DNA of 64,000 nucleotides from a virus: positions 20,981 through 84,980 of IMG/VR virus record IMGVR_UViG_3300032235_001020. One strand, given 5' to 3'. The stretch's first letter is position 1; the number at the start of each line of letters is the position of its first letter. The notes beneath the pieces were generated by a model that saw only the letters and a program-made list of their open reading frames with translations, was not told the DNA's origin and made no database searches. A program made the translations under genes and the position numbers. Below, in pieces: positions 1 through 64,000 of this stretch.

Positions 1-296
1 CCCGAGTACCGCATGGATTGCAGGTCGTAGGAGCAGCCGACGCGGTGCGTGCGCAGCTGCATCAAGGTGTTGTGATCGGCCTTGAGGGCCAGGGTCAGTT
101 GCGGGTGCTCGAGTGGGCCCCAATGCCCCTTGCCGCCCTTGAGGAGACGCTCTACAGCGATCTTGCCGCAGGCGTCCTCAAGCAGGGCCGTCGAGGCGAT
201 GAAGTCCTCGGAGTAGTCGTTATGCAGCGCGATATAGACCAGTTGCTGCGGGCACTCCGTCGCAGCGACACGCTCGACCTTGAAAGCAGGCTGCAC
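1..296 (-). CDS. thyX: Flavin-dependent thymidylate synthase ThyX, C-terminal part cut by window edge
   Basis: ThyX makes dTMP from dUMP with FAD and NADPH. Translation leftward from GTG 296 gives an N-terminal ThyX half with KGHWGPLEHPQ and then QLRTHRVGCSYDLQSMRYSG, the RHR-x7-S-like signature in the form seen in cyanobacterial enzymes. The gene continues beyond base 1, so the C-terminus is not visible. No in-frame ATG lies upstream. The GTG start is inferred because it directly precedes the conserved fold and leaves 59 nt to the upstream gene. Together with the dCMP deaminase at 2578 it forms a dTMP-supply module. Confidence 0.88.
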   Translation of the reverse strand, partial: MQPAFKVERVAATECPQQLVYIALHNDYSEDFIASTALLEDACGKIAVERLLKGGKGHWGPLEHPQLTLALKADHNTLMQLRTHRVGCSYDLQSMRYS

Positions 297-355
297 GGGT
301 GGAGGCCAGAGACTGCAGGCAGCCTAAGGACAGGTCTTGCAGAGCGCAACCCCTG

Positions 356-1231
356 TCAGGCCCGCTTTAGGTTGTCGCCCAGGAAGCCGAAGACGCCCCC
401 CTCGCGAATCTTGCGTTCATTCTTTTTCCCAAAGATCTCGTCGTATTCGGGAATTCTGAGATCAAGTGGCAGGTTGGCGATTGCGTTCTGGGCGGCGTAA
501 CCGATCTCGTGGGCTGTCAGGGACGCATTGGCCTGGAGCTGCGGGATAGCGAGGTCGTTGTACGCCTGAACGCCAGCATTGCCCGCTCGATTGATCTCTG
601 TGTAAAGATCGGAGCCAGTCTTCGAGAGATCGGCGACCACGCGCCCCGCAAAGGATCCGCCATTGGCGCTCTCTTGCTGGTACTGATTAGCGCGGTCGTA
701 GGCCTCCCGGGCCTTGGTGAGGCCAGGGCTGGGCTGTGTGCTGGCCGGGGCAACCTGCTGGGCTGGTGCAGCGGCACTGCCTGACTGGGGCTTCTGCTGG
801 ACCATCCAGCTGGGCACAATAGTCCTGTCGACCTCGCGGTTGAGCACACCGTCTGTGTAGCGCGTGAAGTCACTGCCCTCGGTTGCCGGACCCACCTCGG
901 TCGCGCCCATGTAGACATCGCCCCGGCCAAGCTTGGCGCCTTGTAGGCCAGCGATATCAGCCTTGGTGCCACGCCCGTATTTCTTGTCGAGGTCCTCGCC
1001 AGCATCCGCAAACGCGCCAAAGGCGCCCATGGAGCCGTACTTGCCGGTGGGGTACTTGCCCTCGTTGTAATTATTGACGACGTTGGCGCTCAGCCCGCGG
1101 TCCTTGGCGAGCTGCCTGGCAAGGATCTTCGTGACATCAGGATGCTTCTGGCCGCGCTCCTCTTGCCGGCGAATTGCTCGCTGAACAAACTTGTCCCCAA
1201 CAACAGGTCGGTTGGGGCGTGCGAAAGACAT
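356..1231 (-). CDS. Unknown 291-aa protein, possibly virion-associated
   Basis: No family recognised. The N-terminus is basic (MSFARPN, RRQEERGQ), residues 50-90 are Gly/Tyr rich, there is a Gln/Ala/Pro-rich linker near 145-170, then a helical segment with NGGSFAGRVVADLSK and a basic Gly-containing end (GVFGFLGDNLKRA). The composition resembles the probable internal virion proteins at 7979-12002 and 36834-44789 more than an enzyme. The start is the only ATG before the conserved-looking region; downstream is thyX. Confidence 0.7.
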   Translation of the reverse strand: MSFARPNRPVVGDKFVQRAIRRQEERGQKHPDVTKILARQLAKDRGLSANVVNNYNEGKYPTGKYGSMGAFGAFADAGEDLDKKYGRGTKADIAGLQGAKLGRGDVYMGATEVGPATEGSDFTRYTDGVLNREVDRTIVPSWMVQQKPQSGSAAAPAQQVAPASTQPSPGLTKAREAYDRANQYQQESANGGSFAGRVVADLSKTGSDLYTEINRAGNAGVQAYNDLAIPQLQANASLTAHEIGYAAQNAIANLPLDLRIPEYDEIFGKKNERKIREGGVFGFLGDNLKRA

Positions 1232-1279
1232 ATCGAGCGGCGATCACGATACCTCTCATGATAAAGAGCTCGTGATGCT

Positions 1280-1990
1280 CTAGTCTTCCTCGTCGAAATC
1301 AGGGTCGTCGTCAGCGTCGTCAGTCATCAGGGCGGCGATCTCCTCGGCGGTGACTGGTCCGTCTTGCCGCATGCGGAACTCGATCCAGAGCTGATTTGCC
1401 GCCTCCAGTTTCAAGAAGCGCTTGGGGTCACGCTCCTGTGTGGTCTTGAGGAAGAGTGAGGTTTCGTGATTGAGCTTGTGGGTGCTGAACTCAAGATCGA
1501 TCGATTGCAGCCGGCGGTTGTGGTAGTAGTGCGGCACCCCCTGAACTCGCAGGTGCAGGGGATTGCAGCAGCTGTTGTCTCCGCACAGGTGCTTGATCGG
1601 TAGTCGTCCCACGTCTCCCCAGCTGAACCAAGCGGCCACGCGCGGCGCGGCGAACTGATGACTGCGGTGCCAGTGGCGTGGAACGCGAAAGATGGTGGAG
1701 TTCGAGCGGCTGTGCATGGCACCCCGCCAGGGCCAGCAGTCGTCGGGATCGTTGATCTCCACGAAGGACCAGAACTCCAGGAAGCGGCGTCTGTGCTTGC
1801 GGTGAATCTTGTGGACGTCGAGGGTGAGGCGCCCTTCGGTCAGCGACGAGATGCAGCGCACGCAAGCATGGCTGTCGATATAGCGGGGGACACGGCCGTC
1901 CTTACTGCCGATGCTGTGCTCATGGAAGAAGCACAGCGGACCACCAATGATTTCCGAGTGGAGATCAGGCGGGATCGGCCAGCGCGCCAT
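1280..1990 (-). CDS. HNH endonuclease
   Basis: A 236-aa protein of the HNH family common in phages. The N-terminal part carries a CxxC pair (ACVRC) and the middle has the segment DDCWPWRGAMH followed by KHLCGDNSCCNPLHL, the His...Cys-Cys-Asn-His block of zinc-stabilised HNH nucleases. The C-terminal tail is strongly acidic (DDADDDPDFDEED). The gene is free-standing, not inside a recognisable intron, so it may act as a homing endonuclease on related phages; that role is inferred. Confidence 0.8.
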   Translation of the reverse strand: MARWPIPPDLHSEIIGGPLCFFHEHSIGSKDGRVPRYIDSHACVRCISSLTEGRLTLDVHKIHRKHRRRFLEFWSFVEINDPDDCWPWRGAMHSRSNSTIFRVPRHWHRSHQFAAPRVAAWFSWGDVGRLPIKHLCGDNSCCNPLHLRVQGVPHYYHNRRLQSIDLEFSTHKLNHETSLFLKTTQERDPKRFLKLEAANQLWIEFRMRQDGPVTAEEIAALMTDDADDDPDFDEED

Positions 1991-2017
1991 GGGAGAGCAT
2001 CTATTGCATTGAATGTA

Positions 2018-2284
2018 TCAATCAGCAACCTTCTCGATGCGCGAGCTCGCGTGCACGGACGGCGTATTGAGATGGTCCCATTGAACGTGGATGTACTTGC
2101 AGGCGCTGCCGCGAATGCTCTTCTTGATCTCCACGCCGACGACGATGCCGTAGCGGCGGTGGCCAAGGATGCCGCGCACCTGCTGGAAGCTGGGCGAGTT
2201 GGGCGTGACGACATGATCCGCGACGCGCTCCCGTTCGCGAACGCGGTCACCGACAGACAGCAGGGGTGCTTTGGGTTTGCTCAT
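2018..2284 (-). CDS. Small beta-barrel-like protein
   Basis: 88 aa. VGDRVRERE at the start, then GHRRYGIVVGVEIKKS and YIHVQWDHL, a strand-rich pattern resembling small SH3/KOW-like barrels that bind nucleic acid or protein. No family assigned with certainty. Its start overlaps the stop of the upstream gene (ATGA at 2281-2284), so the two are translationally coupled. Confidence 0.7.
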   Translation of the reverse strand: MSKPKAPLLSVGDRVRERERVADHVVTPNSPSFQQVRGILGHRRYGIVVGVEIKKSIRGSACKYIHVQWDHLNTPSVHASSRIEKVAD

Positions 2285-2523
2285 TGGATGCGGAGTGGGT
2301 ATCCAGCAGCGGCTTGAAAGCGGCCACCGAGTGCGGGGAACTGTTCCTTGGTGGGGCGAACGTCAATCCAGTGCTCTGGCCAGAGCTCGTTGCGGGTGCT
2401 GCCCTCGATGACGACCGGCACCAGGGAGAAGCGGGTGCCGATGGCCTCGGACTTGCCGATGACGAGCCCGGCCCGACCATCGAGGCGGTTGAGGATCCGC
2501 AAGCCAACCAGAAAGGACTTCAT
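2281..2523 (-). CDS. Small beta-barrel-like protein, paired with the 2018 gene
   Basis: 80 aa from ATG 2523 (an upstream ATG at 2544 would add 7 residues). FLVGLRILNRL and AGLVIGKSEAIGTRFSLVPVV look like a second small strand-rich barrel related in style to its downstream neighbour, and HWIDVRP resembles the neighbour's VQWDHL. Coupled to the next gene by an ATGA overlap. Function unknown. Confidence 0.68.
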   Translation of the reverse strand: MKSFLVGLRILNRLDGRAGLVIGKSEAIGTRFSLVPVVIEGSTRNELWPEHWIDVRPTKEQFPALGGRFQAAAGYPLRIQ

Positions 2524-2577
2524 CGTGAGTGAGCTGCGCGCCATGTCTTGCACTGTGCGCGCCAAGGGTAGAGGGTT

Positions 2578-3117
2578 TTAGCCCACCGTCAACGGGTCGA
2601 ACAGCTCGTCGGCGTATCCCTCAAGGGCTGGCTCGATCGGACCGCTCATCGGGATCGACGACACGGCGACGCCGGCCTCGATGAACATGAGCTTGGCGGT
2701 CTCGAACGACTCTTGCCAGCGCAGGGGCATGACGAAGTTCGGGATGACGACCTTGTTGAAGCCCGCCTGGATGAGTTGGGCGGCGCACTGACTGCAAGTC
2801 ATCAGCGGCCAGACGTAACAGGTGGCACCGTTGAGGCAAACGCCGTGCCGGGCGGCGTAGCAGATGAGGTTGGCCTCGGCATGCACCGTCATCTGCAGGC
2901 GCAGTTCACGATTACTTAGGCGGCTGATGTCGTCATTGACGTGCATCGGGATGCCGTTGTAGCCGGAGGCGAGGATGCGCCGTTCCCGCACGGCCACTGC
3001 TCCGACCTTGGTGCTGGGGTCTTTGCTCCAGCCAGCGATATTGCGGGCAATCGAAAGGAAGCGTTGGTCCCAGTGCTCAGGCGCCTTGGGCGGACGCATC
3101 TCAGGCGGGTTGGACAT
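2578..3117 (-). CDS. dCMP deaminase (zinc cytidine/dCMP deaminase family)
   Basis: Converts dCMP to dUMP, the ThyX substrate. Visible motifs are WSKDPSTKVGAVAV near residue 30-43, SGYNGIP near 51, the catalytic zinc motif HAE at 79-81 and the second zinc motif TCSQC at 107-111. The usual Pro before the first Cys is Thr, while both zinc cysteines are kept. Length (179 aa) fits phage dCMP deaminases. It stands upstream of the HNH and thyX genes in the same leftward group. Confidence 0.92.
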   Translation of the reverse strand: MSNPPEMRPPKAPEHWDQRFLSIARNIAGWSKDPSTKVGAVAVRERRILASGYNGIPMHVNDDISRLSNRELRLQMTVHAEANLICYAARHGVCLNGATCYVWPLMTCSQCAAQLIQAGFNKVVIPNFVMPLRWQESFETAKLMFIEAGVAVSSIPMSGPIEPALEGYADELFDPLTVG

Positions 3118-3176
3118 GATGACTCAGTTAGCGAAGTTTTTTAGGATGTTGCGAGTAAGCACAGGCGCTGCCGCCA

Positions 3177-3383
3177 ATGATTGAAGTTGGTGCCGTCATT
3201 GGCGTTGCGGCAGTTGGTGCCCTGTGGCGGATGGCCTTTGAGCAAGGCTCCATGAAGCGCGGCATGGATGGAATCCTGCATGAATTGCAGATGTTGCGCA
3301 GTGAACTGAGCAAAGACATCCACGAGCTGGAGATCCGTATTGGCGACCACGAACTCAGGCTGCGCGAACTAGAGAAGCGCTAA
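3177..3383 (+). CDS. Small membrane protein with coiled coil, holin/spanin-like shape
   Basis: 68 aa: an N-terminal hydrophobic segment (VGAVIGVAAVGALW, residues 4-17) followed by a charged heptad-like helix (LQMLRSELSKDIHELEIRI) to the end. This one-TM plus coiled-coil shape occurs among phage lysis accessory proteins, but the call is by shape only. It converges on the next gene and their stop codons overlap (3380-3383). Confidence 0.6.
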   Translation: MIEVGAVIGVAAVGALWRMAFEQGSMKRGMDGILHELQMLRSELSKDIHELEIRIGDHELRLRELEKR

Positions 3384-3532
3384 CCGAGTACGAACCAAAT
3401 CACCAGGGTGATCAATAGAGCAAGACCGCATCCCTGGGCGAGTAGTTGCAGCACCAGGCCGGCGAGCTGGTGAGGCTTGGGCGGCTGGTGCATAGGGCCT
3501 GGGCCTGGGATGGCTGCTCCGGCGGGAGTCAT
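3380..3532 (-). CDS. 50-aa membrane protein
   Basis: ATG 3532 to TAG 3380. The first 24 residues are Pro/Gly rich (PGPGPMHQPPKPHQ) and the rest is one strong hydrophobic helix ending GLALLITLVIWFVLG. It is coupled to the upstream DUF3288-like gene (stop at 3535, start at 3532) and ends tail to tail with the 3177 gene. Unknown function; the helix and tight spacing argue that it is real. Confidence 0.55.
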   Translation of the reverse strand: MTPAGAAIPGPGPMHQPPKPHQLAGLVLQLLAQGCGLALLITLVIWFVLG

Positions 3533-3534
3533 GG

Positions 3535-3828
3535 CTAGCCGGCGGCGACGTCTGCGCCAGAGCCGACCTCGACGTCATCGACGATGGCGGGGCGCCAGCC
3601 GGCGGACCAGAGCTTCCGGGCTCGGCGGTAGAGCTGATCGGTATCCATGTGCCAATTGGATAGGGACCGGGCCAGGTCGTGCTGGATGTCCCTGGCGCCT
3701 GGGTAGCCGAGATAGCGCATCAGGAGCCGAGCGCAGTCCGCGATGTCGGCGTCGGTGGGCTGTGCGGCAGCCAGAAGGCGGTCAACGATGGGCCGATCCT
3801 GGTCCTGCATGGGGTGCTTGCGGTCCAT
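3535..3828 (-). CDS. DUF3288-like cyanobacterial protein
   Basis: 97 aa. The pattern HPMQDQDRPIVDRLL, then ARLLMRYLGYPGARDIQHDL, then SNWHMDTDQLYRRARKLW follows DUF3288, a family known essentially from cyanobacteria (recognised from memory, not by a search). Its biochemical role is unknown. It is the best gene-level hint that the host is a cyanobacterium. The 3828 start keeps the HP-x5-DR opening of the family. Confidence 0.7.
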   Translation of the reverse strand: MDRKHPMQDQDRPIVDRLLAAAQPTDADIADCARLLMRYLGYPGARDIQHDLARSLSNWHMDTDQLYRRARKLWSAGWRPAIVDDVEVGSGADVAAG

Positions 3829-4323
3829 GCCTGCATGCTGTGGCGTGCAGATCGTAGTCCAGGACAGGGTTTTTGGGGCGTCTTGCGTGCTGTGTCGGTC
3901 GTACCGGCGGAATTTGGGGGATCGGCAAAGAGACCGGAACGCTCAGATCGGTTGCAGCGGAATGGATTTGGAGGGCTGTTCCGATAGTACCAGTCTTTTT
4001 GCTTCTCTTTTATATAGATAGGGGGCGACCTCTGGGTTCTTTCTGGGGAACCAAACCCTTCAAATTGTCCAGTACGCAAAGTGTAGCGAACTCAGAAGTG
4101 GGATGCCAACACAGGAGGGAGGGGGACAGGCGTGACCTGGCAGCTCCTGGTCCCAGAGAATATAGGGAAGTGGCGTCACTACCGGCACAACTGGTAAATC
4201 GATTCTCCTGCAGGCGATCTCGGTGTGACGCACCCCCTGGCAAGGTGCCAAATATCCAAGACCTGCCTATCTCAGTATGGGACGCCAAGCAGTGACTAAT
4301 AAGTGGAACCGGCAGGAAGACAC
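3829..4323. other. Gene-free interval left of the primase gene
   Basis: About 495 nt with no convincing coding sequence. It includes a locally AT-rich patch (about 3985-4025) with TTTTATATAGATA, which on the leftward strand reads TATCTATATAAAAG, next to GGTACTATC. These resemble -10 elements for the leftward DUF3288-membrane protein-dCMP deaminase group. It could also be an origin-like region. Nothing else recognised. Confidence 0.35.
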
Positions 4324-4358
4324 AAAAAAGCCGCCCCGTAACAAGAGCGGCTAATCAA
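4324..4358 (-). terminator. Intrinsic terminator of the primase-helicase gene
   Basis: On the leftward strand a GCCGC...GCGGC stem is followed by TTTTTTGTG, about 20 nt past the stop codon at 4378. Confidence 0.7.
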
Positions 4359-4377
4359 TGAGGACTCAGGAGGCTGG

Positions 4378-6870
4378 TTAGGCGGCGATGCCCTCGTCGG
4401 CCTTCATCCAAATGCGCCGTGCCTCGCGCCCAATCCTCACGCGCTTCTGCTGGTAGCCAAGGCTCTTGAGGGTGTCGGTCATGGCAGTCCGCACGCTGTT
4501 GTGGCGATCGATCGGGATCTCGAGCCACTCGTACAGGTCGCTGAGGACCACGAAGCTGCGGCCCTGGTGGACGCCCGAATGGCGCAGGCTCAGTGCTGTG
4601 CGGATCCTGGTGTCGAACGGGTTGTCGACGCGGAAGTTCTCCTGGTACTCCTGGATCTGCTTGAGCTCGTCGCTACTGAAGTTGTGAACGGGGTTGTCCT
4701 GGTAGGCCATGTAGGCCGCCGCCCAGATCCCATCACGGTCTTGCTTGAGACGATCCAGATCGATGATCAGGGTTTTGGGATCATCCGGACTGGGCACCTT
4801 GCCGGCAACGACGATCGGCATGAAGCGCCTGTTGCCGGTGGGGTCGACGAAGAAGTCATCGCTGTTGGTGGCCCCGCAGAGCACGAAGGCCCGCATGAAG
4901 TTGCGCTCGTTCTCGTACTTGCGGGCAGAGCGATCCACCGGCACCGAGACCAGGTTCTTGAGCTCCTCGACGTAGCCCCGCTGGAAGTAGCGCTCGGTCT
5001 CGTCCAGGACGACAAACCAGCCGGCATGAAGCAGGTGAGGTTTTTCCTTGAGGCCGCGGATGCCCTGCTGGATCGTGGCGACCCAGGGGTAGACGCCTGG
5101 ATCCGAGGGCGAAGGAGGCGTGATGTACTGGAAGAAGTTGGTCTTGCCGCAGTTCTGCGAGCCAATCAGGATCGGCATCCAGTCATGAGCGCAGCCGGGT
5201 GAGAGCACACGGGCGACAGCGCCCACCAGGAAGCGCTCGAGCACCACGTCCGCCAGCAGGCGTCCCTTCTCAGGGCCACGGGTGAAACATGGGTTCAGCA
5301 GGGGATCCGCCTTAAGACCCAGCAGCTCGCTGGCCAGGGTCTTGAAGTAGGGGCAGGGTTCTGCTGTGCCGGCGCAGTGGGTGAGGTAAGCCTGCACGGG
5401 ATGGACGCGGTTCTCCCAGGCCGTGATGCCTGCGATGTCGATCACCGTGGTCTTGGGGTAGACCGTGCCGGTGCCGAGGCTGATGCGGCAGTAGGCGGTG
5501 GTGATGTCGTCGACGAGGCGGGGGGAATCGAGAGGGCCGTACTCGAGCTCCTGATTCATCATGTTGCGCCGCAAGCCCGGATAGAGGGCGTTGAGGCGGT
5601 CGCGGATGACGCGAACGGTGTCTTCTGGGACGTTGCCATCCCCCCTGCGGCGAGGAACGTCGGGGATAGGGCGATCGGGGCGACGGTCTTCGGGTGGGAC
5701 GTGGCCGTCATCGATGAACTGGAAGCCGGGATCGTTGTCGTCGTCAAAGGGGTCCTCGTCATCATCTGGATCTGAGGATTCGAGCGGCTCGGGTGGCGCA
5801 AGGGTTGGAGCTGCGATGGCTGCCCAGGGGCGCTCGGCATCAAAGAGCCCAGGGGTGCTGTCGGCTGATTGCGGAGCGGGATTGCTGAGGCCCGTATCCC
5901 AGGAGTAGGGGGAGTCCTGGCCGCCATGGAGGAAGTCCTCGTGGTCGTAGCCGACTGCGCCGTGGTTCTTAGGTGGAGCAAACGCACTCTGACGGAGCTC
6001 GTCCGGCAAGGTCTTGGTCCAGCTGGGGTCTTCCTGCATGGCCAGGTAGAAGAGGGTCAGCAGGCTGGAGCGGGTGTTGCGGAAGGAATAGAAGAAGCGC
6101 TCGGTGCCCTGCTTACTGCGGTAGCCACTGGTGTGATGGCAGCGAGAAGCCCAGTTCTGCCAGGCCGGGAACACTGCCTCTCCGCCGGAGCAGGCCGCAG
6201 CGGTCACCTTGATGAAGCGATCACGCTCGCCGTCTTCCGTGGGGGTGAGCACCTGCTCCAGGACATGGCAGGCCTGGCCGATGGTCTGATCGTCGTAGAG
6301 GGAGGCGTCTAGGCGGTGGCGAGCAGAGGCGACTTCTGCCTGGGTCCTGGCGTCCTGGATGATCGAGTCCGGCAGCAGGGCATCGGGCTGCCAGAGCGGG
6401 ACCTGGGCGTTGTCAGCGCCATAGAACAGGCGGCAGGGATCAGTGCAGGATTTGTCGCCGCCCAGGGCTGTAGTCAAGATGGTGACGACGGCCTTGTAGA
6501 GGTCTGGATCCTCCATGCGCTTGGGCAGGCGGAAGATGACCCGGTAGCGAGGGGCGTCGTCGCGGTGGCTGTGGGTGGTGTAAACGAAGCAGGCATGGGT
6601 TGCCAGGGGGTGGGCGCGGAAGGCGTCGAGGTCGAGGCCGTTGTCGACATCCACAACAGCTAGATCAGCGTGGCGGAATGCAGCAGAACTGCGGTGCTGT
6701 GAGCTCATCGCTGCCGAGATGAACGCACCTCCGGTAGTGACGTGATCACGCAGCTCCTGGAGGGAGCCCTCGCGGGACTGCCAGTTGGCGGCGAAGTCGT
6801 TCTGCCAATGGACAGGTTTGTTGCGGATCGAGGGGTGAACAGAGAAGCAGATGGGTGAGGCGGATGACAT
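4378..6870 (-). CDS. Primase-helicase: AEP-type primase plus VirE-like SF3 helicase
   Basis: 830 aa replication protein. The N-terminal third looks like an archaeo-eukaryotic primase: VVDVDNG with Asp74 and Asp76, PRYRVIFRLP near 107-116 and DPCRLFYGADN near 144-154. A linker (about 300-415) is very acidic and Pro rich and carries VGYDHEDF at 306-313, also found in the SSB. The C-terminal half is a VirE-type SF3 ATPase: Walker A GSQNCGKT 570-577, Walker B VVLDE 620-624, then CGATNSDDFFVDPTGNRRF. It would make primers and unwind DNA at the fork. It is transcribed away from the regulator at 7088. Confidence 0.9.
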   Translation of the reverse strand: MSSASPICFSVHPSIRNKPVHWQNDFAANWQSREGSLQELRDHVTTGGAFISAAMSSQHRSSAAFRHADLAVVDVDNGLDLDAFRAHPLATHACFVYTTHSHRDDAPRYRVIFRLPKRMEDPDLYKAVVTILTTALGGDKSCTDPCRLFYGADNAQVPLWQPDALLPDSIIQDARTQAEVASARHRLDASLYDDQTIGQACHVLEQVLTPTEDGERDRFIKVTAAACSGGEAVFPAWQNWASRCHHTSGYRSKQGTERFFYSFRNTRSSLLTLFYLAMQEDPSWTKTLPDELRQSAFAPPKNHGAVGYDHEDFLHGGQDSPYSWDTGLSNPAPQSADSTPGLFDAERPWAAIAAPTLAPPEPLESSDPDDDEDPFDDDNDPGFQFIDDGHVPPEDRRPDRPIPDVPRRRGDGNVPEDTVRVIRDRLNALYPGLRRNMMNQELEYGPLDSPRLVDDITTAYCRISLGTGTVYPKTTVIDIAGITAWENRVHPVQAYLTHCAGTAEPCPYFKTLASELLGLKADPLLNPCFTRGPEKGRLLADVVLERFLVGAVARVLSPGCAHDWMPILIGSQNCGKTNFFQYITPPSPSDPGVYPWVATIQQGIRGLKEKPHLLHAGWFVVLDETERYFQRGYVEELKNLVSVPVDRSARKYENERNFMRAFVLCGATNSDDFFVDPTGNRRFMPIVVAGKVPSPDDPKTLIIDLDRLKQDRDGIWAAAYMAYQDNPVHNFSSDELKQIQEYQENFRVDNPFDTRIRTALSLRHSGVHQGRSFVVLSDLYEWLEIPIDRHNSVRTAMTDTLKSLGYQQKRVRIGREARRIWMKADEGIAA

Positions 6871-7087
6871 GCGGATGCTCTGCAGGCGTGCGGTGTGACT
6901 GCAGTGGCGCGCACCCTAGCGCTGCACGCAAGCCTTGTCACGCAGGTACCAAGCGCCGGTATGCAGGGTGTGTGCCGGACTAAATCCCTTGGTATGACTG
7001 GCGTTGTACCGTAAGCGTGACGAACTTGACCAGGGTGCGGCACAGCTTGCGTCGCATGTGTATGGTGCAGAAACAACGGGAGAAGTT
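6871..7087. promoter_or_regulatory. Divergent promoter region between primase and regulator
   Basis: 217 nt separating two divergent starts. Short inverted repeats such as GGTA...TACC around 6945-7010 and TGTATGGT near 7057 are present, but no clear -35/-10 pair can be fixed. The adjacent helix-turn-helix gene makes it a plausible operator site. Confidence 0.4.
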
Positions 7088-7717
7088 ATGGCCAAAGTCG
7101 TCCCGCACACGCCGATCGAGAAACAGCAAATCGAGCGCTTCATTAGCTGCCTGAACCAGGCGATGGTGGCCGGCCACCTCAGCCAGCGGGGGCTGTGCTC
7201 GAAAATCGAGGTGACAATCGGCTCACTGACCAAGTACCTGCGGGGCGATATAGCCCCGTTACGCGTGGGCCTCGGTATCCAGGCGCTCCTGGCCCAGGAG
7301 CTGGGTGTGACGCTGGATGCCCTCTACGCCTACTACCAGACGGGTAAGTACGTCACGGAGATCAGCGTGGGGCAGGTGGAGAGCTGGATCCGCAGTGAGG
7401 CCGGTCAGCTGGACCTGCCTCGTTTGCTGGCATCGTTGAAGGATGCCGGCGAGCGCTGGGTGGACGAGCCGGTGCCGGCACAGGAGGCGCCAGAGCCAGT
7501 AAGTCCACCGCTCTATACCTGGCCGATCGAGGAGCTCAAGGATGCGGGCGTGAGCGATCTGTTCCGCGAGCGGCTGGGCCTAACGGATGAGGCACTGAGG
7601 CTGCTGGCGACCACGGGCGAATTCGAGGAGGAGCTGGCCGAGGCCTTTGGGATCGCATGCAACTACCAGAAGGCGGCAGTGATCGAGGCCTTTACAAACC
7701 GGGCTGCGATCGGGTGA
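7088..7717 (+). CDS. Helix-turn-helix transcriptional regulator
   Basis: 209 aa from ATG 7088, preceded by GGGAGAAG as ribosome site (the longer frame from 7004 lacks one). Residues about 15-80 form a Cro/CI-type HTH: HLSQRGLCSKIEVTIGSLTKYLRG, then VGLGIQALLAQELGVTLDALYAYY. A Pro/Glu-rich linker (about 140-155) joins a second helical domain. It is divergent from the primase and monocistronic, with its own terminator, so it is a candidate controller of the early genes. Confidence 0.75.
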   Translation: MAKVVPHTPIEKQQIERFISCLNQAMVAGHLSQRGLCSKIEVTIGSLTKYLRGDIAPLRVGLGIQALLAQELGVTLDALYAYYQTGKYVTEISVGQVESWIRSEAGQLDLPRLLASLKDAGERWVDEPVPAQEAPEPVSPPLYTWPIEELKDAGVSDLFRERLGLTDEALRLLATTGEFEEELAEAFGIACNYQKAAVIEAFTNRAAIG

Positions 7718-7756
7718 GCTGAATGCGTGGTATGGTTTGCTTGCGAAAGATCAAGT

Positions 7757-7789
7757 GCGGGTCCTGTGGTGGGGCCCGCCTTTTTTATG
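7757..7789 (+). terminator. Intrinsic terminator after the regulator
   Basis: GCGGGTCC...GGGCCCGC stem followed by TTTTTTAT. From 7790 to 7949 only a hairpin at about 7834-7866 (TGAGACCCCG with CGGGATCTCA) is visible. Confidence 0.85.
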
Positions 7790-7949
7790 GGGTTTATGGG
7801 AGAGCGATAATTATTCTCAGCACTGGCATGGCAATGAGACCCCGGGCTTGGTGACCTCGGGATCTCACGAGCACACACGGTGCCCAGGTGGCAGCCAATG
7901 CACAAGCTGTTGTGCGCTGCTGCTAGAGAAATGCTAACGAGAAGATCTT

Positions 7950-7955
7950 TAGACT
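7950..7955 (+). promoter_or_regulatory. TAGACT -10-like box
   Basis: TAGACT 29 nt before the GTG start at 7979; member of the rightward TAGA(C/A/T)T box family. No convincing -35. Confidence 0.5.
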
Positions 7956-7978
7956 ACGAGTAATGCATCGGTAGCGCA

Positions 7979-8392
7979 GTGCGTACAGCTGGGACTGCTT
8001 TGGGGTATGGCGACCCGGTGACGATGACTGAGTTGGTCGCTCGTGCGCCAAGCTTCGATTTGGGTTACCCGAAGATTCCAGGCCGGGATCTCGAGGGGAT
8101 TCCTAATGCGAATGATCCAGTCATGAAAGAGAGGCTGCGTCAGCGACTGCTCCGCAATCCAGATGGTGGCCAGGAACTGCCTGGCTTCCTGCAGAAAGCA
8201 GAGGCTCCCGGTGGCCTGGGCCCTGTCGCCATGGACCTGCTCTACGACGGAGCCCAAGATGGCGACTACTCGAATATGCCGGTCATCCGTGACGTGGTGG
8301 GCGACGAGAGGGAGCGTGATGCGCAACTGGAGGAGTATCGCCTGCGTGCATTTCCTTCTCCCGGTCTGAACGCTCCCTTGCTGTATAGCTGA
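7979..8392 (+). CDS. Unknown protein, first gene of the 8-12 kb rightward unit
   Basis: 137 aa from GTG 7979; ATG 8024 (MTELVARAPSF) is an equally possible start. Pro/Gly/Asp-rich without a hydrophobic helix: GYPKIPGRDLEGIPNANDP, then RLRQRLLRNPDGGQELPGF. No family recognised. It opens a run of seven closely packed genes with the feel of a virion module. Confidence 0.65.
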   Translation: MRTAGTALGYGDPVTMTELVARAPSFDLGYPKIPGRDLEGIPNANDPVMKERLRQRLLRNPDGGQELPGFLQKAEAPGGLGPVAMDLLYDGAQDGDYSNMPVIRDVVGDERERDAQLEEYRLRAFPSPGLNAPLLYS

Positions 8393-8394
8393 CC

Positions 8395-9315
8395 ATGACA
8401 GAACGTAAGGCCGGATCTCAGCTGATTGGATTCTTCCTGCACGACCCGCTGGGAGAGGAGCTACTGGAGGGAACTGTTGGTGGCTTGATGGCCGGTGCAT
8501 CGCAGTTGGGTAGCGATCAGACACTGGGGCAAACGGCACTGGAGACGGCGACAGCGATTGCAGGCGGCATTGGGCTTGGGATGGCGGGCCGCCGACTGGG
8601 TGCCATGGCTGGCAAGCGCCTGCATAAGGGTCCACTCAAGGAGCAGGATTCGATGGTGGCGAACCTGGCTCGGACCCTGGGGTCGGAGACGACAGCCGGT
8701 GGGCTGCGGGACCAGGGCGTCGTCATGAAGACAGCCGTGCAGGAGGCGCTGGTCAATGAGACCTCAGCCCAGCTGGCGAGGGAGGCGATGAGCAACCCTG
8801 CGGAGTTCGCCAAGCGCTATGGCATGTCCGCTGAGCAGTTCACGCAACTACTGCCAGTCGTGAAAACGGGGCGAACTGCGGCGGCTGCAGCAGAGGCAAT
8901 GAAGTCGATGCCACCCGAGCTGAAGGAGCAGGCTCTCAAGAAGCTGTCCGAGTACGAGGCGGTGGAGAAACTGTTGACCGGCCAGGCCGCAGGAAGTATG
9001 GATGAGCTGATCCAGAGCGTGGCATCGTCTGTGGATCGCCTGCAGAAAGACGTTGATCCCTCTGATCTGGAGGGTCTGCAGGCTGTGCTGAAGGGACGCA
9101 ACCCGAGTGACGCGATCCGCTCTCTGCTGAATCCGGCGCCACCAATTACGGGTGAGCATGTGGGCCGGGCTCTGGGCCGCATGATTGGTGACGAGGTGGG
9201 CATCCTCGGTGGCCTGGCAGCGGGATCACTGCTTGCTCAGCAGCTAGGTATCGAGAGCCCGAAGGACCGCAAGATCCGGGAACTCGAGCAGCAAATGCAG
9301 GGAGCTGGCCGATGA
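8395..9315 (+). CDS. Glycine-zipper membrane-active protein, possible ejection protein
   Basis: 306 aa. Two Gly/Ala-rich hydrophobic stretches (AIAGGIGLGMAGRRLG around residue 53-68 and IGDEVGILGGLAAGSLLAQQLG near the C-terminus) flank a long helical middle (about 75-240). Such glycine-zipper proteins in phage virion modules often enter the host membrane during DNA ejection; this is inferred from architecture. Its stop overlaps the next start (ATGA). Confidence 0.65.
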   Translation: MTERKAGSQLIGFFLHDPLGEELLEGTVGGLMAGASQLGSDQTLGQTALETATAIAGGIGLGMAGRRLGAMAGKRLHKGPLKEQDSMVANLARTLGSETTAGGLRDQGVVMKTAVQEALVNETSAQLAREAMSNPAEFAKRYGMSAEQFTQLLPVVKTGRTAAAAAEAMKSMPPELKEQALKKLSEYEAVEKLLTGQAAGSMDELIQSVASSVDRLQKDVDPSDLEGLQAVLKGRNPSDAIRSLLNPAPPITGEHVGRALGRMIGDEVGILGGLAAGSLLAQQLGIESPKDRKIRELEQQMQGAGR

Positions 9316-9647
9316 TGAAGCGACGAATGGCAGGCGACGATGATGTGCTGCGGCTGCTCAGAAGCGATCTCAGTGGCGGCTTGGATGATTCGGTTGCTAA
9401 TGAAGATCTAGGCCTGAGCGATGAAGACCTTTATCGCGGTCAGTGGGGTGTAGTGAGCGCGGACGAGAAAGAGGAGCTACAGGAGCACCTGGAAGGAAGC
9501 GTGTATCCATACCAGCCTTTGTATCCGGCCGAGCAGGATGCTGTGCAGATGGCCTATGAGGCTGATGTGATTAAACGACTGACGACATTGATGATGCAGT
9601 ATCCAGGTGAATCGCCAAATAGACTGCTAGCACTGGCGCTTCAGTAA
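9312..9647 (+). CDS. Unknown acidic protein
   Basis: 111 aa, rich in Asp/Glu (DDDVLRLLRSDL, NEDLGLSDEDLYRG), then YPYQPLYPAEQDAVQMAYEADV. Two consecutive ATG codons (9312, 9315) could start it. Coupled on both sides (ATGA upstream, TAATG downstream). No family recognised. Confidence 0.65.
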   Translation: MMKRRMAGDDDVLRLLRSDLSGGLDDSVANEDLGLSDEDLYRGQWGVVSADEKEELQEHLEGSVYPYQPLYPAEQDAVQMAYEADVIKRLTTLMMQYPGESPNRLLALALQ

Positions 9648-9787
9648 TGGCCAAGCAACGCATGGCTGGCGAGAAAGGCAAGGAGCTAGCCCAGGCCTGC
9701 TGGAAGGGCTACGAGGCGATCGGCTTCAAGCAGAAGGACGGCAAGAAGGTGCCTAGCTGCGTACCGAAGAAGGAGGGCAACGGCTGA
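9647..9787 (+). CDS. 46-aa conserved phage protein (CWKGYEAIG type)
   Basis: Short basic protein with CWKGYEAIGFKQKDGKKVP and a final SCVPKK. This Gly-Tyr...Lys-Val-Pro-x-Cys-Val-Pro pattern is widespread in phage head/virion clusters under various names. The start overlaps the previous stop (TAATG) and its own stop overlaps the next start (TGATG), which supports it despite its size. Confidence 0.65.
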   Translation: MAKQRMAGEKGKELAQACWKGYEAIGFKQKDGKKVPSCVPKKEGNG

Positions 9788-10227
9788 TGGCTCCCCTGGG
9801 CGACTGGGGCTGGACGGGGGAGGCAGCGGAGCTGGACTGGTACTACCCGCTGGACCCAGGCCGGTACAACTATTCGCTTGCCTACGCCAAGGCCAGGCAG
9901 CTGGGGATCGAGCATGAGGCTGCCGTGCAGTCTGCGCAGCGTCAGGTCTACGGCGCGGTCAGGTCTAAGAACCCTCAGCCGGAGAATGCTGACAATCGGT
10001 CCTGGAGCGCTAAGCGGCTGTATTCCACGCTGCCTGCGTTGGGCGCCGCGCAAGCGGCAGTAGAGGAGCTGGAGGCAGCACCGGTCCCGCAGGCGCAAAG
10101 CGGTAGACGTATGGCCATGCGGTATGAGCTAGCTACCCTGGCCGCACTGGGTGGGGTGTATGCACTTTCTGCATTAAGTCAGCCAAGGGCCGAAGTGGAG
10201 CAGGAAAACTATGCGGGGGCGGTCTGA
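9787..10227 (+). CDS. Unknown protein with C-terminal membrane helix
   Basis: 146 aa. The N-terminal part is aromatic (WGWTGEAAELDWYYPLDPGRY), the middle is polar, and near the end one hydrophobic segment (LATLAALGGVYALSAL, about 115-130) is followed by an acidic tail. Coupled upstream and downstream by TGATG overlaps. Probably structural, by context only. Confidence 0.62.
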   Translation: MAPLGDWGWTGEAAELDWYYPLDPGRYNYSLAYAKARQLGIEHEAAVQSAQRQVYGAVRSKNPQPENADNRSWSAKRLYSTLPALGAAQAAVEELEAAPVPQAQSGRRMAMRYELATLAALGGVYALSALSQPRAEVEQENYAGAV

Positions 10228-10514
10228 TGGCTGAGTCAATCCGGTATGCCGGCGAAGTCTTCCAGGGCTACAACAAGCCCAAGCGCACCCCGGGCGACAG
10301 CAAGAAGTTTGCGGTCCTGGTCAAGGATGATGAGGGAGAGAACAAGATCGTCAGGTTTGGTGATCCAAGAATGGAGAACTACCGCAATGGCCCTCGCGGT
10401 GAAGGCGGGCACGGCGATGAAGAGCGCAGGGAGGACTTCAAGCGCCGGCATAACTGCGATGAGAAAACAGACAGGACCACGCCAGGCTGGTGGAGCTGCC
10501 AGTGGAGCTGGTGA
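10227..10514 (+). CDS. Conserved phage protein (RRHNCD...WWSC type, DUF5872-like)
   Basis: 95 aa. KKFAVLVKDDEGENKIVRFG, then REDFKRRHNCDEKTDRTTPG and a WWSC end match a small family found in many phage genomes (from memory: FGDP...RR.SFRARHNCD...YWSC). Function is not established; it is often linked to virion or capsid maturation modules. Confidence 0.7.
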   Translation: MAESIRYAGEVFQGYNKPKRTPGDSKKFAVLVKDDEGENKIVRFGDPRMENYRNGPRGEGGHGDEERREDFKRRHNCDEKTDRTTPGWWSCQWSW

Positions 10515-10550
10515 GCCTAGAGATCCTGGCTCTAGTGGGCTTCTTAAGAT
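10513..10550 (+). promoter_or_regulatory. Hairpin plus TAAGAT box before the 475-aa gene
   Basis: CTAGAG/CTCTAG hairpin at about 10517-10535 just after the upstream gene, then TAAGATAG at 10545. The same 8-mer occurs at 44165 ahead of another rightward gene. TAAGAT lies 30 nt before GTG 10575. Confidence 0.4.
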
Positions 10551-10574
10551 AGGCAGAGTGCAATAAGTCCTGCA

Positions 10575-12002
10575 GTGCCTGGTCGGGAAGAAGCGCTAGA
10601 TCGTGCTCGTCGCGTGCGCTCAGTGGACATCATGGGGTTGGCTGGTGAGTTCGTCGAGCCATACGGCCTCGATGTGCAGCCTCCCCTGGAGAACGCACCA
10701 TTTCCGTTGCACGATGCAGGGCATCGCCGTGGCAATATTCCGGCCACTATTTACGGAGAGCTGCTTCAGAATGTTCACGACCATGCAGCTTTTGACAAGC
10801 TCTATGGTTCCGGAGCAATTCATGGGAGCCCGCCAAGCTACAGGGAAGGCGTGTCAGGTGAAGCTGGTGACGCTAGGCCGAGTTCATTTGTGAACTACGG
10901 GGGGATGGAGGACAAGAATCACTTCGATCAGCGCAGAGATCGCGCCGTCAGGATGGGAGCGACACCGGATGACTTCGAGGCTGGAGGTGAATATGGATGG
11001 GATGCAGCCGTTGCTCAGAAGATAACGGCTCAGCAAGCGGATCTCAGCAGGCTGATGAAGGTTGCGGAGGATCGATTCAGTAAGGGTGACTATACCTTCT
11101 TTCAAGGAGCTGGTGGGTACGACCCTGCGCAAGGGTTCATGCCATCTGTCGACCTGCGGAATACAAGAGAAGTGTCGCCAGAGGATGTCAATACTGCCAG
11201 GACTAGAGGCGAAGACTTTGCGACTGCCTTGCGCAAGGGCTACGACGATGCGGTAGCCAATGGTGAGTATCGCCCGCAGCGTGGCGTGACCGATGGGATG
11301 ATTCATGCTGCCGACCTATCGGATGCGGCCATGCAGGGCCAAGTCAACGTGGGTCGCGGATGGGCCGACGAGGGCTTCTTCCCATACAAGGACAGGGTGG
11401 GTGCGCTGTCGAATCCTCCAGCTCGGATTGCCCCGCGAGTCCTGGAATCGCCCGCTGCCCTGCGACAAGTGCTGGATCAAGCGGCTGAGGCCAGAAGTGC
11501 ACGCGACTTGAGCCGGTTGACTGGCGCGGTCCGAACCGGGGCTACTGCCACGACAGATATCGCCGGATCCGTCCCATTGTTTGACCCGGAATTTCGCAAT
11601 GCCGTTGAGACTGGAAACGTCCGCAAGGCGGGAGAGCAGGTAGCTAAGGAATACCTGGCTGGGACCCTTGCAGCCCCTCTAGTGGGTCTGGGAGCAGGGA
11701 CCCTGCAGCGCATGGCACCTCAGGTCGCGTCGAAAGCTCTGCCCATTGCCGCTGGAGCTGTGCGTACCGCCAACCCCGTAGCGGTCGTCTCTCAGCTGGG
11801 TGGCAGTAGCAAGCCGTCGCGCCGTCAGGTTGCTGTTGAGCGCAATCAAGATCCCGCCGCCTTCGGCGCCCAGGGTCCAAGCGCGGACCCCCAGCTGCTC
11901 AGGGCAGAGGCGGCACGTCGGCGTGGCGGTCGTTGGAAGATTGGCGGCTTTACTGTGCCTGATCTTGGGATCAGCGAAGCCGGGGGACTGCTCTTCCGTT
12001 AA
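10575..12002 (+). CDS. Unknown 475-aa virion-like protein
   Basis: GTG 10575 start, or ATG 10632. The N-terminal two thirds are polar with repeated Asp/Ala/Gly (GMEDKNHFDQRRDRAVRMGA); the C-terminal third has a Gly/Ala-rich hydrophobic stretch (LAGTLAAPLVGLGAGTL around 365-381) and an Arg-rich region (RAEAARRRGGRWK). Codon use in the first 700 nt is more A/T than in its neighbours, which may mark a different origin. It ends stop-to-stop with the leftward gene at 11999. Confidence 0.65.
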   Translation: MPGREEALDRARRVRSVDIMGLAGEFVEPYGLDVQPPLENAPFPLHDAGHRRGNIPATIYGELLQNVHDHAAFDKLYGSGAIHGSPPSYREGVSGEAGDARPSSFVNYGGMEDKNHFDQRRDRAVRMGATPDDFEAGGEYGWDAAVAQKITAQQADLSRLMKVAEDRFSKGDYTFFQGAGGYDPAQGFMPSVDLRNTREVSPEDVNTARTRGEDFATALRKGYDDAVANGEYRPQRGVTDGMIHAADLSDAAMQGQVNVGRGWADEGFFPYKDRVGALSNPPARIAPRVLESPAALRQVLDQAAEARSARDLSRLTGAVRTGATATTDIAGSVPLFDPEFRNAVETGNVRKAGEQVAKEYLAGTLAAPLVGLGAGTLQRMAPQVASKALPIAAGAVRTANPVAVVSQLGGSSKPSRRQVAVERNQDPAAFGAQGPSADPQLLRAEAARRRGGRWKIGGFTVPDLGISEAGGLLFR

Positions 12003-12316
12003 CCCGCCTGGCCGCGGAACCACTTCTGCTTACTACTGAACCACTTCGCGAGAGTGGTGGGATCCTGGGGTCCAACCAGGTGATCGCTGGGGTCCGGTTC
12101 GCCCAGGTCGAGGGCCTGGCAAAAGGCATCGAGGCTGCCCTCCTGGACGTCGCCTTGGATGGCAGAGCGGCGTGCCTTGCGCAGCCAGCTGTCGACAGTG
12201 GGATTCAGGGAAGCCAGCTTCTGCAGCCAGGTCATGTCGCTGAGTTCGACTGCGGCTCCCTTGGCAATTCGATCGCAGATGAATTCAACGCGCAGCCTGG
12301 TTTGTGTCGACAGCAT
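11999..12316 (-). CDS. Unknown 105-aa protein
   Basis: Starts MLSTQTRLRVEFICDRIAKG, then a helical part with WLQKLASLNPTVDSWLRKARR and a C-terminal FSSKQKWFRGQ. The N-terminal motif resembles small phage DNA-metabolism proteins but no family is assigned. Its stop overlaps the stop of the convergent 10575 gene (TTAA). Confidence 0.65.
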   Translation of the reverse strand: MLSTQTRLRVEFICDRIAKGAAVELSDMTWLQKLASLNPTVDSWLRKARRSAIQGDVQEGSLDAFCQALDLGEPDPSDHLVGPQDPTTLAKWFSSKQKWFRGQAG

Positions 12317-12366
12317 CCAAATGCTGCATGTCTACGAAGTCTAGGAATTCCCTACCTGGAAACCCG

Positions 12367-13155
12367 TCAGGCGGGCTGAAGGATCTTGCAGTCGCCAGCC
12401 ATGGACTCCTGCTGTTCACGCTCAAGCTTTTCCTGTTCGATCAGCTCGTAGTACTTGCGGACCTTCTGCAGCCACTTGATGCGGTAGTGCACCAGGTCGT
12501 CGCCGTGCAGGTAGAAGGACTGATCAATCTCAGGCGTGGAGACCAGGATCTGAGCGCAGTCGATCTTGAGATCCAGGGTTTCCTTGCAGGCCAGGGCGTA
12601 GGCCGCTAGCTGCACGGAGCACTTGTTGAACTTGTTCCAGCCGGTGAAATTACTGCGGTCCTTGTCCTTGGGGTAGAAGCGACAGTACGGCTGGTTGCTG
12701 GTTTTGAAGTCAGCCAGGATCGTGACTCCATTGCGTACGCCGACCAGGTCCGGGCAGCCGGCATAGCCATGCTCATGCGACCAGATGCGGTGGATGCCAT
12801 CGTCGCCAGAGCAGAACTTCCACTCTGGGCGCAGAGGCTTTTCACTCCAGAGGAAGTAGTCGTATTTGTCGAGATGCTTGGCCAGACCGTCCCAGAACGG
12901 GCGGTATTCATCGGGGATCTCGGTGGGTAGGCCGCGGATGTAACGCTCACAGGCGTAGTGGACGGCAGTGCCCCGAGCAGCGGCTGCTTCCTTGCCGCCA
13001 GGGTTCTTGAGGCCCCAGTTGTAGAGGGCCTTCTTGCTGTGCTCAGATGCTGTCTTGCCGAGGATGGCGGTGACCGAGGCGTAGGCCTTGTTGGGATCGT
13101 CACCGGACCTGTAGAAGCGAGTGCCGTCTACCTCAAAACGTGTAGCGACACCCAC
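12367..13155 (-). CDS. RecB/Cas4-like PD-(D/E)XK nuclease
   Basis: 262 aa with the RecB-family nuclease motifs in order: RGTAVHYACE with His66, AGCPDLVGV with Asp136, ILADFKTS with Asp149 and Lys151, and the QLAAY motif (Gln182, Tyr186). Such phage exonucleases act in recombination, replication or host-DNA breakdown. The GTG start follows a short AT-rich stretch (13160-13195) that may hold its promoter. Downstream is the 11999 gene. Confidence 0.88.
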   Translation of the reverse strand: MGVATRFEVDGTRFYRSGDDPNKAYASVTAILGKTASEHSKKALYNWGLKNPGGKEAAAARGTAVHYACERYIRGLPTEIPDEYRPFWDGLAKHLDKYDYFLWSEKPLRPEWKFCSGDDGIHRIWSHEHGYAGCPDLVGVRNGVTILADFKTSNQPYCRFYPKDKDRSNFTGWNKFNKCSVQLAAYALACKETLDLKIDCAQILVSTPEIDQSFYLHGDDLVHYRIKWLQKVRKYYELIEQEKLEREQQESMAGDCKILQPA

Positions 13156-13202
13156 TCACCAGCATGCTGCTGTATGTAATGTAACGAGTTGCTACGTGAT
13201 GT

Positions 13203-13469
13203 CTATTTGGCGCTCTCGTCTGGGCAGTCAGACGCGGCCCCAGGGACGCCCTTGGTATCGCTCAAGTGGGCAATGGCCTGCACCGTGACGATGGGCGAGG
13301 GTCCGTAGCCGACGTTGACCTTCCATCGGCAGCCATCGGCATCCACCAGGCTGGTCATGCCGGCGTTGTCCCTGGCAATGATGAATAGGGCCGTCTTGGT
13401 GTCTTGATAAACAATATGCGCATCTTGCATAGCCCGCCAGTAGCGGTAGATCTCGAGCGGGCTACTCAT
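13203..13469 (-). CDS. Unknown 88-aa protein
   Basis: MSSPLEIYRYWRAMQDAHIV, then strand-rich TALFIIARDNAGMTSLVDADG and a Ser/Asp-rich tail. Starts inside the end of the upstream gene (8-nt overlap), last of five coupled leftward genes (14605 to 13203). No family recognised. Confidence 0.65.
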   Translation of the reverse strand: MSSPLEIYRYWRAMQDAHIVYQDTKTALFIIARDNAGMTSLVDADGCRWKVNVGYGPSPIVTVQAIAHLSDTKGVPGAASDCPDESAK

Positions 13470-13764
13470 GGCCAAAGACCTCGAGGCAGAGGGCACGCGC
13501 CTCGGGTGTGAGCGCGCCGCAAGGAGAGGGCTGGCCGAGGGAGTTTTGCTGAAGCAGCATCTGTGCAGCTTCCTGGAGCTTGGGCAGCTCTTCTGGATCG
13601 AGCAGGACGTGGCCCTCGGTGCCATGGGAGTCCTGCTTGACGGAGACGAAGAAGCCGCCGCCCATGTCGTCGAGCGAGACAACCGTGGCTTCCGGTGTGA
13701 CCAGAGGGTTGTCGCCCAGGCGGTGGATCGTGACCTGGGTGATGGTGCAGACGTAGTCGCTCAT
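13462..13764 (-). CDS. Unknown 100-aa protein
   Basis: MSDYVCTITQVTIHRLGDNP, then VSLDDMGGGFFVSVKQDSHG and a helical LDPEELPKLQEAAQMLLQQ end. Reads like a small alpha-beta protein. ATGA overlap with the upstream gene and 8-nt overlap with the downstream one. Confidence 0.68.
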   Translation of the reverse strand: MSDYVCTITQVTIHRLGDNPLVTPEATVVSLDDMGGGFFVSVKQDSHGTEGHVLLDPEELPKLQEAAQMLLQQNSLGQPSPCGALTPEARALCLEVFGHE

Positions 13765-14198
13765 GACTCTTCGCTGGGGGTGTCGCCCTGGTTCCAGGGG
13801 TCGTTGATCAGTTCGGTTTGCTCTTCGAGGTAGTCGTAACTGCCTTGCTGGGAGCGATAGGCCGAGAGTTCGTCGAGTAGCTGGCGGGCAAGCAGGGTGC
13901 CGCCCTTGATCAGTTCGTTGATGTCTGAGGCGCCCATGTCCATGCGCTGCGCCAGGAGCGGGCCCATCAGCGCCAGGTAGGCCAGGGTCATCTGGTCGCA
14001 CTGGTAAGCGGAGAAGGACGCACCGCCAGAGGTGAAGCCATTGACCAGATAGGTCAGATTCTCCAGCTGATCTGTGTGCATCCGCTGACCTTCCAGCACC
14101 TTGATCAGCAGCCGATTGGTCGTCTGCAGCTCGGCCAGCAGGAGCTTGCTGGTGTCAAAGAGGGTCAGATTCTCCGAAGTCGGAGGCAGTGAGGTCAT
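13761..14198 (-). CDS. Unknown mostly helical 145-aa protein
   Basis: Starts MTSLPPTSENLTLFDTSKLL; long amphipathic helices (LLAELQTTNRLLIKVLEGQ, INELIKGGTLLARQLLDEL) and an acidic end (NDPWNQGDTPSEES). The upstream ATG chosen gives a 44-nt overlap with the preceding gene. No family assigned. Confidence 0.65.
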   Translation of the reverse strand: MTSLPPTSENLTLFDTSKLLLAELQTTNRLLIKVLEGQRMHTDQLENLTYLVNGFTSGGASFSAYQCDQMTLAYLALMGPLLAQRMDMGASDINELIKGGTLLARQLLDELSAYRSQQGSYDYLEEQTELINDPWNQGDTPSEES

Positions 14199-14406
14199 GA
14201 AAGATGTCTCCTTGGAGGGCGCGAGCCAGCAGCAGGGAGCAGCGCTGGATGTAGGGCACATGAGGCCAGGCCTCGTGAATGTCCTGGGCCTCATGGCGCT
14301 GCTGGACCGCGGCGACATCCCTGCTGTTGCGAGCCGCGCAGAGCTCCTCGAGGATCTGAGGGTCAGGCGCGGACGACAAGGATCGCTGGCTGGGGCTTGG
14401 AATCAA
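14155..14406 (-). CDS. Unknown 83-aa protein
   Basis: The body ILEELCAARNSRDVAAVQQR...WPHVPYIQRCSLLLARALQG looks like a genuine conserved small protein. The start is uncertain: TTG 14406 is used here, which overlaps the stop of the upstream gene by 44 nt. Part of the same coupled leftward set. Confidence 0.58.
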   Translation of the reverse strand: MIPSPSQRSLSSAPDPQILEELCAARNSRDVAAVQQRHEAQDIHEAWPHVPYIQRCSLLLARALQGDIFHDLTASDFGESDPL

Positions 14407-14605
14407 TGTATCGGTAGTCGCTCAGCACGCCAAGGCTTGCAAGGTGAGCCAATGCAGATCGTTGCACGGACTCAGGTATGTCGGGCAGGGGCGCGAGCAA
14501 AAAGAGATCGCCGGACTCCGATTGCGCGAACGGCATCGTTCTGTTCATAGCCCGCTGGTAGTGGTCAGCAGCTGAGAGAAGGGCGCAGTCAGCAGTAGCG
14601 GGCAT
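14363..14605 (-). CDS. Unknown 80-aa protein
   Basis: MPATADCALLSAADHYQRAM, then SGDLFLLAPLPDIPESVQRS and DYRYIDSKPQPAILVVRA. First gene of the coupled leftward set ending at 13203. Its start faces the rightward NblA-like gene 22 nt away, so both promoters must overlap. Confidence 0.62.
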   Translation of the reverse strand: MPATADCALLSAADHYQRAMNRTMPFAQSESGDLFLLAPLPDIPESVQRSALAHLASLGVLSDYRYIDSKPQPAILVVRA

Positions 14606-14627
14606 CGTTAGCGTAAGAGGACAGCGT

Positions 14628-14924
14628 GTGAGCCCCGGCATGAGCAATGCACACCCGGAGCGTGGGATAGACGACGGCCTTGAGCCCACCGTTGGGGAAC
14701 AGCTACGGCTCGCGCAATTTGTAAATGCGCTGGACCGAGCAAATGAGCAGGAGCTGAGGGAAATTGCCAAGCAAATGGCTCAGCAGGTGATGGTCACCTA
14801 CCCTTCAGCGTTGCGCTTCCTGGCGCGGGAAGCGGCTAGGAACCTATCGGGGCAGCAGTGGTCGCCAGAGTCTTCAGAGAAGCTGCTGGCGGCGCTGAGC
14901 GGCCCGGTTAAGGGGCCTCAATAG
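14628..14924 (+). CDS. Possible NblA-like small protein, lone rightward gene
   Basis: 98 aa from GTG 14628 (AGAGGA just upstream) or ATG 14640. Residues about 20-70, from GEQLRLAQFVNALDRANEQE to AQQVMV...LRFLARE, resemble the NblA pattern EQ-x-L-x-F...(E)-x-A/L...Q-x-MV...L. NblA starts phycobilisome breakdown in cyanobacteria and is carried by some cyanophages. The match is by eye with one gap and could be a different helical family. It sits alone against leftward genes, with a perfect hairpin after it, as in a moron. Confidence 0.4.
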   Translation: MSPGMSNAHPERGIDDGLEPTVGEQLRLAQFVNALDRANEQELREIAKQMAQQVMVTYPSALRFLAREAARNLSGQQWSPESSEKLLAALSGPVKGPQ

Positions 14925-14990
14925 TACCGGTGCATTGGCACTTTTGTGGCATTCCGGCAGGAGCTGGAAAGTCTATGCAGAAAGTGCAAG

Positions 14991-15021
14991 AGCCCTGCTG
15001 CGTGCTAGAGGCAGCAGGGCT
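14991..15021 (+). terminator. Strong hairpin after the NblA-like gene
   Basis: Perfect 11-bp stem AGCCCTGCTGC/GCAGCAGGGCT with a 9-nt loop; no T run follows on this strand, so termination is less certain. A second small hairpin, GCAGCA-TGG-TGCTGC, lies at about 15040-15055. Confidence 0.5.
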
Positions 15022-15076
15022 AGATGCGTAGCTGATCTGCAGCATGGTGCTGCAAATGAGCACTGTGTATCGGTAG

Positions 15077-15778
15077 TTACCAGCCCGCGGGCATGGCTTC
15101 TGCAGACACGGTGGCTACCTCGTGGTCGGCGCCCAGTTGATCGCGGTGCGTGGGAGGTAGGCCTTCAGGTCGGCCAGCATTGGGCTTGCCGGCGAAGGGG
15201 TCGCCGTTGACGTAGAGGGCAGGCAGCCAGATGGAATCAGCGACTTCGCTCCAGCGCTTCTCGTCGGCCTTGGTGGGCACCTTGAGGGTGGGGGTCAAGG
15301 TGTAGGCCGTGTTCATCTCAGTGCCCTTGCGCTTGAGGGTGAGATAGAAGTTGGCCACGCCGGAGGGCAGGATCTGGTAGTCCTCGAGGTTCAGGACCTC
15401 TTCAAGCTGCTCGCGCAGGTCCTTGCGCTGGAACGTGTAGATCAGGTAGTCGTCGTCTTCTTTGGACAGTCCGACGAAGGACAGGAAGTAGCGGGGCTTG
15501 TCCTTTTCGCCAGTGCCATTGGTCTTGCCGGCCCAGGTCAGACCGATCTCTTCGGCGAAGTTCTCGGGGTATTTGGGGAACTTGCGGGGCTGGCCGTCCA
15601 TCGTGAAGTAGGACCAGCCGGCAATCACGTGGCCGGTGTCGTGCAGGCCGCAGAGTCGGAAGGTGGTGGACTCGCCATCCTTGAGGCGCTGGCCTGGATC
15701 GAAGTAGCGGGTGCGCTTGGTGCCGGCGGTGTCAGTTGCGCCGGAAGTCGGGCGGTAGTCAGACGGTAGGAATCCCAT
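15077..15778 (-). CDS. DNA-metabolism protein with SSB-style tail
   Basis: 233 aa. The body starts with MGFLPSDYRPTSG and has DGESTTFRLCGLHDTGHVIAGW and KPRYFLSFVGLSKEDDDYLIYTF, like phage single-strand-binding or recombination-mediator proteins (not assigned firmly). The last 18 residues carry G-x-D-H-E-x9-P-x2-W and end on Trp233, as does the tail of the SSB next door. It is 18 nt downstream of the SSB in the same operon. Confidence 0.7.
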   Translation of the reverse strand: MGFLPSDYRPTSGATDTAGTKRTRYFDPGQRLKDGESTTFRLCGLHDTGHVIAGWSYFTMDGQPRKFPKYPENFAEEIGLTWAGKTNGTGEKDKPRYFLSFVGLSKEDDDYLIYTFQRKDLREQLEEVLNLEDYQILPSGVANFYLTLKRKGTEMNTAYTLTPTLKVPTKADEKRWSEVADSIWLPALYVNGDPFAGKPNAGRPEGLPPTHRDQLGADHEVATVSAEAMPAGW

Positions 15779-15796
15779 GGTTATGTCAGTAGGTGG

Positions 15797-16459
15797 TTAG
15801 TTGTTCCAGTCGCAGGGCATGTTGTCGGCGGTGTTAACAAAGTCCTCGTGGTCGTATCCCACGGCCTTGGTGCCAGCGGCGGGGTTGCTCGTGCCCTTGT
15901 TCCCGCGCCCGCGTTCAAAGGCGCGGATCGAGCGGCCTTTGACTTCGCTGTAGGGCTTCCCCTCGCGATTAGTACGTAGATCGAGGGTGCCCTCGACCAT
16001 GGCCAAGGTGCCGACGGGCAAGGAGATCAGCCGGTCCATGACGTAGCCGTAGCCACGCAGGGTGAACCAGTCGGTTACCTCTTCGCCATTGACCATGCGG
16101 TTGATGGCCAGCGAGCGAGATGCGGATTTGTTGGACTCAGCGACCCGTGCTTCTTTGGCCAGGCGGCCGGTGACCGTCACCTGGTTGATGTAGGCGTCGG
16201 GGGAGACATCGCAGAGGGTGTGAATGAACACAACCGTCTGACTGTCTTCGAGAAGAAGGTCGCCAGCGATGATCAGGGTCTGGCCTGCGGTCTTGGTCTT
16301 CAGGGCCTCGGCTGTCTTACTGCCTGATGCGCAACGCAATAGAACAGGAACCTGGTCCTTGCCGTTGGTTGCGGCAAAGACTTCCAGGACCTGCTTGCCG
16401 TGCGCGACGGTTTCGGCAGGTTGCGCCGCCAAGGCCACAACAAGAGTTGCGGTGCTCAC
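15797..16459 (-). CDS. ssb: Single-stranded DNA-binding protein with two OB-like domains
   Basis: 220 aa. Residues about 90-183 form an SSB-type OB fold: INQVTVTGRLAKEARV, then TDWFTLRGYGYVMDRLISL, GTLAMVEGTLDLR and VKGRSIRAFERG. Residues 1-88 look like a second, diverged OB-like domain. A Gly/Arg linker leads to the tail VGYDHEDFVNT...MPCDWNN (200-220), which replaces the usual DDDIPF-type tip and matches a segment in the primase-helicase. It would coat single strands and recruit partners at the fork. Confidence 0.85.
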   Translation of the reverse strand: MSTATLVVALAAQPAETVAHGKQVLEVFAATNGKDQVPVLLRCASGSKTAEALKTKTAGQTLIIAGDLLLEDSQTVVFIHTLCDVSPDAYINQVTVTGRLAKEARVAESNKSASRSLAINRMVNGEEVTDWFTLRGYGYVMDRLISLPVGTLAMVEGTLDLRTNREGKPYSEVKGRSIRAFERGRGNKGTSNPAAGTKAVGYDHEDFVNTADNMPCDWNN

Positions 16460-16517
16460 GGAATTCGAGAAGGCGCAAGCCAGGCTAACCGGATTGCAAG
16501 ATCTGGCAAGCAGCTTG

Positions 16518-17123
16518 TCAGCCGAAGTGCTGGATCCAGTCGGGCAGGGCTGGGATCGGCTCGGCGGTCTGGGGCATGACCAGGATGATCAGCTCGATGG
16601 TCTCGCCCTGCAGCCGCAACGGACCGCCGTCGAAGGCCGAGAGCACCAGCGAGTCAGCGAGCAGTCCGGCCGCCTTGATGGCGCGCTCGAGGTAGGCGAC
16701 CCGGTACCGGCCAGCGGTTTCGCTGAGCGTGGGGGTGGCACTCCATCGCTGCACGCAGGCCGCCAGAGCGCTGTCGATGTCCGGGAAGGGGGTGATGCTG
16801 TGCTGGAGCGGCAGCTGTTTGCCGTTGTTGCTGCTGGTCTTGTAGTAGGTGGTGACCGTGGCCGTCTCGCCGTCGATCACGAGACCGCGCTCGGCAGTCT
16901 TGATGCCACTGCTGGCCTTGAGTAGCTCTGGGCTGGGGATGATGGTGATGGACTCATCGGCTGTGCCCTTGCGGTCAAAGCCAATGGCCGTCACCTTGCC
17001 CTGATCACTGGCAGCTAGGAGCACCCCGCCGCAGTGAGGGCGGATGTGCACCGACTGGTAGGGCGCGTAAGGCCCCGTGAAGGAACCCACGGCAGCCAGG
17101 AGGGCGGAGTTGAACTGCAGCAC
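16518..17123 (-). CDS. Possible sliding-clamp-like processivity factor
   Basis: 201 aa. YQSVHIRPHCGGVLLAASDQGK, then TAIGFDRKG and ITIIPSPELLKASSG resemble a beta-clamp domain (Y-x-SV..., GGV-x-L-x-ATD-G, D-x-G, I-x2-PxxLL). It is far shorter than bacterial DnaN (about 370 aa), so it would have one or two domains and need to form a larger oligomer. Its place directly upstream of the SSB supports a replication role. No polymerase gene lies in the window to confirm it. Confidence 0.5.
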   Translation of the reverse strand: MLQFNSALLAAVGSFTGPYAPYQSVHIRPHCGGVLLAASDQGKVTAIGFDRKGTADESITIIPSPELLKASSGIKTAERGLVIDGETATVTTYYKTSSNNGKQLPLQHSITPFPDIDSALAACVQRWSATPTLSETAGRYRVAYLERAIKAAGLLADSLVLSAFDGGPLRLQGETIELIILVMPQTAEPIPALPDWIQHFG

Positions 17124-17127
17124 GAGC

Positions 17128-17325
17128 TCAGGCCTGAGTTGCCAGCTGGACGACGCCCTGGAGCTGGGCGGTCCGAGGCGCCCACTGCCAGCGGTAGGAG
17201 AGCTGGTTCTTCTGCATCAGGGCATTGGCCGGCTCCAGCTCGCCCAGGCCGAGCATGGGTTGCCAGGCCGGATCGAGGGGCTGGTTGGTGCGGATGTCGA
17301 CCATCAGGGCGCGGCGTCGCTCCAT
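17128..17325 (-). CDS. Unknown 65-aa protein
   Basis: MERRRALMVDIRTNQPLDPA, then a Trp/Gln-rich end (YRWQWAPRTAQLQG). First gene of the leftward replication operon (17325 to 15077), 4 nt before the clamp-like gene. No family recognised. Confidence 0.6.
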   Translation of the reverse strand: MERRRALMVDIRTNQPLDPAWQPMLGLGELEPANALMQKNQLSYRWQWAPRTAQLQGVVQLATQA

Positions 17326-17405
17326 CGGGGAGTCTTGTGTCGGCCCTTCAGGCTAAGGAGGGTTGCAAGCCCCTTCATCATTTCGCACGATTTGTCTTAC
17401 GTAGC

Positions 17406-17651
17406 ATGGAGCTGGCCGCTTGGCTGAGGCAGATGGACCGGGGCGACGAAGAGCTGCTGAACCGTGCCTACGCGCGGCGGCATGAGCTGCTGGCTCAGCC
17501 GGAGACCAAGTGGGTGCGCATGACGCTGGAAGCGCGCGGCGTCACGTTTGTGCTGGAAGAGCGCACTGGTGTTGAGCGCATCGAGTGGATGCCCAGGCAG
17601 CAGGAGCCGGCAGATGGGGGCAGCGGCAATGGTGCCTACGACCGGGAGTAA
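17406..17651 (+). CDS. Unknown 81-aa protein
   Basis: ATG 17406, MELAAWLRQMDRGDEELLNR, then VRMTLEARGVTFVLEERTG. The leader contains TTGTCTTACGTA (17391-17402), a 12-mer repeated exactly at 36804-36815 ahead of the large rightward virion gene. First of three rightward genes; function unknown. Confidence 0.65.
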   Translation: MELAAWLRQMDRGDEELLNRAYARRHELLAQPETKWVRMTLEARGVTFVLEERTGVERIEWMPRQQEPADGGSGNGAYDRE

Positions 17652-17653
17652 CG

Positions 17654-17914
17654 ATGCCGGTCTGGTTGTGGCGATCGATTATCGGCGTGGCGTCGACAAC
17701 TGCCCTGCTGGTGATCATGCAGTGGGCGGCATGCACGTTCTATGTGATGCCGAAGATCTGGCCCTGGTATGCCAAGTACAAGGGCACAGCCATCGCTGAG
17801 AAGATCGAGATGCCACCGGTGGGATGTGATGACGCCAGCGGCCGCTCCGTAGCAGCGCTGATGGCACTTCTGACTACATTGATCTCATTGAGTCGCCAGG
17901 CCGACGACCGCTAA
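17654..17914 (+). CDS. Small membrane protein, holin candidate
   Basis: 86 aa: N-terminal hydrophobic helix (IIGVASTTALLVIMQWAACTF, residues about 8-28), a short basic loop and a second weaker hydrophobic helix at the end (SVAALMALLTTLISLSRQ) with a charged tail. Two helices and small size fit a class II holin, but the endolysin is 33 kb away, so the call is tentative. Confidence 0.5.
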   Translation: MPVWLWRSIIGVASTTALLVIMQWAACTFYVMPKIWPWYAKYKGTAIAEKIEMPPVGCDDASGRSVAALMALLTTLISLSRQADDR

Positions 17915-17920
17915 AGACCG

Positions 17921-18298
17921 ATGGAAACAACAGACTCTGACCTGATGAGCCTTGATGAGCACGAGCCGGTCTTTCATATCGAAGACGATGGGCTTGGCAT
18001 CAAGGGCTATGAGATTGATGGTCGGTTCATCGTGGACTTTGACTGGGAGCCCGGCAGCCAGTGGGAATTCCTGGACGACGAAGAAGCATTCCAGGACTAC
18101 GTGGCTCGCTGGCTCGAGGTGATGACCGGTGAACCCATGAGCGCCGTTGAGGTCAAGGCGCTCCAGGTCGCACGTGAATCGGGTGCTGCTGAGCAAGCGA
18201 TCTGTCCGATGCCATCAGGGCAGGATCTTGCTGGCAATGAAGATGGCAAGGATGCCGATGCCGGAGAGTGCGCCTGCGACTTCAAGCAGGTTCAGTAA
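17921..18298 (+). CDS. Unknown acidic protein
   Basis: 125 aa. Residues 1-85 look well formed (EPVFHIEDDGLGIKGYEIDG, FIVDFDWEPGSQWEFLDDEE) and very acidic. The last 40 residues are compositionally odd and lie opposite the start of a leftward membrane-peptide gene (18215-18310), so one of the two overlapping strands may not be used here. Confidence 0.58.
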   Translation: METTDSDLMSLDEHEPVFHIEDDGLGIKGYEIDGRFIVDFDWEPGSQWEFLDDEEAFQDYVARWLEVMTGEPMSAVEVKALQVARESGAAEQAICPMPSGQDLAGNEDGKDADAGECACDFKQVQ

Positions 18299-18310
18299 CT
18301 GCGGATCCAT
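18215..18310 (-). CDS. 31-aa membrane peptide ending ASKILP
   Basis: ATG 18310: a short polar start (MDPQLLNLLEVAG) then one hydrophobic helix ending FIASKILP. The same C-terminal ASKILP ends the 29-aa peptide at 19506, so they form a small family. It overlaps the end of the upstream leftward gene by 29 nt, which supports translational coupling. Confidence 0.5.
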   Translation of the reverse strand: MDPQLLNLLEVAGALSGIGILAIFIASKILP

Positions 18311-18605
18311 CGGTAAGAGCGGGGAGATCCTCCTGGAGGCATAGGTCGTAGAAGCCTGCGACCTTGCGCATGGCCTCGACGTTCCTGCACTCGTTGAAGG
18401 CGAGTTGGGTGCCACCGCGCATGATCTGCTCCTCCTGGAACCCAGCTGATGCGAGCACCCGCTCGAACAAGTGGAACCAGGCATGCACGGAGCAGTCACT
18501 CATTTCGGTGCTGATCGTTGTGGTGATCGCATTGGGATCATCCAGGCCATCACCGCCTGAAGTTTCGACGGTGATGGAGAGCTTGGTGAAGTGCTCGTTC
18601 GACAT
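18282..18605 (-). CDS. Conserved small phage protein, 107 aa
   Basis: MSNEHFTKLSITVETSGGDG, then SDCSVHAWFHLFERVLASAG and LAFNECRNVEAM. The pattern of a strand followed by HAWFHLFERVLASAGF occurs in small phage proteins of unknown role. Downstream is the ASKILP membrane peptide. Confidence 0.65.
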   Translation of the reverse strand: MSNEHFTKLSITVETSGGDGLDDPNAITTTISTEMSDCSVHAWFHLFERVLASAGFQEEQIMRGGTQLAFNECRNVEAMRKVAGFYDLCLQEDLPALTDGSAVTEPA

Positions 18606-18620
18606 GAAGTCAGGGACTGA

Positions 18621-18779
18621 TCAAGTAAGCGCATGTGCTGCCCGACCTGCGAAAGGTCTCGGCATGTGGGGTTGGGCCAGCAACATGACGATCAGTCCAA
18701 CGTACACAGCAAGTGCGCTGACTGCAGGTGCTGTCGTGACAGCGGCACATGTCCAGCGGTAAACGGGTGCGAGGTTCAG
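18621..18779 (-). CDS. Possible CTG-started 52-aa membrane peptide
   Basis: No ATG opens this frame, but a CTG at 18779 overlaps the stop of the upstream gene (CTGA), the same geometry as the ATGA couplings nearby. The product would have a strong hydrophobic helix (AVSALAVYVGLIVMLLAQ) and a basic end. On the opposite strand a 32-aa frame exists at 18664-18762. Supported only by geometry and hydrophobicity. Confidence 0.33.
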   Translation of the reverse strand: MNLAPVYRWTCAAVTTAPAVSALAVYVGLIVMLLAQPHMPRPFAGRAAHALT

Positions 18780-18988
18780 TCGGGAGGGGGAGCATAGTTA
18801 AAGACGTAGGGATTGTCTCCTGGATCCGGCAAGCCGCGGACGATGGCGCAGGCGCGGGTATAGAAGGGTGAGCTGGTCTTACCTGCCGCTTCCAATGCAG
18901 CCTTGACCTTCGCCCAGTTCTCGTGATTGGTGCTGTCGATGAGCCTGAGAACGGCTCGCCATACGCTAGTGAAAAACAGATGTGACAT
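18776..18988 (-). CDS. Unknown 70-aa protein
   Basis: ATG 18988 (MSHLFFTSVWRAVLRLIDST), or GTG 18997 inside the leader hairpin. NHENWAKVKAALEAAGKTSS, then RACAIVRGLPDPGDNPYVF. The leader is one of the repeated terminator-leader boundaries. Function unknown. Confidence 0.6.
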   Translation of the reverse strand: MSHLFFTSVWRAVLRLIDSTNHENWAKVKAALEAAGKTSSPFYTRACAIVRGLPDPGDNPYVFNYAPPPD

Positions 18989-18992
18989 TTGA

Positions 18993-19037
18993 TGCACTGT
19001 TGGTGCAATAAAAAAGCCGGCCTGGTGGGGCCGGCGT
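18993..19037 (-). promoter_or_regulatory. Cassette boundary: terminator plus GTGCAT leader
   Basis: Leftward: perfect GCCGGCC...GGCCGGC stem (19016-19035) and TTTTTTATT end the 19054 gene; then TGCAC-CAACA-GTGCA (18993-19007) forms the leader hairpin of the next gene. Confidence 0.75.
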
Positions 19038-19053
19038 GATGGGCGGATGTGAT

Positions 19054-19323
19054 CTAGCGCTGTTCCAGTGCAATCTGGATGGCGGCCTGGAAGTAGCCCG
19101 CGACCTTCATGCGGCGGAACTCGGCGTGGCCCTCGTCGGATTGCTTGCGATCGAGCTGCTCGTGGTTGCGGCGGGACTCATTGAGGGCAGCGAGGGTCTC
19201 GACGTTGAGCATCTCGAGCTCCTTGGCTGAGAGCTGAGAGAGCTTGTCCAGCTCGATGTTCTTGCCAAGGATGAACGAGCGGAAGAAGGGCATGAAGGAT
19301 GTATCGGTCATGGCAGTAGACAT
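19054..19323 (-). CDS. Unknown 89-aa helical protein
   Basis: MSTAMTDTSFMPFFRSFILG, then KLSQLSAKELEMLNVETLAALNE-type helices with many charged residues. The leader has CTCCGCACCGCTCCC and no purine-rich ribosome site, like other leftward genes here. Followed by an intrinsic terminator. Function unknown. Confidence 0.65.
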   Translation of the reverse strand: MSTAMTDTSFMPFFRSFILGKNIELDKLSQLSAKELEMLNVETLAALNESRRNHEQLDRKQSDEGHAEFRRMKVAGYFQAAIQIALEQR

Positions 19324-19451
19324 GGTTTGGGAGCGGTGCGGAGGGAAAGAGAGTGGGTGGCGTCCGGGCTATTGGAGGAGTGCCCTGATCACGCCAGATG
19401 AGGTAAGCTGTTGGTCCAATGATTTTCAGGAATCACTGGGCATTCCGTAGC

Positions 19452-19500
19452 TGGCCGGCTGCGGTGAGGTGGGCACCTCGTGAGGACCCGCCACCGGCCA
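19452..19500. other. Nested intergenic hairpin
   Basis: TGGCCGG (19452-19458) pairs with CCGGCCA (19494-19500), and inside it GAGGTG-GG-CACCTC (19466-19479) forms a second hairpin. It lies between the 29-aa peptide gene and the 19054 gene. There is no U run, so it may be a processing or attenuation structure rather than a terminator. Confidence 0.45.
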
Positions 19501-19505
19501 CCCCA

Positions 19506-19595
19506 TTACGGCAGGATCTTGGACGCCAGCCATAACGTCAGGCAGCAGACCACGACGTAGGCGACGAGCAGCTCGAACATTAGGTGGACGGTCAT
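19506..19595 (-). CDS. 29-aa membrane peptide ending ASKILP
   Basis: ATG 19595 overlaps the upstream stop (ATGA). Almost the whole peptide is one hydrophobic helix (LLVAYVVVCCLTLWLA) ending SKILP, like the 18215 peptide. Two such peptides about 1.2 kb apart with the same C-terminal tag suggest duplication and a shared membrane target. Confidence 0.52.
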   Translation of the reverse strand: MTVHLMFELLVAYVVVCCLTLWLASKILP

Positions 19596-19807
19596 TGGTC
19601 CTCCAGCTCGGCGGCGATGGCGAGGAGACGAAGGCGCGTCAGTTGTCGGGCTTCTACTGCGGCATCCACTCCGGTCAAATACTCGTGCGGCACCACCTGA
19701 TCCGCAGCGGCGCGGAGGGCGGCGGCGACTCGCTTGGATCCAACCAACGGTTTTTCGCAGTAGTACGCATCCAGCACAGTTTGTGCGGCGGGGGAGAGGT
19801 CAGTCAT
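19592..19807 (-). CDS. Small protein of the ALRAAADQVVP type
   Basis: 71 aa from ATG 19807: MTDLSPAAQTVLDAYYCEKP, AALRAAADQVVPHEYLTG and a helical end LLAIAAELEDQ. I recall this pattern from phages and prophages of marine and freshwater picocyanobacteria; not searched. Role unknown. Confidence 0.68.
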   Translation of the reverse strand: MTDLSPAAQTVLDAYYCEKPLVGSKRVAAALRAAADQVVPHEYLTGVDAAVEARQLTRLRLLAIAAELEDQ

Positions 19808-20171
19808 CGGGCAGGGCCTCCAGGGCGCGGCGGATGGTGTGTTGGTCATCGGCAGTAGGAAGTTGATCTATGCGGTCCAATGCCTCAAGCGCTTGCTCCT
19901 TCAAGCTCGGCGCCTTGGGGCGGCGGGCGGCGCGGAGGTTCCCAATCCCTCCTGGGTACTCATCCCGACACCAACCAGCCAGCCACTCACAGCACGCCTC
20001 GAGCTCCTGGTCGGCGCCCCATTGGGCGGCGCGGGTGGCCAAGTCATCTACGTCGAAGTGGATCTCGCCTGTTTTGGATGCATCGCACCACTGCTGCACC
20101 AGCTCCGGCGGCGGGGTGATGCCGGAACTCCTAATTTGGCTTGGATTAGGAGTTGGTTGGGAGTTGGTCAT
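19800..20171 (-). CDS. Small protein of the PPPELVQQW...CCEWL type
   Basis: 123 aa. ITPPPELVQQWCDAS, AAQWGADQELEACCEWLAGW, LRAARRPKAPSLKEQALEAL. The pattern is familiar from picocyanobacterial phage and metagenome contigs; no biochemical role known. Its last 8 nt overlap the start of the next gene and its start overlaps the AP2 gene's stop. Confidence 0.72.
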   Translation of the reverse strand: MTNSQPTPNPSQIRSSGITPPPELVQQWCDASKTGEIHFDVDDLATRAAQWGADQELEACCEWLAGWCRDEYPGGIGNLRAARRPKAPSLKEQALEALDRIDQLPTADDQHTIRRALEALPDD

Positions 20172-20431
20172 TCGGGTATGTCATTGATAATGGCGTGCTC
20201 ACCGATGATGGCAAGTGCTGCCTTGTTGTAGGCGCGAGCTGCATCGATCTCACTGACATGGTTGCCGAGGTAGTAGCGCCGTCCCTTGTACGTCAGGTTG
20301 GCTCGATACAAGCCTTTGTTGCCCTTGCTGACGCCTCGGTACTTGCTGTAGGCAGTAGCAGGCCTGGGCCTCGATGCCTGAGACAGGTAGAAGTCCTTGT
20401 CAGACATCTTCCGAGTGAGATAGCTAACCAT
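20168..20431 (-). CDS. AP2-domain DNA-binding protein
   Basis: 87 aa, almost all one AP2/ERF domain: SKYRGVSKGNKGLYRANL, YKGRRYYLGNHVSEIDAARA, YNKAALAIIGEHA. Phage AP2 domains usually sit beside an HNH nuclease; here the domain stands alone and no HNH partner is fused. It probably binds DNA as a regulator or a remnant of a homing gene. Confidence 0.85.
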   Translation of the reverse strand: MVSYLTRKMSDKDFYLSQASRPRPATAYSKYRGVSKGNKGLYRANLTYKGRRYYLGNHVSEIDAARAYNKAALAIIGEHAIINDIPE

Positions 20432-20492
20432 TGGTGCTTACGGTTCTGCTGGTGCGTTATTGCGGTGACTGCTGGCAGCAGTGGATGCTTTG

Positions 20493-20591
20493 TCAGCGGG
20501 GCTGAGTGGCCTGGCCGTGGGTGGTGGCCCAGCGCGCCAGGGCGCCAAGGGCAATGCCAACTGCGAGTGCAAAGAAGGCGGAGCGTTTCAT
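20493..20591 (-). CDS. 32-aa membrane peptide
   Basis: ATG 20591 overlaps the upstream stop (ATGA). MKRSAFFALAVGIALGALARW is a short basic start plus hydrophobic helix, followed by a polar tail. Could be a leader-like inner-membrane peptide. Second of two tandem membrane micropeptides. Confidence 0.5.
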   Translation of the reverse strand: MKRSAFFALAVGIALGALARWATTHGQATQPR

Positions 20592-20668
20592 GACAGTTGG
20601 GTGAGGTAGATCGTGACGGCAAGGATGCCGAGTAGCCAGGTCAGTCCGAAGGTGACGATGGGAGGCAT
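20588..20668 (-). CDS. 26-aa membrane peptide
   Basis: ATG 20668, single hydrophobic helix (MPPIVTFGLTWLLGILAVTI). It begins inside the end of the upstream 59-aa gene (28-nt overlap) and overlaps the next start. The compact coupling of three tiny genes is the main evidence. Confidence 0.45.
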   Translation of the reverse strand: MPPIVTFGLTWLLGILAVTIYLTQLS

Positions 20669-20820
20669 TGCGGGTACATGCGGAGGAGCTGTGCCTTGCG
20701 CTCGTCAATCAGGTGAGCGGATGAGACGATCGAGCACGGTCCGCCTGGGATGCAGATGCGGTAGCAGTCGTGCCCGTGGGAGTCGATGTAGTACTCGACA
20801 TCGAGGTCGTCAGGGGTCAT
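20641..20820 (-). CDS. Unknown 59-aa protein
   Basis: MTPDDLDVEYYIDSHGHDCY, then RICIPGGPCSIVSSAHLIDE. A compact strand-rich protein with three central cysteines. ATGA overlap with the upstream gene; its end overlaps a membrane micropeptide. Confidence 0.55.
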   Translation of the reverse strand: MTPDDLDVEYYIDSHGHDCYRICIPGGPCSIVSSAHLIDERKAQLLRMYPQCLPSSPSD

Positions 20821-21116
20821 TGAGCTGGGGTGGCTTCAGGATCCGAGGCAGCGGATGGTCCGGTCATCTGCTCGTAGTGCGAACGCAGGACTTCTTGCCA
20901 CTGCCAGGCTGACCACTGGCGACCCGTGCGGAGATTGAGGATGCGGCTGGGTGAGTAGGAACCCAGTAGCAAGCCACCGGCCTCATGGGGTAGGAGTGCC
21001 CCGAAGGCCAGGAGTTCACTGCGCTGAATCTTGAGGTCAGCGGGCAGTGCGCCGGCGGTCCGGGGTGTAGTGGAACTGGCGGCCGTGGTCGTAGATGAGT
21101 CTGTACTCAATGTCAT
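20817..21116 (-). CDS. Unknown protein, start uncertain
   Basis: The plausible body is LPADLKIQRSELLAFGALLP, HEAGGLLLGSYSPSRIL and WSAWQWQEVLRSHYEQ. The preceding Ser/Thr-rich stretch lies in the overlap with the upstream gene and may not be translated; ATG 21116 is used but a CTG near 21043 would avoid the overlap. Confidence 0.5.
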   Translation of the reverse strand: MTLSTDSSTTTAASSTTPRTAGALPADLKIQRSELLAFGALLPHEAGGLLLGSYSPSRILNLRTGRQWSAWQWQEVLRSHYEQMTGPSAASDPEATPAQ

Positions 21117-21213
21117 TGTCTGCGCAGGTCTTAATGAGCTCACGGAGTTGGGCTCCGTTGTGGAGGGGGAAGTAGACGTCATTGACCGGCAGGGACGGGT
21201 AGTGGACGAGCAT
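21037..21213 (-). CDS. Unknown 58-aa protein
   Basis: ATG 21213, MLVHYPSLPVNDVYFPLHNG, then LIKTCADNDIEYRLIYDHGR. ATG 21309 would extend it by a Pro/Ser-rich stretch lying entirely over the upstream gene, so the shorter start is preferred. Looks like a small alpha-beta protein of the kind that follows GP88-type genes. Confidence 0.55.
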   Translation of the reverse strand: MLVHYPSLPVNDVYFPLHNGAQLRELIKTCADNDIEYRLIYDHGRQFHYTPDRRRTAR

Positions 21214-21964
21214 GGGAGTGACCGCTGCGGGAGTAACCGGAGAATTGACCCTGGGCTCGGCGCTGCTGGATGGCTTGCCCGGCTGCGGAGTGCTTGGGTT
21301 GGGTGCCATGAACAAGGTGTGCGAAATGAGTTGGTGTTGTTTGGTAGGCCAGGGCGTCAGTGAAGTCAATGGCCAGGCCCAGAGCGTATGCCTCTTCTTG
21401 CGTATTGACAACCCTCGCTGTCCGAGGAAACAGACCGTCTGCCAGGAGGAAGTCGTAGCGCCCGCCCCAGGAGGCGGTCATGGTCATGTTGCTGGGCAGG
21501 GGCAGTAGCGCACCGCGATCCAGCCAGAGCGGCAGGTTCTTGCTGTACAGGTAGAACTGGAGGTCGCTATGGCGTTGAGCGGTCTCGATCAGGGCATCAC
21601 GCAGCTGGTCGTTGTAGCAATCGCCGGAGGTGAACCAGCGGACGCGTTCGGTGTAGCTGCGGACCTGGGCGCGCAGGGACAGATCCAGTAGATCGGCCAT
21701 GGCGCCAGCGTTGAGCCCGCGCAGCAGTGACCAGTTGTGGTGGCGCGACTTGCGGACGGAGGGCCGGGTCTCCTCGCTGGCGGCAGAGCAGCGAAACAGG
21801 GTGTGTTCGCCGTCGGTGATCCTGCCTGTCGTGGGGTCGGCCTTGGACAGACAGAGCAGAGCGCCCGGGCAGGTGAAGCCAGCGGGCAGAGCGAACGTCA
21901 TGGTGGTGTTGGGCAGCTTGGCGTTGCCGTGCCCGAACCGCAGCAGCTGATCTGACAGGGTCAT
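21179..21964 (-). CDS. GP88-like phage protein
   Basis: 261 aa with the hallmark of the gene-product-88 family: LLRFGHGNAKLPNTTMTFAL, FTCPGALLCLSKAD, SEETRPSVRKSRHHNWSLLR, then ALIETAQRHSDLQFYLYSKN and RTARVVNTQEEAYALGL. The family is frequent in actinobacterial and cyanobacterial phages; the conserved cysteines suggest metal binding, but the activity is unknown. ATGA-coupled to the upstream gene. Confidence 0.75.
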   Translation of the reverse strand: MTLSDQLLRFGHGNAKLPNTTMTFALPAGFTCPGALLCLSKADPTTGRITDGEHTLFRCSAASEETRPSVRKSRHHNWSLLRGLNAGAMADLLDLSLRAQVRSYTERVRWFTSGDCYNDQLRDALIETAQRHSDLQFYLYSKNLPLWLDRGALLPLPSNMTMTASWGGRYDFLLADGLFPRTARVVNTQEEAYALGLAIDFTDALAYQTTPTHFAHLVHGTQPKHSAAGQAIQQRRAQGQFSGYSRSGHSHARPLPVPAGQ

Positions 21965-22206
21965 GCGCCCTCCTGGCGAAGGGCGGCAGCGCGCATATGC
22001 TGAAGTTGGGTCTCGGCTACAGCCTGTGCTCGCTGAATACCGAGCTCCAGTTGGGTGATTGAGCTGAGCAGCGCGCGCTCATCGTTGGGTTCGATGGAGG
22101 TATTGGACTCGCGGTAATGAGCCAGGAGACCAAGGAGCTCGAAGTACAGGGTTTCGGCTTGCGGCGGGGAGAGCCGGAGATGAACGGCTGAGGGTCTGGG
22201 GAACAT
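21961..22206 (-). CDS. Unknown 81-aa helical protein
   Basis: ATG 22206 lies inside the leader hairpin. MFPRPSAVHLRLSPPQAETL and a long helix (TQLELGIQRAQAVAETQLQH). Upstream is an intrinsic terminator, so the gene heads a new cassette that continues into the GP88-like gene. Confidence 0.6.
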   Translation of the reverse strand: MFPRPSAVHLRLSPPQAETLYFELLGLLAHYRESNTSIEPNDERALLSSITQLELGIQRAQAVAETQLQHMRAAALRQEGA

Positions 22207-22262
22207 GCACAGGTGTTGAGGTGCATGCAAAAAGGCCGCCCCGCGAGATGCGAGACGGCCGG
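22204..22262 (-). promoter_or_regulatory. Cassette boundary: terminator plus GTGCAT leader
   Basis: Leftward: GGCCG...CGGCC stem (22234-22260) with TTTTTGC ends the ribbon-helix-helix gene, then ATGCAC-n10-GTGCAT (22205-22226) forms the next leader hairpin, which contains the downstream start codon. Confidence 0.7.
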
Positions 22263-22288
22263 TGAGGTGTTGGATGTTTGGTGATGGC

Positions 22289-22465
22289 TTAGCCGCCTTG
22301 ACCGTTCATGGCGCACTCGAGCAGGTAGGCGCAGAGGTTGGACAGCGATCGCCCTTCCTGGTCACTGCGGACCTGCAGGAGGGTGAACAGCGTCGGGTTG
22401 AGGGAGACCGTGACCCGTTTGCTGATGCTCGTGTTGCGGCGGCTGCGGGGTTGAGTGATGAACAT
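22289..22465 (-). CDS. Ribbon-helix-helix (CopG/Arc-like) regulator, 58 aa
   Basis: ATG 22465 to TAA 22289. SKRVTVSLNPTLFTLLQVRS gives the beta strand and first helix and GRSLSNLCAYLLECAM the second helix of a ribbon-helix-helix DNA-binding fold. Such proteins bind operators as dimers. The leader CCCAACCCACC-ATG is the A/C-rich form shared by leftward genes, and a terminator follows. Confidence 0.78.
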   Translation of the reverse strand: MFITQPRSRRNTSISKRVTVSLNPTLFTLLQVRSDQEGRSLSNLCAYLLECAMNGQGG

Positions 22466-22616
22466 GGTGGGTTGGGAGTGTGAGTTGAGAGGCGAGGGTG
22501 TCGTCGTGCCAGTGCTCCAGGCGGGTGGCTTCTATGTGGTGTGTCAGGACTAGCCGGCTGCCATCGGGAAGCAGGACCGTGATGACCTGCTCTACGGGGA
22601 GGTCGATGGTTGCCAT
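22362..22616 (-). CDS. Unknown 84-aa protein overlapping the ribbon-helix-helix gene
   Basis: MATIDLPVEQVITVLLPDGS, RLVLTHHIEATRLEHW look like a real strand-rich domain. The His/Pro-rich C-terminal 35 residues run over the ribbon-helix-helix gene in another frame, which is odd and may be an artefact of an open frame. Starts 25 nt inside the zinc-ribbon gene. Confidence 0.42.
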   Translation of the reverse strand: MATIDLPVEQVITVLLPDGSRLVLTHHIEATRLEHWHDDTLASQLTLPTHHVHHSTPQPPQHEHQQTGHGLPQPDAVHPPAGPQ

Positions 22617-22984
22617 TGCTGTCGCTCAGGTAGATGGGACCAGGACGTGCGCTTGCCGATGCGGTAGTACGTGCTCGAGGCAATGCCAAAGCGGCTCTTG
22701 ATCTGCATGTAGGTCAGACCCTGGTCGTAGGCCTGACGGATGGCGTAGACATCCTTGTCCTGCAGAATCGCCAGCGGGTTGCTCTCGCCTTTAAGGGCGT
22801 AGTTGATGTTGCGCCGGGTAGCGCCTCGCTTGGGCCCTGGCTTGGGCTTGATGTAGCACTCCTTGGTGATGAACCGGGTGTCACAGTCGAAGCAGCGGAT
22901 GTACCTGCGTTGATGGTCGGGGTAGATCTCCGTGCAGGTGACACGGGTCTGCTTGGAGTTGCAGGTGCGGCAGTGCATGGCCAT
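22592..22984 (-). CDS. Zinc-ribbon plus helix-turn-helix DNA-binding protein
   Basis: 130 aa. Residues 5-38 are a zinc ribbon (CRTCNSKQT...IRCFDCDTRF, CxxC pairs 26-29 residues apart) like Ogr/NrdR-type modules. Residues about 73-118 form a helix-turn-helix (DVYAIRQAYDQGLTYMQIKS, then IASSTYYRIG). Likely a transcription regulator of phage or host promoters. Confidence 0.75.
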   Translation of the reverse strand: MAMHCRTCNSKQTRVTCTEIYPDHQRRYIRCFDCDTRFITKECYIKPKPGPKRGATRRNINYALKGESNPLAILQDKDVYAIRQAYDQGLTYMQIKSRFGIASSTYYRIGKRTSWSHLPERQQWQPSTSP

Positions 22985-22991
22985 CGCTTGC

Positions 22992-23204
22992 TCAGGCCCT
23001 GGGACGATGGCGGGTCAGCGGATAGCCCAGGTCATTGAGCTTGGCGTACTCGCGCTGGGACAGCCACCGCACTACGAGGTGGGGCGGCAGGAGTGGCATA
23101 GACAGCCAGGGATGCCGCTTGCTGGTATCCACGATGCGACGAGAGATCGAAGCAAGGTGCTCGATGCGGTGCTTGGCCTGGAGCAGCGGAGTGAGATGAA
23201 GCAC
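22992..23204 (-). CDS. Unknown 70-aa basic protein
   Basis: GTG 23204. LLQAKHRIEHLASISRRIVD, then LVVRWLSQREYAKLNDLGYP. Basic and helical. Ends 7 nt before the zinc-ribbon gene, so likely cotranscribed. Palindromes at 23222-23291 lie just upstream. Confidence 0.55.
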   Translation of the reverse strand: MLHLTPLLQAKHRIEHLASISRRIVDTSKRHPWLSMPLLPPHLVVRWLSQREYAKLNDLGYPLTRHRPRA

Positions 23205-23221
23205 GAGAGGTATCTGGAGTG

Positions 23222-23291
23222 GGGTCAGATCGTCAGACCCTTAGGGGTAGCGGAGCTTGATGCCAGACGACGGCGTGTCAGTTTCTGACAC
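23222..23291. promoter_or_regulatory. Two GTCAG/CTGAC palindromes, operator-like
   Basis: GTGTCAG-TTT-CTGACAC (23275-23291) is a perfect 7-bp inverted repeat; about 45 bp away GGGTC...GACCC (about 23222-23240) contains GTCAG twice. They lie between the 34-aa peptide gene and the 23204 start, a place expected for a repressor site. Confidence 0.45.
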
Positions 23292-23312
23292 TTTGTATGG
23301 GGAGTCGTTGAG

Positions 23313-23417
23313 TCAGGGGCCGGTAGCCAGCCCGTTGGCGTAGCTGCCTTGCGGTGATTGCACCGTGGGCCAGGGGGTGCCCGCGAGGATCAGCGTGCAG
23401 CCGATGAGGACTGCCAT
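23313..23417 (-). CDS. 34-aa hydrophobic peptide
   Basis: ATG 23417 is 2 nt past the upstream stop. MAVLIGCTLILAGTPWP is a short hydrophobic helix with one Cys, followed by a polar end. Might be a membrane or lipoprotein-like micropeptide. Evidence is position and hydrophobicity only. Confidence 0.42.
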   Translation of the reverse strand: MAVLIGCTLILAGTPWPTVQSPQGSYANGLATGP

Positions 23418-23418
23418 T

Positions 23419-23628
23419 TCAAGCAGCCTGCGCTTGCGCCCTGGAGAACGCCTCGGCGTTTTGATCGTGGATGAGCTGATCAGGCGGCAGCGTGCCATGC
23501 GCCCAGAGGAAACGGGTACGGAAACGCGGCGGCGGCGGATCACCCGGGGCGGCAATGGCGGCAAGCTTGGCGACATAGATGGAGTAGTCATGGATGTCTG
23601 CGTCAGTGATGAATTGGCGGTCGGTCAT
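23419..23628 (-). CDS. Unknown 69-aa protein
   Basis: MTDRQFITDADIHDYSIYVA, then FRTRFLWAHGTLPPDQLIHD and an Ala/Gln tail. The start is ATG 23628, 5 nt after the upstream gene. No family recognised. Confidence 0.6.
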   Translation of the reverse strand: MTDRQFITDADIHDYSIYVAKLAAIAAPGDPPPPRFRTRFLWAHGTLPPDQLIHDQNAEAFSRAQAQAA

Positions 23629-23632
23629 GGCG

Positions 23633-23827
23633 TCAGGTGTGGGAGCGACCGTTGGCTTCGATGAGTCCGTAAAGCCCGCACCAGGGCAGGGTTCCGGTGA
23701 TGGCCCCGTCCATGAAGGGATCAGGGCGGAAGTCTTCAAGGAGGACGTCGACGGGTGTGTTCTTCTCGGCGGCGCAATCGAGGAAGCGTCGCTGCTGGGC
23801 GGGAGAAAGCTGTTGGAGGGTGAGCAT
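23633..23827 (-). CDS. Unknown 64-aa protein
   Basis: MLTLQQLSPAQQRRFLDCAA, VLLEDFRPDPFMDGAI, LPWCGLYGLIEANG. The leader carries CTTTCGCATCTC-ATG, the leftward leader motif. A CCCCAC...GTGGGG hairpin (about 23850-23878) separates it from the DUF932 gene. Confidence 0.6.
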   Translation of the reverse strand: MLTLQQLSPAQQRRFLDCAAEKNTPVDVLLEDFRPDPFMDGAITGTLPWCGLYGLIEANGRSHT

Positions 23828-23879
23828 GAGATGCGAAAGAAGAGGAGATCGCCCCACGGGTGTGAGGCGTGGGTGGGGT

Positions 23880-24908
23880 TCAGGCGGCGACGAGTTCGCG
23901 TTGCTCGAGGAACTGGCCTTCGAGGAAAGCGAGGAAGCCGGTAGCGGTACGGGCTCGTGCGCCTTCGAGCTGGGAGCGGAAGGCGGTGGCGTCGTTGCGC
24001 ACCTTCTCGTGGGAGGTGTACTGGGTGACGGCCGAGGCCAGGCGCCAGGCATTGCCCGTGCGGGTATCGAGCTCACCACCGATTAGATCGCTGGTGTAGA
24101 TCTGCTCGAGGCGCTGGGCGAGGCGACCTTGGCCTTCGGGGTCAGCGAAGTACGTGCGCAGGGCAGTGCGAGCGGTATCCATGGAGATCTCGGTCGCGAT
24201 CATGCGCTCCTTCATGCGGTCGTAGGCCTTGCACTGCCGGACGGCATGGCCAAGGACGGCGTGGACGATGTCCTGGTTCATGGCCTGGGTGTGGCTGAGC
24301 CTGACCTCGCACTCGGTGACCTTGCGGGCCAGGCCGTTGGTGCAGACCAGCTCATTGGCGATGACGGAGACGCGGGGGCGCAGTGCCTCGCCGAAAGACT
24401 CGCTCAGAACCAGCCAGTGGTCAGTGCGGTCTTCCTTGTTGATGTAGGCGGAGTGGCCGGGGCGGCTGATGAACAGCCCGCCATCGGCTTGGAGTAGTTC
24501 GCCGTTGTTGCCGCTGAGCTTGGCAGCCATGTAGAGGCTGCGGCCTTTGTTGTAGGCACCGACGACGTCGAGGGAGATGGCTTTGCCTGAGGCGTCGCAG
24601 AAGGCGCGGAAGTAGTCGATGAAGGTGGAAGGCTGGATGGCCTGCCGCTTGGCACCAAAGAAGCCGAGGAGATCTTGGTTGTCGTCCCGGAGCCAGAGCT
24701 GGCAGTCGGGGTAGGGGCGTCCGGCGTGTACAGCGGGTGTACGTACAACATTGAAGTTGCAGCCGATCGAGGCGAGGATCTCGCTGTCGCTCATCCAGGG
24801 CTGGACTTCCGCGGCTGTGCCCCGGAACAGGGAGCGATCAGCAGGAGTGAGCTTGCTGGTTGAGGTGGTGGTGTCGGACTGGAGTGCTGTGGTGATGGTG
24901 GCGGTCAT
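23880..24908 (-). CDS. DUF932 family protein
   Basis: 342 aa. The middle (VVGAYNKGRSLYMAAKLSGN, LFISRPGHSAYINKEDRTDH, VIANELVCTNGLARK) matches the DUF932 phage/plasmid family, which has HxN/CxNG-type motifs and unknown activity, often near recombination genes. Last of three coupled leftward genes (26112 to 23880). Confidence 0.85.
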   Translation of the reverse strand: MTATITTALQSDTTTSTSKLTPADRSLFRGTAAEVQPWMSDSEILASIGCNFNVVRTPAVHAGRPYPDCQLWLRDDNQDLLGFFGAKRQAIQPSTFIDYFRAFCDASGKAISLDVVGAYNKGRSLYMAAKLSGNNGELLQADGGLFISRPGHSAYINKEDRTDHWLVLSESFGEALRPRVSVIANELVCTNGLARKVTECEVRLSHTQAMNQDIVHAVLGHAVRQCKAYDRMKERMIATEISMDTARTALRTYFADPEGQGRLAQRLEQIYTSDLIGGELDTRTGNAWRLASAVTQYTSHEKVRNDATAFRSQLEGARARTATGFLAFLEGQFLEQRELVAA

Positions 24909-25498
24909 AGTTCAGAGGAATCGTCTGGGTGATCGGTGATCTGGTCGAGGTAGGTGGTGACCGCAGTGCGCTCGACTTCCAGGGAGTCGAGGAGCTCGTC
25001 AGAGATGAGGAGGTGACTGCGGAAATCACGCATCAGGACACGCTTGGCTTTGAAGCGGTCCTCGATGAGCGCCTGCGCGCGTTGGCTGTAGTAGGGGTAG
25101 CCCACCTGGGTGAGCACGTCCTCGAGGTGCTTGACAGCGACCTTGAGGCCCAGGGTGTGGTCACGCATCACGCGTCCGAGCACCTGCTGATCAGCTGCGG
25201 GGAGCTGGTCATAGGGCTCGTCCTCGAGGGCCAGTGAGGTGAGGTGCTTCTCGAAGTGGCTTTCGACGTCGGTCAGCAGGTGCATGGCGGCAACCAGCAT
25301 CTGGATGATGTTGGTGCCGTTGCTGGAGCGCTCGATCAGCTGGCAGATTGCAAACTGCAGATCGCAGGGCGCGCCGAGTTCGCCCCCGAAGTCCAGGGCT
25401 GGTACGACCTGACTGATGGGCAGCGGGTTGCGCCCACGCAGCAGGGTGTCGAGCATCTCAGGCGAGATGCTGTCCGGGATCTCGGGGGTTGCGGTCAC
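24905..25498 (-). CDS. Unknown 197-aa helical protein
   Basis: ISPEMLDTLLRGRNPLPISQ, a helical middle (IIQMLVAAMHLLTDVESHFE) and a charged tail. Coupled by ATGA to both neighbours, including the DUF932 gene, so a shared pathway is likely. No family recognised. Confidence 0.68.
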   Translation of the reverse strand: MTATPEIPDSISPEMLDTLLRGRNPLPISQVVPALDFGGELGAPCDLQFAICQLIERSSNGTNIIQMLVAAMHLLTDVESHFEKHLTSLALEDEPYDQLPAADQQVLGRVMRDHTLGLKVAVKHLEDVLTQVGYPYYSQRAQALIEDRFKAKRVLMRDFRSHLLISDELLDSLEVERTAVTTYLDQITDHPDDSSEL

Positions 25499-26112
25499 TG
25501 GAACTGGGGCTCGAGGTCAAGGGAGCGACGCAGGCGATCGACGGTGACCTCCAGGGTGTGGCGGTCAGGGTCAATGGCTTGTGACGAGACCCGCGCCGGT
25601 GCTTCGCCGCCCAGTTCGCCGTAGACGAAGAGGTCGATGAAGTTGGCAACGTGGCCGTAAGCGTTGGGCTTGGTGCCCCGCCGCGCACAGATTGTGCCTG
25701 CCATGGCTCGCATGTCAAGCATTCTGTCAGCCGTGGCGAGCGATCCGAGCAGGGTGCGGACCGGCCAGGAGCTGCGGTCGGGTTTGCAGTTGAAGACCGG
25801 CAGCGACAGGACGAAGATGTGGTATGGGTGAGGGGAGCCGAGGGTGACGTCCAGGTAGAGCTTGCGGCGATCGCCTTGGCGCTCGAAGGCCTTGATGTCG
25901 TGGACGCCGAGGAAGTTCAGGCCGTCGTCGGGGCTGGAGAGAACGCGCTTGGGCGTGGCATGGGATTCGCCGTACTCATACAGCTGGCCGACTTGGTTGA
26001 TACCAAGGCGGATGAACTTGGTATTGGGGGGTCGCTTGGTGATGGCAGCCGCGAGGGGATCGTCGATGTCTTCAAGGCAGAAGGGATCGTCGATGGGGGC
26101 GAGAGCGTTCAT
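25495..26112 (-). CDS. Unknown 205-aa protein
   Basis: KRPPNTKFIRLGINQVGQLY, RKLYLDVTLGSPHPYHIFVL, then a helical end. Heads the DUF932 operon directly behind cassette boundary 26121-26190. Looks like a strand-rich domain with a C-terminal helix; function unknown. Confidence 0.68.
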   Translation of the reverse strand: MNALAPIDDPFCLEDIDDPLAAAITKRPPNTKFIRLGINQVGQLYEYGESHATPKRVLSSPDDGLNFLGVHDIKAFERQGDRRKLYLDVTLGSPHPYHIFVLSLPVFNCKPDRSSWPVRTLLGSLATADRMLDMRAMAGTICARRGTKPNAYGHVANFIDLFVYGELGGEAPARVSSQAIDPDRHTLEVTVDRLRRSLDLEPQFQ

Positions 26113-26120
26113 ACGAAGTC

Positions 26121-26190
26121 AGGTAACGACAATGCACTGCTGAAAGAGTGCACGCAAAAAGCCCCCACCTGAGGCTCAGGCAGGGGCGGC
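26121..26190 (-). promoter_or_regulatory. Cassette boundary: terminator plus CAGCAGTGCAT leader
   Basis: Leftward: GCCCC...GGGGGC stem (about 26161-26188) with TTTTTGCG, then TGCACT-n8-AGTGCA (26133-26152) and TACCTGAC before ATG 26112. The terminator also shields the upstream edge of the rightward dps gene. Confidence 0.75.
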
Positions 26191-26194
26191 TGAA

Positions 26195-26200
26195 TAGACT
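26195..26200 (+). promoter_or_regulatory. TAGACT -10-like box before dps
   Basis: TAGACT 55 nt before ATG 26250, or 31 nt before the alternative GTG 26226. Confidence 0.42.
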
Positions 26201-26249
26201 GGGGCGAGGGTTAGATGACTGGATCGTGCAGCAGGAACAAGGGCTCCTG

Positions 26250-26735
26250 ATGGAGATGCCACAGGTGCAGATGCAGTCCTGCGAGGGCGATGGCGTTGCC
26301 CAGCTGGTCCAGCAGTTGATCGTGCTGGCTGCGTTGCTCAAGGAGCTGCAGACCCAGAGTCACTTGATCCATGTGAACTATGAAGGTGCGAACTTCCTGG
26401 AGGTGCATGCGTTCCTGAAGGAGCGCTATGAGGAGCACCTCGAGCAGTTCGACCAAGTGGCTGAGCAGGTACGGACGCTGGATCACTTCATGCCGATGTG
26501 TGCCTGCGGCCTGAAGGAGGCGATGCCGCCCTTCCAGAACGTCGAGAGCTACGAAGGGCGCTCGATGCTGATGGCCTATTACGTCAACATTGAAGGCATG
26601 GGCTACCTGGCCAAGGAGCTTGAGCAGGTAGCCGCAGAAGCAGGTGCGCCGGACGTGCAGAATTACATGGCCGAGCTGGTGGGCTCAGCCTTTAAGACGT
26701 CGTGGATGCTGAAGAGCATCCTGCGCGGCTGCTAG
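26250..26735 (+). CDS. dps: Dps-like ferritin (DNA-binding protein from starved cells)
   Basis: 161 aa, the normal Dps length. The segment IHVNYEGANFLEVHAFL aligns with the E. coli Dps ferroxidase region, and His41, His53, Asp68 and Glu72 keep the 12, 15 and 4 residue spacing of E. coli H51, H63, D78 and E82; the position of D67 is Lys here. The C-terminal FKTSWMLKSIL fits the Dps end. The family oxidises iron with peroxide and can bind DNA; a phage copy may protect DNA or scavenge iron. AAGGG precedes ATG 26250. It stands alone rightward among leftward genes and ends stop-to-stop with the next. Confidence 0.82.
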   Translation: MEMPQVQMQSCEGDGVAQLVQQLIVLAALLKELQTQSHLIHVNYEGANFLEVHAFLKERYEEHLEQFDQVAEQVRTLDHFMPMCACGLKEAMPPFQNVESYEGRSMLMAYYVNIEGMGYLAKELEQVAAEAGAPDVQNYMAELVGSAFKTSWMLKSILRGC

Positions 26736-26962
26736 TCGAGTGCGAAGAAGTCGCAGGCCTTGCCATTGAGCGTGATGCCATCGCGCCAGGTCAGGCCGAT
26801 GGATTGCCCGCTGGTGTGGTCAATGGTGTAGCGCAGGGCAGGATTGCAGGCATTGCCTGGATTGTCAGGGTGGCTTGGGCCCTTGCGCACGGTGTAGCTG
26901 CTGTTCTGCCAGTGGACAGTGCGGCCGGCGTCGACGGCAGTGGCGATCTCGTTGAGGGTCAT
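26732..26962 (-). CDS. Small phage protein (IGLT..DG.TLNG type), 76 aa
   Basis: MTLNEIATAVDAGRTVHWQN, YTVRKGPS and IGLTWRDGITLNGKACDFF. The ending resembles small phage proteins with the pattern IGLT-x2-DG-x-TLNG-x3-DFF. Role unknown. Stop codon overlaps that of dps (CTAG). Confidence 0.7.
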   Translation of the reverse strand: MTLNEIATAVDAGRTVHWQNSSYTVRKGPSHPDNPGNACNPALRYTIDHTSGQSIGLTWRDGITLNGKACDFFALD

Positions 26963-26978
26963 GGGCGTGTGAATCATG

Positions 26979-27212
26979 TCAAGGAAGGATGATGGTTTCT
27001 TTGGCGCGCCAGCCTTTGCGATCGACCCAGGCATTGAATGCTGCCTTGGCTTCCGGGGTCATGTAGCCGAAGACTCGATTGAGCACGTGCTTGAAGGCGT
27101 GCTCTTTGTCGGCGAGCTTCTCATGTTCTACTGCGGCCTGAGCGGCGCAGGCGATGTCCAGTAGGTCGTACATCGGAACGCTGGCTCGGGTGTTGGCCTG
27201 CTCGTTATTCAT
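26979..27212 (-). CDS. Unknown 77-aa helical protein
   Basis: MNNEQANTRASVPMYDLLDI, ACAAQAAVEHEKLADKEHAF, then TPEAKAAFNAWVDRKGW. Predicted helical. ATGA-coupled to the upstream gene. Confidence 0.65.
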   Translation of the reverse strand: MNNEQANTRASVPMYDLLDIACAAQAAVEHEKLADKEHAFKHVLNRVFGYMTPEAKAAFNAWVDRKGWRAKETIILP

Positions 27213-27502
27213 GAGATGGAGGGAGTGTGGGCGTTGTCGAGGGCTTCGTAGAAGTAGAAGGCGGATGCCCAGGCTGGGAACTCGGGGTCTTCCGGGAGCG
27301 GATAGCCCTCTACGTGTTCCCAGTCGGACTCATGTATTCCTTCGGGGGAATACCAGCCGCCCTCATCGGCTGTCCAGCCGGCCTGCCAGCGCAGGCGGTG
27401 GACGCGGTCGTCATGAGCCATGGCCGCTTCCACTTGGGAGAGATGCTCGTACCAGTTGGGGCGGTGTTCGAGTTGGAGCAGGTTGCAGGCAGGGTCGTTC
27501 AT
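27209..27502 (-). CDS. Unknown 97-aa acidic protein
   Basis: ATG 27502. NLLQLEHRPNWYEHLSQVEA, RWQAGWTADEGGWYSPEG, LPEDPEFPAWASAFYFYEAL. Trp/Tyr-rich and acidic. Its start lies inside the C-terminal end of the HicA-like gene. Confidence 0.6.
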   Translation of the reverse strand: MNDPACNLLQLEHRPNWYEHLSQVEAAMAHDDRVHRLRWQAGWTADEGGWYSPEGIHESDWEHVEGYPLPEDPEFPAWASAFYFYEALDNAHTPSIS

Positions 27503-27692
27503 GGGCGGCGCGGCGGAGAGAGGCGTGGATATTGCGCTCGGATCTGGCCGATCGCTTGCGGCCAAAGGGCACGATGGTGCGCCCGCCATCGGGGTGACGG
27601 GCATGCCAGTGCTTGCGGCCAGGCGTGAGCTGGAAGCCCAGCTCGATCGCATATCTGAGGCAGGGATCTTTGCGGAAGAGTGGATTGGTCAT
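27411..27692 (-). CDS. HicA-like small RNA-binding-fold protein
   Basis: 93 aa. Residues 8-60 (CLRYAIELGFQLTPGRKHWH, HPDGGRTIVPFGRKR, RNIHASLRRA) resemble the HicA/YcfA double-strand-RNA-binding fold, whose catalytic His follows a Gly and here sits in GRKHWH. No HicB antitoxin neighbour is visible, so a toxin role is unproven. The last 30 residues overlap the next gene. Confidence 0.5.
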   Translation of the reverse strand: MTNPLFRKDPCLRYAIELGFQLTPGRKHWHARHPDGGRTIVPFGRKRSARSERNIHASLRRAAHERPCLQPAPTRTPPQLVRASLPSGSGHGS

Positions 27693-28306
27693 GAGTAGTT
27701 CATGGCCTTCTCGTCGGTGTCGTTGAGGGTGACGCCGCGTTCCTTGAGCCAGGGGATCATGCAGGTGACGACGATCTTCTGAGCTTCCATAGGGCGTGGC
27801 TTCTCGGCAGTGCCGATCAGCTTGCAGGTGAGATTGAAGGCACGGGAGGCCTGTTCAATCAGCATCAGCAGGTCGATGTCGATGTTGTGCTCAGCGGCGC
27901 GGGCTTCGGCGTTGCGCTTGCGGACCGTGGCCGGCCTGACGCCGCGATTGGGAATCACGGCTGTGCGATGGGCGACTGCCGTCATGGCCTGCGGGTCGGC
28001 GGACTCGAGGGCAGCGAGATGGTCAGGATCGGACCAGCCTTCCTCTCGAGCAGGGATCGCAGGATCCGCCAGTTCCGGTTCGTCAAAGTCAAGTTTGAGA
28101 ACAGAAGCCTTGAGGTCTGTGTCGAAGGTGAGGCAGCTGTCATCGAAGACGAAGCCCTTCTTGACGATGTCACGGATGGAATCGGGGACGAGTGCTGCGC
28201 ATTCGCCGCCGTTGGCAAGCTTCTTGTTGAAGTAGAAGTAGTAGTAGCCGCGGTGCTCAGTCTTAGTGCTGGGCTTGGGGTCTGAGGTGGTGATACGGAC
28301 GGCCAT
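27689..28306 (-). CDS. Unknown 205-aa protein
   Basis: ATG 28306 with leader CTTTCGCACACCAG. EHRGYYYFYFNKKLANGGEC, then SVLKLDFDEPELADPAIPAR, a basic patch (ATVRKRNAEARAAEHN) and a helical end. No family recognised; last of a set leading into the HicA-like gene. Confidence 0.65.
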   Translation of the reverse strand: MAVRITTSDPKPSTKTEHRGYYYFYFNKKLANGGECAALVPDSIRDIVKKGFVFDDSCLTFDTDLKASVLKLDFDEPELADPAIPAREEGWSDPDHLAALESADPQAMTAVAHRTAVIPNRGVRPATVRKRNAEARAAEHNIDIDLLMLIEQASRAFNLTCKLIGTAEKPRPMEAQKIVVTCMIPWLKERGVTLNDTDEKAMNYS

Positions 28307-28343
28307 GAGTGGTTGTCTGGTGTGCGAAAGGAATGGATGGCGG

Positions 28344-28568
28344 TCACCGGGGTGTGACGTCGAAGAAGCGGGAGCCGGGACCGAAGTCACGAACGACCTC
28401 TGGCCAGGTGTCGTAGATCTTGCGGGCGTTGTTGCCGTCCGCTCTTGAGAGAGCAGCGGCCAGGCCGGAGATGAAGCCGCCGCCGTGTAGCCGCATGGCG
28501 TCCACGGTGCGGCCCCGATAGGCGTAGAAGGTCTCGAAGTCGGCGATGGCGATGGAGGTGGTGATCAT
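28344..28568 (-). CDS. Unknown 74-aa protein
   Basis: MITTSIAIADFETFYAYRGR, GGGFISGLAAALSRADGNNA, then WPEVVRDFGPGSRFFDV. Compact alpha-beta look. ATGA-coupled to the Gp157-like gene upstream. Confidence 0.65.
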   Translation of the reverse strand: MITTSIAIADFETFYAYRGRTVDAMRLHGGGFISGLAAALSRADGNNARKIYDTWPEVVRDFGPGSRFFDVTPR

Positions 28569-29134
28569 TTGATGGTCCAGTTAGTGCGTTGAACGATGCG
28601 AGCGCCTGCGATCTCTTGGCCTCCCTTGAGGGCGGCCTTGATCGCGGTCTTGTCGGGGGAGCGGGTGGTCTTGCTTTTGAAGAGGTCGTCAGGGATGAGG
28701 TCTTCGTCCTCGATCTCGACGGCCTCACTGCGGCGGGAGCGCAGTTCGTGGGTGGGCAGGGAGAAGCGGTTCGCCTCGGGCTGCAAGGTGGTGAGGACCT
28801 TGAGCATGTAGTCGGTGAGCGACTGGGCGCGCTTCTCGTCGGCTGCGGCCAGATCAGCTAGGCGCTGGGACTGGTCCTTGCGGAACTTGGCGACCGCTTG
28901 CAGGTGGTCGATGTAGCGGCAGATGTTGTCGGCCTTGGACTCGAGTAGAGCCGCGGTGTGGGCCTGGGCCTCGAGGTACTGCTCGACCAGGCGGATCGCG
29001 GTGTCCTCCTGTTCGGGGTCATCTGAGCCGAGGAGCTCAGCGGCAAGAGCCAGTTCGCCGTCGACGTACTGGGCCTGGATGCCAAGGGCGTAGAGAGACT
29101 CCGCGCCCTGTGCTCTTGGGTCAGTAGAGCTCAT
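28565..29134 (-). CDS. Gp157-like phage protein
   Basis: 189 aa. A long coiled helix (about 45-120: KADNICRYIDHLQAVAKFRK) and the end VEIEDEDLIPDDLFKSK, KTAIKAALKGGQEIAGARIV follow the siphovirus Gp157 family (coiled coil, then I/V-P-x2-F/Y and a Lys-rich IK-x2-LK-x-G-x-I-x-GA motif). The family accompanies recombination genes in many phages; mechanism not settled. Confidence 0.8.
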   Translation of the reverse strand: MSSTDPRAQGAESLYALGIQAQYVDGELALAAELLGSDDPEQEDTAIRLVEQYLEAQAHTAALLESKADNICRYIDHLQAVAKFRKDQSQRLADLAAADEKRAQSLTDYMLKVLTTLQPEANRFSLPTHELRSRRSEAVEIEDEDLIPDDLFKSKTTRSPDKTAIKAALKGGQEIAGARIVQRTNWTIK

Positions 29135-29363
29135 GCTCGTGGCGAGGGCCGACGTAGTGCTGGATGACGAGCGCTTGCGGCCAGGCGGATGGTTGGCCGG
29201 TGCGGAGGTGATTGACGTAGGTGTTGCGCTCGAGCTGGCTGCTGAAGTCACAGCGCCAGCAGAGTGTGGTTTCGGTGTCATAGACGTAGACGGAGTAGCG
29301 GTGGTCAGTGGTGACGCGGCACAGCAGATAGCGCGTTCCGCGCTCGCTTGAGGTGGCGGTCAA
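29121..29363 (-). CDS. Unknown 80-aa protein, TTG start assumed
   Basis: The body RYLLCRVTTDHRYSVYVYDT, LCWRCDFSSQLERNTYVNHL looks genuinely coding with a CxxC-like pair. No ATG or GTG fits without crossing the upstream gene; TTG 29363 gives a 59-nt overlap with it. Overlaps the next start by 14 nt. Confidence 0.5.
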   Translation of the reverse strand: MTATSSERGTRYLLCRVTTDHRYSVYVYDTETTLCWRCDFSSQLERNTYVNHLRTGQPSAWPQALVIQHYVGPRHEHELY

Positions 29364-29517
29364 AGGACGCCAGTTGCCGCTTGATCGCTTGGACTGAGCG
29401 GTGGTCTTGGGACGGGTGGCCTGCCTTGAGGGCGCGTTGCGCTTCGAGCAGGAGTTCCGCGGTCGCATCACGGAGGCGAACCAGCGGAAGCAGGCGTGAA
29501 TCGATGGCATCTCGCAT
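29305..29517 (-). CDS. Unknown 70-aa helical protein
   Basis: MRDAIDSRLLPLVRLRDATA, ELLLEAQRALKAG, KRQLASFDRHLKRARNAL: two amphipathic helices, basic. Lies after the terminator of the 29603 gene and heads the Gp157 operon. Confidence 0.6.
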   Translation of the reverse strand: MRDAIDSRLLPLVRLRDATAELLLEAQRALKAGHPSQDHRSVQAIKRQLASFDRHLKRARNALSAVPRHH

Positions 29518-29566
29518 GCTGCAAGCCGTAGCTTGCGCATTGTGGCTGGAAAATCCAGAAAGGGAA

Positions 29567-29595
29567 GCCCCGGCAGGCGGATTGCTCGCCGGGGC
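29567..29595 (-). terminator. Intrinsic terminator of the 29603 gene
   Basis: Perfect 8-bp stem GCCCCGGC/GCCGGGGC followed leftward by TTCCCTTTCT, 8 nt past the stop. Confidence 0.65.
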
Positions 29596-29602
29596 GTGGA
29601 GA

Positions 29603-29977
29603 TCAGGCCGCGGTGGTGGCCTTGGCGTCAGCGGTTACGGACTCGGTTGCGGTCTCGGCAGCGGCCAGGCCGTGCTTGACCGCCTTGGTGTAGAGGGTCT
29701 TGGTGTAGACCTCCTTGGCCGAGATCGCGTAGACGCCGGTGGGCGAGGAGACGATCTTGCCGAAGTACAGAGCGCCGGTTTCGGGGCACTCGAACGTGTC
29801 GGCAGGGTTGTCCTTGCCGGCCATCTCGGTGAGGTGGTCGGACTTGAAGCCGGCGTTGATGGCGGTCTCACGGCGAGCCATGCCGCCGTTGCGGTTGGAG
29901 ACCCAGGCCAGTTCGGCGTGGGTCCAGTTGCTGCCGGAGTAGAGGCGAGCGGAGATAGGGCCGAGGTTGAGTTCCAT
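29603..29977 (-). CDS. Unknown 124-aa protein
   Basis: MELNLGPISARLYSGSNWTH, RRETAINAGFKSDHLTEMAG, ALYFGKIVSSPTGVYAISAK and an Ala/Thr-rich tail. Its leader holds both repeated elements: CTTTCGCAACCCACC-ATG and the CAGCAGTGCAT hairpin. A monocistronic cassette with its own terminator. Confidence 0.65.
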   Translation of the reverse strand: MELNLGPISARLYSGSNWTHAELAWVSNRNGGMARRETAINAGFKSDHLTEMAGKDNPADTFECPETGALYFGKIVSSPTGVYAISAKEVYTKTLYTKAVKHGLAAAETATESVTADAKATTAA

Positions 29978-30005
29978 GGTGGGTTGCGAAAGTGATGTGA
30001 AACGA

Positions 30006-30039
30006 AGCAGGCCCCTTACATGCACTGCTGTAAGAGGCC
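30006..30039 (-). promoter_or_regulatory. CAGCAGTGCAT leader hairpin
   Basis: GGCCTCTTACA-GCAGTGCA-TGTAAGGGGCC leftward (30010-30039): a stem of about 11 bp presenting the conserved GCAGTGCA in the loop, 30 nt before ATG 29977. Confidence 0.6.
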
Positions 30040-30054
30040 ACAAAAACAAGCAAT

Positions 30055-30060
30055 TAGAAT
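30055..30060 (+). promoter_or_regulatory. TAGAAT -10-like box
   Basis: TAGAAT 35 nt before ATG 30090. Confidence 0.5.
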
Positions 30061-30089
30061 GCAAGCAACGCAGTACGAGTCGTTCCGCG

Positions 30090-30575
30090 ATGCTTCGCGA
30101 CATTGGCGCAAAGATCCAGGGCCTTGATGAGCGCGTGCGCCAGTCATGGGCCGAGCGAGCAATGGATGCCCGCTCCCGGCAATTGCAAGCTTCTTACAAT
30201 GAGCTGTCGGGGCGGATGGGTGGCAAGAGCCCTGACGTTGCCAGCGTGAGCGCTGCAATTGCACATCGACTGCAAGGCTCTCCGGAGGATTACAGCAAGG
30301 TGCTGCAGAGCCGGGCAAAGGGCGCCCAGTCGGGCCGGGAGGCTCTGTACCAGCAAGCGGCTGCGGCAGAGAAGCCTGGCCTGGGAGTTCGGCTCAATGA
30401 CATGCTGTCGGGAACAGATGCCATGAGCCGTGCTGGTCAGGTGGCGACTTACGGCGCCATTGGCGGCGGCACGGTTGCCGGTCTGACGGCTGCCGGTCAG
30501 GGCCTGGTGGCTCTGATGGGTTACCTGCAGCAAGGGCAGCAGGTCGAGGACGAGCGTCAGGCACCGCTGGCCTGA
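30090..30575 (+). CDS. Helical protein with glycine-zipper membrane segment
   Basis: 161 aa from ATG 30090. MLRDIGAKIQGLDERVRQSW and a long charged helix, then YGAIGGGTVAGLTAAGQGLV near 125-145. Style matches the probable internal virion proteins at 8395 and 42904. First of three rightward genes that interrupt the leftward block. Confidence 0.62.
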   Translation: MLRDIGAKIQGLDERVRQSWAERAMDARSRQLQASYNELSGRMGGKSPDVASVSAAIAHRLQGSPEDYSKVLQSRAKGAQSGREALYQQAAAAEKPGLGVRLNDMLSGTDAMSRAGQVATYGAIGGGTVAGLTAAGQGLVALMGYLQQGQQVEDERQAPLA

Positions 30576-30576
30576 T

Positions 30577-30717
30577 GTGGAATCACCGCAGCGCTGGGAA
30601 TGTGAGCTGTGGGTCCGGATCAAGGCCGCCTTGGAAGCAGGTGGCCGTACCCGGACGTCCCATTACGTCATGGCGGAAGAAGCAGTCCGCCTTTGCAAGC
30701 TGAAAAGCCATGGATAG
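30577..30717 (+). CDS. 46-aa protein
   Basis: GTG 30577, one base after the preceding TGA. RWECELWVRIKAALEAGGRT, YVMAEEAVRLCKL: helical with two Cys. Its end overlaps the next start by 8 nt. The sequence resembles the WAKVKAALEAAGKT stretch of the 18776 protein, which supports it as real and hints at a shared small family. Confidence 0.55.
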   Translation: MESPQRWECELWVRIKAALEAGGRTRTSHYVMAEEAVRLCKLKSHG

Positions 30718-30922
30718 CGACTCTCGAGTACCTGCGGGATCTAGGTTTGGACTGGAACCGATGGACATACGCAAGGGCCTAAGTAACGGGTCTTTGAATG
30801 GACTGAGGCTGTCCGCTGCGGTTGGTCCCTTATGGCAAGGGAACCCGATGGCGCCAGAGAACAGTGAGCCGTACTACACGGCAAGTGGTGGATACCAGCC
30901 GGAGCAGGCGTACGGGGCCTAG
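30710..30922 (+). CDS. Unknown 70-aa protein
   Basis: MDSDSRVPAGSRFGLEPMDI, SAAVGPLWQGNPMAPENSEP and a Tyr/Gly-rich end. Low complexity, no hydrophobic helix; virion-like composition. Stop codon overlaps that of the leftward neighbour (CTAG). Confidence 0.52.
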   Translation: MDSDSRVPAGSRFGLEPMDIRKGLSNGSLNGLRLSAAVGPLWQGNPMAPENSEPYYTASGGYQPEQAYGA

Positions 30923-31110
30923 TCAGTAACAGGCCCCATCAGGCGCCGGAAGTCAGCGGTGAACTGGGCGCAATCGCTGACGGATTCCTCGATGTCGAGG
31001 AGGACGCGGGCCTCTGCTGCGAGGGTGAGGTTGGAGTCGAGCGCCAGGGTGCCGACGATGAAGCGGCGCTCGAGTGATTTGTCGTCGATAAAAAGGTTGG
31101 TAGTGGTCAT
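30919..31110 (-). CDS. Unknown 63-aa protein
   Basis: MTTTNLFIDDKSLERRFIVG, LAAEARVLLDIEESVSDCAQ. Acidic and helical. ATGA-coupled to the upstream gene; last gene of this stretch. Confidence 0.62.
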   Translation of the reverse strand: MTTTNLFIDDKSLERRFIVGTLALDSNLTLAAEARVLLDIEESVSDCAQFTADFRRLMGPVTD

Positions 31111-31304
31111 GAGTGTTCGTCTTGGTAGCGGATTAGAACGGTGCCGAAATAGCCGCCGAAGTCTTCGTCGATGTCGGGCTTGATGTAGGACAGGAAGCCG
31201 TCTTCGGTTGGCTCCTGCTGCTGTTCTTCGCAGTACTCGAGATAGAGGGCGGGTGTGTAGGTGAGGGTCTGGGTGGCCTGGACCTCGGAGATGTTGAAGG
31301 TCAT
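31107..31304 (-). CDS. Unknown 65-aa acidic protein
   Basis: MTFNISEVQATQTLTYTPAL, then LEYCEEQQQEPTEDGFLSYI and FGGYFGTVLIRYQ. The leader has CTCCGCACCTGATCTCCC-ATG and no purine-rich site. Function unknown. Confidence 0.62.
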   Translation of the reverse strand: MTFNISEVQATQTLTYTPALYLEYCEEQQQEPTEDGFLSYIKPDIDEDFGGYFGTVLIRYQDEHS

Positions 31305-31356
31305 GGGAGATCAGGTGCGGAGGTGTAGGTGGCGGGGGATTCGTAGTTGTTGGCTA

Positions 31357-31551
31357 TTAGTCTGGGAGTTCAGGGTGATCAGGAGTGTCAGTATCAGTAG
31401 AGGATTGTGCGTAGAGGTTGCCCTTGCCGTCGATGAAGAAGCCAAACCCGAAGCCGCCAGCGGCACGGGACTTGGCGTTGAGCTCGGATAGCAGGCGAAG
31501 CATTTGATCCCGGGCGGGATCAGCGCCGTCTGCGGGAACGGGCTTGGTCAT
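31357..31551 (-). CDS. Unknown 64-aa protein
   Basis: MLRLLSELNAKSRAAGGFGF, then GFFIDGKGNLYAQSS. ATGA-coupled to the PcfJ-like gene upstream. No family recognised. Confidence 0.58.
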   Translation of the reverse strand: MTKPVPADGADPARDQMLRLLSELNAKSRAAGGFGFGFFIDGKGNLYAQSSTDTDTPDHPELPD

Positions 31552-33239
31552 TGGGCGAGTGCCTCGGATTGTTGTTGCAGCGCCTGTTGCATGCCTTGCT
31601 GATAGAGCAGGCGTTGGTCGGCGCTGAGTGATTGGTTGGAGGTGGAGACGACCTGGTCGGTAAGGAGCTGACCGTCGCGGTGGCTGAGCTGGATGGTGAA
31701 GGTGGGCTTGCCGTTGACCATGCCGAGGACGATGAAGTTCTGGAACTTCTTGATGCGATCGGCATAGGCACCATTACCGACGCAATTGCGTACGGCGGTG
31801 CCCCACTCAGCCAGCTGGTGGACGGAGTTGGGCTGAAAGAAAGAGACGCGGTCATCGCTGAGGGTGACGCGAACGGGCTCGGGGAAAAGATCCTGAGGCA
31901 GTGGTGCATCAGGAGTCTTGAGTTTCCAGAGCCGCTCTTCTAGCTGGCGATTGAGATCAGCAAGGCGCAGGCGCTTGGGCCTGGGTAGCTCACGCACGCC
32001 GACCCAGCGCTGCTTTTCGTCTGACCAGGTCATGCCGTAGGTGATGTATTCAGCAAGTTGATGGTTGAACCTGTGGATGTCTGAGAGCCAGCAGTTGTCA
32101 TGCTCTTCAGCGGAGCGGCGCATCCAGTGCACGAAGGTGGCCAGGGGCAGGTGCTCCCTGATCCAGGCGATCACGGGGTTCTCGCCAAAATGCCGGAAGC
32201 CGCTCTGGCCGTAGCGCCAGTTAGCGCGGGTGATGTTGTCGAACGACAGGCGGCGGTTGATCTGTTCGCTGAATGCCCAGAGCGCTTGAAGGTGATCAAG
32301 GCTGGCGTCGGGCCAGATCTCAGTGATGGGCTGGAGGCCTCCACACTGTTGCCTGAGAGCGATCCATTGATTGCGGACTTGGTGAGGCGATGCCACCGGA
32401 GCGTCGTACTCGGCGAGTATGTCGTTGAGCTTGCCTTGGATCTGGTTGCGGAACCAGGGCGTATCAACGAGGGTGCCTTTGAGGAAGTCGGAGTGGGATG
32501 GCACCCAGCCCGCCGGGGCGTCCGTAATGCGCAGGATGGAGGCCCAGGTGTCCTGGACGCGAGCGAAGGGGCAGGAGCCCTGCTCTGCCCAGGACTTGCT
32601 GAGCATGGACTTGGCGTAGCGGTGGACGCGGTCGCCGGTCTGCTGGATGAACTCGCTGTTGGAGCAAGCGGCGCGACCGTTGTCTTGGCCAACGGTCCAG
32701 ATGTTGGCGACGTGGAGATAGCGGGTGTCCGAGGCGACGCTGGCTTCCGTGAAATACCAGCGGCGCACTTTGAAGGTGGAGCGACTGCACTCGAGGATCT
32801 CGGCGGCCTCGTCGTCGAAAGGGTTAGAGCCGGGCGCTCCCTCGTAGAGGAAAAGCCGGTGCGGCAGTGAGGCTGCGCCTGGCCTGGCGGCCCATGCCAG
32901 ATGTAGTCCCTCGGTGGGATCGGCGTAGGCGGCGACCCAGAGTTTACGGCCGTCCCCGGCATTGACATGCCAGACGGCGGCTTTGAAGTTGGCGTCATCA
33001 TCGAGCCAGTGCTCGTGCTGACGAATGGCAGGTGAGTTGTTGATGGTTTGTAGCGCCCGCAGGAAGGCGTCTGCCGGGACGATCTCGGGAGGGATCAGTC
33101 CGACCGGCAGGCCAAGCGGGTAAGCAGGACCCCGTGTGGCCGAGCGCTGGGCAGCGGCCTCGGCCTTAAGTCTGCTACGCAGGGCGGGGTCGTACTTGGC
33201 GATGCGCTGCTGGAGATTGGCGGATACGGTGAATTGCAT
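31548..33239 (-). CDS. PcfJ-like protein, 563 aa
   Basis: Residues about 450-540 (SFFQPNSVHQLAEWGTAVRN, CVGNGAYADRIKKFQNFIVL, KPTFTIQLSHRDGQLLTDQV) fit the PcfJ-like domain with its L-x-EG/GT-x2-NCV-x-N-Y core, found in plasmids and phages. The N-terminal 440 residues are a Trp-rich helical region of unknown role (RRWYFTEAS, NGRAACSNSEFIQQTGDRVH). The largest leftward gene; leader ACGCAACCCAC...ATG. Confidence 0.72.
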   Translation of the reverse strand: MQFTVSANLQQRIAKYDPALRSRLKAEAAAQRSATRGPAYPLGLPVGLIPPEIVPADAFLRALQTINNSPAIRQHEHWLDDDANFKAAVWHVNAGDGRKLWVAAYADPTEGLHLAWAARPGAASLPHRLFLYEGAPGSNPFDDEAAEILECSRSTFKVRRWYFTEASVASDTRYLHVANIWTVGQDNGRAACSNSEFIQQTGDRVHRYAKSMLSKSWAEQGSCPFARVQDTWASILRITDAPAGWVPSHSDFLKGTLVDTPWFRNQIQGKLNDILAEYDAPVASPHQVRNQWIALRQQCGGLQPITEIWPDASLDHLQALWAFSEQINRRLSFDNITRANWRYGQSGFRHFGENPVIAWIREHLPLATFVHWMRRSAEEHDNCWLSDIHRFNHQLAEYITYGMTWSDEKQRWVGVRELPRPKRLRLADLNRQLEERLWKLKTPDAPLPQDLFPEPVRVTLSDDRVSFFQPNSVHQLAEWGTAVRNCVGNGAYADRIKKFQNFIVLGMVNGKPTFTIQLSHRDGQLLTDQVVSTSNQSLSADQRLLYQQGMQQALQQQSEALAQ

Positions 33240-33295
33240 GGTTCGACGTGGGTTGCGTTACGTGTGTCGTGGCAGGCAGATTGGCATAAAAAGAA

Positions 33296-33322
33296 GCCCT
33301 GCTAGCGGGGTGCTGGCAGGGC
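33296..33322 (-). terminator. Intrinsic terminator of the 33328 gene
   Basis: GCCCTGC...GCAGGGC stem and TTCTTTTTATG leftward. Confidence 0.8.
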
Positions 33323-33327
33323 GGGAA

Positions 33328-33561
33328 TCAGAAGGCAGGAGCGGGCCATGCGTAGCGCTCTTCGAGGGTGCGCTCGTAGATGGCCTCCAGGACTTCGATG
33401 CGTTCGTCGTCGAGTTCATCGCCGTGGTCTTCGTCGGAGGTGACGATGACCTCGCCGGGGAAGAGCTGCTCGAGGATCAGGCCGATGGGCTCGAGCTGGT
33501 CGGGGGTGCCGCGCACGGAGAGGCGGACGCGGCGATCGGGGCAGTACTGAGTGAGGACCAT
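33328..33561 (-). CDS. Unknown 77-aa acidic protein
   Basis: MVLTQYCPDRRVRLSVRGTP, then LILEQLFPGEVIVTSDEDHG and an acidic helix. No family recognised. Between a terminator and the membrane protein at 33597. Confidence 0.6.
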   Translation of the reverse strand: MVLTQYCPDRRVRLSVRGTPDQLEPIGLILEQLFPGEVIVTSDEDHGDELDDERIEVLEAIYERTLEERYAWPAPAF

Positions 33562-33596
33562 GTGTTTGTTGAGAATAGTTTGCAGTAAGAGTTGAA

Positions 33597-33881
33597 TCAG
33601 GCGGTGAAGCCAGCGACGGCACGGGACTTCGCCTTAGGAGCGGCGGTCCGTGCCTTGGGCTTGGCAGTGCTGATGTGCTGCGGGCGTGCGGGCTGGCATT
33701 CGATGACCAGGGTCTCGAGCTGCGGGGGTACGGTGCTTTCCCGTACTGGAGTCCTGGGCTCGGAGAAAAGGTCTTCGATGCCGGGGAAGAAGTTCTTCAG
33801 GCCCGGCCAGAGCAGGCGCTGCCAGAAGACGGTTGCTATTGCTGCGGTCCAGGCCGCGATGGTGATGATGGTGTTGCGCAT
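33597..33881 (-). CDS. 94-aa membrane-anchored protein
   Basis: N-terminal hydrophobic helix (IITIAAWTAAIATVFWQRLL, residues 4-23), then a soluble part with PGLKNFFPGIEDLFSEPRTP and a Lys/Ala/Pro-rich tail. Leader CTCTTTCGCAACCACC-ATG. Likely a bitopic membrane protein. Confidence 0.6.
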   Translation of the reverse strand: MRNTIITIAAWTAAIATVFWQRLLWPGLKNFFPGIEDLFSEPRTPVRESTVPPQLETLVIECQPARPQHISTAKPKARTAAPKAKSRAVAGFTA

Positions 33882-33908
33882 GGTGGTTGCGAAAGAGCGA
33901 AGGAAGGG

Positions 33909-33970
33909 GCGCCCCATGCACGGCTGCAGGGGCGCAGTAAAAAACCCCACCCGGCAGGCCGAGTGGGGTG
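33909..33970 (-). promoter_or_regulatory. Cassette boundary: terminator plus CGTGCAT leader hairpin
   Basis: Leftward: CCCCAC...GTGGGG stem (33944-33968) with TTTTTTACT ends the 33994 gene; then GCGCCCC...GGGGCGC (33909-33935) presents GCCGTGCA in its loop. Confidence 0.72.
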
Positions 33971-33993
33971 TGAGGTGAGATGGGGACTGGCGA

Positions 33994-34158
33994 CTAGCAG
34001 CAGAGCCAGATGGGAATCCCGAGTTGGGTCTGTCCCACCCGTTGACAGCGCATGAGGTCCGGGGACACCCAGGCAGCGACGTGGAAGCAGCTGCTCTGGG
34101 CGATGGCAGTCGAGGGGGCTAGTGCCAGTAGGGCGAGGAGTGGGAAGAGGTAGCGCAT
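33994..34158 (-). CDS. 54-aa secreted Cys-rich peptide
   Basis: ATG 34158. MRYLFPLLALLALAPSTAIA is a textbook signal peptide with an AIA cleavage site, followed by a 34-aa mature peptide with four Cys (SSCFHVAAW, LMRCQRVGQ, IPIWLCC). It would act in the periplasm, perhaps with disulfides. Partner in style to the 35807 peptide. Confidence 0.62.
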   Translation of the reverse strand: MRYLFPLLALLALAPSTAIAQSSCFHVAAWVSPDLMRCQRVGQTQLGIPIWLCC

Positions 34159-34234
34159 GGGGGCGTAGTCAGTGGAGGAAGAATAGAGCAAAGGAATTTC
34201 TTGCGATCAGAAGGTATAAGAAGTACTGGGGAGC

Positions 34235-34732
34235 TCAGAAGGCGACTTCTTCGCTGGTGGGCTCGGCGTAGGGCTTGAGGGTTTCGGGCTCAGCTACGGG
34301 AGCTGAGTTGAGGACCTCGATGCGCTGAGCGCGGAGTTGTCTGCGGAAGGCGACGGGGTAGCCGCGTTCGTTGCGGGTGATCTCGCCGTAGACGGTCCAG
34401 TAGCCGCTGATGGCGACCCTGGCCCATTCGGTGGTGTTCGCGATCTGCTGGATTTCAGTCGCGATGGGCACACCGTTGTCGGTGGCGATGATCGAGTCGA
34501 TGGGCAGGTCGACGCGGATTTCCTTGCCAGCGCGGTTGTCGCTGGTGGAGTTGGTGAGGATGGCCGAGACGGTGAACTTGCCGCCATCGGGACGGGAGAT
34601 GTCCTTCACGGCTTTGAGCATGCCGACGAGTCGGACCATGCCAGCCGTCTTGGGATCTCCGTTCGAGGTGGCGAGTTGTGCTTCGAGCTCGTTGATGCGA
34701 GCTTCGAGGTCGGCCTTGGTGGCGATTGCCAT
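34235..34732 (-). CDS. Unknown 165-aa protein, possible OB-like fold
   Basis: ATG 34732; the frame extends to 34831 but that stretch is the repeated leader. A coiled-coil start (DLEARINELEAQLATSNG), then a strand-rich domain (KFTVSAILTNSTSDN,  WARVAISGYWTVYGEITR, FRRQLRAQRIEVL) that could be an OB barrel. No family assigned. Confidence 0.62.
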   Translation of the reverse strand: MAIATKADLEARINELEAQLATSNGDPKTAGMVRLVGMLKAVKDISRPDGGKFTVSAILTNSTSDNRAGKEIRVDLPIDSIIATDNGVPIATEIQQIANTTEWARVAISGYWTVYGEITRNERGYPVAFRRQLRAQRIEVLNSAPVAEPETLKPYAEPTSEEVAF

Positions 34733-34773
34733 GGGTGGTGCCGGCGGCGCCGGTGCGAAAGAACCACGCCTCA

Positions 34774-34845
34774 TGTCAGGCAGCGTCAATGCACTGCTGA
34801 AAGGAGGCAATAAAAAAGCCCCCACCCGCAAAAGCGAGTGAGGGC
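34774..34845 (-). promoter_or_regulatory. Cassette boundary B: terminator plus CAGCAGTGCAT leader
   Basis: GCCCTCACT...GGTGGGGGC stem with TTTTTTATT (about 34812-34845), then TTTCAGCAGTGCAT and CGCTGCCTGAC leftward; the 34235 gene follows. Confidence 0.78.
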
Positions 34846-34861
34846 ATGTGTGTGCTCGAGC

Positions 34862-35134
34862 TCAGAAGGGGCAAACGTCCAGCTCGAGCTGGTGTATTGC
34901 CGGCCGATTGAGGTTGGCGAGCTCCTGGCACCAGGCGATATGCCGGCGCTGGAGATCACCGAGCGGGTGGCCGTCCATGATCTGGTCGATCATGGCGTTG
35001 AGGTGCTCGCGTGCGACTTCGATCTCCTGGGAGATCTCGCCGTGGAGCTTGCGGCCATCGTCGGTGATGGTGACGCCAGCGCGCGCCAGGAGGCGAAGTT
35101 GCTGGCTGAGACGGTAGAGCTTGCCTTCCGTCAT
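34862..35134 (-). CDS. Unknown 90-aa helical protein
   Basis: KLYRLSQQLRLLARAGVTIT, GEISQEIEVAREHLNAMIDQ, QRRHIAWCQELANL: helical throughout. Single-gene cassette between boundaries B and C; function unknown. Confidence 0.65.
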   Translation of the reverse strand: MTEGKLYRLSQQLRLLARAGVTITDDGRKLHGEISQEIEVAREHLNAMIDQIMDGHPLGDLQRRHIAWCQELANLNRPAIHQLELDVCPF

Positions 35135-35178
35135 GGTGGTAACCGGGGATCCCGGGGCGAAAGAACCACATGCCGTCA

Positions 35179-35253
35179 GTCAGGTAGCGCGTATGCACTG
35201 CTGAAAGAGGGCAATAAAAAAAGCCCCCACCCCGGGTAAGCGGAGTGAGGGCT
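35179..35253 (-). promoter_or_regulatory. Cassette boundary C: terminator plus CAGCAGTGCAT leader
   Basis: GCCCTCACTCCGCTTA...GGTGGGGGC with TTTTTTTATT, then TTTCAGCAGTGCAT, ACGCGCTACCTGAC. Confidence 0.8.
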
Positions 35254-35258
35254 GTGGA

Positions 35259-35426
35259 TCAGAGGTGGAGAGGAGGCGCGTCGACTGCGGCCATGTACTC
35301 ATCGAAGGTGAGTACGTAGGGGCTGTGGTAGTCGGCCTCCTCTTTGGAGGAGTGGAGTCTTGCGGCCCAGCCGGAGTCGGGATCGGTGGGATCGACGGGC
35401 TCGTAGGCGACGAAGAGGTTGGACAC
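35259..35426 (-). CDS. Unknown 55-aa protein
   Basis: GTG 35426 sits 4 nt after the leader's CCTAACT. SNLFVAYEPVDPTDPDSGWA, then LHSSKEEADYHSPYVLTFDE. Short acidic protein in a single-gene cassette between boundaries C and D. No purine-rich ribosome site. Confidence 0.58.
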   Translation of the reverse strand: MSNLFVAYEPVDPTDPDSGWAARLHSSKEEADYHSPYVLTFDEYMAAVDAPPLHL

Positions 35427-35429
35427 CGT

Positions 35430-35502
35430 AGTTAGGCAGCGCGAATGCACTGCTGAAAGAGGGCAATAAAAAAGCCCCCACCCCGGTAAGCGGAGTGAGG
35501 GC
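35430..35502 (-). promoter_or_regulatory. Cassette boundary D: terminator plus CAGCAGTGCAT leader
   Basis: GCCCTCACTCCGCTTA...GGTGGGGGC with TTTTTTATT, then TTTCAGCAGTGCAT and TCGCGCTGCCTAAC; GCAGTGC-ATTC-GCGCTGC can pair into a 7-bp hairpin. Confidence 0.8.
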
Positions 35503-35512
35503 GAGGGCGTGG

Positions 35513-35710
35513 TCAGCGGAAGAGATGTGGTGTCTTGACGGGGTTGATGAGGCCGAGGCCGTAGAGGGCGAAGCCGACTGCGACACCAGCGCCGCCGATG
35601 AGGCCATGGGCGCCGAAGAGTAGATAGCCAATGCCGCCATAGATGAGGCAGCCGAGGGCGAGTCCACCGAGAGAGCCGAGGACGTAGCCGAACCAGATGG
35701 GGAGGGTCAC
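35513..35710 (-). CDS. 65-aa two-helix membrane protein
   Basis: GTG 35710, 5 nt after CCTAACT. Two Gly-rich hydrophobic helices (YVLGSLGGLALGCLIYGGIG and GLIGGAGVAVGFALYGLGLI) joined by a short turn, then a short tail. Resembles a holin hairpin or a small membrane regulator; cassette context suggests an early accessory gene. Confidence 0.6.
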   Translation of the reverse strand: MTLPIWFGYVLGSLGGLALGCLIYGGIGYLLFGAHGLIGGAGVAVGFALYGLGLINPVKTPHLFR

Positions 35711-35713
35711 CGG

Positions 35714-35788
35714 AGTTAGGCAGCGCAAATGCACTGCTGTTGGAGGTCAATAGAAAAGCCCCCACCCCGGACAAGCGGAGTGAGGGCT
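35714..35788 (-). promoter_or_regulatory. Cassette boundary E: terminator plus CAGCAGTGCAT leader
   Basis: GCCCTCACTCCGCTTG...GGTGGGGGC with TTTTCTATTGACC, then AACAGCAGTGCAT and TTGCGCTGCCTAAC. Confidence 0.78.
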
Positions 35789-35806
35789 AGGACCCACAAG
35801 GAGAAG

Positions 35807-35986
35807 TTAACGAGTTGCCAGATAGGTCCGGCAGAACTCGAGGTGGGCGGCGTGCTGGTGGACGGGCCAGTTCTGCTGGGCGCATTGAGCGCGGGTGGCG
35901 GTGTCGAGTTGAGCGACTGCGGAGTGGATGCCGGCGATGACGAGGACGGGGGTGGCGATGAAGAAAGCGAGGAGAGCGCGTGTCAT
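35807..35986 (-). CDS. 59-aa secreted peptide
   Basis: ATG 35986, 4 nt after CCTGACT. MTRALLAFFIATPVLVIAGI...SAVA is a signal peptide with an AVA cleavage site; the mature part has two Cys (RAQCAQQNW, LEFCRTYL). Likely periplasmic. First gene of the leftward cassette array, next to the control region. Confidence 0.62.
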   Translation of the reverse strand: MTRALLAFFIATPVLVIAGIHSAVAQLDTATRAQCAQQNWPVHQHAAHLEFCRTYLATR

Positions 35987-35988
35987 CG

Positions 35989-36022
35989 GAGTCAGGCAGC
36001 GCGTATGCACTGCTGTTAAGGG
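35989..36022 (-). promoter_or_regulatory. Cassette leader F, promoter-proximal copy
   Basis: CAGCAGTGCAT, ACGCGCTGCCTGAC leftward; GCAGTGC-ATAC-GCGCTGC pairs perfectly apart from one G-U. No terminator stands upstream, consistent with being the first copy. Confidence 0.7.
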
Positions 36023-36833
36023 TCACACCCCTGAACCCGCTCCTGTTAACGCGCGTGGCGTGTACCCTTGGCGTGATTTAACAGCGGAGAGGGGTCCAAG
36101 CACGGCGCGACGCGAGCGGGGAGAAGGGTGTGCGGCAGAGCAGATGCGGGGTGGAGCGTGTCGTGGTGAGTAACCTCCAGCGGAGAGAGAGTGGAGGCGT
36201 GTGGAATGTGCGGAGAGTAAAACAGAGAGCACAATAGAAGCATTGGGTAATACCGCGGCGCGCTAGAATAGGGGCACGAAGAGAGCAGCGCATCCCTCAA
36301 ACCCACGGTGGGCATTGAGTTTGGCGCCGAGAGCGGAAGAGTGAGCGGGGGTATGAGAGAGCGCGAGGGTCGTAGTTACGCGTGTGTGCGTAGCGTGTCA
36401 GATGCGCGTGCTGTTGTATAGCAAGCGATTGCATGTGCAGTTGCGTGTGAAAGCTTAAGAAGCGTGCGCGTGTGGAAGCGTTAGAGCGCGTTGCATTTGA
36501 GTGTGCAACTGTAAGCAGCGGTTGTTCATATGTACCGTTGCTGTACCGTTGCCCTGCGTTCGCTTGCTGCTGCTCGCTTCTGCTGGCAGAAGGGCGCGCG
36601 CGTCTACTTCTTTTTTTTGTTTGGGCGCAGACGCAACCTGACGGGGGTGTTTGATGCGTACCGCGCGGCGCAGCAAAAAATTAGGTCTCTCCAGGGGAGC
36701 GGCCTTGCTTTAGGGCGACGCTTCCTCGTGTGAAATTTGGGCGTTTTACACGGCACGGGAATGCGCGCGCCGCGCAGGTGTGACGCATGAGTCTCGATAG
36801 ACTTGTCTTACGTACTGAATACCGGCTTGCGGT
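36023..36833. promoter_or_regulatory. Gene-free divergent control region, possible origin
   Basis: About 810 nt between the leftward array and the rightward virion genes, without a convincing gene. Alternating purine-pyrimidine tracts (GCGCGCGCG, GTGTGTGCG), a tandem TGTACCGTTGC repeat (about 36531-36552), a T8 run with a GCGTCT/AGACGC stem (about 36600-36643), an interrupted palindrome CGTGT-n-AAA...TTT-n-ACACG (about 36728-36755), and near the end AGTCT-CGAT-AGACT and TACCG-GCTTG-CGGTA directly before ATG 36834. All promoters for both directions must lie here. Confidence 0.5.
36798..36803 (+). promoter_or_regulatory. TAGACT -10-like box in an inverted repeat
   Basis: TAGACT 36 nt before ATG 36834; forms the right arm of AGTCT-CGAT-AGACT (36790-36803). 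Confidence 0.52.
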
Positions 36834-39167
36834 ATGGCACCTCGGGACCCCGCTGATTTATATCGTCAGCTGGTTGGGTTGGAGACACCTCAACCTGCAA
36901 ATATCGTGGGGTTGCCTGCACCTAACGAGCCAAATAATTACTACGTCACTCCACGCGGCTACGAGACGCTGATCAGTGGGACGGCCTACACCGACGAGGA
37001 CGGACGCCGCGCTGGTTACCGGCCCGCATCCCGCCTGGATAGCAAGGATCGCCTGAGTCGCTCGAGCAATTGGGCTAGCACCGAGCGCCCTGGCCCGGGT
37101 CGGGAGGCCGACCGGGCTGCCGAAAAAGCAGAGGCTCTGCTGCAGCGTGTCATGGGTAACCGCGGGGGCGTGGTGAGCGACCCGGATATTCCCGATCTCG
37201 AGGCCGCCGCTAATGCACTCCTGGGCGAGGAGCCGATTAGTGCCCGCACCATCGACGAATCCGTAAGCCCCAATGAGCTGACCGGCGCGTTCGCTTCAGA
37301 GGACCCCACTGAATACGCGGCGCGCAAGCAGATCTCCGCTGACATCAACCCGTACTACACCGTCGAAGTTCCAGCTCGCGTCGCTCGCGAAGGTGGCCGC
37401 AGTGGCACCTGGACCGTAGAGACCGCCCAGGGATTCCGTCCGGCCATTGCGCGCATTGATCCCTCGCAGGTCATCGATTCCGAGGTTCTGAACCGGCGCA
37501 AGGGGCGCGACGGTTCCTTCACTGGCGAGTCGGACAACACCGCGTCATTCCAGCGCGAACGCCCGATCACCATTGGCGACCTCGTTAAAGAGGCCATGAA
37601 CGAAGAGCGCACGCCCGTGATCACGGCTAGCGCTCTGGAGGCTGCCCGTTCCGCTGGTCGCGCGCGTTCGCTCCCGGCTGGCGAGCGAGACCGGAACTTG
37701 GTTGGCTACATGCGCCCACCGGGCTCGGATAGCGAGGTGCCTGTTTACGCCGTCACTGATGCAGAAGGCGATCGCAAGGTCACGGAGGTGACTCGGCCCG
37801 ACCCGAAAGACCCATTGCGCAAGGTGGTTACCGAGCTGGAGGAGTATTTCCGTGTCGGCGGCCCCTATAACCGCGACAGCACCGCGATTCGCGAGCAGAT
37901 CGCCCCGGCGCTGGGGGTCACGGCAGACGGCCAATACGGCCCTGCGCCGGTCCTGGGCAACCAGTGGGACCGGACTTACGCCGAAAAGACGTTCCAAAGT
38001 CCCAAATTCGAGGGATTTCTGCGTGAACTGGCCGGCGGGTCCTTCATGCAGGAGCCCGACGAGGCGGCGTCCTCCTACAAGTTGCTCGCACAGGCCCTGA
38101 TCACGGGCCAAATGGAGGTCCCAGGCCAGAAACCGGGTACCACTCAGGCGATTCCAGTGGATCGTCAGGCGCTTTTGGCGCTGAAATCGGACGATGGCCG
38201 CCCCCTCTTCGCTCCTGGCTCCAGCGCACGCACCCTGCTGGGGCAAGCGGTGTCGGAATTGCGCGGCGGGCGGGAAGTAGACCTCTTCTCCGAGGCCTCG
38301 ATTGGTGAATTGGGCAACGATTTGGCCTCCGTACAGCGCGGAGAGGCCTCAATCCTTGATCTGATCCGCCAACTCCAGGGCAACAGCAGTGGCCAGGCCG
38401 CTGAGGCTGCGGCCGGTGAGCTATTCGGCTTTGAGGGTGGTGACTCGGACGCAGCGGGTGACACTCTGCAGGGTCGATATGGCGATTTCGGTGATGTCCC
38501 TGGTGGGGTATCAGTGAAATCGGCTCCTGCTGGGCCCGTAGACGCCCTAGATCGGGCGGCCATTGCGCTCACTGGCGATCTTGGCCAGGGTTTGTACCTC
38601 GCTGATGTCGCTCGCCGGAGTTCGGCACCAGGCCGCAGCAGTGGCACCAATGCGTACGGCACCACCGTGGGTCCCATAAAGGAGACTCCCGCCCGCGATC
38701 CCATGGCCACGCTCCTGGAGCTGACCGGAAAACGCGCCCCCGTCGAAGCAACACCCGGTCCCCAGCAAATTCGCCGCAAGTATCAGAACGACTTTGCGTC
38801 GATCAGCGGTACGGGAAGGCACGTTCGCGGTCAGCGCGGTTACAACATGATGGCCGAGGGCCTTGGTGCCAGCGTCGGCTCGCCCGCGCAGGAAAAAGCC
38901 ATGGCTCTCCTGGCTGGACGCCTTTCTGCTCAGCGGGAATCCCAGCGCGACAGCTTTCCGGGTGTTGCAGGGGGGATGCCCGCTGCACCGGCGACAACTC
39001 CAGCAGGGTTACTGGAGGGCACGATGTTGAATGCCCCCGTCATTCCCGCCAAAGACCCTGAGGCAATGGAGCGCCAGGCCGGGGTTCAGCGACTCCAGCG
39101 CCGCCGCCAGGGATATACCGGTGGGATCGCTGATCGCTTCGTCGAGAACTTCGGCCAACTGGGATGA
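36834..39167 (+). CDS. Large probable internal virion protein, 777 aa
   Basis: No family recognised. Polar, Ala/Gly/Arg/Asp rich, no hydrophobic helix; N-terminal NNYYVTPRGYETLISG, central GRYGDFGDVPGGVSV, C-terminal basic HVRGQRGYNMM and LQRRRQGYTGG. The gene opens the packaging/virion unit and its size and charge fit a virion or ejection protein. Codon choice is notably more C/G-ending than in the genes just downstream. Confidence 0.68.
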   Translation: MAPRDPADLYRQLVGLETPQPANIVGLPAPNEPNNYYVTPRGYETLISGTAYTDEDGRRAGYRPASRLDSKDRLSRSSNWASTERPGPGREADRAAEKAEALLQRVMGNRGGVVSDPDIPDLEAAANALLGEEPISARTIDESVSPNELTGAFASEDPTEYAARKQISADINPYYTVEVPARVAREGGRSGTWTVETAQGFRPAIARIDPSQVIDSEVLNRRKGRDGSFTGESDNTASFQRERPITIGDLVKEAMNEERTPVITASALEAARSAGRARSLPAGERDRNLVGYMRPPGSDSEVPVYAVTDAEGDRKVTEVTRPDPKDPLRKVVTELEEYFRVGGPYNRDSTAIREQIAPALGVTADGQYGPAPVLGNQWDRTYAEKTFQSPKFEGFLRELAGGSFMQEPDEAASSYKLLAQALITGQMEVPGQKPGTTQAIPVDRQALLALKSDDGRPLFAPGSSARTLLGQAVSELRGGREVDLFSEASIGELGNDLASVQRGEASILDLIRQLQGNSSGQAAEAAAGELFGFEGGDSDAAGDTLQGRYGDFGDVPGGVSVKSAPAGPVDALDRAAIALTGDLGQGLYLADVARRSSAPGRSSGTNAYGTTVGPIKETPARDPMATLLELTGKRAPVEATPGPQQIRRKYQNDFASISGTGRHVRGQRGYNMMAEGLGASVGSPAQEKAMALLAGRLSAQRESQRDSFPGVAGGMPAAPATTPAGLLEGTMLNAPVIPAKDPEAMERQAGVQRLQRRRQGYTGGIADRFVENFGQLG

Positions 39168-39403
39168 GTCAGGGGAAACGTGAAAAGGCCCGAAGCCTCG
39201 CGACGGCCTTTCAGAAAATGAGTAAGCCTGCTAGCAAGGGCGGCACTGGTGGGACGTTCAGCGCTGCCGCAACCAAGGCCGGACATGCGGACAGCCCCGA
39301 TGGCCGCAAGGAATTCGCCGATAAGGTCTTGAGTAGTCCTGATGGCTACTCGGACAAGATGGTGAAGAAGGCGAACTTCTACCGGAATGTGATCACTAAG
39401 TAG
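39164..39403 (+). CDS. Small basic virion-cluster protein
   Basis: 79 aa, MSQGKREKARSLATAFQKMS, then KAGHADSPDGRKEFADKVLS and MVKKANFYRNVI. ATGA-coupled to the large gene before it. Its basic character suggests DNA or capsid contact; function unknown. Confidence 0.65.
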   Translation: MSQGKREKARSLATAFQKMSKPASKGGTGGTFSAAATKAGHADSPDGRKEFADKVLSSPDGYSDKMVKKANFYRNVITK

Positions 39404-39409
39404 GGTCGT

Positions 39410-39415
39410 TAGACT
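39410..39415 (+). promoter_or_regulatory. TAGACT -10-like box
   Basis: TCGTTAGACT (39406-39415), identical to the 10-mer at 52149-52158; 30 nt before GTG 39440. Confidence 0.52.
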
Positions 39416-39439
39416 GAGATTGCCCAGTATGGCTGCCTC

Positions 39440-39838
39440 GTGGCGAACCAGTTCGGTGATCCCGTTAAGTTCCGCCAGGCAGTAGACATGGGTCTTGCAG
39501 CTCGGGCGCGACTGCAGGAGCAGTTTTCCCCCACGCCAGCGGGTTACCCGATCGGGAAGTCTTTCTCCGAGGTAGCCGACAGGACGGTCAGAAGCCGAGA
39601 AGAGGGCTCCCCTGCGGAGATCGCTGAGTCTGGCTTGAACTATGCAGGGGGAGCCGTGAACCGCACGGCGGTTCGCATGGCGGGGGAAAATGAAGCAGCT
39701 GTCGCACAGCTTGGATTAAATGCAGGGCGGTCGTTCTATGACGCTGCAAACGATCCCAAGAATCCGAACAAGAAAGGATTGGGCGATTTCGCGAACCAGC
39801 TGATGCAGTTCAATAGCGCATTCGGAGGCATGGCCTGA
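39440..39838 (+). CDS. Unknown 132-aa virion-cluster protein
   Basis: GTG 39440. MANQFGDPVKFRQAVDMGLA, a polar middle, then AVAQLGLNAGRSFYDAANDP. Helical without membrane segment. Between two probable internal virion genes. Confidence 0.62.
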   Translation: MANQFGDPVKFRQAVDMGLAARARLQEQFSPTPAGYPIGKSFSEVADRTVRSREEGSPAEIAESGLNYAGGAVNRTAVRMAGENEAAVAQLGLNAGRSFYDAANDPKNPNKKGLGDFANQLMQFNSAFGGMA

Positions 39839-39839
39839 G

Positions 39840-40415
39840 ATGAGGTTTGCTGGGCTCGCTAAAGACGTCGCCAGAGCGCTTAGACCCGTAGGCCCGCTAG
39901 ATGCGGCGATTCGGTACGGGCCGGAGGCGATCTCCCTGCTTGCAGCGGGGACCGCCTGGGCGCCTCCCAATGCAACGGCCCTGGAAAGGGGAGGGATGAT
40001 GGCAGAGGAGGCTATAGCGGGGCTAGGCCTGTCGGCATTGCTGAGTGGCGGAGCTAGGCACATAGCCAGGCGCCATCTACTGGGTAAACGCCAGGGCATG
40101 AGCTCGGCTGACTATCAGAACAAGCTTGTCCAGGCCCAGCAGTTCGGCGACCTGGCCAACATTCCAGTCCAGATGCTTGCGCCCTCTTTATTGCGTCCAT
40201 ATTCCCAGAAAGTGCTGGAAGATGCATATGCTCGTCAGCCTGAGGGAACCCCTGAACCGCAGTCGTCTCCCTCGGCGGGGGGGATGACGGATGAAGAGAT
40301 GGCAATGGCGCTCCTTGCCACCGGAGCGCTCGGCGGCAGCGTTCTGGGCCCCCGTGACTCGTTCTCGACGCTGCGCGATCCATATGATCTGCGTGGATTG
40401 GGCGGGGCGGTGTGA
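39840..40415 (+). CDS. Unknown 191-aa virion-cluster protein with hydrophobic segments
   Basis: Basic start (MRFAGLAKDVARALRPVG), hydrophobic GPEAISLLAAGTAWA and AIAGLGLSALLSGGA, later MAMALLATGALGGSVLG. Three Ala/Gly-rich helices could insert into a membrane during DNA delivery. Coupled to the next gene by TGATG. Confidence 0.62.
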   Translation: MRFAGLAKDVARALRPVGPLDAAIRYGPEAISLLAAGTAWAPPNATALERGGMMAEEAIAGLGLSALLSGGARHIARRHLLGKRQGMSSADYQNKLVQAQQFGDLANIPVQMLAPSLLRPYSQKVLEDAYARQPEGTPEPQSSPSAGGMTDEEMAMALLATGALGGSVLGPRDSFSTLRDPYDLRGLGGAV

Positions 40416-41746
40416 TGGCCGAGTTCTCGCGCGACGATCTGCTGTACGGACTGGAGCGATCCGCAGTAGCCCTGCCTGGAACGGCTCAAGCTCGGATCCG
40501 CAGACAACTGGGCGATGAGTACGAGGGCACGCCTGTTGAGCAGATGCTCCAGGGCTCGCAGCTCCTGAATTACGCACGCCAGCGACTGCCGGAAAATCTC
40601 GCCGCAACGCAAGTCGGCCAGAAGCTCGTTGGCATGCTGCCGGAGGATGCCAAGAAAGCGCGAGCGGCCATCGGCTCTGTACCTCTCGGCGGCTTCAACG
40701 AGAAAGAAATTCAGCGGCTGGATGCGTACCGGGACGGGGACCCCTCGCTCGAGATGGAGGGCGATCCGGAGGTCCAGCGCAACACGGTTCGCGTCGGCAA
40801 GTTCCCAGTGCCCGGTGGCGAGGTGCCGACCGGTGACAGCTTCAGGGCAGCCGCCACTCAAGCCGCAGGGGTTGGGCTGGCGGATCTGGCATCTGATGGC
40901 CTGCGCAATATCTGGTGGTTCCTGAATGCTCCGCAGGCATTGACGCAGCTAGCCATGCTGCAGGGCACGCAGAACGCAGGGCAGGAGCACCAGGCCATTG
41001 GGCGCCAGGCACCGCTGATCAAGAACCGTACGGTGCGGATGGCGACGACCCTGCCTGCCCTGATCGGTGTATCGATGGCCGTTGGCAATGCGTACCGCCA
41101 GCCCGGCTTCAAGGCGGTGGTGCCAAGCGAAATGGATCCAACGCAGACTGCGGATCCCCTGGCTGAGCTGGGCTCGCGCTACTTCCTGGGCCGGAGTGGC
41201 GCACTCTTGCCGTACGAGGAATTCGTCAAGGAGCGGCCCGACGTCTCCAAGGGTGAGTACGAAGCGTACAAGTCGTATCTGTTCGGTAATGCATTACCAC
41301 TCAAGGCCACAGCTGAAGGAATCCATGGCCCTGAGGTGACCTTCCTGGGCAAGAGTATCCCGCTCGCCACCGGCATCCTGCCTGCAGTGGCGGCGGTGAT
41401 TGGTGGGCGACGTGGCGCCCGCAAGGCTGGAGAGCGACTGGCCCGGAAGGGGGACCTGCAGGAAGCCGCAGATCTCCGGGAGACATGGGTAGAAATGAAG
41501 CGAGAAGCAGGTAATCCGGATTCGGATATTAGTCCGGCAGACATTGCAGATGCGTACAACCGCTACGAAGACGTGCAGATGAAGAACGAGCGAGAGGTAG
41601 CGCTGCAGACAATCCTCTACAGCAGTCTTGGCATGGGCGGGACCGCGATTGCGGGGCAAACCCTAGAATCAATCCGTCGGGCTCTCAAGGGCAAAGCACC
41701 CGTTGAAGAGCCGTTGGTTGAAGAGTCTTCACAGCCTGTTGCGTAA
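40415..41746 (+). CDS. 443-aa membrane-active virion-cluster protein
   Basis: ATG 40415. A soluble N-terminal half, then hydrophobic stretches MATTLPALIGVSMAVGNAYR (about 210-230), IPLATGILPAVAAVIGG (about 310-327) and SSLGMGGTAIAGQTLE (about 405-420), with helices between. Likely an ejection or internal membrane protein by architecture. TAATG overlap with the next gene. Confidence 0.65.
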   Translation: MAEFSRDDLLYGLERSAVALPGTAQARIRRQLGDEYEGTPVEQMLQGSQLLNYARQRLPENLAATQVGQKLVGMLPEDAKKARAAIGSVPLGGFNEKEIQRLDAYRDGDPSLEMEGDPEVQRNTVRVGKFPVPGGEVPTGDSFRAAATQAAGVGLADLASDGLRNIWWFLNAPQALTQLAMLQGTQNAGQEHQAIGRQAPLIKNRTVRMATTLPALIGVSMAVGNAYRQPGFKAVVPSEMDPTQTADPLAELGSRYFLGRSGALLPYEEFVKERPDVSKGEYEAYKSYLFGNALPLKATAEGIHGPEVTFLGKSIPLATGILPAVAAVIGGRRGARKAGERLARKGDLQEAADLRETWVEMKREAGNPDSDISPADIADAYNRYEDVQMKNEREVALQTILYSSLGMGGTAIAGQTLESIRRALKGKAPVEEPLVEESSQPVA

Positions 41747-42132
41747 TGTCGGCAGCCATCCCAAATGCCTCCGGAATTCTTGGGAAGGGAGGCGACTCTC
41801 TTACAAGCGCCGGTGATTTCAACCAGGCCATCCAATACGGCTTACTAGGAAGTGGCCTTGGATCTCTAGCCAGGCAGCGTGCAGGGGAGTATCAGCGCCG
41901 TGCCATCGGCGAGTCTGCGGCGATTCGGAGCAATAGCATTATGAACCAATCGTTCATGGATGCCGGCTTTGACCTACTCGGAGCCGGACTGGGCGCTGGG
42001 ATTAAGTCCTTCAAATCAAATGCCCCCACGATGGGAAGCGGGGAAGTATCAGCCCCGTCGATCGACGTGGGCAGCGCGACTGCGGGGGAACAGGCGCTCA
42101 TGAATGCCAAGTACAAGCTGCACGGGTGGTAA
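41746..42132 (+). CDS. Unknown 128-aa virion-cluster protein
   Basis: SAAIPNASGILGKGGDSLTS, then AIQYGLLGSGLGSLARQRAG, SFMDAGFDLLGAGLGAGIKS. Gly-rich amphipathic helices. Ends 5 nt before the S74-start gene. Confidence 0.62.
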   Translation: MSAAIPNASGILGKGGDSLTSAGDFNQAIQYGLLGSGLGSLARQRAGEYQRRAIGESAAIRSNSIMNQSFMDAGFDLLGAGLGAGIKSFKSNAPTMGSGEVSAPSIDVGSATAGEQALMNAKYKLHGW

Positions 42133-42137
42133 CTGCG

Positions 42138-42656
42138 ATGACAAGTCAGGCAGCTATAACGGACCCATTCCAGGAAGCAAGGGAGCGTGCGGCACTCTGG
42201 AAATCCCGTGTTGACAAGGACTTAAGCCTGGCGTCACCACCCACCGCAGGTCTATCAAGCTCGCGCAAAGAGTACGACAGAGCGGAGGGCAGTCTGAGCG
42301 CATCAGATTTGAGTGTTCCAGGTTTTGCGTCCCTTGGGCCTAGCCCCCTGAGCGAAAGCAGTCGCTTCCAGCAGGAGCTGCAAGGGCAGGTCGCCGCATC
42401 CGGAATTAGCGCCATGACGGATATCACCGAAGCCGAGAAGACTGCCCAGGCGCAGATAGATGCGGCTAAGAGGCAGGCTAATGCGGCGAATTCTGGCGGC
42501 TTGATTAAAGGCATCACGTCGGTAGCCAGTGCTGGCCTCGTGGCACTGTGCGATTGCCGCCTGAAAGAAGACATGGCGCCATTGCAGGAATACGAGGTGG
42601 ACGATGCACTCGCTGCACTGGCCGTCGCTGTGCAAGAACTGCATGACAATCCTTGA
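42138..42656 (+). CDS. Virion protein carrying the first part of an S74 chaperone domain
   Basis: 172 aa from ATG 42138. A coiled middle (SAMTDITEAEKTAQAQIDAA) leads to LCDCRLKEDMAPLQ at 137-150, the opening of the peptidase S74 intramolecular chaperone (normally S-D-x-R-x-K, whose Ser and Lys cut the protein). Here the Ser position is Cys138 while Asp139, Arg141 and Lys143 are kept. The frame then ends after a short helix; the rest of the domain is in the next frame. Confidence 0.72.
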   Translation: MTSQAAITDPFQEARERAALWKSRVDKDLSLASPPTAGLSSSRKEYDRAEGSLSASDLSVPGFASLGPSPLSESSRFQQELQGQVAASGISAMTDITEAEKTAQAQIDAAKRQANAANSGGLIKGITSVASAGLVALCDCRLKEDMAPLQEYEVDDALAALAVAVQELHDNP

Positions 42657-42867
42657 GAAGGTTCTTCAGTTAAGACCGATCCAGTTCCGCTATGTAAGAG
42701 ACGTAGATCCTGAGCAGAGGCTGCGCGCAGGGTTTTCGGCACAGCAAGTCCAGGAGGTATTCCCGCAAGCTGTTGTTGAGGTCAACGGTCACCTGGTGCT
42801 GGACCTGCGAGTCCTGGGCGATCTCATAGACGAAGCAAGAAAAGAGCGGTCGAAGGGGAAGTCCTAG
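42643..42867 (+). CDS. Second part of the S74 chaperone domain, overlapping frame
   Basis: 74 aa from ATG 42643. EKVLQLRPIQFRYVRD, GFSAQQVQEVFPQAVVEVNG, LVLDLRVLGDLIDEA reproduce the central and C-terminal S74 motifs (LRPV-x-F-x-Y, GF-x-AQEVQ-x-VFP). It starts 14 nt before the upstream stop. A +1 shift at CCT-TGA (42651-42656) would fuse both parts as ...NP-EKVLQLRP. It may be translated alone, fused, or both. Confidence 0.7.
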   Translation: MTILEKVLQLRPIQFRYVRDVDPEQRLRAGFSAQQVQEVFPQAVVEVNGHLVLDLRVLGDLIDEARKERSKGKS

Positions 42868-42870
42868 AAT
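42865..42870 (+). promoter_or_regulatory. TAGAAT -10-like box
   Basis: TAGAAT 39 nt before ATG 42904; its first bases are the stop codon of the upstream gene. Confidence 0.48.
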
Positions 42871-42903
42871 GACGCCATATCCAGGTATTACAGCTAGGTC
42901 GTG

Positions 42904-43653
42904 ATGCGTCCGTATCCGTCGTATCCAGGTAGCGGCGATGTATCTCTGGAGCTGAGTGATGATAGACGTCACTTGACCGCATTGGATCCAGGACCCAACT
43001 TGAGCGTCGACCCTGGCGCGGCAGTGGCGGGGGCAGCCGAGATTGCGACTCCTGGCATGCTTGATCAGATGCGTCAGGCGATTGGACGCAAAGCCGGTGA
43101 TGGACCCGCGAATTGGATGAAGACATTGGGTTCTCCCAAGAACCTTATGCGCGGCGCCGGTCTTGCGGCAGGTATCCCAATCGTGATGGAGTTAGCTTCC
43201 GACGCACCGGTCGACGAGAAGCTCGCACGAGCTGGAGGCTCGCTGCTGGGGATGCCGGCAGGCGCCCTTGGTTTTGTGCTGGGTGGTGGCCCTACGCCCA
43301 TGGGCTTGGCCCTCGCGACACTGTTCGCAGCGGGGGGCAGTCAGCTTGGCTCTGCCGCCGCGGAGGGCGGGCTGAATTTCCTGAAGGGAGGGCCAGAGGA
43401 TGCGGCCGCGCGTGCTGCGATTAAACAGGCCGAAACGCAGGCCAAGATGGCTGACATTCTGCTGCCCGCCGAGCAGAGAAGGATGCAGGCCGCCATTGAT
43501 GCTCGGGTAGCGGAGACCGCGGCAATGGCGCCATTTATCAATGATCAGCGGATGCGGCAGGTCCTGGCCCAGCAATCAGCCGCAATTCAGAACGCTGCGA
43601 TGATGGATCAGCTCCAGCGCAGCCAGAACATCTTCGGGGGGAGCCTCTCGTGA
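42904..43653 (+). CDS. 249-aa membrane-active virion-cluster protein
   Basis: ATG 42904 (GTG 42901 adjacent). Hydrophobic Gly/Ala segments LMRGAGLAAGIPIVMELA (about 80-97) and LLGMPAGALGFVLGGG...LALATLFAAGG (about 112-142), then a long Gln/Ala helix (AAIKQAETQAKMADILLPAE). Architecture of a phage ejection protein. ATGA-type overlap with the next gene. Confidence 0.63.
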   Translation: MRPYPSYPGSGDVSLELSDDRRHLTALDPGPNLSVDPGAAVAGAAEIATPGMLDQMRQAIGRKAGDGPANWMKTLGSPKNLMRGAGLAAGIPIVMELASDAPVDEKLARAGGSLLGMPAGALGFVLGGGPTPMGLALATLFAAGGSQLGSAAAEGGLNFLKGGPEDAAARAAIKQAETQAKMADILLPAEQRRMQAAIDARVAETAAMAPFINDQRMRQVLAQQSAAIQNAAMMDQLQRSQNIFGGSLS

Positions 43654-44150
43654 CGTTCCCGATAACGGCCGCCGCCGCCGCTCTCTACGGCAGAAGCTTG
43701 GGCCCGGGCGATCTACGAAATCCGGCAGAAATCCTGTCCACAAGTGGAACCGATGCGTTCCAGGAGGCTTCGAGGGCTAACCAGCAAAGCCTGGCCGCGC
43801 TGGCCACCACGGGGCTGGCAGGGCAGGTGAGGCTGGTCGAGCAGGACAAGATGCTTGACTACAACCGGGAAGCAGATGCGCTGATCGCCGGGCGGGACAA
43901 AAGGAAAGGGCTATTCGATGTGGTAACGAGCATCGGAGTGGGCGGTGGGGCGACCCGCAAGGCGGGCATCCTCGATCGGATGGGGATCTCCCTGCCCGGC
44001 ATGAACCCTGTGGAGATAGCCAATCAAGTCTCGGCGTGGAACCAGTATTTTTCGGGTCAGGAAAATCTGCTTGGGCAGCGGACGGAGGCATCCGCTGCAG
44101 CTACAAACGCTGGGACACTCGCAGCCATAAGGAATTTACAGGCTAGGTAG
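43650..44150 (+). CDS. Unknown 166-aa virion-cluster protein
   Basis: ITAAAAALYGRSLGPGDLRN, SRANQQSLAALATTGLAGQV and VNQYFSG-like C-terminal segment (VSAWNQYFSGQENLLGQR). Helical and Ala-rich. Coupled upstream. Confidence 0.62.
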   Translation: MTFPITAAAAALYGRSLGPGDLRNPAEILSTSGTDAFQEASRANQQSLAALATTGLAGQVRLVEQDKMLDYNREADALIAGRDKRKGLFDVVTSIGVGGGATRKAGILDRMGISLPGMNPVEIANQVSAWNQYFSGQENLLGQRTEASAAATNAGTLAAIRNLQAR

Positions 44151-44164
44151 CGAAAGAAGCTGTC

Positions 44165-44170
44165 TAAGAT
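44165..44170 (+). promoter_or_regulatory. TAAGAT -10-like box
   Basis: TAAGATAG, same 8-mer as at 10545; 34 nt before ATG 44199. Confidence 0.42.
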
Positions 44171-44198
44171 AGAGGTAGTGGGCCACCCGTCTGGAGCC

Positions 44199-44789
44199 AT
44201 GGCATACGGAGAGACTCCAATTACAGCCATTCAGGATTGGGCGTCGGGCAATGCCAACGGCCCGAAGCTGCGTGCTCTTCAGCGAAAGACGGAGCTTGTA
44301 GAGGCCGAGAAACGAGCTGCTCTGGCTCAGCAAGCGCTTGATCGGGCCAAGAAGGATGTGGTCGCGCTGTCGCCGATTGATGAGCGCAGGCAGCTGGATG
44401 CGCAAAATGTTCAGCAGCAGTACGATCTCCTCGGACCCGCTAGCGCCAAGGCCAACTTGGATCTTCGCGTTCGGGGGGAAAGGGATGCGTTAGACATAAA
44501 CAGAGAGAAGGCGCAACAGCAGATCGCCACCGCCAGCGACATAACCAAGACAGATAACCTATACGGCAACCTGACCGGATTAGTTCAGCAGCAGGGTAGC
44601 TTTCAGGACGCAGCCAGAGATGCCTACATCGGAGAGAATGCCGACGTGCGCAGCTGGATCAGTAGTGAGCGGGCTGCAGCGCAGCAGTTTGCGGCTGATC
44701 AGCTGAAAGGGAACTTCCTGGACCGACTCTCGCAGACGGCTCAGGCATTGGCACCATTTGTACTTGGCGCAATTGCGCTGCGGGGTTGA
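44199..44789 (+). CDS. 196-aa coiled-coil virion-cluster protein
   Basis: ATG 44199. Residues 25-120 are a long charged coiled coil (LRALQRKTELVEAEKRAALA, QQQYDLLGP); the C-terminus has a short hydrophobic helix (TAQALAPFVLGAIALRG). Probably structural. Confidence 0.62.
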   Translation: MAYGETPITAIQDWASGNANGPKLRALQRKTELVEAEKRAALAQQALDRAKKDVVALSPIDERRQLDAQNVQQQYDLLGPASAKANLDLRVRGERDALDINREKAQQQIATASDITKTDNLYGNLTGLVQQQGSFQDAARDAYIGENADVRSWISSERAAAQQFAADQLKGNFLDRLSQTAQALAPFVLGAIALRG

Positions 44790-44800
44790 GGGATTAAGCG

Positions 44801-45502
44801 ATGGCATCGTTTGCGCAGAAAGTTAAGTCCAATCCTTCGGTCGCTGCAGCAGCAAAAGCCGTCGGCGTGAAGGCAAAAGACGTCGCCAGTGGGGCGGCTG
44901 GACGCAAGGAGGCCAAGCAGCGTGTTCAGGCTTATATGTCGGGGAAGGCATCTGCCCCAGAAGCAGGACCGTCGAGGACGCAGCAGCTGATTCCAGGCGG
45001 GCAGCCGTACAGCTATGCAACTACGGGCGGAAATGCCTTCGGGGCCGGCTTCGGAATTCTTGGCGACCTGGCGACCAGGTTCCAAGGTAATGAAATTATT
45101 GGCGGCGAAATCGCCGGCAGCTTGATTAACGCTGGCCAAGGCCTGGCCAATGTCGGCCTCGCGGACCTATATACACGCAATACTTTCGCAGCCCTGGGCG
45201 ACTACAACAGCAAGGAAGACACGCGGCGTACAGGAAACCTGAAGGATCTAATGTCGACGGAGGCTGCGCTGAACTCTCAGACGATTCGCGACACCGGCGA
45301 AGAGCAGCGCAAGGGATATGTGACACAAGGGGAACAGGAGCGCCTTACCGTGATCGAAACCGGGGCTCAACAGCGCCTGGGCTTCCAGGAGCAGGGTTCA
45401 CAGGAGCGCGAGACCCTAGGCCGAAAGGGTCTTGAAGAGAGAAAGATGCGCGCAGATGCTCGAGGCGCGATACGTTCACAGGGTGCACGTTTCTACGGCT
45501 GA
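44801..45502 (+). CDS. 233-aa virion-cluster protein with repeated QERL/QQRL motif
   Basis: Basic start (MASFAQKVKSNPSVAAAAKA), a Gly-rich middle (GNAFGAGFGILGDLATRFQG), and residues about 168-225 with an 8-10 residue repeat (GEQERLTVIE, GAQQRLGFQE, GSQERETLGR, GLEERKMRAD) forming a charged rod. Stop overlaps the next start (TGATG). Confidence 0.66.
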   Translation: MASFAQKVKSNPSVAAAAKAVGVKAKDVASGAAGRKEAKQRVQAYMSGKASAPEAGPSRTQQLIPGGQPYSYATTGGNAFGAGFGILGDLATRFQGNEIIGGEIAGSLINAGQGLANVGLADLYTRNTFAALGDYNSKEDTRRTGNLKDLMSTEAALNSQTIRDTGEEQRKGYVTQGEQERLTVIETGAQQRLGFQEQGSQERETLGRKGLEERKMRADARGAIRSQGARFYG

Positions 45503-46011
45503 TGGCAGTACTGGGCGAGGGGCCGGTAGCGTTTTTCCTGGCAGCGCTAGACGACGATCGCCGTGAAGGCTTTCTGAACTATGCGGAGAACACCTACTCG
45601 ATTTACGAGATCTGGGTGTACGCCAGCGTGCTTGGCTACAGCGACAGCTTCACGTCCCTGGAGCGATGGGTCAACAAGCACTACCGCAAGCTGAACAAGC
45701 GCGAACTCTTGTTGGCCGAAGCCTGCAAGCTGGAGGCTGATGTGGACTTCTTGCGGCAGCAGGTCCAGGCCGATCTGGTCAAGCCAGATGCCGCCGCCAG
45801 TCGCATTGCCCACCTGTCGAAGGAACTGCGGGGGCACCTGTCCGAGATCGACAAGATGACGCGAGCCACCGATCGCAAGGGCTTGATTCTGGCCGGTGCT
45901 GACTCGGTGATGCGCCAACTGCGAACGATCTTCAAGGACAACGAAGACGTCACCACGGCACTGGATTCCGCGTTCGAGTCCGTGTGGGCGCAACTGGAGA
46001 GCGAGAAGTAA
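45502..46011 (+). CDS. Probable terminase small subunit
   Basis: 169 aa directly before the large subunit. FTSLERWVNKHYRKLNKREL looks like a DNA-binding helical segment and LLAEACKLEADVDFLRQQVQ starts a long coiled coil suited to oligomerisation; the end is acidic. Small terminase subunits recognise packaging sites. Assignment rests mainly on position and shape. Confidence 0.6.
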   Translation: MAVLGEGPVAFFLAALDDDRREGFLNYAENTYSIYEIWVYASVLGYSDSFTSLERWVNKHYRKLNKRELLLAEACKLEADVDFLRQQVQADLVKPDAAASRIAHLSKELRGHLSEIDKMTRATDRKGLILAGADSVMRQLRTIFKDNEDVTTALDSAFESVWAQLESEK

Positions 46012-46079
46012 GCAGGGAATTTCACCACTGCCGCTAGTCGGTCCCCCTGGGAATAGTGAAAAACAGGTAGATTAAGCGC

Positions 46080-47624
46080 ATGGCAGGCGTATCGATTGCC
46101 CTGGCGCGCAAACGCAGTGCGCTCAAGGCGGCTCAAAGCATCAAGAAGCAGCCAGAGGTGGTCGTCGAGGAGCCCGTTCTTCCTCCGCATGTCCTGAAGG
46201 CACGGGAGAACTTCGGGTACTTCTGCGAACTGATGGGCAAACCGCCAGCCCGGCACATGAAGGAATGGCATAGCGCCTTCTTGACCGGGCAAAGCAATGA
46301 GCACCTGCTGGACATCGCGGGCCCGAACACCTGCCTGCTCAGCCCCAGAGGCAGTGCCAAAAGCACGGTACTGGGTCTGCTACTGGGCTGGCTGATCGGC
46401 AGGCACGCGCTAGCCAAGAAGCTGCTGCGCATCCTGTATGTCTCGTACAACGTGGACGTTGCGCGCAACAAGAGCGCAGCCATCAAGAACCTGATCCTCT
46501 CCAAGACTTACCAGGAGATCTTCCCGTGCGTGCGGCTCTCCAAGACCAGGACCTCGGACGAGCTGTGGGGCATTGACTGGGATTTCGCCGACATCGACGT
46601 TCGAGGGGAAGACGCCTTCACGGTCGCCTGCGCTGGTCTAAAGGGAACGATCACCTCCAAGCGGAGCTCCCTGATCGTCGTGGATGACGCGATCAAGAGT
46701 GCGGCATCGATCGCCAACCCGGACATCCGCCGGGAGATGGAGAACAACTGGAACGCGGTGATCGTGCCGACCATGTTCCAGGGTGCGCGGGCCATCGCCT
46801 TGGGAACGAGATTCCACTTCGACGACCTGTTCTCGACCATCTACACCGAGAAGAAGGGGTGGAAGACCGTTGTTCAGTCGGCGCTGCGCTACGACGAGGA
46901 CGGCCGGCCGAAGTCCTACTGGCCCGAGATGTGGTCCACCAAGTACCTGCTCAAGCTGCAGAGTGACGATCGGATCTCGTTCTCGTACCAGTACCTGAAC
47001 CAGCCGGTGCGTTCCACGGAGCTGGGCGTCAGTCCAGAGCTGTTCGTCCGCGGCGAGGTGCCGGACACCTATGACATGGTCGGGGTGGGCATTGACCTCT
47101 CTGCGGGGATGAGCGAGCGGAACGACTGGACCGTGTTCACGCTGGCTGGCCGGGTCGACGACAAGTGCTACATCATCGATTACAGGCGCATGCGCTCGAT
47201 GGGCAACATCGAGAAGGTCGAAGCCCTGTGCGAGCTGCTGATGGAGTGGAACCTGCTGGCGGTCAACGACAATGGCCAGTACTTCCCAACAGCCTCAGCG
47301 GTCACGATCTGGCCTGAGGTCGTGGCCTATCAGAAGAGTTTCGAGGGGGACCTCAAGCGGGTGCTGTTCAACGAATGGCAGCTCTACAACCTGCACATCT
47401 CGCCTGTGAAGGGGTTCCGCGGCGACAAGCTTGCTCGGCTGCGCGGCATTCTCGGTCTGTTCCAGGCCAAGAAGATCATCTTCAACAAATACCGCGATTT
47501 CAGCTACATGATCGATGAGATCACGAACTTCGGTCATAGCCCCCATGACGACTGCGCTGACAGCCTCAACATCGTGGTGCAGGGGCTGATGAAGCGCGGA
47601 GCTGCGCAAATCGAATGGACCTAA
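46080..47624 (+). CDS. terL: Terminase large subunit
   Basis: 514 aa packaging motor. Walker A variant LLSPRGSAKST at 86-96, Walker B LIVVDD at 198-203, then LGTRFHFDDLFSTIY near 241-255. The nuclease half begins VGVGIDLSAG with Asp339 and ends with SPHDDCADSL near 487-496. It cuts and pumps DNA through the portal. The start is 7 nt after a TAGATT that may be fortuitous; portal follows at 10 nt. Confidence 0.93.
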   Translation: MAGVSIALARKRSALKAAQSIKKQPEVVVEEPVLPPHVLKARENFGYFCELMGKPPARHMKEWHSAFLTGQSNEHLLDIAGPNTCLLSPRGSAKSTVLGLLLGWLIGRHALAKKLLRILYVSYNVDVARNKSAAIKNLILSKTYQEIFPCVRLSKTRTSDELWGIDWDFADIDVRGEDAFTVACAGLKGTITSKRSSLIVVDDAIKSAASIANPDIRREMENNWNAVIVPTMFQGARAIALGTRFHFDDLFSTIYTEKKGWKTVVQSALRYDEDGRPKSYWPEMWSTKYLLKLQSDDRISFSYQYLNQPVRSTELGVSPELFVRGEVPDTYDMVGVGIDLSAGMSERNDWTVFTLAGRVDDKCYIIDYRRMRSMGNIEKVEALCELLMEWNLLAVNDNGQYFPTASAVTIWPEVVAYQKSFEGDLKRVLFNEWQLYNLHISPVKGFRGDKLARLRGILGLFQAKKIIFNKYRDFSYMIDEITNFGHSPHDDCADSLNIVVQGLMKRGAAQIEWT

Positions 47625-47633
47625 ACTAGACCC

Positions 47634-49853
47634 ATGAGCCAACCCAAAACCGAGCGTTTTCGCCGCATTCTGGAGGCCGCGCGCAAGCGTGACGGCACGG
47701 CTGGGGTCGACACGATGGTGGTCAACTCGCATCTCTCGCAGATGCGGTTGTTCATGCTGCGGGCCGGTTTGGAGTTCTACCCCGCGCAGGACACCTTCGG
47801 CTTTCGCAAGAGCTTCCTCGCGGCGCTGATACAAGAGAACGAGATCGACGCCCGACTCGAGGGCATCATCGACGACTTCCTGCTGGATGGGAAGGGTCTG
47901 TGGTACTTCCGTCCGGTGGGCGACAGCTACCGGCTGATGTGGTTCAGCAAGGAAAACTACCGCGCGTACTACGACGCAGCCGGCCAGCTGGAAGAGGTCG
48001 AGCTGATCTACAGCTTCACGGTGCGTGACGGGCTGGGGGCGATGGTTGCCATGGCCGGCGGCGATGGCGGGTCCCTGCGCTACGTGAAGCTCCAGGTTCG
48101 GCGCGACACCATCAAGGAGTCGATCACGACCGAGAAGCCGAGTTTTGACGCAGCCATTACGACGCTGACCTATGCGCCCAACTCGACGCGCACCCTGAGC
48201 AACAGTCTGGGCTTCATCCCCGCTGTCGAGTCATTCAACAACATGCGCTCGACTGGCATGGACGCCAGCGGCGAGTTTGATTGGCTGAGCGATCACATCG
48301 TCACGCACGACGATCTGATCAAGAACATCCGCGCCAACATCACCTTCTACGGCAACCCCACGCTGGTCTCGAGTCGTCCCAAGCAGGACCTGATCGAGTC
48401 TGGCGATGGAGAGGAGTTCCGCCCGACTATCAGCTCGCAGGCCGGCTTCTATGCGGCGAATCGCCCCTCGACGCGCCTGAGTTCCCCGATGGGAGCTGGC
48501 GGTGGCGGCGGCGTCAAGGTCCCGCGGATCATCGCCAACATTGAGGCCACGGACCGCGTGGCGTACATCACGCCCGATGCGGTGTCTGGCGACCAGAACC
48601 TCTACGCCCGCCAGTACCGCGAGGAGCTGCGCAATGCCATGGGCGGCGTCGACGAGCTTGGTATCAGCTCTGGCGCTACGGCGTACGAAGTCAAGTCCCT
48701 CTATGGCCGGGCGGCGACAACGGCATCGAGGAAGTGCCGGGGCCTGCTCACCTACGGGCTGTGCAAATTGCTCTCGCTCGTCCTGTTCAACGAAGAGAAG
48801 ATCTTCCGGGAGTCCTTCGCCGCTGCCGTCGGCCTGGAAGCACCACCGGTCCCCCTGCGGGAAGAGTTCCCCGATCCGCAGCAATACCAGGAAGCCGTTG
48901 CTGGATTCCGCGATACCTATAAGCAGTTCGAGGAAGCCCTAGAAGCCCAGATCAGGGACGCGGTGCAGGCCCGGGAATTGCCACCAGGTGTCGTTGGTTT
49001 GATCCCCGATGGCGATCGCAAGATTGATTGGCGTTGGCTGGGTCCCGTTTTCGAGGACTCCACAGAAGATATACTGAACTCAAGCATTGTTGTGCGAAAC
49101 CTGCAGGAGCTCGGTGTCAACAGCATCGAGGCCCTCAGGTACCTCTTCCCGGATAAAACCGACGAAGAACGCAGTGCAATGCTCAGTGGCTATCCATTCC
49201 GAATGGCTCAAGCCACGCAGCAAAGCATTGGAACCTTCCTGTCGCTGATTCAAAACATGCGACAGACCCCGCACCCGCAGGCTCCGGATCTCCCCCTGCT
49301 AGCGGACCCCAAGCTCGATCTGACGCCCTACGTCTATCGAGCTCTCGAATTCCTTAAGAGAGAACTGACCTATGCAGGACAGTACAGCGATGGCGACGGC
49401 AGTGGCGACCCCACAGCCCTCGATCCCATCCAGCGTGGCCGCGCCGACCGTGGCCTCCCCATCGATCCAGCAAGCGGCCCCAGCTTCATACCCGACGGCG
49501 CAACCGCAGGTTCCGGCTTACGCCCCGGAAGCTCCGGTTTCAGTGCCTCAGGCGAACCCCTGGCAGGCGGCGTACCAGGGGCTGCTCGCCAGCTTGAGCG
49601 CGACGCCTCAATCCCAGTCCCAGGGGTACTACTCAGCTCCGACCCAACAGGAGGCCCCTACCCCGGCGACCTACTTGCAGGCACCGGTGAGCTACCAGGC
49701 GGCTCCCTCCGTTACGGCGCCGCTGACCTCAGCGTTCCCACAAACGGCGGCCTATTCCCAGGCGATTCCGGCACAGGCTCCGAGCTACAACAGCGCGCCG
49801 AGCGCAGCCGCGAGCGACGAGTATCTGCAAAGCGTCAGCAGCGAAAGTCTTGA
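47634..49853 (+). CDS. Portal protein with long disordered C-terminal tail
   Basis: 739 aa. The head-tail portal ring protein: helical start (SHLSQMRLFMLRAGLEFYPA), IIDDFLLDGKGLWYFRPVGD, FIPAVESFNNMRST, EELRNAMGGVDELGISSGAT, then a long helical stem-crown region to about residue 580. The last 160 residues are Gly/Pro/Ser-rich with a basic end (ERSRERRVSAKRQQRKS) and are read from the same DNA as the start of the scaffold-like gene. Confidence 0.88.
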   Translation: MSQPKTERFRRILEAARKRDGTAGVDTMVVNSHLSQMRLFMLRAGLEFYPAQDTFGFRKSFLAALIQENEIDARLEGIIDDFLLDGKGLWYFRPVGDSYRLMWFSKENYRAYYDAAGQLEEVELIYSFTVRDGLGAMVAMAGGDGGSLRYVKLQVRRDTIKESITTEKPSFDAAITTLTYAPNSTRTLSNSLGFIPAVESFNNMRSTGMDASGEFDWLSDHIVTHDDLIKNIRANITFYGNPTLVSSRPKQDLIESGDGEEFRPTISSQAGFYAANRPSTRLSSPMGAGGGGGVKVPRIIANIEATDRVAYITPDAVSGDQNLYARQYREELRNAMGGVDELGISSGATAYEVKSLYGRAATTASRKCRGLLTYGLCKLLSLVLFNEEKIFRESFAAAVGLEAPPVPLREEFPDPQQYQEAVAGFRDTYKQFEEALEAQIRDAVQARELPPGVVGLIPDGDRKIDWRWLGPVFEDSTEDILNSSIVVRNLQELGVNSIEALRYLFPDKTDEERSAMLSGYPFRMAQATQQSIGTFLSLIQNMRQTPHPQAPDLPLLADPKLDLTPYVYRALEFLKRELTYAGQYSDGDGSGDPTALDPIQRGRADRGLPIDPASGPSFIPDGATAGSGLRPGSSGFSASGEPLAGGVPGAARQLERDASIPVPGVLLSSDPTGGPYPGDLLAGTGELPGGSLRYGAADLSVPTNGGLFPGDSGTGSELQQRAERSRERRVSAKRQQRKS

Positions 49854-50370
49854 GGTTCTCCAGCATTTCGGTGCTGAGGCCCCTGCCCTGCTGAACCGCT
49901 ATGCCTGCGTGGTCGAGGACGCGCTGCTGAGCCAGGCCCGGCAGACCGCCGAGGCCCTGAGCCAACTGCAGACCATCCACGGTCAACTGCAGAACTCGCA
50001 CACTGTGATCGAGGCTGCGGCTGAGGACAATGCGGCTTATCACACGCTGCTGACCAACCCCGAGATCCTCGCTGAGTACGTCAACGAGTTCTTCGGTCCC
50101 CAGGGTCCCTATCCCACCGAGCTGCCCCAGGATCGCCTGGCTGCTGAAGTCGCCGCCAACGAGCGTCGCTTCGCCCCCGCCCCTGCGACCTATCAGCGCC
50201 CTCAGATGGAGATGCCCGCTCCTGACGTGCAAGCCAGCAATGGCGGCGGTGACGACTTCTGGGCCACCTTCTCTGCCCTGAGCGAGCGCAACCCTGCGGC
50301 CGCCTGGCAGATGCTGAGCCAAGCCACCCCTGAGGCTCTGCGCAGCAAGGTGCTGGTTTCCGAAGGCTGA
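49372..50370 (+). CDS. Scaffold-like head-assembly protein overlapping the portal gene
   Basis: 332 aa in the +1 frame relative to the portal; the first 482 nt are shared. Residues 1-140 are Pro/Gln/Ala/Ser-rich and unstructured; from about 145 come helices (SLEVLQHFGAEAPALLNRYA, AEALSQLQTIHGQLQNSHTV), then a Pro-rich stretch and a helical end. Position between portal and capsid plus composition suggest scaffolding. AAGAGAG lies about 13 nt before ATG 49372. Confidence 0.68.
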   Translation: MQDSTAMATAVATPQPSIPSSVAAPTVASPSIQQAAPASYPTAQPQVPAYAPEAPVSVPQANPWQAAYQGLLASLSATPQSQSQGYYSAPTQQEAPTPATYLQAPVSYQAAPSVTAPLTSAFPQTAAYSQAIPAQAPSYNSAPSAAASDEYLQSVSSESLEVLQHFGAEAPALLNRYACVVEDALLSQARQTAEALSQLQTIHGQLQNSHTVIEAAAEDNAAYHTLLTNPEILAEYVNEFFGPQGPYPTELPQDRLAAEVAANERRFAPAPATYQRPQMEMPAPDVQASNGGGDDFWATFSALSERNPAAAWQMLSQATPEALRSKVLVSEG

Positions 50371-50384
50371 ACAAGGAGGACGTA

Positions 50385-50675
50385 ATGGCAAATCTGCCGC
50401 CCAACCTGCCTGCTCACTTCAATCCGGTTGCCACTCAATTGAGGGCAGGCACCGCGGTTGCCCAGGTTCAGCAGTCACTCCAGCAAGAAGAAACGCGCCA
50501 AGGCGTGCGCGAGGAAGCCCGGGAAGTTGCCGCCAATGCGCTCGTTCAGCGAGCCAAGAAGGCGGTACAACTGGCCGTTGTTCAGCAGGGTAGTGGTGAT
50601 CCTCGTGACACCCTCCCCGGCCTGACAGCTATCGCTGATCGCCCTGAGCTGCTGAATAACATCGGCCTCGGATGA
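50385..50675 (+). CDS. Small head-cluster protein
   Basis: 96 aa with an excellent ribosome site (AAGGAGG) 8 nt before ATG 50385. MANLPPNLPAHFNPVATQLR then a Gln/Glu/Arg coiled helix (SLQQEETRQGVREEAREVAA). Possibly a capsid-assembly or completion factor; its strong translation signal suggests high copy number. Confidence 0.66.
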   Translation: MANLPPNLPAHFNPVATQLRAGTAVAQVQQSLQQEETRQGVREEAREVAANALVQRAKKAVQLAVVQQGSGDPRDTLPGLTAIADRPELLNNIGLG

Positions 50676-50683
50676 GCCCCGGC

Positions 50684-50689
50684 TAGATT
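50684..50689 (+). promoter_or_regulatory. TAGATT -10-like box
   Basis: TAGATT 28 nt before ATG 50712. Confidence 0.45.
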
Positions 50690-50711
50690 AGGTTTACTGC
50701 GTCAGACGTGA

Positions 50712-51035
50712 ATGCGTTTAGCGGGTAGCCCTGAGCTGTTTGATGCCCTGGTTCGGCAATACGCCGGCCGGGGCATTCCTCGTGGGGCATCTCAGCACCT
50801 GGCGGCAGAGACGGTGACCGGCGGGGATTCAGTTGAGACCCGGCTGGATGCGTTCTTCGGGCTGTATGAACTCCTGCAGTCCAAGGGCTACAGCGAATCA
50901 GCAGCACAGCACCTGGCTGTCGAAATGATGGAAGGGCGCGAGCCCATGGCGCAGTCAACGCTTCGCTACGCAGGAGTTTATGGCGATTCACCCGCAGACG
51001 CTGGGATTGGCGACTCGGCTGATCGAGGAATTTGA
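50712..51035 (+). CDS. Unknown protein ahead of the endolysin
   Basis: 107 aa, RLAGSPELFDALVRQYAGRG, LDAFFGLYELLQSKGYSESA, QHLAVEMMEGREPMAQ. No hydrophobic helix, so not a holin. The last 18 residues overlap the endolysin start (56 nt). Confidence 0.6.
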   Translation: MRLAGSPELFDALVRQYAGRGIPRGASQHLAAETVTGGDSVETRLDAFFGLYELLQSKGYSESAAQHLAVEMMEGREPMAQSTLRYAGVYGDSPADAGIGDSADRGI

Positions 51036-52146
51036 AGGGATTGAACTCGAGGCCTATCTCGATCCCGTCGGCATTCCAACGATCTGCGCTGGTCTGACCC
51101 GTTATCCGAACGGGGAACCCGTGCGCATGGGCGACCAGTGCGACCACAGGATCTGCAAGGCGCACCTCCAGGAACTACTGAAATCACAGTTCGTGCCTGC
51201 GATGGAGTGCATTCCTGGCTGGGATCGACTGGGCCCACAGCGACAGTCTGTCTTGCTGAGCTTTGCCTGGAACCTGGGCGCCATGTTCTACGGCAGTGCA
51301 GGATTTGAATCGATCACGCGTGTACTGCGGGAAGGCGCAGTGAAGGCCGAGCAATACAGACAGATGCCTCAGGCTCTTAGCCTTTATGTCAAGGCAGGGG
51401 GTAGAACACTGCCAGGACTGGTTAATCGCCGCCACCGCGAAGGTGAGATCTGGCAACGAGAGGATGACGGCACCATGAAGTTCATCGCACAGCAGGACAC
51501 CCTGCTCAAGAAGGCGCCGATCGACGGCCATTACTTGTCGGAAGCAGGCAAGAAGCCAGTCAGCAAAGGCGAATTGCTGGCAGTCAGCAAGCTGGACGAG
51601 ATTCCAGGCGACAGTCATGCATGGGTGACACTGCATGGATCTGGCGAACGGTGGGTGCTGTTCACGCCGCACTGGCTCGAGGAGCGTGCCAAGCCAGCGC
51701 CAGCCCCCTCTAGTGCGATCAACTGGAGCGACTTTGCCTGCCCAGTGGGCAAGTACGTCACGGTCGGCGAGGTCCTGCAGTACGACGCTCGCCGGGCGCC
51801 TAAGGCCGGCAGTGCCGAGGAGAAGGCCATCATCGAGGTCTGCCGGCAGTTCGATGCGATCCGCACGGCATGGGCCGGTCCACTGGGCATCACCAGCGGC
51901 TACCGCCCAGAGCCGATCAATAGCCAGGTGGGCGGGGTGCCGGGCAGCTACCACGTCAAGGGCATGGCCTTGGACATCTATCCCATTGGCGAATCACTGC
52001 AGAAGTTCCACGAATGGCTGGTGCAGCGATGGAGCGGCGGTTACGGCGACGGGCGTCCGCGCGGATTCATTCACATCGATACTCGCAATGGAGGCAAGTT
52101 CACTGCACGTGCTGGAGTAAAGCCATCTGCAATTTGGGATTACTGA
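50980..52146 (+). CDS. Bifunctional endolysin: GH24 lysozyme plus M15-type peptidase
   Basis: 388 aa. Residues 10-155 are a T4-type lysozyme: FEG at 18-20 with the likely catalytic Glu19, Asp28 and Thr34 (EAYLDPVGIPT), then the helical core (LLSFAWNLGAMFYGSAGF). Residues 170-235 resemble an SH3-like linker. Residues 245-388 match M15_3 peptidases: SGYRP 306-310, YHVKGMALDI with His325 and Asp332, GFIHIDTR with His365. It would cut both the glycan and the peptide of peptidoglycan. No holin lies next to it. Confidence 0.88.
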   Translation: MAIHPQTLGLATRLIEEFEGIELEAYLDPVGIPTICAGLTRYPNGEPVRMGDQCDHRICKAHLQELLKSQFVPAMECIPGWDRLGPQRQSVLLSFAWNLGAMFYGSAGFESITRVLREGAVKAEQYRQMPQALSLYVKAGGRTLPGLVNRRHREGEIWQREDDGTMKFIAQQDTLLKKAPIDGHYLSEAGKKPVSKGELLAVSKLDEIPGDSHAWVTLHGSGERWVLFTPHWLEERAKPAPAPSSAINWSDFACPVGKYVTVGEVLQYDARRAPKAGSAEEKAIIEVCRQFDAIRTAWAGPLGITSGYRPEPINSQVGGVPGSYHVKGMALDIYPIGESLQKFHEWLVQRWSGGYGDGRPRGFIHIDTRNGGKFTARAGVKPSAIWDY

Positions 52147-52148
52147 GC

Positions 52149-52167
52149 TCGTTAGACTTGATCTAAC
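52149..52167 (+). promoter_or_regulatory. TAGACT box inside a GTTAGA/TCTAAC hairpin
   Basis: TCGTTAGACT (52149-52158) repeats 39406-39415; GTTAGA-CTTGA-TCTAAC is a perfect 6-bp inverted repeat. 38 nt before ATG 52191. Confidence 0.52.
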
Positions 52168-52190
52168 GCATAGACATCTGGCGAGCACAA

Positions 52191-52640
52191 ATGGCCGTCA
52201 TCAGCAAGATCAACCGCCGTGGGATCAACGGAAAGCAGGTGATCACGGGCCCCGGTCAGCTGATCGGCCCGAAGTCTGGCGATACCAAGAGTGACTTCTC
52301 CCGGCTGAGCGGGATTCAAGGTTCCGTCGACCAGTACGAGATCACCACGGGATCAGGCACCAGCGCTGGTAATTACACCGTCACACTGCGGCCCTTTAGC
52401 GAGAATGGTTTTACGGCCTCGCACCGCGCCGTTGGAGACGTAGCAGTTCTGCGTCAGATCAACGGCGTTGCAGCACCCACGGCGGCGATCAACTGCCTGA
52501 GCCGCAAGCGCCCCGCGCGGGGTACGGCAACGGTGACACTCGGACCCTTCACGGTGCTGGCAGGAGACCGGCTCTGGGTCGTGATCGAGCACAAGGACCA
52601 CTCGACCCTGAAGTATCAGGTCGAAGTCGATTTCGTCTGA
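52191..52640 (+). CDS. Unknown beta-rich structural protein
   Basis: 149 aa, GSGTSAGNYTVTLRPFSENG, GTATVTLGPFTVLAGDRLWV, YQVEVDFV: strand-rich and Ser/Thr/Gly-rich, like decoration or minor head/tail proteins. Monocistronic, converging on the leftward tail block. Confidence 0.62.
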   Translation: MAVISKINRRGINGKQVITGPGQLIGPKSGDTKSDFSRLSGIQGSVDQYEITTGSGTSAGNYTVTLRPFSENGFTASHRAVGDVAVLRQINGVAAPTAAINCLSRKRPARGTATVTLGPFTVLAGDRLWVVIEHKDHSTLKYQVEVDFV

Positions 52641-52649
52641 TAACTGCCG

Positions 52650-52781
52650 TTACTTGCCTTGGCCGCGCTTGAGCTTGCGGCCATGGCTGGCTTTACTGCG
52701 ACGACCGTTGCCTTGGCGGGTCATCTTTTCGATCGGGTCCTTGTGGATGGCGCAGGTCGGCGATTTCTTGGGTTTGACCAT
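52650..52781 (-). CDS. 43-aa basic protein
   Basis: ATG 52781 to TAA 52650; MVKPKKSPTCAIHKDPIEKM then Arg/Lys/Gly-rich. TGATG overlap with the upstream gene. Probably binds nucleic acid or is a virion component. Confidence 0.55.
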   Translation of the reverse strand: MVKPKKSPTCAIHKDPIEKMTRQGNGRRSKASHGRKLKRGQGK

Positions 52782-53197
52782 CAGACCAGACGGATCGCAA
52801 GTGCGCCGGCGTTGAATTGGACGGTGTCACCAGCGACGACGTCAACGGAAGTGGTGAGCTGACCGGATGCCAGGAAGTTGCCGCCAGTGACGGCATCCCA
52901 CACGCCGAAGTAAGTCACCGTGGCGCCAGCGGCCGCGTTGGTGGTGATCTGAACCGAATTATTGTTCGTGATCTGGAATCCGCCACCCGGGGCGGAGCCG
53001 ACAGTGCTGAACGTAGAGGTCGTCACACTGGTGCGGTTGGCACTGCCGGTGATCGTGGACTGGACGTTGTTACTGGTCCCAGCGGTACCGGGATCGCCGG
53101 AATGGAGGCTGACAAATACAGTCGACAGTGCCGTGGGGAATGTCGTGCCTTTCACCCAAACCAGGATTTTATCGGCCAGATACTGGGAAAACGCCAT
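52781..53197 (-). CDS. Beta-structured tail-type protein (VSLHSGDPG family)
   Basis: 138 aa. VFVSLHSGDPGTAGTSNNVQ, GGFQITNNNSVQITTNAAAG, YFGVWDAVTGGNFLASGQLT follow a common phage structural pattern (SLHT-x-DPG ... THFG-x-FDAATGG ... L-x-G-L). Family known near tail-fibre genes. The opposite strand of the virion unit is unusual. Confidence 0.75.
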   Translation of the reverse strand: MAFSQYLADKILVWVKGTTFPTALSTVFVSLHSGDPGTAGTSNNVQSTITGSANRTSVTTSTFSTVGSAPGGGFQITNNNSVQITTNAAAGATVTYFGVWDAVTGGNFLASGQLTTSVDVVAGDTVQFNAGALAIRLV

Positions 53198-53257
53198 GTC
53201 CTCGTTGGACCACTCGCGGGCAATGGAATGATTCTAGGAAGAGCGAGTGATGCCCTA

Positions 53258-54058
53258 TTAGTAACCGTAGCCGCCGCCATACGGTGCTTCGCTGCTGAGC
53301 GTTCCTTGAGATTGATCGCCCCCGCTGGCAACTCCTCTGAGCTTCCAATTCATCATCAGACGGCCAGTAGGCACCATGATGCCGGCGGCAACCCCGCGCA
53401 TAATCGAAAGAGTCAGGGTTGGCGTTGCAGTACCCCCTGCAGGGCCTTGCGCCTTCTTGATCACGCTGGGCCGAAGGAGGGCCCCCTCCAGTGGAGCACT
53501 GCCCCGGGCGGGCGCGATGACCTTGACCAGTGGAATACGCCCGCCGGGAACAAAGGCTCCCTGGGCGGCACCATTCAAGAGTGCGTACCGCCCGACGGAG
53601 ACCGTAATCGCAAAGGGAATGCGCTGCCACTGACTGCTGGCAACCGTGATGTAATAGGTCCCCGCTGGTAAGCCCAGCAGGTTTTCGTACGCTTCTGTGC
53701 CGTAGACGTCGCACTCGGTTGCGTAGCCGCTGGCATCCATCTGAATTGGCTTGCGCTCGCCATCGAGAATGCCAACACTGACGAACCGGTCGGTGCTGGC
53801 GCCGCTGGCGCGCTTGCGGACACTGAGCTCGACGCGTCGCGGCAGGGACACCTTGAAGAACAGAGTGTTGCTGCCGGCTTCTGATCCGATCTCACCAGCG
53901 AGATCCGCAACAAGGATGTCCGTCTCGCCGAGATCGCGAGATTTGCTGATGGAGTTGTACTTGACGTAGTACGGCCGAAGATACGATGGCAGCGTCGAGT
54001 CACTGCCGCCGTAGCTAGATCGAATGCTCTCGTAGGACTGGGTCTGGGATAGTGCCAT
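53258..54058 (-). CDS. Structural protein with PPC-like beta-sandwich
   Basis: 266 aa. Residues 60-160 (TLFFKVSLPRRVELSVRKRA, FVSVGILDGERKPI, LLGLPAGTYYITVASS) resemble the pre-peptidase C-terminal type sandwich used for surface attachment. C-terminus is Gly-rich (APYGGGYGY). Coupled by ATGA to the 54-aa gene upstream. Likely tail or baseplate. Confidence 0.66.
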   Translation of the reverse strand: MALSQTQSYESIRSSYGGSDSTLPSYLRPYYVKYNSISKSRDLGETDILVADLAGEIGSEAGSNTLFFKVSLPRRVELSVRKRASGASTDRFVSVGILDGERKPIQMDASGYATECDVYGTEAYENLLGLPAGTYYITVASSQWQRIPFAITVSVGRYALLNGAAQGAFVPGGRIPLVKVIAPARGSAPLEGALLRPSVIKKAQGPAGGTATPTLTLSIMRGVAAGIMVPTGRLMMNWKLRGVASGGDQSQGTLSSEAPYGGGYGY

Positions 54059-54222
54059 CAGAGTTCATAGATGCGGCACTCTTCGGCCCAGGGGTTCTCG
54101 TGGCAGAAATTGAGGAACTTGCGCCGCATGCCGGAGTCCAGTGGATCGGCGACCTCATCCGGCCGCGCGCCGGTGTAGTCGGAGTCCAGCGTCTGGTCTT
54201 CGGGGGCTCCTTGCTGAGCCAT
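54058..54222 (-). CDS. 54-aa conserved-looking small protein (CHENPWAEECRIYE type)
   Basis: ATG 54222. MAQQGAPEDQTLDSDYTGAR, then RRKFLNFCHENPWAEECRIY. The two-Cys ending is familiar from small cyanophage structural-cluster proteins. Coupled to the next gene (ATGA). Confidence 0.62.
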   Translation of the reverse strand: MAQQGAPEDQTLDSDYTGARPDEVADPLDSGMRRKFLNFCHENPWAEECRIYEL

Positions 54223-54386
54223 ATAATGCCCGCCAGGGATGACGCAATGCTACTCAATACGCGGATCCCGAATATGTGACAGCTATCCGGAATGCGAGTA
54301 CCAGGCGCCGCCGCACGCTGATCAGACGCACGGCGGTTCACTCACCAGCTCGGAGAAACGGCAAAAATCCGAGCTCCTGGAAAATA

Positions 54387-54415
54387 GACCCCTGCCGCCG
54401 TTCTTCTTCGGGGTC
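54387..54415 (-). terminator. Probable terminator after the second homing-endonuclease frame
   Basis: GACCCC...GGGGTC stem followed leftward by TATTTTCC, about 25 nt past the stop at 54439. Confidence 0.55.
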
Positions 54416-54438
54416 GCTACCGAAATAGCAGAGTTACG

Positions 54439-54999
54439 CTAACGCCTCAGAGTTGGCAGCTTGCAGCGGGGAATGAGCTGCCTGAGGTCCTGAATGAGGT
54501 CATCTGCGTAGATGCCCTGAAACTCGAGGCGGCCTTTCTGCACCAATGACGGCAGGTAGCCAAGGCCCCGCACCCACTCCTGCAGATGCTGCGTTTCCTC
54601 GAGGTTGGCCCAGGAGCGTAAGACGACCTTGCGGCGCGAGGCGGTACCGGTGTCACACCACAAAGCAGCAAGACCCTGCATGCCGACGATCTGGAGGATC
54701 TCAGGCGTCAGGCGGCGCTCGTCTCTGAAGAAGAGCAGGTCATAGACGCGATACAGGTCAGGGCTATGGACGCGAATGCGCCGGTCGTCGTAGAAGCCAT
54801 CGGCCTGGATGATGTCCGAGACCGCCTCGAGCTTGCCGTCATGCGCCTTGTGGAGCATGCGCAGTTGGTGGTTCAAGTACGTCAGGTCGGTCTCCCGGCG
54901 CTTGATCTCGAGCCACGGCCGCTTCTTCACCCCCTTCAGGCCAATCGTCCCGCGTCCCAAGCAGTAACTCAGTGCGAGCGCTACGAATGAGGCTGACAT
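54439..54999 (-). CDS. LAGLIDADG-type domain, second half of a split homing endonuclease
   Basis: 186 aa from ATG 54999. ALALSYCLGRGTIGL occupies the place of the LAGLIDADG helix, with Arg instead of the usual catalytic Asp; YRVYDLLFFRDERRLTPEIL and LAALWCDTGTASRRK match the LAGLIDADG_2 middle and end. The catalytic acid is missing, so this domain is probably inactive or structural. Confidence 0.6.
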   Translation of the reverse strand: MSASFVALALSYCLGRGTIGLKGVKKRPWLEIKRRETDLTYLNHQLRMLHKAHDGKLEAVSDIIQADGFYDDRRIRVHSPDLYRVYDLLFFRDERRLTPEILQIVGMQGLAALWCDTGTASRRKVVLRSWANLEETQHLQEWVRGLGYLPSLVQKGRLEFQGIYADDLIQDLRQLIPRCKLPTLRR

Positions 55000-55609
55000 C
55001 CCAGACTTCCTCTTTGAATAGGTGAATGCGACTCGCCGGTGCGTAGGGCAGTAGGGCCTTGCGGATCTTGCTGGCCTCTCGCTTCTGAAAACGCAGGCGA
55101 GGCTGGATGTGGGTATCGGCCAGGGTTGCCTCGGCGCCGGTCAAGACGCCAATCCACTGGCAGACCCGCAGAGCCTCATCGAAGGATTTGCCGACCCGCG
55201 CCAGGTCGACATAGCCCTCTAGATGGGGGCGGGCCCCCTCAGCCCAGAGCCAGGCAGCAGCTTGAGCGCCGAGCATGTCGAGCGCGGTCTGGCTGATCTC
55301 ACGCTCGCCAGTTGGGTAGAGCAGGTTGTAGACAGGGCGAAGGCGGGTCGATGAAACCCGGAAGCGCAGCACCGACGTGCTCTTGCCGTTGGCGCGTGGC
55401 TTGGTTTTGTAGTGAACAATCTGCGCCTGTGTCGGCACAAATTGACGGAATTCGGCGACCTTCTCCTCGAGAAACGCGGACTCCGCTGCGCCGGCTGTCA
55501 GCGTGAGCTGGATATATCCCCCTCCAGGACTGCGATATGGCACCAGGCTGCCATCGGCGAGTAGCAAACTGAGCAGACCCCGGACGTCTGTGGCGTCCAA
55601 CTTTTTCAC
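54839..55609 (-). CDS. LAGLIDADG-type domain, first half of a split homing endonuclease
   Basis: 256 aa from GTG 55609; ATG 55687 would run into the capsid start region. GLLSLLLADGSLV keeps an Asp at the LAGLIDADG position; VYNLLYPTGEREISQTALDM and GAQAAAWLWAEGA match LAGLIDADG_2. The final 50 residues overlap the next frame and look like frameshifted sequence. With 54439 it reads as one two-domain enzyme split by a frame change; free-standing, no intron seen. Confidence 0.65.
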   Translation of the reverse strand: MKKLDATDVRGLLSLLLADGSLVPYRSPGGGYIQLTLTAGAAESAFLEEKVAEFRQFVPTQAQIVHYKTKPRANGKSTSVLRFRVSSTRLRPVYNLLYPTGEREISQTALDMLGAQAAAWLWAEGARPHLEGYVDLARVGKSFDEALRVCQWIGVLTGAEATLADTHIQPRLRFQKREASKIRKALLPYAPASRIHLFKEEVWDVSLIRSARTELLLGTRDDWPEGGEEAAVARDQAPGDRPDVLEPPTAHAPQGA

Positions 55610-55624
55610 ACTACGAGACTGTTT

Positions 55625-55630
55625 TATAGT
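55625..55630 (+). promoter_or_regulatory. TATAGT -10 box of the capsid gene
   Basis: TATAGT with TTTTTC 17 nt upstream, 27 nt before GTG 55652; AGGAGG at about 55638-55643 gives the start a strong ribosome site. Confidence 0.55.
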
Positions 55631-55651
55631 AAGCCCCAGGAGGCGCCTTGC

Positions 55652-56833
55652 GTGCCTTCTCGCACACTTGTCGCTCGGACATTTCATCCCATGTGGATTG
55701 ACAATGACTTTCCGAAGCTGCTAGGTGCCGAGCTTTATCGACCCCATCCCTCGTACATCGTGGAGATGGCGGTCGAGCCCGTGGTTGTGCACGACTTCGC
55801 CAAGCAACCCGGCCAGACTGTTCAGCTTGATCGCTACCGCTTCTGGGGTGCCCCTGGCACTAAGGACAGCCGTGAGCGCACTGCTGATCAGACTCTCGGC
55901 ACTGCATCTTCGCGCTCGATCGTGAAGGATAAGGTGCTGGTGAACCTCAAGGAGTACACCGGCCCCGCTGATCCGACCGATACTTCCGCCCCCTCCACCT
56001 TCAAGGTGGCCCGGGAAACCCTGCTGACTGCCCAGCGCCTGCTGCTGGACACCGGCAACCTGAATGTTTTCCACCAGTCGATCGGTTCGCTGACCCTGCT
56101 GGATGACTATCGCCGCTGGCGCGACCGCGTCTTCGCCGACGAGCTGTTCAAAGCCGAAGCCAACGGTCTGGCTGACAGCACCAAGGGTGGTTACTTCTAC
56201 CCCCTGAAGAAGGCCAAGGCAGCTTCTGCTCCCTTCCTGAGCTACACGGCTGGCGAGTCCGCCAAGTTCGATGTCAAGACCGACCTCCTCGAGGTCGTGA
56301 AGGACATGCGCAAGCGGAACGTCCCCACCTTCGCTGACGGTTACTACCGTTGCATCGCGGATCCCACCGCAATGATGCACCTGCGCCAGAACGACGCGTT
56401 CCGTGAGATCGCTCGTTACGCAGGCAACGGCATGGTCAACCCCATGCAGCCCGAACTGGCCCCCAACGCCAGCTTCTTCCGTGGCATGGGCCCCGCCTAT
56501 GGCCAGGCCGGCTTCGTCGCAGGTCAGCCTGTGATGCCCTCGGGCTTCCTCTTTGAGGGCGTCCGCTGGTTCGAGTCGACCAACCTTCCCGAGAAGTCAC
56601 TGCAAGTGACCATCGCCGACGCGTCGATCACCTCGACCGTCACCACTGCTGCCCCCATGCTGTTCTTCGGCCCTCAGGCCGTGGGCGTGGGCATCGGCGG
56701 CAACAACGCTCAGATCCTGCTGAATAACAACGACGATTTCAGTCGTTTTATCATCATGATTTGGTCGCTCTTCGCCGGTTTCGAGATCCTGAACAAGGAC
56801 TTCGTGACCGTGGCCTACTCGTTCGTGTACTGA
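55652..56833 (+). CDS. Major capsid protein, N4 gp56-like
   Basis: 393 aa. GTG 55652 has AGGAGG 9 nt upstream, favouring it over ATG 55691. PKLLGAELYRPHPSYIVEMA, the E-loop-like TLGTASSRSIVKDKVLVNLK, then VVKDMRKRNVPTFADGYYRC and IADPTAMMHLRQNDAFREIA are typical of the N4-gp56 HK97-fold family. It builds the capsid lattice. Codon use is strongly biased to C-ending codons, as expected for the most abundant protein. Confidence 0.88.
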   Translation: MPSRTLVARTFHPMWIDNDFPKLLGAELYRPHPSYIVEMAVEPVVVHDFAKQPGQTVQLDRYRFWGAPGTKDSRERTADQTLGTASSRSIVKDKVLVNLKEYTGPADPTDTSAPSTFKVARETLLTAQRLLLDTGNLNVFHQSIGSLTLLDDYRRWRDRVFADELFKAEANGLADSTKGGYFYPLKKAKAASAPFLSYTAGESAKFDVKTDLLEVVKDMRKRNVPTFADGYYRCIADPTAMMHLRQNDAFREIARYAGNGMVNPMQPELAPNASFFRGMGPAYGQAGFVAGQPVMPSGFLFEGVRWFESTNLPEKSLQVTIADASITSTVTTAAPMLFFGPQAVGVGIGGNNAQILLNNNDDFSRFIIMIWSLFAGFEILNKDFVTVAYSFVY

Positions 56834-56849
56834 TAGGAGGTATCGAACT

Positions 56850-57491
56850 ATGGCTAAGAAGATCTATCCCGGCAACTACGTCAACCGCCTGAGCTCCTAC
56901 CAGGGCCAGCCCGCGGTTTGCCTGCCCGGCCGTGTGTACTACCACATCACTGGCTACGCCCTGGTTACCGCCACTGGCGGCACCAGCTTCGATGTGATCA
57001 TCCCCTCGCCTGATAAGCGAGCCGATGACCGCCCCCGTGCTGACATCACCGGCCTGATCCTGCCCGCAGGTGCTTGCGTCTATGACGTGGGCATTCGCGT
57101 GCCTGACATGCGCAAGGACCGCGGCGTGGGTACCGCCTTCACTGGCCTGGTTGGTACTGCTACCAACCGGATCAAGCTGGCAGACGCTCTCGCCAACGAC
57201 GACGTCATCACCACCGGCACGCTGTCGACCCCGAGCGCAAGCATCGTGGTTGCAGCTAACGGCTCCGTGGCCCCTGCTGCGGCAACCAAGACTTCGGTCA
57301 CCCCGGTTGTCCTGGCTGCAGCTGAAACCCTGCGGGTCTACGTGACCAACAGCACCGGCACCGCTGCCGGCTCGACCCTGACCTCCAGCCTGACTGGTGG
57401 CACCCCCATCATCTGCGAGGTGGCTTACTACCTTGACGATGCCGTGGCCGAGCTGAATGACGTGAGCCTCCCCTACATCACCGAGTCCTGA
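56850..57491 (+). CDS. Capsid decoration or head fibre protein
   Basis: 213 aa with AGGAGG before ATG 56850. MAKKIYPGNYVNRLSSYQGQ, then a beta-rich Thr/Ala-rich body (TGLILPAGACVYDVGIRVPD, SVTPVVLAAAETLRVYVTNS). Shares the C-biased codons of the capsid gene, so it is likely made in similar amounts and decorates the head. Followed by a terminator. Confidence 0.7.
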   Translation: MAKKIYPGNYVNRLSSYQGQPAVCLPGRVYYHITGYALVTATGGTSFDVIIPSPDKRADDRPRADITGLILPAGACVYDVGIRVPDMRKDRGVGTAFTGLVGTATNRIKLADALANDDVITTGTLSTPSASIVVAANGSVAPAAATKTSVTPVVLAAAETLRVYVTNSTGTAAGSTLTSSLTGGTPIICEVAYYLDDAVAELNDVSLPYITES

Positions 57492-57523
57492 ACTCTGTGA
57501 TCCGAGGGTTTGTCCCTACAATG

Positions 57524-57554
57524 AGGGCGTCTGTTTGAACAGGCGCCCTTTTTT
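57524..57554 (+). terminator. Intrinsic terminator after the capsid unit
   Basis: GGGCGTCTG...CAGGCGCCC stem with TTTTTT. Confidence 0.85.
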
Positions 57555-57565
57555 GTCTGTGCGTT

Positions 57566-57997
57566 ATGGCGCTGTACCAGAACACCAAGAACGGTCAGAT
57601 CGTTGAGTTCATCGCCCACCACGACAAGGACTGGGCCATGATCCGCAATTCCGCCGGCGCGGTGCAATATCTCGCCCTCGCCGACCTTGCTGCTTACGAG
57701 CCTGGCAAGGGTCGTGTTGGCGATGGCCCGAAGCCGCAGTCTGCCGAGCAGTCTGTCGATGAGGATTCAGTACCCGAGAGCGTGATCCCGGTGGATACTC
57801 GCTTGAACATCAACACCGCTTCCGCCGAGGCAATTGCCAAGGTCGTCAAGGGCATTGGCTACAGCACAGCCAAGAAGATTGTGGAGCTGCGCCTGAGCCT
57901 GTCCGGTGAGCGCTTCACGAACCTGGACCAACTCAAGCGGATTGGCCGTGTGGATTGGGACGAGGTAATCGGAGCTGATCTGATCTACGTCGGCTGA
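57566..57997 (+). CDS. Helix-hairpin-helix (ComEA-like) protein in the head module
   Basis: 143 aa. Residues 1-45 form a small strand-rich domain (NGQIVEFIAHHDKDWAMIRN) with an acidic linker. Residues 79-143 are a ComEA-type helix-hairpin-helix: RLNINTASAEAIAKVVKGIG, YSTAKKIVELRL, FTNLDQLKRIG. HhH domains bind DNA backbone without sequence preference; between capsid and connector genes it may contact packaged DNA. Confidence 0.75.
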   Translation: MALYQNTKNGQIVEFIAHHDKDWAMIRNSAGAVQYLALADLAAYEPGKGRVGDGPKPQSAEQSVDEDSVPESVIPVDTRLNINTASAEAIAKVVKGIGYSTAKKIVELRLSLSGERFTNLDQLKRIGRVDWDEVIGADLIYVG

Positions 57998-58003
57998 GAA
58001 TCC

Positions 58004-58009
58004 TAGAAT
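58004..58009 (+). promoter_or_regulatory. TAGAAT -10-like box
   Basis: TAGAAT 30 nt before the inferred ATC start at 58034. Confidence 0.42.
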
Positions 58010-58033
58010 CAGTCAAGGTCGGCGGTCAGTCCA

Positions 58034-58519
58034 ATCGAACTCAACGATTACGACAAAAGCCGTTGTCGCTTTCACCTCGGCTACAACGTCGGGGCCAACT
58101 TGCCGGCGGGTGACATTGCCCGCCTCGAGGAAGCGATGGCTCGCGTACCCGATAGCTATTTCTATAGCCGGATAATCGAGCATCTAGATCGCTGCGACAA
58201 GGCCTACCGGATTTCTCAGATCTTCAGGGTCGAGGATCAGCCCCAGCCGAGCCGCATTGAGCGCATCACTGGGGATACAGATCGCGCGATCTATCAGTCC
58301 GACCCCCTTAAGGCGGCCAAGGACTACCGGGAGGTCTACCTGCGGGAGGTGGACCTACTGGCTGAAACCCTCTACGTGGCGAACTATCGCCGCGAAGAGG
58401 TCCGTCGCTACGCCTTTGAGCGCGGTGGCGTGGAATTCATCATGGCCGTCCCGGGGCCAGCAGACACAGCCGTGGGCACTCGCATCGCCCAGGCGACAGG
58501 TTCCATGAACTGGAGGTAG
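58034..58519 (+). CDS. Head-completion/connector-like protein without a standard start
   Basis: About 161 aa. IELNDYDKSRCRFHLGYNVG, LPAGDIARLEEAMARVPDSY are clearly protein-like upstream of the first TTG (58100), but the frame has no ATG, GTG or TTG after its in-frame TAG at 58004. An ATC at 58034 (or GTC 58025) must start it, or the sequence has an error. YKxF-like RVEDQPQPSRIERITGDTDR and KAAKDYREVYLREVDLLAET suggest a helical connector. Followed at 3 nt by the next gene. Confidence 0.6.
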   Translation: MELNDYDKSRCRFHLGYNVGANLPAGDIARLEEAMARVPDSYFYSRIIEHLDRCDKAYRISQIFRVEDQPQPSRIERITGDTDRAIYQSDPLKAAKDYREVYLREVDLLAETLYVANYRREEVRRYAFERGGVEFIMAVPGPADTAVGTRIAQATGSMNWR

Positions 58520-58522
58520 ACC

Positions 58523-59833
58523 GTGGGCAGTCAGGTCGTTCGCAAAGGCAAGACCTACTACAAGGACGACAGCGGCAATCTGCACGCCAACTATCGGGCG
58601 GCGGTAATGCACAGCCTGCCGGAAGCTCAACTGGGCCGCGCCATCGGGTCGGCCTATAGCGCCCTGGGCGGCAATGCGACGGTGCAGCGGGGGCTCGAGG
58701 CAACCGGCAACCAGCTCTGGCAATCCATGGGTGTCACCCCGCCTGCCTCGGCAGCGCCCGCACCAGCGCCATCCAAGGCTCGGCCACGGGTCGACTTAAA
58801 TGCCGGCATGAGCGGCAAGAACTGGCCCGATGGCGTCCCAGGTCCCGGGGCCCGGCCCGATCCCGCCACTTGGCAAGTAGCTCCGGGGCTCGGTCGACCC
58901 GCCCCGCATGTTGCCCCCGCTGAACGTGCTCGCGACTCGAACCTGACTGCCATGGCGCAGCAGTATGCGCCCAACTATTGGCAGCAGTCACAGAACGAGG
59001 CTGCGCTCCTGGCCGCCCGCGGAGCCGGCGATGCAGCAGCAGCAGCACGAGGGCAGGGTCCTTTGGCCGAGTTGGCCGATTCATCGAACCCGCGGTCTCA
59101 GGCCTACTGGGATCGGGCTGACATCCAGCAGTGGGCGAAAGCTAATGACGGTTTAGCTAGGCGGTTGCGCACCAAGCACGGCCTCCCGGAAGACCCCACC
59201 GCAGCAATCCCGATCGCCATGCCCGCAGTAGATGCGATGGCAGTGACGGCGGAAGACAGGGGGTTGGCCGAAGCTGGGTATCAGGGACAAGTGATTAACC
59301 CTGGCGAACGCGCTGGCCTGGCGCCCGTTTCGGCAGGCGAATTCACGCCCGAGGCACGCTTCACCTCGCCGACCTATGGGGTGATGGAAGGGTCCGACCC
59401 TGCAGCCGAGCAGCTGATGACGGCCGCAGGAGAGCGTCGAGTCGCGGAAGGTGGCTATGGCGCTGGTGCTATCGCGGCATCTTTGACAGGGGCTACACCT
59501 CTGCCTAGGACGGGGTTTGTTGGTGGCGGACTACCCGCAGGACAGTCCTTCGTCGCCAGTGGGAATGCGCAGTCTCCTGAGTTCACGGAGCCCTTCTTGC
59601 CGCCCAATGAGATGCGCGCCCTCAATCTGGGAGGGAATGACGCCCTGCAGGTGGCGCACAGCAGTCAACAGCAGTCGACCGGGGTGGCACTAAAACCCGC
59701 GAGCGCGGAGGGAAGCGAAATAGCGGCCAACCCTGCGAAAGCGTCTGAACCAGCCAGTGCGGCCAACCCCGCCGATGAGCTGGCCCGGCGCTACCTCAAT
59801 GGCATCACCCGTACCGCTCGCCTGGGTTACTGA
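58523..59833 (+). CDS. Unknown 436-aa virion protein
   Basis: GTG 58523 with GGAGGTAG just upstream. Basic start (MGSQVVRKGKTYYKDDSGNL), Pro/Ala-rich linkers and Gln/Ala-rich helices (AMAQQYAPNYWQQSQNEAAL), no membrane helix. Likely a tail or internal virion protein by place and composition. Confidence 0.65.
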   Translation: MGSQVVRKGKTYYKDDSGNLHANYRAAVMHSLPEAQLGRAIGSAYSALGGNATVQRGLEATGNQLWQSMGVTPPASAAPAPAPSKARPRVDLNAGMSGKNWPDGVPGPGARPDPATWQVAPGLGRPAPHVAPAERARDSNLTAMAQQYAPNYWQQSQNEAALLAARGAGDAAAAARGQGPLAELADSSNPRSQAYWDRADIQQWAKANDGLARRLRTKHGLPEDPTAAIPIAMPAVDAMAVTAEDRGLAEAGYQGQVINPGERAGLAPVSAGEFTPEARFTSPTYGVMEGSDPAAEQLMTAAGERRVAEGGYGAGAIAASLTGATPLPRTGFVGGGLPAGQSFVASGNAQSPEFTEPFLPPNEMRALNLGGNDALQVAHSSQQQSTGVALKPASAEGSEIAANPAKASEPASAANPADELARRYLNGITRTARLGY

Positions 59834-59836
59834 GCC

Positions 59837-60355
59837 ATGAACAGCCGTCATCCACAAGGTCGCTTCAATACCGGCGAAGTCCGCGGTGAGACCCCGCAAG
59901 AGGGGCGCTGGTACAAGGACCGGGCTATGGAGCGTGAGATTAGCCGTGATTTCACTGCAGCATCAGGCATGGTGCCCACGAACCCGAGCAACTTCTATGC
60001 CGCCAAAGCAAAGCCGTCGGAGTTTCGGTATGACGCGATCGCAGATGGCCTGACCTCCTATGTCAGCCCCTATGGCGATGGTCGTCAGTTTCTGCGCCAG
60101 GAAGAGCCCACTCTGACGACACCGGGTCCTGCCGCCAACATGGTCGCAGCCGCAGACCCAGCCAAGGGAGCCGCTGATCAGTCGCGCACCCCGGGCTATG
60201 GCTTTGGGGCGGGCAGTCGCTTGGCCCAGATTGATGGGGCCATGCAGCAGAACCCTGCCGCGCCGATGGCTGCAGAGTCGGCGCCAACTCTGGGAATGTC
60301 GACAGGTATTTCCCTGGGCAGTGGGCCTAAGCGAAATGTACCAAAGCCGGCCTAA
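59837..60355 (+). CDS. Unknown 172-aa virion-cluster protein
   Basis: RHPQGRFNTGEVRGETPQEG, FYAAKAKPSEFRYDAIADGL, then a Pro/Ala-rich low-complexity end. No domain recognised. 3 nt after the previous gene. Confidence 0.6.
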   Translation: MNSRHPQGRFNTGEVRGETPQEGRWYKDRAMEREISRDFTAASGMVPTNPSNFYAAKAKPSEFRYDAIADGLTSYVSPYGDGRQFLRQEEPTLTTPGPAANMVAAADPAKGAADQSRTPGYGFGAGSRLAQIDGAMQQNPAAPMAAESAPTLGMSTGISLGSGPKRNVPKPA

Positions 60356-60365
60356 TTGTCGCGGT

Positions 60366-60392
60366 TAGACTGCAATGCAGGTCTTGCAGTCT
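60366..60392 (+). promoter_or_regulatory. TAGACT box overlapping a 9-bp hairpin
   Basis: TAGACT at 60366; AGACTGCAA (60367-60375) pairs perfectly with TTGCAGTCT (60384-60392) around an 8-nt loop. Lies between genes ending 60355 and starting 60416-60440. Confidence 0.5.
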
Positions 60393-60415
60393 GGCTGACG
60401 CCTCGGGGGTAGAGA

Positions 60416-60955
60416 TTGGCAACGAGCTCAAGCAACAAGATGCCCTTGCTGGTCGATCGACCGTTGCATTCCTTTGCGACGATCGGCGGCACAACGGCAC
60501 TGACGAGTGCGACGAATTTCAATACCCCCAATGGGGCCGGATGCGCCCTGCTGGTGGATTGCAGTTCCAATGACGGCGCTGTCATTGATTCGCTATCAGT
60601 GCTGGTCACGGAAGCGTCCACGACGACCAGCACTGTCCTGGTCTTCTTGAGCACGGCCTCATCGACCGCAACGATCTCAGCGTTGAACACTGCACTTGTG
60701 GCTAGCGTTGCGATCCCGGGCAGTAACACCGCCGGCCAACGGGTCAACATTTCCCTGCCTGCATTGTCGGTCCCGATGCCGAACCTTGCGTCGCCGGCAG
60801 CGACCATGGCCACCTATCCAACCGAGACGGATAAGAAGAATACGGGTCTGTATGTGCCCTCAACTGCGTTGGTATACGTGGGTGTGAATACTGCGCTGAC
60901 GGCACCCAGTGCAGCCACGCGCGTGCATGTGTTTGCGCAAGGCGGCTTCTTCTGA
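60416..60955 (+). CDS. Beta-rich structural protein
   Basis: 179 aa from TTG 60416 (GGTAGAGA adjacent) or ATG 60440. Thr/Ser/Ala-rich strands: HSFATIGGTTALTSATNFNT, TSTVLVFLSTASSTATISAL, YVGVNTALTAPSAATRVHVF. Resembles decoration or tail-tube-like proteins in composition; no family. Confidence 0.62.
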   Translation: MATSSSNKMPLLVDRPLHSFATIGGTTALTSATNFNTPNGAGCALLVDCSSNDGAVIDSLSVLVTEASTTTSTVLVFLSTASSTATISALNTALVASVAIPGSNTAGQRVNISLPALSVPMPNLASPAATMATYPTETDKKNTGLYVPSTALVYVGVNTALTAPSAATRVHVFAQGGFF

Positions 60956-60964
60956 TTCAAGATC

Positions 60965-61816
60965 ATGCCCAACAACAACAGGCAAGAGCAGAAAGCGCGT
61001 GACAAGGCACGCGAACTACTCCAGGAGGTTGGGAACAATCTCAGCGTCAGAGAAGCTGAACGCATCGAGCGGAAGACTGGCGTTGATATTGATCGGATCA
61101 CCAGGATCGCTGACCGGCAGGACATTAACGTCCCTCAGCGCGTCGAGAATAGAGTCGATAACATCGTTCAACAGCGGCAGGGCGGCAGCACTAGTCCTCC
61201 GCCCCCCAGCAACACCAACGTCAGTAATACCAACGCCAACCCGGGGCAAGACGCCTATTCGCAAATCTATGCGACCCTGGCTGAGCAATACAGAACACAA
61301 GCAGAGAGCTACAAGACAGAGGCTGCGCAATACAAGGCAGAGGCTCAGGGTTACGAGTCAAAGCTTTCAGACTATGACTCGACATTTACAAGCCTTAAGA
61401 ATCAATACAGCAACGCTCTTGCACAACAGCAGAGTGCCAATGCCCAGGCCGCCTCAGAGAAGAAGCGCGCTGACGAGCTTGAGAAGCAACGCAAAGACGA
61501 AGAGGAACTCGAAGTCGCACGGCAAGTCAGCAGCTTGCGGAGTGGCTCGACCGTCTCAGGCAGTGTCGGTGCCGGGATGGGCAGCCTGTCGTCGGGAGGT
61601 ACCAGCCGGTCTATTTCGACGGGCGCCAGAAATGGCGGCATCCTGGACCGGGCCTATCAGGACATCGATCCAACCGACAGTGTCTTAAATCGCGACGTCG
61701 CGACCGGCGCATCCAGGGAGATGCGGAGCAGTGGGGGCTCAAGAGCGCAGGCTCGCCAGCGCGCGCTGAGCAGCGGGACAACGGCAGGTCAGTATTACGC
61801 ACGTCGGTTTGGGTGA
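60965..61816 (+). CDS. Coiled-coil virion protein, 283 aa
   Basis: Basic helical start (QEQKARDKARELLQEVGNNL), Pro/Asn linker (about 78-95), a long coiled coil 100-180 with repeats (AEQYRTQAESYKTEAAQYKA), then a Gly/Ser-rich end. Rod-like structural role likely. TGATG overlap with the next gene. Confidence 0.65.
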   Translation: MPNNNRQEQKARDKARELLQEVGNNLSVREAERIERKTGVDIDRITRIADRQDINVPQRVENRVDNIVQQRQGGSTSPPPPSNTNVSNTNANPGQDAYSQIYATLAEQYRTQAESYKTEAAQYKAEAQGYESKLSDYDSTFTSLKNQYSNALAQQQSANAQAASEKKRADELEKQRKDEEELEVARQVSSLRSGSTVSGSVGAGMGSLSSGGTSRSISTGARNGGILDRAYQDIDPTDSVLNRDVATGASREMRSSGGSRAQARQRALSSGTTAGQYYARRFG

Positions 61817-63225
61817 TGCCGCGCCAGTTCGGCGACAAGCTGAATCGAGGCATGAAGCTGGCGCCGGTTGCGCGTCCAGCCAAGAGACGGGCTGACGGGA
61901 TCTACCCATCCAAGGGCGCTGGACTCGGGGAGTACGGCAGCACGGTCTACCCAACGGTGATCGAGGCGTACAACCGCGAGAGCGACTACAGGCGCTGGCG
62001 CCTCGGCCAGGAGTATTTCTTTGGGACGGGCCGCAGCTGGGGGGACTACCAGATCTACAGCCTGGCGCGCTTTGTGACTGGCGCTGTGGATGGCACGTCG
62101 AAGGAGATCACGACCCTGTTCCCAAGTGCGACATCACCCGAGAGCGCCTGGTACGCGAGCTGCCGGACCCGAGGATCGATCATCCTGCCGCAGCCCATCA
62201 CGGCAGCTCGGGTCACGACCAACACCAGTGGCGACGACCCCAGCACGCACACCCTGACGTTGAATGTCAGCGGCATCCTGAGCGCAGCGCAGCTCGCGGT
62301 ATTCAATATCTTCATTGGCGATCAATTCGAGGACTCGGCCAGCGGGCCTAGTTATCCCGGGAACTTGGTTGAACGCGATGCCGGCAGCGTGGCGCTGACG
62401 CTGACAGCAGTGAATGTGGCCGGACTGACCCTGACGTTCGACCTGTCACGCCCTGCGGGGAGGGTGCAGCGCAATGGCCGGGTGTACTGGGACAACCTGC
62501 CCTACAACCCGAGTGCCCCGACAGTTTGGAAGACGGACGGGACGCGGCATCTGTGCTCGTCCTTCAAGTTCTTCTGCTGCTGCCCAGATCACCTGGGTGG
62601 GGCGCTGGCCAACTTGGAGAAGCCAGAGAGGGGTCAGCGGCGAGATCGATTCCCGCTACCGAACGCAGCTCGGGACGTGAATTCGCCCTGGGAGCGACAG
62701 GGCGCTGGCTACTACCGTCAGTGGCGCACGCTGCCTCGTCGGCGCGATGAGCGCAGGGAGTGCAAGCACATTCACTCGCTGCGCTGGCAGTGCGGAGTCC
62801 CCTGGCTGGAGCCGGATGACTATCCCGTCGGCGACGAGCGCATCATCTTGGAGTTCCAGGCCGACGCCGAGCGCCAGTACTCCAGCGAGGAAATCATGGA
62901 GTACTTCCGGTTGCGTCAGCTGAACTGGGACCGCTTTGCGATGACGGTGGCGGACGTGGTGGGCATCATCCTGTTCCCCGGGGGCGACCCAAGGGATGCG
63001 ATTCGCCCTGACGCCAGGCCGCTGTTGTGGAATGACGCGGAAGAGCCGCTGGACATTTGGTGCCGTCAGAACGATTGGTGGCTAGAGCGCGGCACCCAGA
63101 CCCTGCGCATCTTCAATGCCGGTACGCAGAACTTTGACAGCACCGTGACCGTAGGTGGCAATGCGTTTCCGGTATTGGACTTTGTTGATCCTGGCAGCCC
63201 TGGTGCACCAGTAATTGTGCCGTAG
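61816..63225 (+). CDS. Tail-module structural protein, 469 aa
   Basis: ATG 61816. ESDYRRWRLGQEYFFGTGRS, a beta-rich domain (TLTLNVSGILSAAQLAVFNI, NLVERDAGSVALTLTAVNVA), a Cys cluster FKFFCCCPDHLGG, later CKHIHSLRWQCGVPW and EIMEYFRLRQLNW. The clustered cysteines and histidines could bind metal. No family named; place before the tail fibre suggests a tail adaptor. Confidence 0.65.
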   Translation: MPRQFGDKLNRGMKLAPVARPAKRRADGIYPSKGAGLGEYGSTVYPTVIEAYNRESDYRRWRLGQEYFFGTGRSWGDYQIYSLARFVTGAVDGTSKEITTLFPSATSPESAWYASCRTRGSIILPQPITAARVTTNTSGDDPSTHTLTLNVSGILSAAQLAVFNIFIGDQFEDSASGPSYPGNLVERDAGSVALTLTAVNVAGLTLTFDLSRPAGRVQRNGRVYWDNLPYNPSAPTVWKTDGTRHLCSSFKFFCCCPDHLGGALANLEKPERGQRRDRFPLPNAARDVNSPWERQGAGYYRQWRTLPRRRDERRECKHIHSLRWQCGVPWLEPDDYPVGDERIILEFQADAERQYSSEEIMEYFRLRQLNWDRFAMTVADVVGIILFPGGDPRDAIRPDARPLLWNDAEEPLDIWCRQNDWWLERGTQTLRIFNAGTQNFDSTVTVGGNAFPVLDFVDPGSPGAPVIVP

Positions 63226-63233
63226 GAGCTTCC

Positions 63234-63239
63234 TAGAAT
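63234..63239 (+). promoter_or_regulatory. TAGAAT -10-like box
   Basis: TAGAAT 26 nt before ATG 63260. Confidence 0.5.
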
Positions 63240-63259
63240 TGGCATAAAGCCTGGCGGAA

Positions 63260-64000
63260 ATGGCTGGCAATACGGATCCTCAGCGCAGGCCTGTATACGT
63301 CGATCGGGTCAATCAGCGCCTATTGGCCGACCCGATCGGGGCGGGGGCATGGCCAGTTGTGCCACTGAGTTACAGCATGCTGGGCGAAATATCTGCCAAT
63401 ACCCTGATAGGACGAACAGGGAGCGCGGGCCCTGCTCAGGAGCTGAGCGCTGATGTTGTCGTCGACCTCATCAATGCTGCGACGGGATCGGTTATCGCAG
63501 CCGCAAGGGTTACTGCAGGTAGTACTACCACAAGTGGAGTAGTGCAGCTAACAGATAGCACAACTAGCACCAGTGTCACGACTGCCGCGACGCCGAACAG
63601 CGTAAAAATCGCAGCAGATACTGCCGCCGCCGCACTCCCTAAAGCGGGTGGCACGCTGACTGGAGCCCTCACGCTTGCAGCCGATCCAACTCAGTCGCTT
63701 CAAGCGGCGAGTAAGAATTACGTTGACACGGCGGACGCAGCCTTACTGCCTAAAGCCGGCGGCACGATGACCGGAGCGATCACCTTCGCTTCAGGCCAGG
63801 CCTACCCGCAGATCCCGCAGAATTCCAAAACATCGGCGTACACGCTGGTAGCAGGAGACGCGGGTCGCCATATCTCGATAACAACTGGGGGCATTACTGT
63901 GCCGGCCGGCGTCTTTAATGTGGGTGACGCAATCAGCATTTACAACAACAGCGCCAATAGTCAGACGATCACACAAGGTGCAAGTACAACCCTGAGATTG
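63260..64000 (+). CDS. Tail fibre protein, N-terminal part cut by window edge
   Basis: ATG 63260, open to the end (247 codons visible). After a linker region the module LPKAGGTLTGALTL (126-139) recurs as LPKAGGTMTGAITF (163-176), spaced with SKNYVDTADA; this repeat is standard in phage tail fibres. Beta-structured segments follow (HISITTGGITVPAGVFNVGD). The receptor-binding end lies outside the window. Confidence 0.85.
   Translation, partial: MAGNTDPQRRPVYVDRVNQRLLADPIGAGAWPVVPLSYSMLGEISANTLIGRTGSAGPAQELSADVVVDLINAATGSVIAAARVTAGSTTTSGVVQLTDSTTSTSVTTAATPNSVKIAADTAAAALPKAGGTLTGALTLAADPTQSLQAASKNYVDTADAALLPKAGGTMTGAITFASGQAYPQIPQNSKTSAYTLVAGDAGRHISITTGGITVPAGVFNVGDAISIYNNSANSQTITQGASTTLRL

Follow-up and report, generated by a model that had tools for sequence, protein, structure and literature searches.

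A 482-nt stretch of DNA from a tailed phage is very probably a genuine and long-conserved out-of-frame gene overlap, in which the second frame would be entered by internal initiation and would most likely encode a scaffolding protein. The stretch lies in the window (the 64,000 nt of DNA analyzed here), which belongs to an 84,980-base virus record (IMGVR_UViG_3300032235_001020). In the model that we favor, the stretch would be translated in two ways. Ribosomes that have come through the portal gene would produce from it the C-terminal tail of the portal protein, which is mostly disordered and closes with a basic segment. A second set of ribosomes would start within the portal message itself, at a site 482 nt ahead of the portal stop codon, and would translate the same nucleotides in the +1 frame. 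Their product would be a helical, acidic protein, most likely the scaffold, and the stretch would encode its N-terminal half, which is mostly disordered.

The portal gene, the downstream gene and their shared segment

The earlier note, made from the letters of the window alone, had described an overlap of 482 nt between a portal gene and a scaffold-like gene in another frame. Both open reading frames (ORFs) and the shared segment at 49372–49853 are present as described, and the downstream gene is in the +1 frame relative to the portal gene. The relevant features are listed below; S-EIV1 is a cultured Synechococcus phage, and the GTG-start clade is a further group of relatives.

46080–47624, + strand: terminase large subunit gene (context; PHROG_38, E 1.5e-69)
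47634–49853, + strand: portal protein gene, 739 aa (core, residues 1–578; overlapping tail, residues 580–739)
49356–49362, + strand: weak Shine-Dalgarno-like AAGAGAG (the S-EIV1 and GTG-start clades have a strong AAGGAG at approximately this position)
49366–49368, + strand: in-frame stop codon just 5′ of the downstream start, barring an earlier start of the downstream frame
49372–49374, + strand: start codon of the downstream gene (a start codon in 81 of the 81 representatives aligned there, from 82 in total)
49372–49853, + strand: predicted dual-coding overlap of the portal frame and the +1 frame, 482 nt
49372–50370, + strand: downstream scaffold-like gene, 332 aa
49558–49599, + strand: conserved, predicted NPWQ helix, downstream residues 63–76, inside the overlap
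49800–49850, + strand: basic C-terminal segment of the portal protein
49852–50370, + strand: C-terminal part of the downstream protein, acidic and predicted to be helical (long helix at residues 170–228), outside the overlap
55652–56833, + strand: major capsid protein gene (context; PHROG_1357, E 7e-20; 68% identity to S-EIV1)

The first gene matched PHROG_20475 (E 3e-185), and its sole relative in the annotated phage collection was the S-EIV1 protein (48% identity). The gene directly follows that of the large terminase, which ends at 47624; the portal gene starts at 47634. An AlphaFold model built on 58 sequences was of moderate confidence (pTM 0.52) and resembled solved phage portals (VIA-align Z 14.5 over 245 residues, rmsd 3.6, within residues 4–475; Foldseek E 1e-9). 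The identification of the first gene as a portal gene is thereby supported, for the core of the protein, by its predicted fold. The tail (residues 580–739) lies beyond the portal fold and was modeled mostly at low confidence, with almost no structure. Low complexity of both products in the shared segment, together with a basic portal end, had also been proposed, and this matched the residue percentages in the window (G 19%, S 12% and P 11% in the portal tail; A 23%, S 16%, P 15% and Q 13% in the N-terminal part of the downstream protein) and the C-terminal sequence of the window portal, ...RSRERRVSAKRQQRKS.

The scaffold-like label of the second gene drew support from gene order and from the helical, acidic build of the protein, and none from a family, sequence or solved-structure match: searches of PHROGs, Pfam and NCBIfam returned no meaningful family for the downstream protein, and no match was obtained among solved structures (PDB). 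The sole significant viral-structure match was A0A0C4K645, a protein of 133 aa, which is the length of the truncated product annotated in S-EIV1. The model of the downstream protein was weak overall (mean pLDDT 59). Residues 1–61 and 77–148 had low pLDDT, with one conserved helix (63–76, NPWQ...) between them, and the C-terminal part consisted of a long helix (170–228) and further helices; the window protein is acidic (net −19). An elongated, helical, charged and partly disordered protein is a common build, and such a model is weak evidence for a scaffold. The usual position of a scaffold gene is between the portal and major capsid genes. The downstream gene of S-EIV1 occupies this position, with the capsid homologue approximately 600 nt downstream and one short gene between. 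The order portal, downstream gene, capsid is kept in the window, but the last two are separated by 5.3 kb of other genes, among them a lysozyme/M15-peptidase gene and two LAGLIDADG-like genes. Considering gene order and helical build, we regard the downstream protein as probably scaffold-like.

Two of the loci between the scaffold-like and capsid genes of the window can be described further. The ORF at 50980–52146 encodes an endolysin-like protein with a phage lysozyme domain and an M15 peptidase domain. Just upstream of the major capsid gene, two adjacent minus-strand ORFs (54439–55687) gave weak, below-cut-off matches to LAGLIDADG_2 and had no match in the S-EIV1 stretch compared.

Conservation of the overlap and selection on the two frames

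In the window alone, the +1 frame was stop-free in 24% of redraws from the portal gene's own synonymous codon usage, in 1.6% of cases when the synonymous codons of the stretch were permuted, and in 0.01% when codon order was permuted. Taken by itself, the open +1 frame of the window is only mildly surprising. Such single-sequence shuffles are too weak to decide, and therefore relatives were used. The highest of these values would suit an arrangement with coding confined to the portal frame, a downstream gene that begins beyond the portal stop, and a +1 frame that is open as a side effect of Gly/Pro-rich, GC-rich codons; S-EIV1 is annotated in this manner in GenBank. Redraws from the relatives S-EIV1, L047, L139 and L144, however, left the downstream frame open in only 0.3–7% of cases, and the frame is open in all four.

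Relatives were fetched with the window's portal core and with three portal alignments, each of which contributed its 80 best hits out of 592, 584 and 578 confirmed relatives, respectively; one contig was added from the GTDB collection. Among the relatives sampled, the +1 overlap was present in 207 of the 208 portal genes that were readable to the stop codon, a count that leaves aside 12 more loci running off their contig. Across these 207 genes, the overlap measured 443–635 nt and the +1 ORF started at the same portal site within one codon. Early portal stops or frameshifts in relatives, which the earlier note had named as evidence against its reading, were thus absent from 207 of the 208 readable genes. 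The overlap was kept down to 48% portal identity, the cultured phage S-EIV1 included. The first 198 loci yielded 175 distinct overlap sequences, and the start codon was ATG in 164 of these loci and GTG in 34. The third frame was open through the overlap in only one of 82 non-redundant sequences. Judged from these sequences, a +1 overlap of such persistence is far beyond chance.

The sole exception was L074, where a 56-nt deletion within the overlap disrupts both frames. This locus otherwise matches L071 and L072 over the compared piece, and may reflect either an assembly error or a rare mutant. Apart from the broken L074, no relative without the overlap was found among those sampled. One contig filed under a Euryarchaeota MAG (L145, PAJN01000013.1) carries the portal/scaffold-like pair with a 485-nt overlap, and is probably a viral contig that was assigned to the wrong bin.

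Silent change was assessed as the same-codon fraction, counted at residues conserved between two sequences, with amino-acid matching to the portion of that gene outside the overlap. Among the 82 representatives, the fraction in the overlap was 0.668 observed versus 0.353 expected in the portal frame, and 0.624 versus 0.418 in the downstream frame. The corresponding values for 50 representatives of the S-EIV1 clade, which were fetched separately, were 0.850 versus 0.496 and 0.753 versus 0.540. Along the portal gene, the ratio of observed to expected was approximately 1 (0.89 to 1.18) before the overlap and approximately 2 from codon 580; along the downstream gene, it ranged from 1.15 to 1.73 as far as codon 160 and was approximately 1 thereafter. 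The step in constraint therefore sits on both ORF boundaries. Synonymous-site constraint in both frames across relatives, which had been suggested as a check on the overlap, was accordingly found, with silent change dropping sharply and exactly at both boundaries. Portal codons 501–540 (window positions ~49134–49253), which are outside the overlap, showed a slight excess of silent-site conservation (ratio 1.15–1.18).

In close pairs, portal third-position differences dropped from 0.316 to 0.055 in the overlap. A locally low mutation rate was excluded, because no such drop occurred at second positions (0.020 to 0.031), and identity at the amino-acid level was lower in the overlap than outside it. 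Third positions of the downstream gene, which are first positions of the portal gene, differed at 0.29 in the overlap versus 0.49 in the non-overlapping part of that gene. A cross-frame null was then calculated for divergent pairs, in which one protein was kept, its synonymous codons were redrawn, and the identity of the other frame was predicted. Portal frame identity was 0.363, versus 0.164 predicted from downstream constraint alone, and downstream frame identity was 0.375, versus 0.154 predicted from portal constraint alone, with zero stops in each; the third (+2) frame contained 2,197 stops in the same comparison. Identity in the third frame was also above its null (0.315 versus 0.167), which is expected wherever other causes conserve the bases, and the frame-specific argument therefore rests on the stop counts and the position pattern. 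These comparisons indicate that the conservation of each frame exceeds what the protein in the other frame would impose, and that both frames are under purifying selection.

Portal-only coding is difficult to reconcile with the strong reduction of portal-frame silent change, which is confined to the overlap, with downstream frame identity more than twice that expected from portal constraint, and with the conserved NPWQ helix, which lies in the downstream frame within the overlap. We consider that arrangement highly improbable. The converse, in which the downstream frame alone is coding and the portal tail is a readthrough product with no function, would account for a tail that is disordered and beyond the portal fold, and for the S-EIV1 clade, where the downstream frame is somewhat better conserved than the portal frame (0.760 versus 0.688). 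It is nevertheless very unlikely: the portal frame is stop-free and exceeds the identity expected from downstream constraint alone, the basic portal end and an ER...LPxPG motif in the tail are conserved, and the change at downstream third positions is reduced, as described above. We give almost no credence to the view that the silent-site constraint reflects an RNA structure or packaging signal instead of dual coding. Constraint raised over the whole stretch would fit such a signal, but folding energy was ordinary (z 0.31 in the window, −1.24 in S-EIV1), no Rfam match was obtained, and the constraint starts and ends at ORF boundaries, with stops absent from the +1 frame and present in the +2 frame.

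Under the dual-coding reading, the overlap is probably tolerated because both overlapping parts are disordered, low-complexity tails (the models are of low confidence in most of both), so that neither fold would be constrained. Conservation of the two frames along the stretch was positively correlated (Spearman 0.53), and part of this correlation is automatic because the frames share bases. A separation of constraint, with motifs of one frame lying in the gaps of the other, was tested for along the stretch and was not seen. The portal frame fitted genome codon usage better in 46 of 74 cases, and codon usage thus did not tell which frame is older. It seems unlikely to us that the basic portal tail and the disordered N-terminal half of the scaffold, with its NPWQ helix, are a pair that binds to start head assembly at the portal vertex. 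If they were such a pair, the shared DNA would keep the partners co-inherited and changing together, and recombination could not separate them.

Translation start of the downstream gene

In 74 loci, an in-frame stop was located 6 to 51 nt 5′ of the downstream start, mostly at 6 or 9 nt, and therefore little or no room is left for an earlier start. No other start codon in the overlap was conserved across the group (82 representatives), and the internal start itself is fixed. The sequence AAGGAG was found at the right distance before the start in 80 of 80 S-EIV1-clade and 27 of 29 GTG-clade sequences. Both triplets are minority codons in these clades: AAG accounts for 36% of Lys codons in the S-EIV1 clade and 45% in the GTG-start clade, and GAG for 33% and 37% of Glu codons, respectively. 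Their use to spell AAGGAG suggests selection for a ribosome-binding site that is encoded by the codons of the portal gene. A strong Shine-Dalgarno sequence is thus present in two of three clades, whereas the clade of the window has the weak AAGAGAG. Coupling by termination and reinitiation (stop-start) was excluded, as the downstream start precedes the portal stop by 482 nt. The earlier note had suggested that the overlap could couple the amounts of portal and scaffold; such dosage coupling gained no support from the analysis, and in two clades the downstream start has a strong ribosome-binding site of its own.

Overlaps of this kind permit fusions in principle, and programmed ribosomal frameshifting could join the two frames into a portal–scaffold fusion. 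The fixed start codon and the AAGGAG of two clades point instead to separate initiation, and we regard a fusion as a most improbable outcome. Independent internal initiation inside the portal message, by which both products would be made, appears to be the best reading.

Comparison with known overlaps and the annotation of S-EIV1

The lambda C/Nu3 and herpesvirus UL26/UL26.5 gene pairs are in-frame nested scaffolds, in which an internal start inside a head gene gives rise to a scaffold-type protein. The pair described here is similar in having an internal start within a head gene, with a likely scaffold as the product, but it uses two different frames, the gene that harbors the start encodes the portal, and the overlap is only partial. 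An in-frame nested scaffold of the lambda C/Nu3 type was ruled out, since the downstream gene is in the +1 frame in all readable relatives but L074. The lysis genes Rz/Rz1 of lambda are, like the present pair, an out-of-frame overlap in a tailed dsDNA phage; Rz1, however, is a small, nested lipoprotein gene, whereas here two head genes overlap over 443–635 nt. To our knowledge, much work has been done on long out-of-frame overlaps in small viruses, but few have been documented between head genes in large tailed phages, whose genomes are under no obvious pressure to be compressed. With its 175 distinct sequences, the overlap offers a natural case in which to study the evolution of two proteins that share the same DNA, and a means of testing how portal and scaffold come together.

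Passages of a review on overprinted viral genes (PMC8227390) describe reduced silent substitution and enrichment in disordered protein. Our case is alike in that two proteins would be encoded by one DNA stretch in different frames, with less silent substitution and with disorder. The systematic data in those passages concern small eukaryotic viruses, whereas the overlap reported here belongs to an 85-kb tailed-phage record and involves a portal and a likely scaffold. No report of an out-of-frame portal/scaffold overlap was found among open-licence papers, including passages of PMC8227390 and PMC5723332.

Within a widespread cyanophage group, the overlap is fixed among the members sampled, and it is cut off in the only annotated relative. 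S-EIV1 (KJ410740) carries the same overlap, of 554 nt, with an ATG start preceded by AAAGGAG. In its GenBank record, the downstream gene is annotated from 59863, after the portal stop at 59840, with 134 codons including the stop; the annotation thus drops the first ~191 codons. Common gene callers cap same-strand overlaps, and similar overlaps may therefore be missed elsewhere. The major capsid homologue of S-EIV1 (L226:3860-5011; KJ410740.1 ~60859-62010), which has a GTG start and 68% identity to the window protein, is likewise not one annotated gene. A minus-strand hypothetical ORF (AHV82227) is annotated over its first part, and its C-terminal part is a separate hypothetical protein (AHV82228); in the window major capsid protein, homology to S-EIV1 starts at residue 14.
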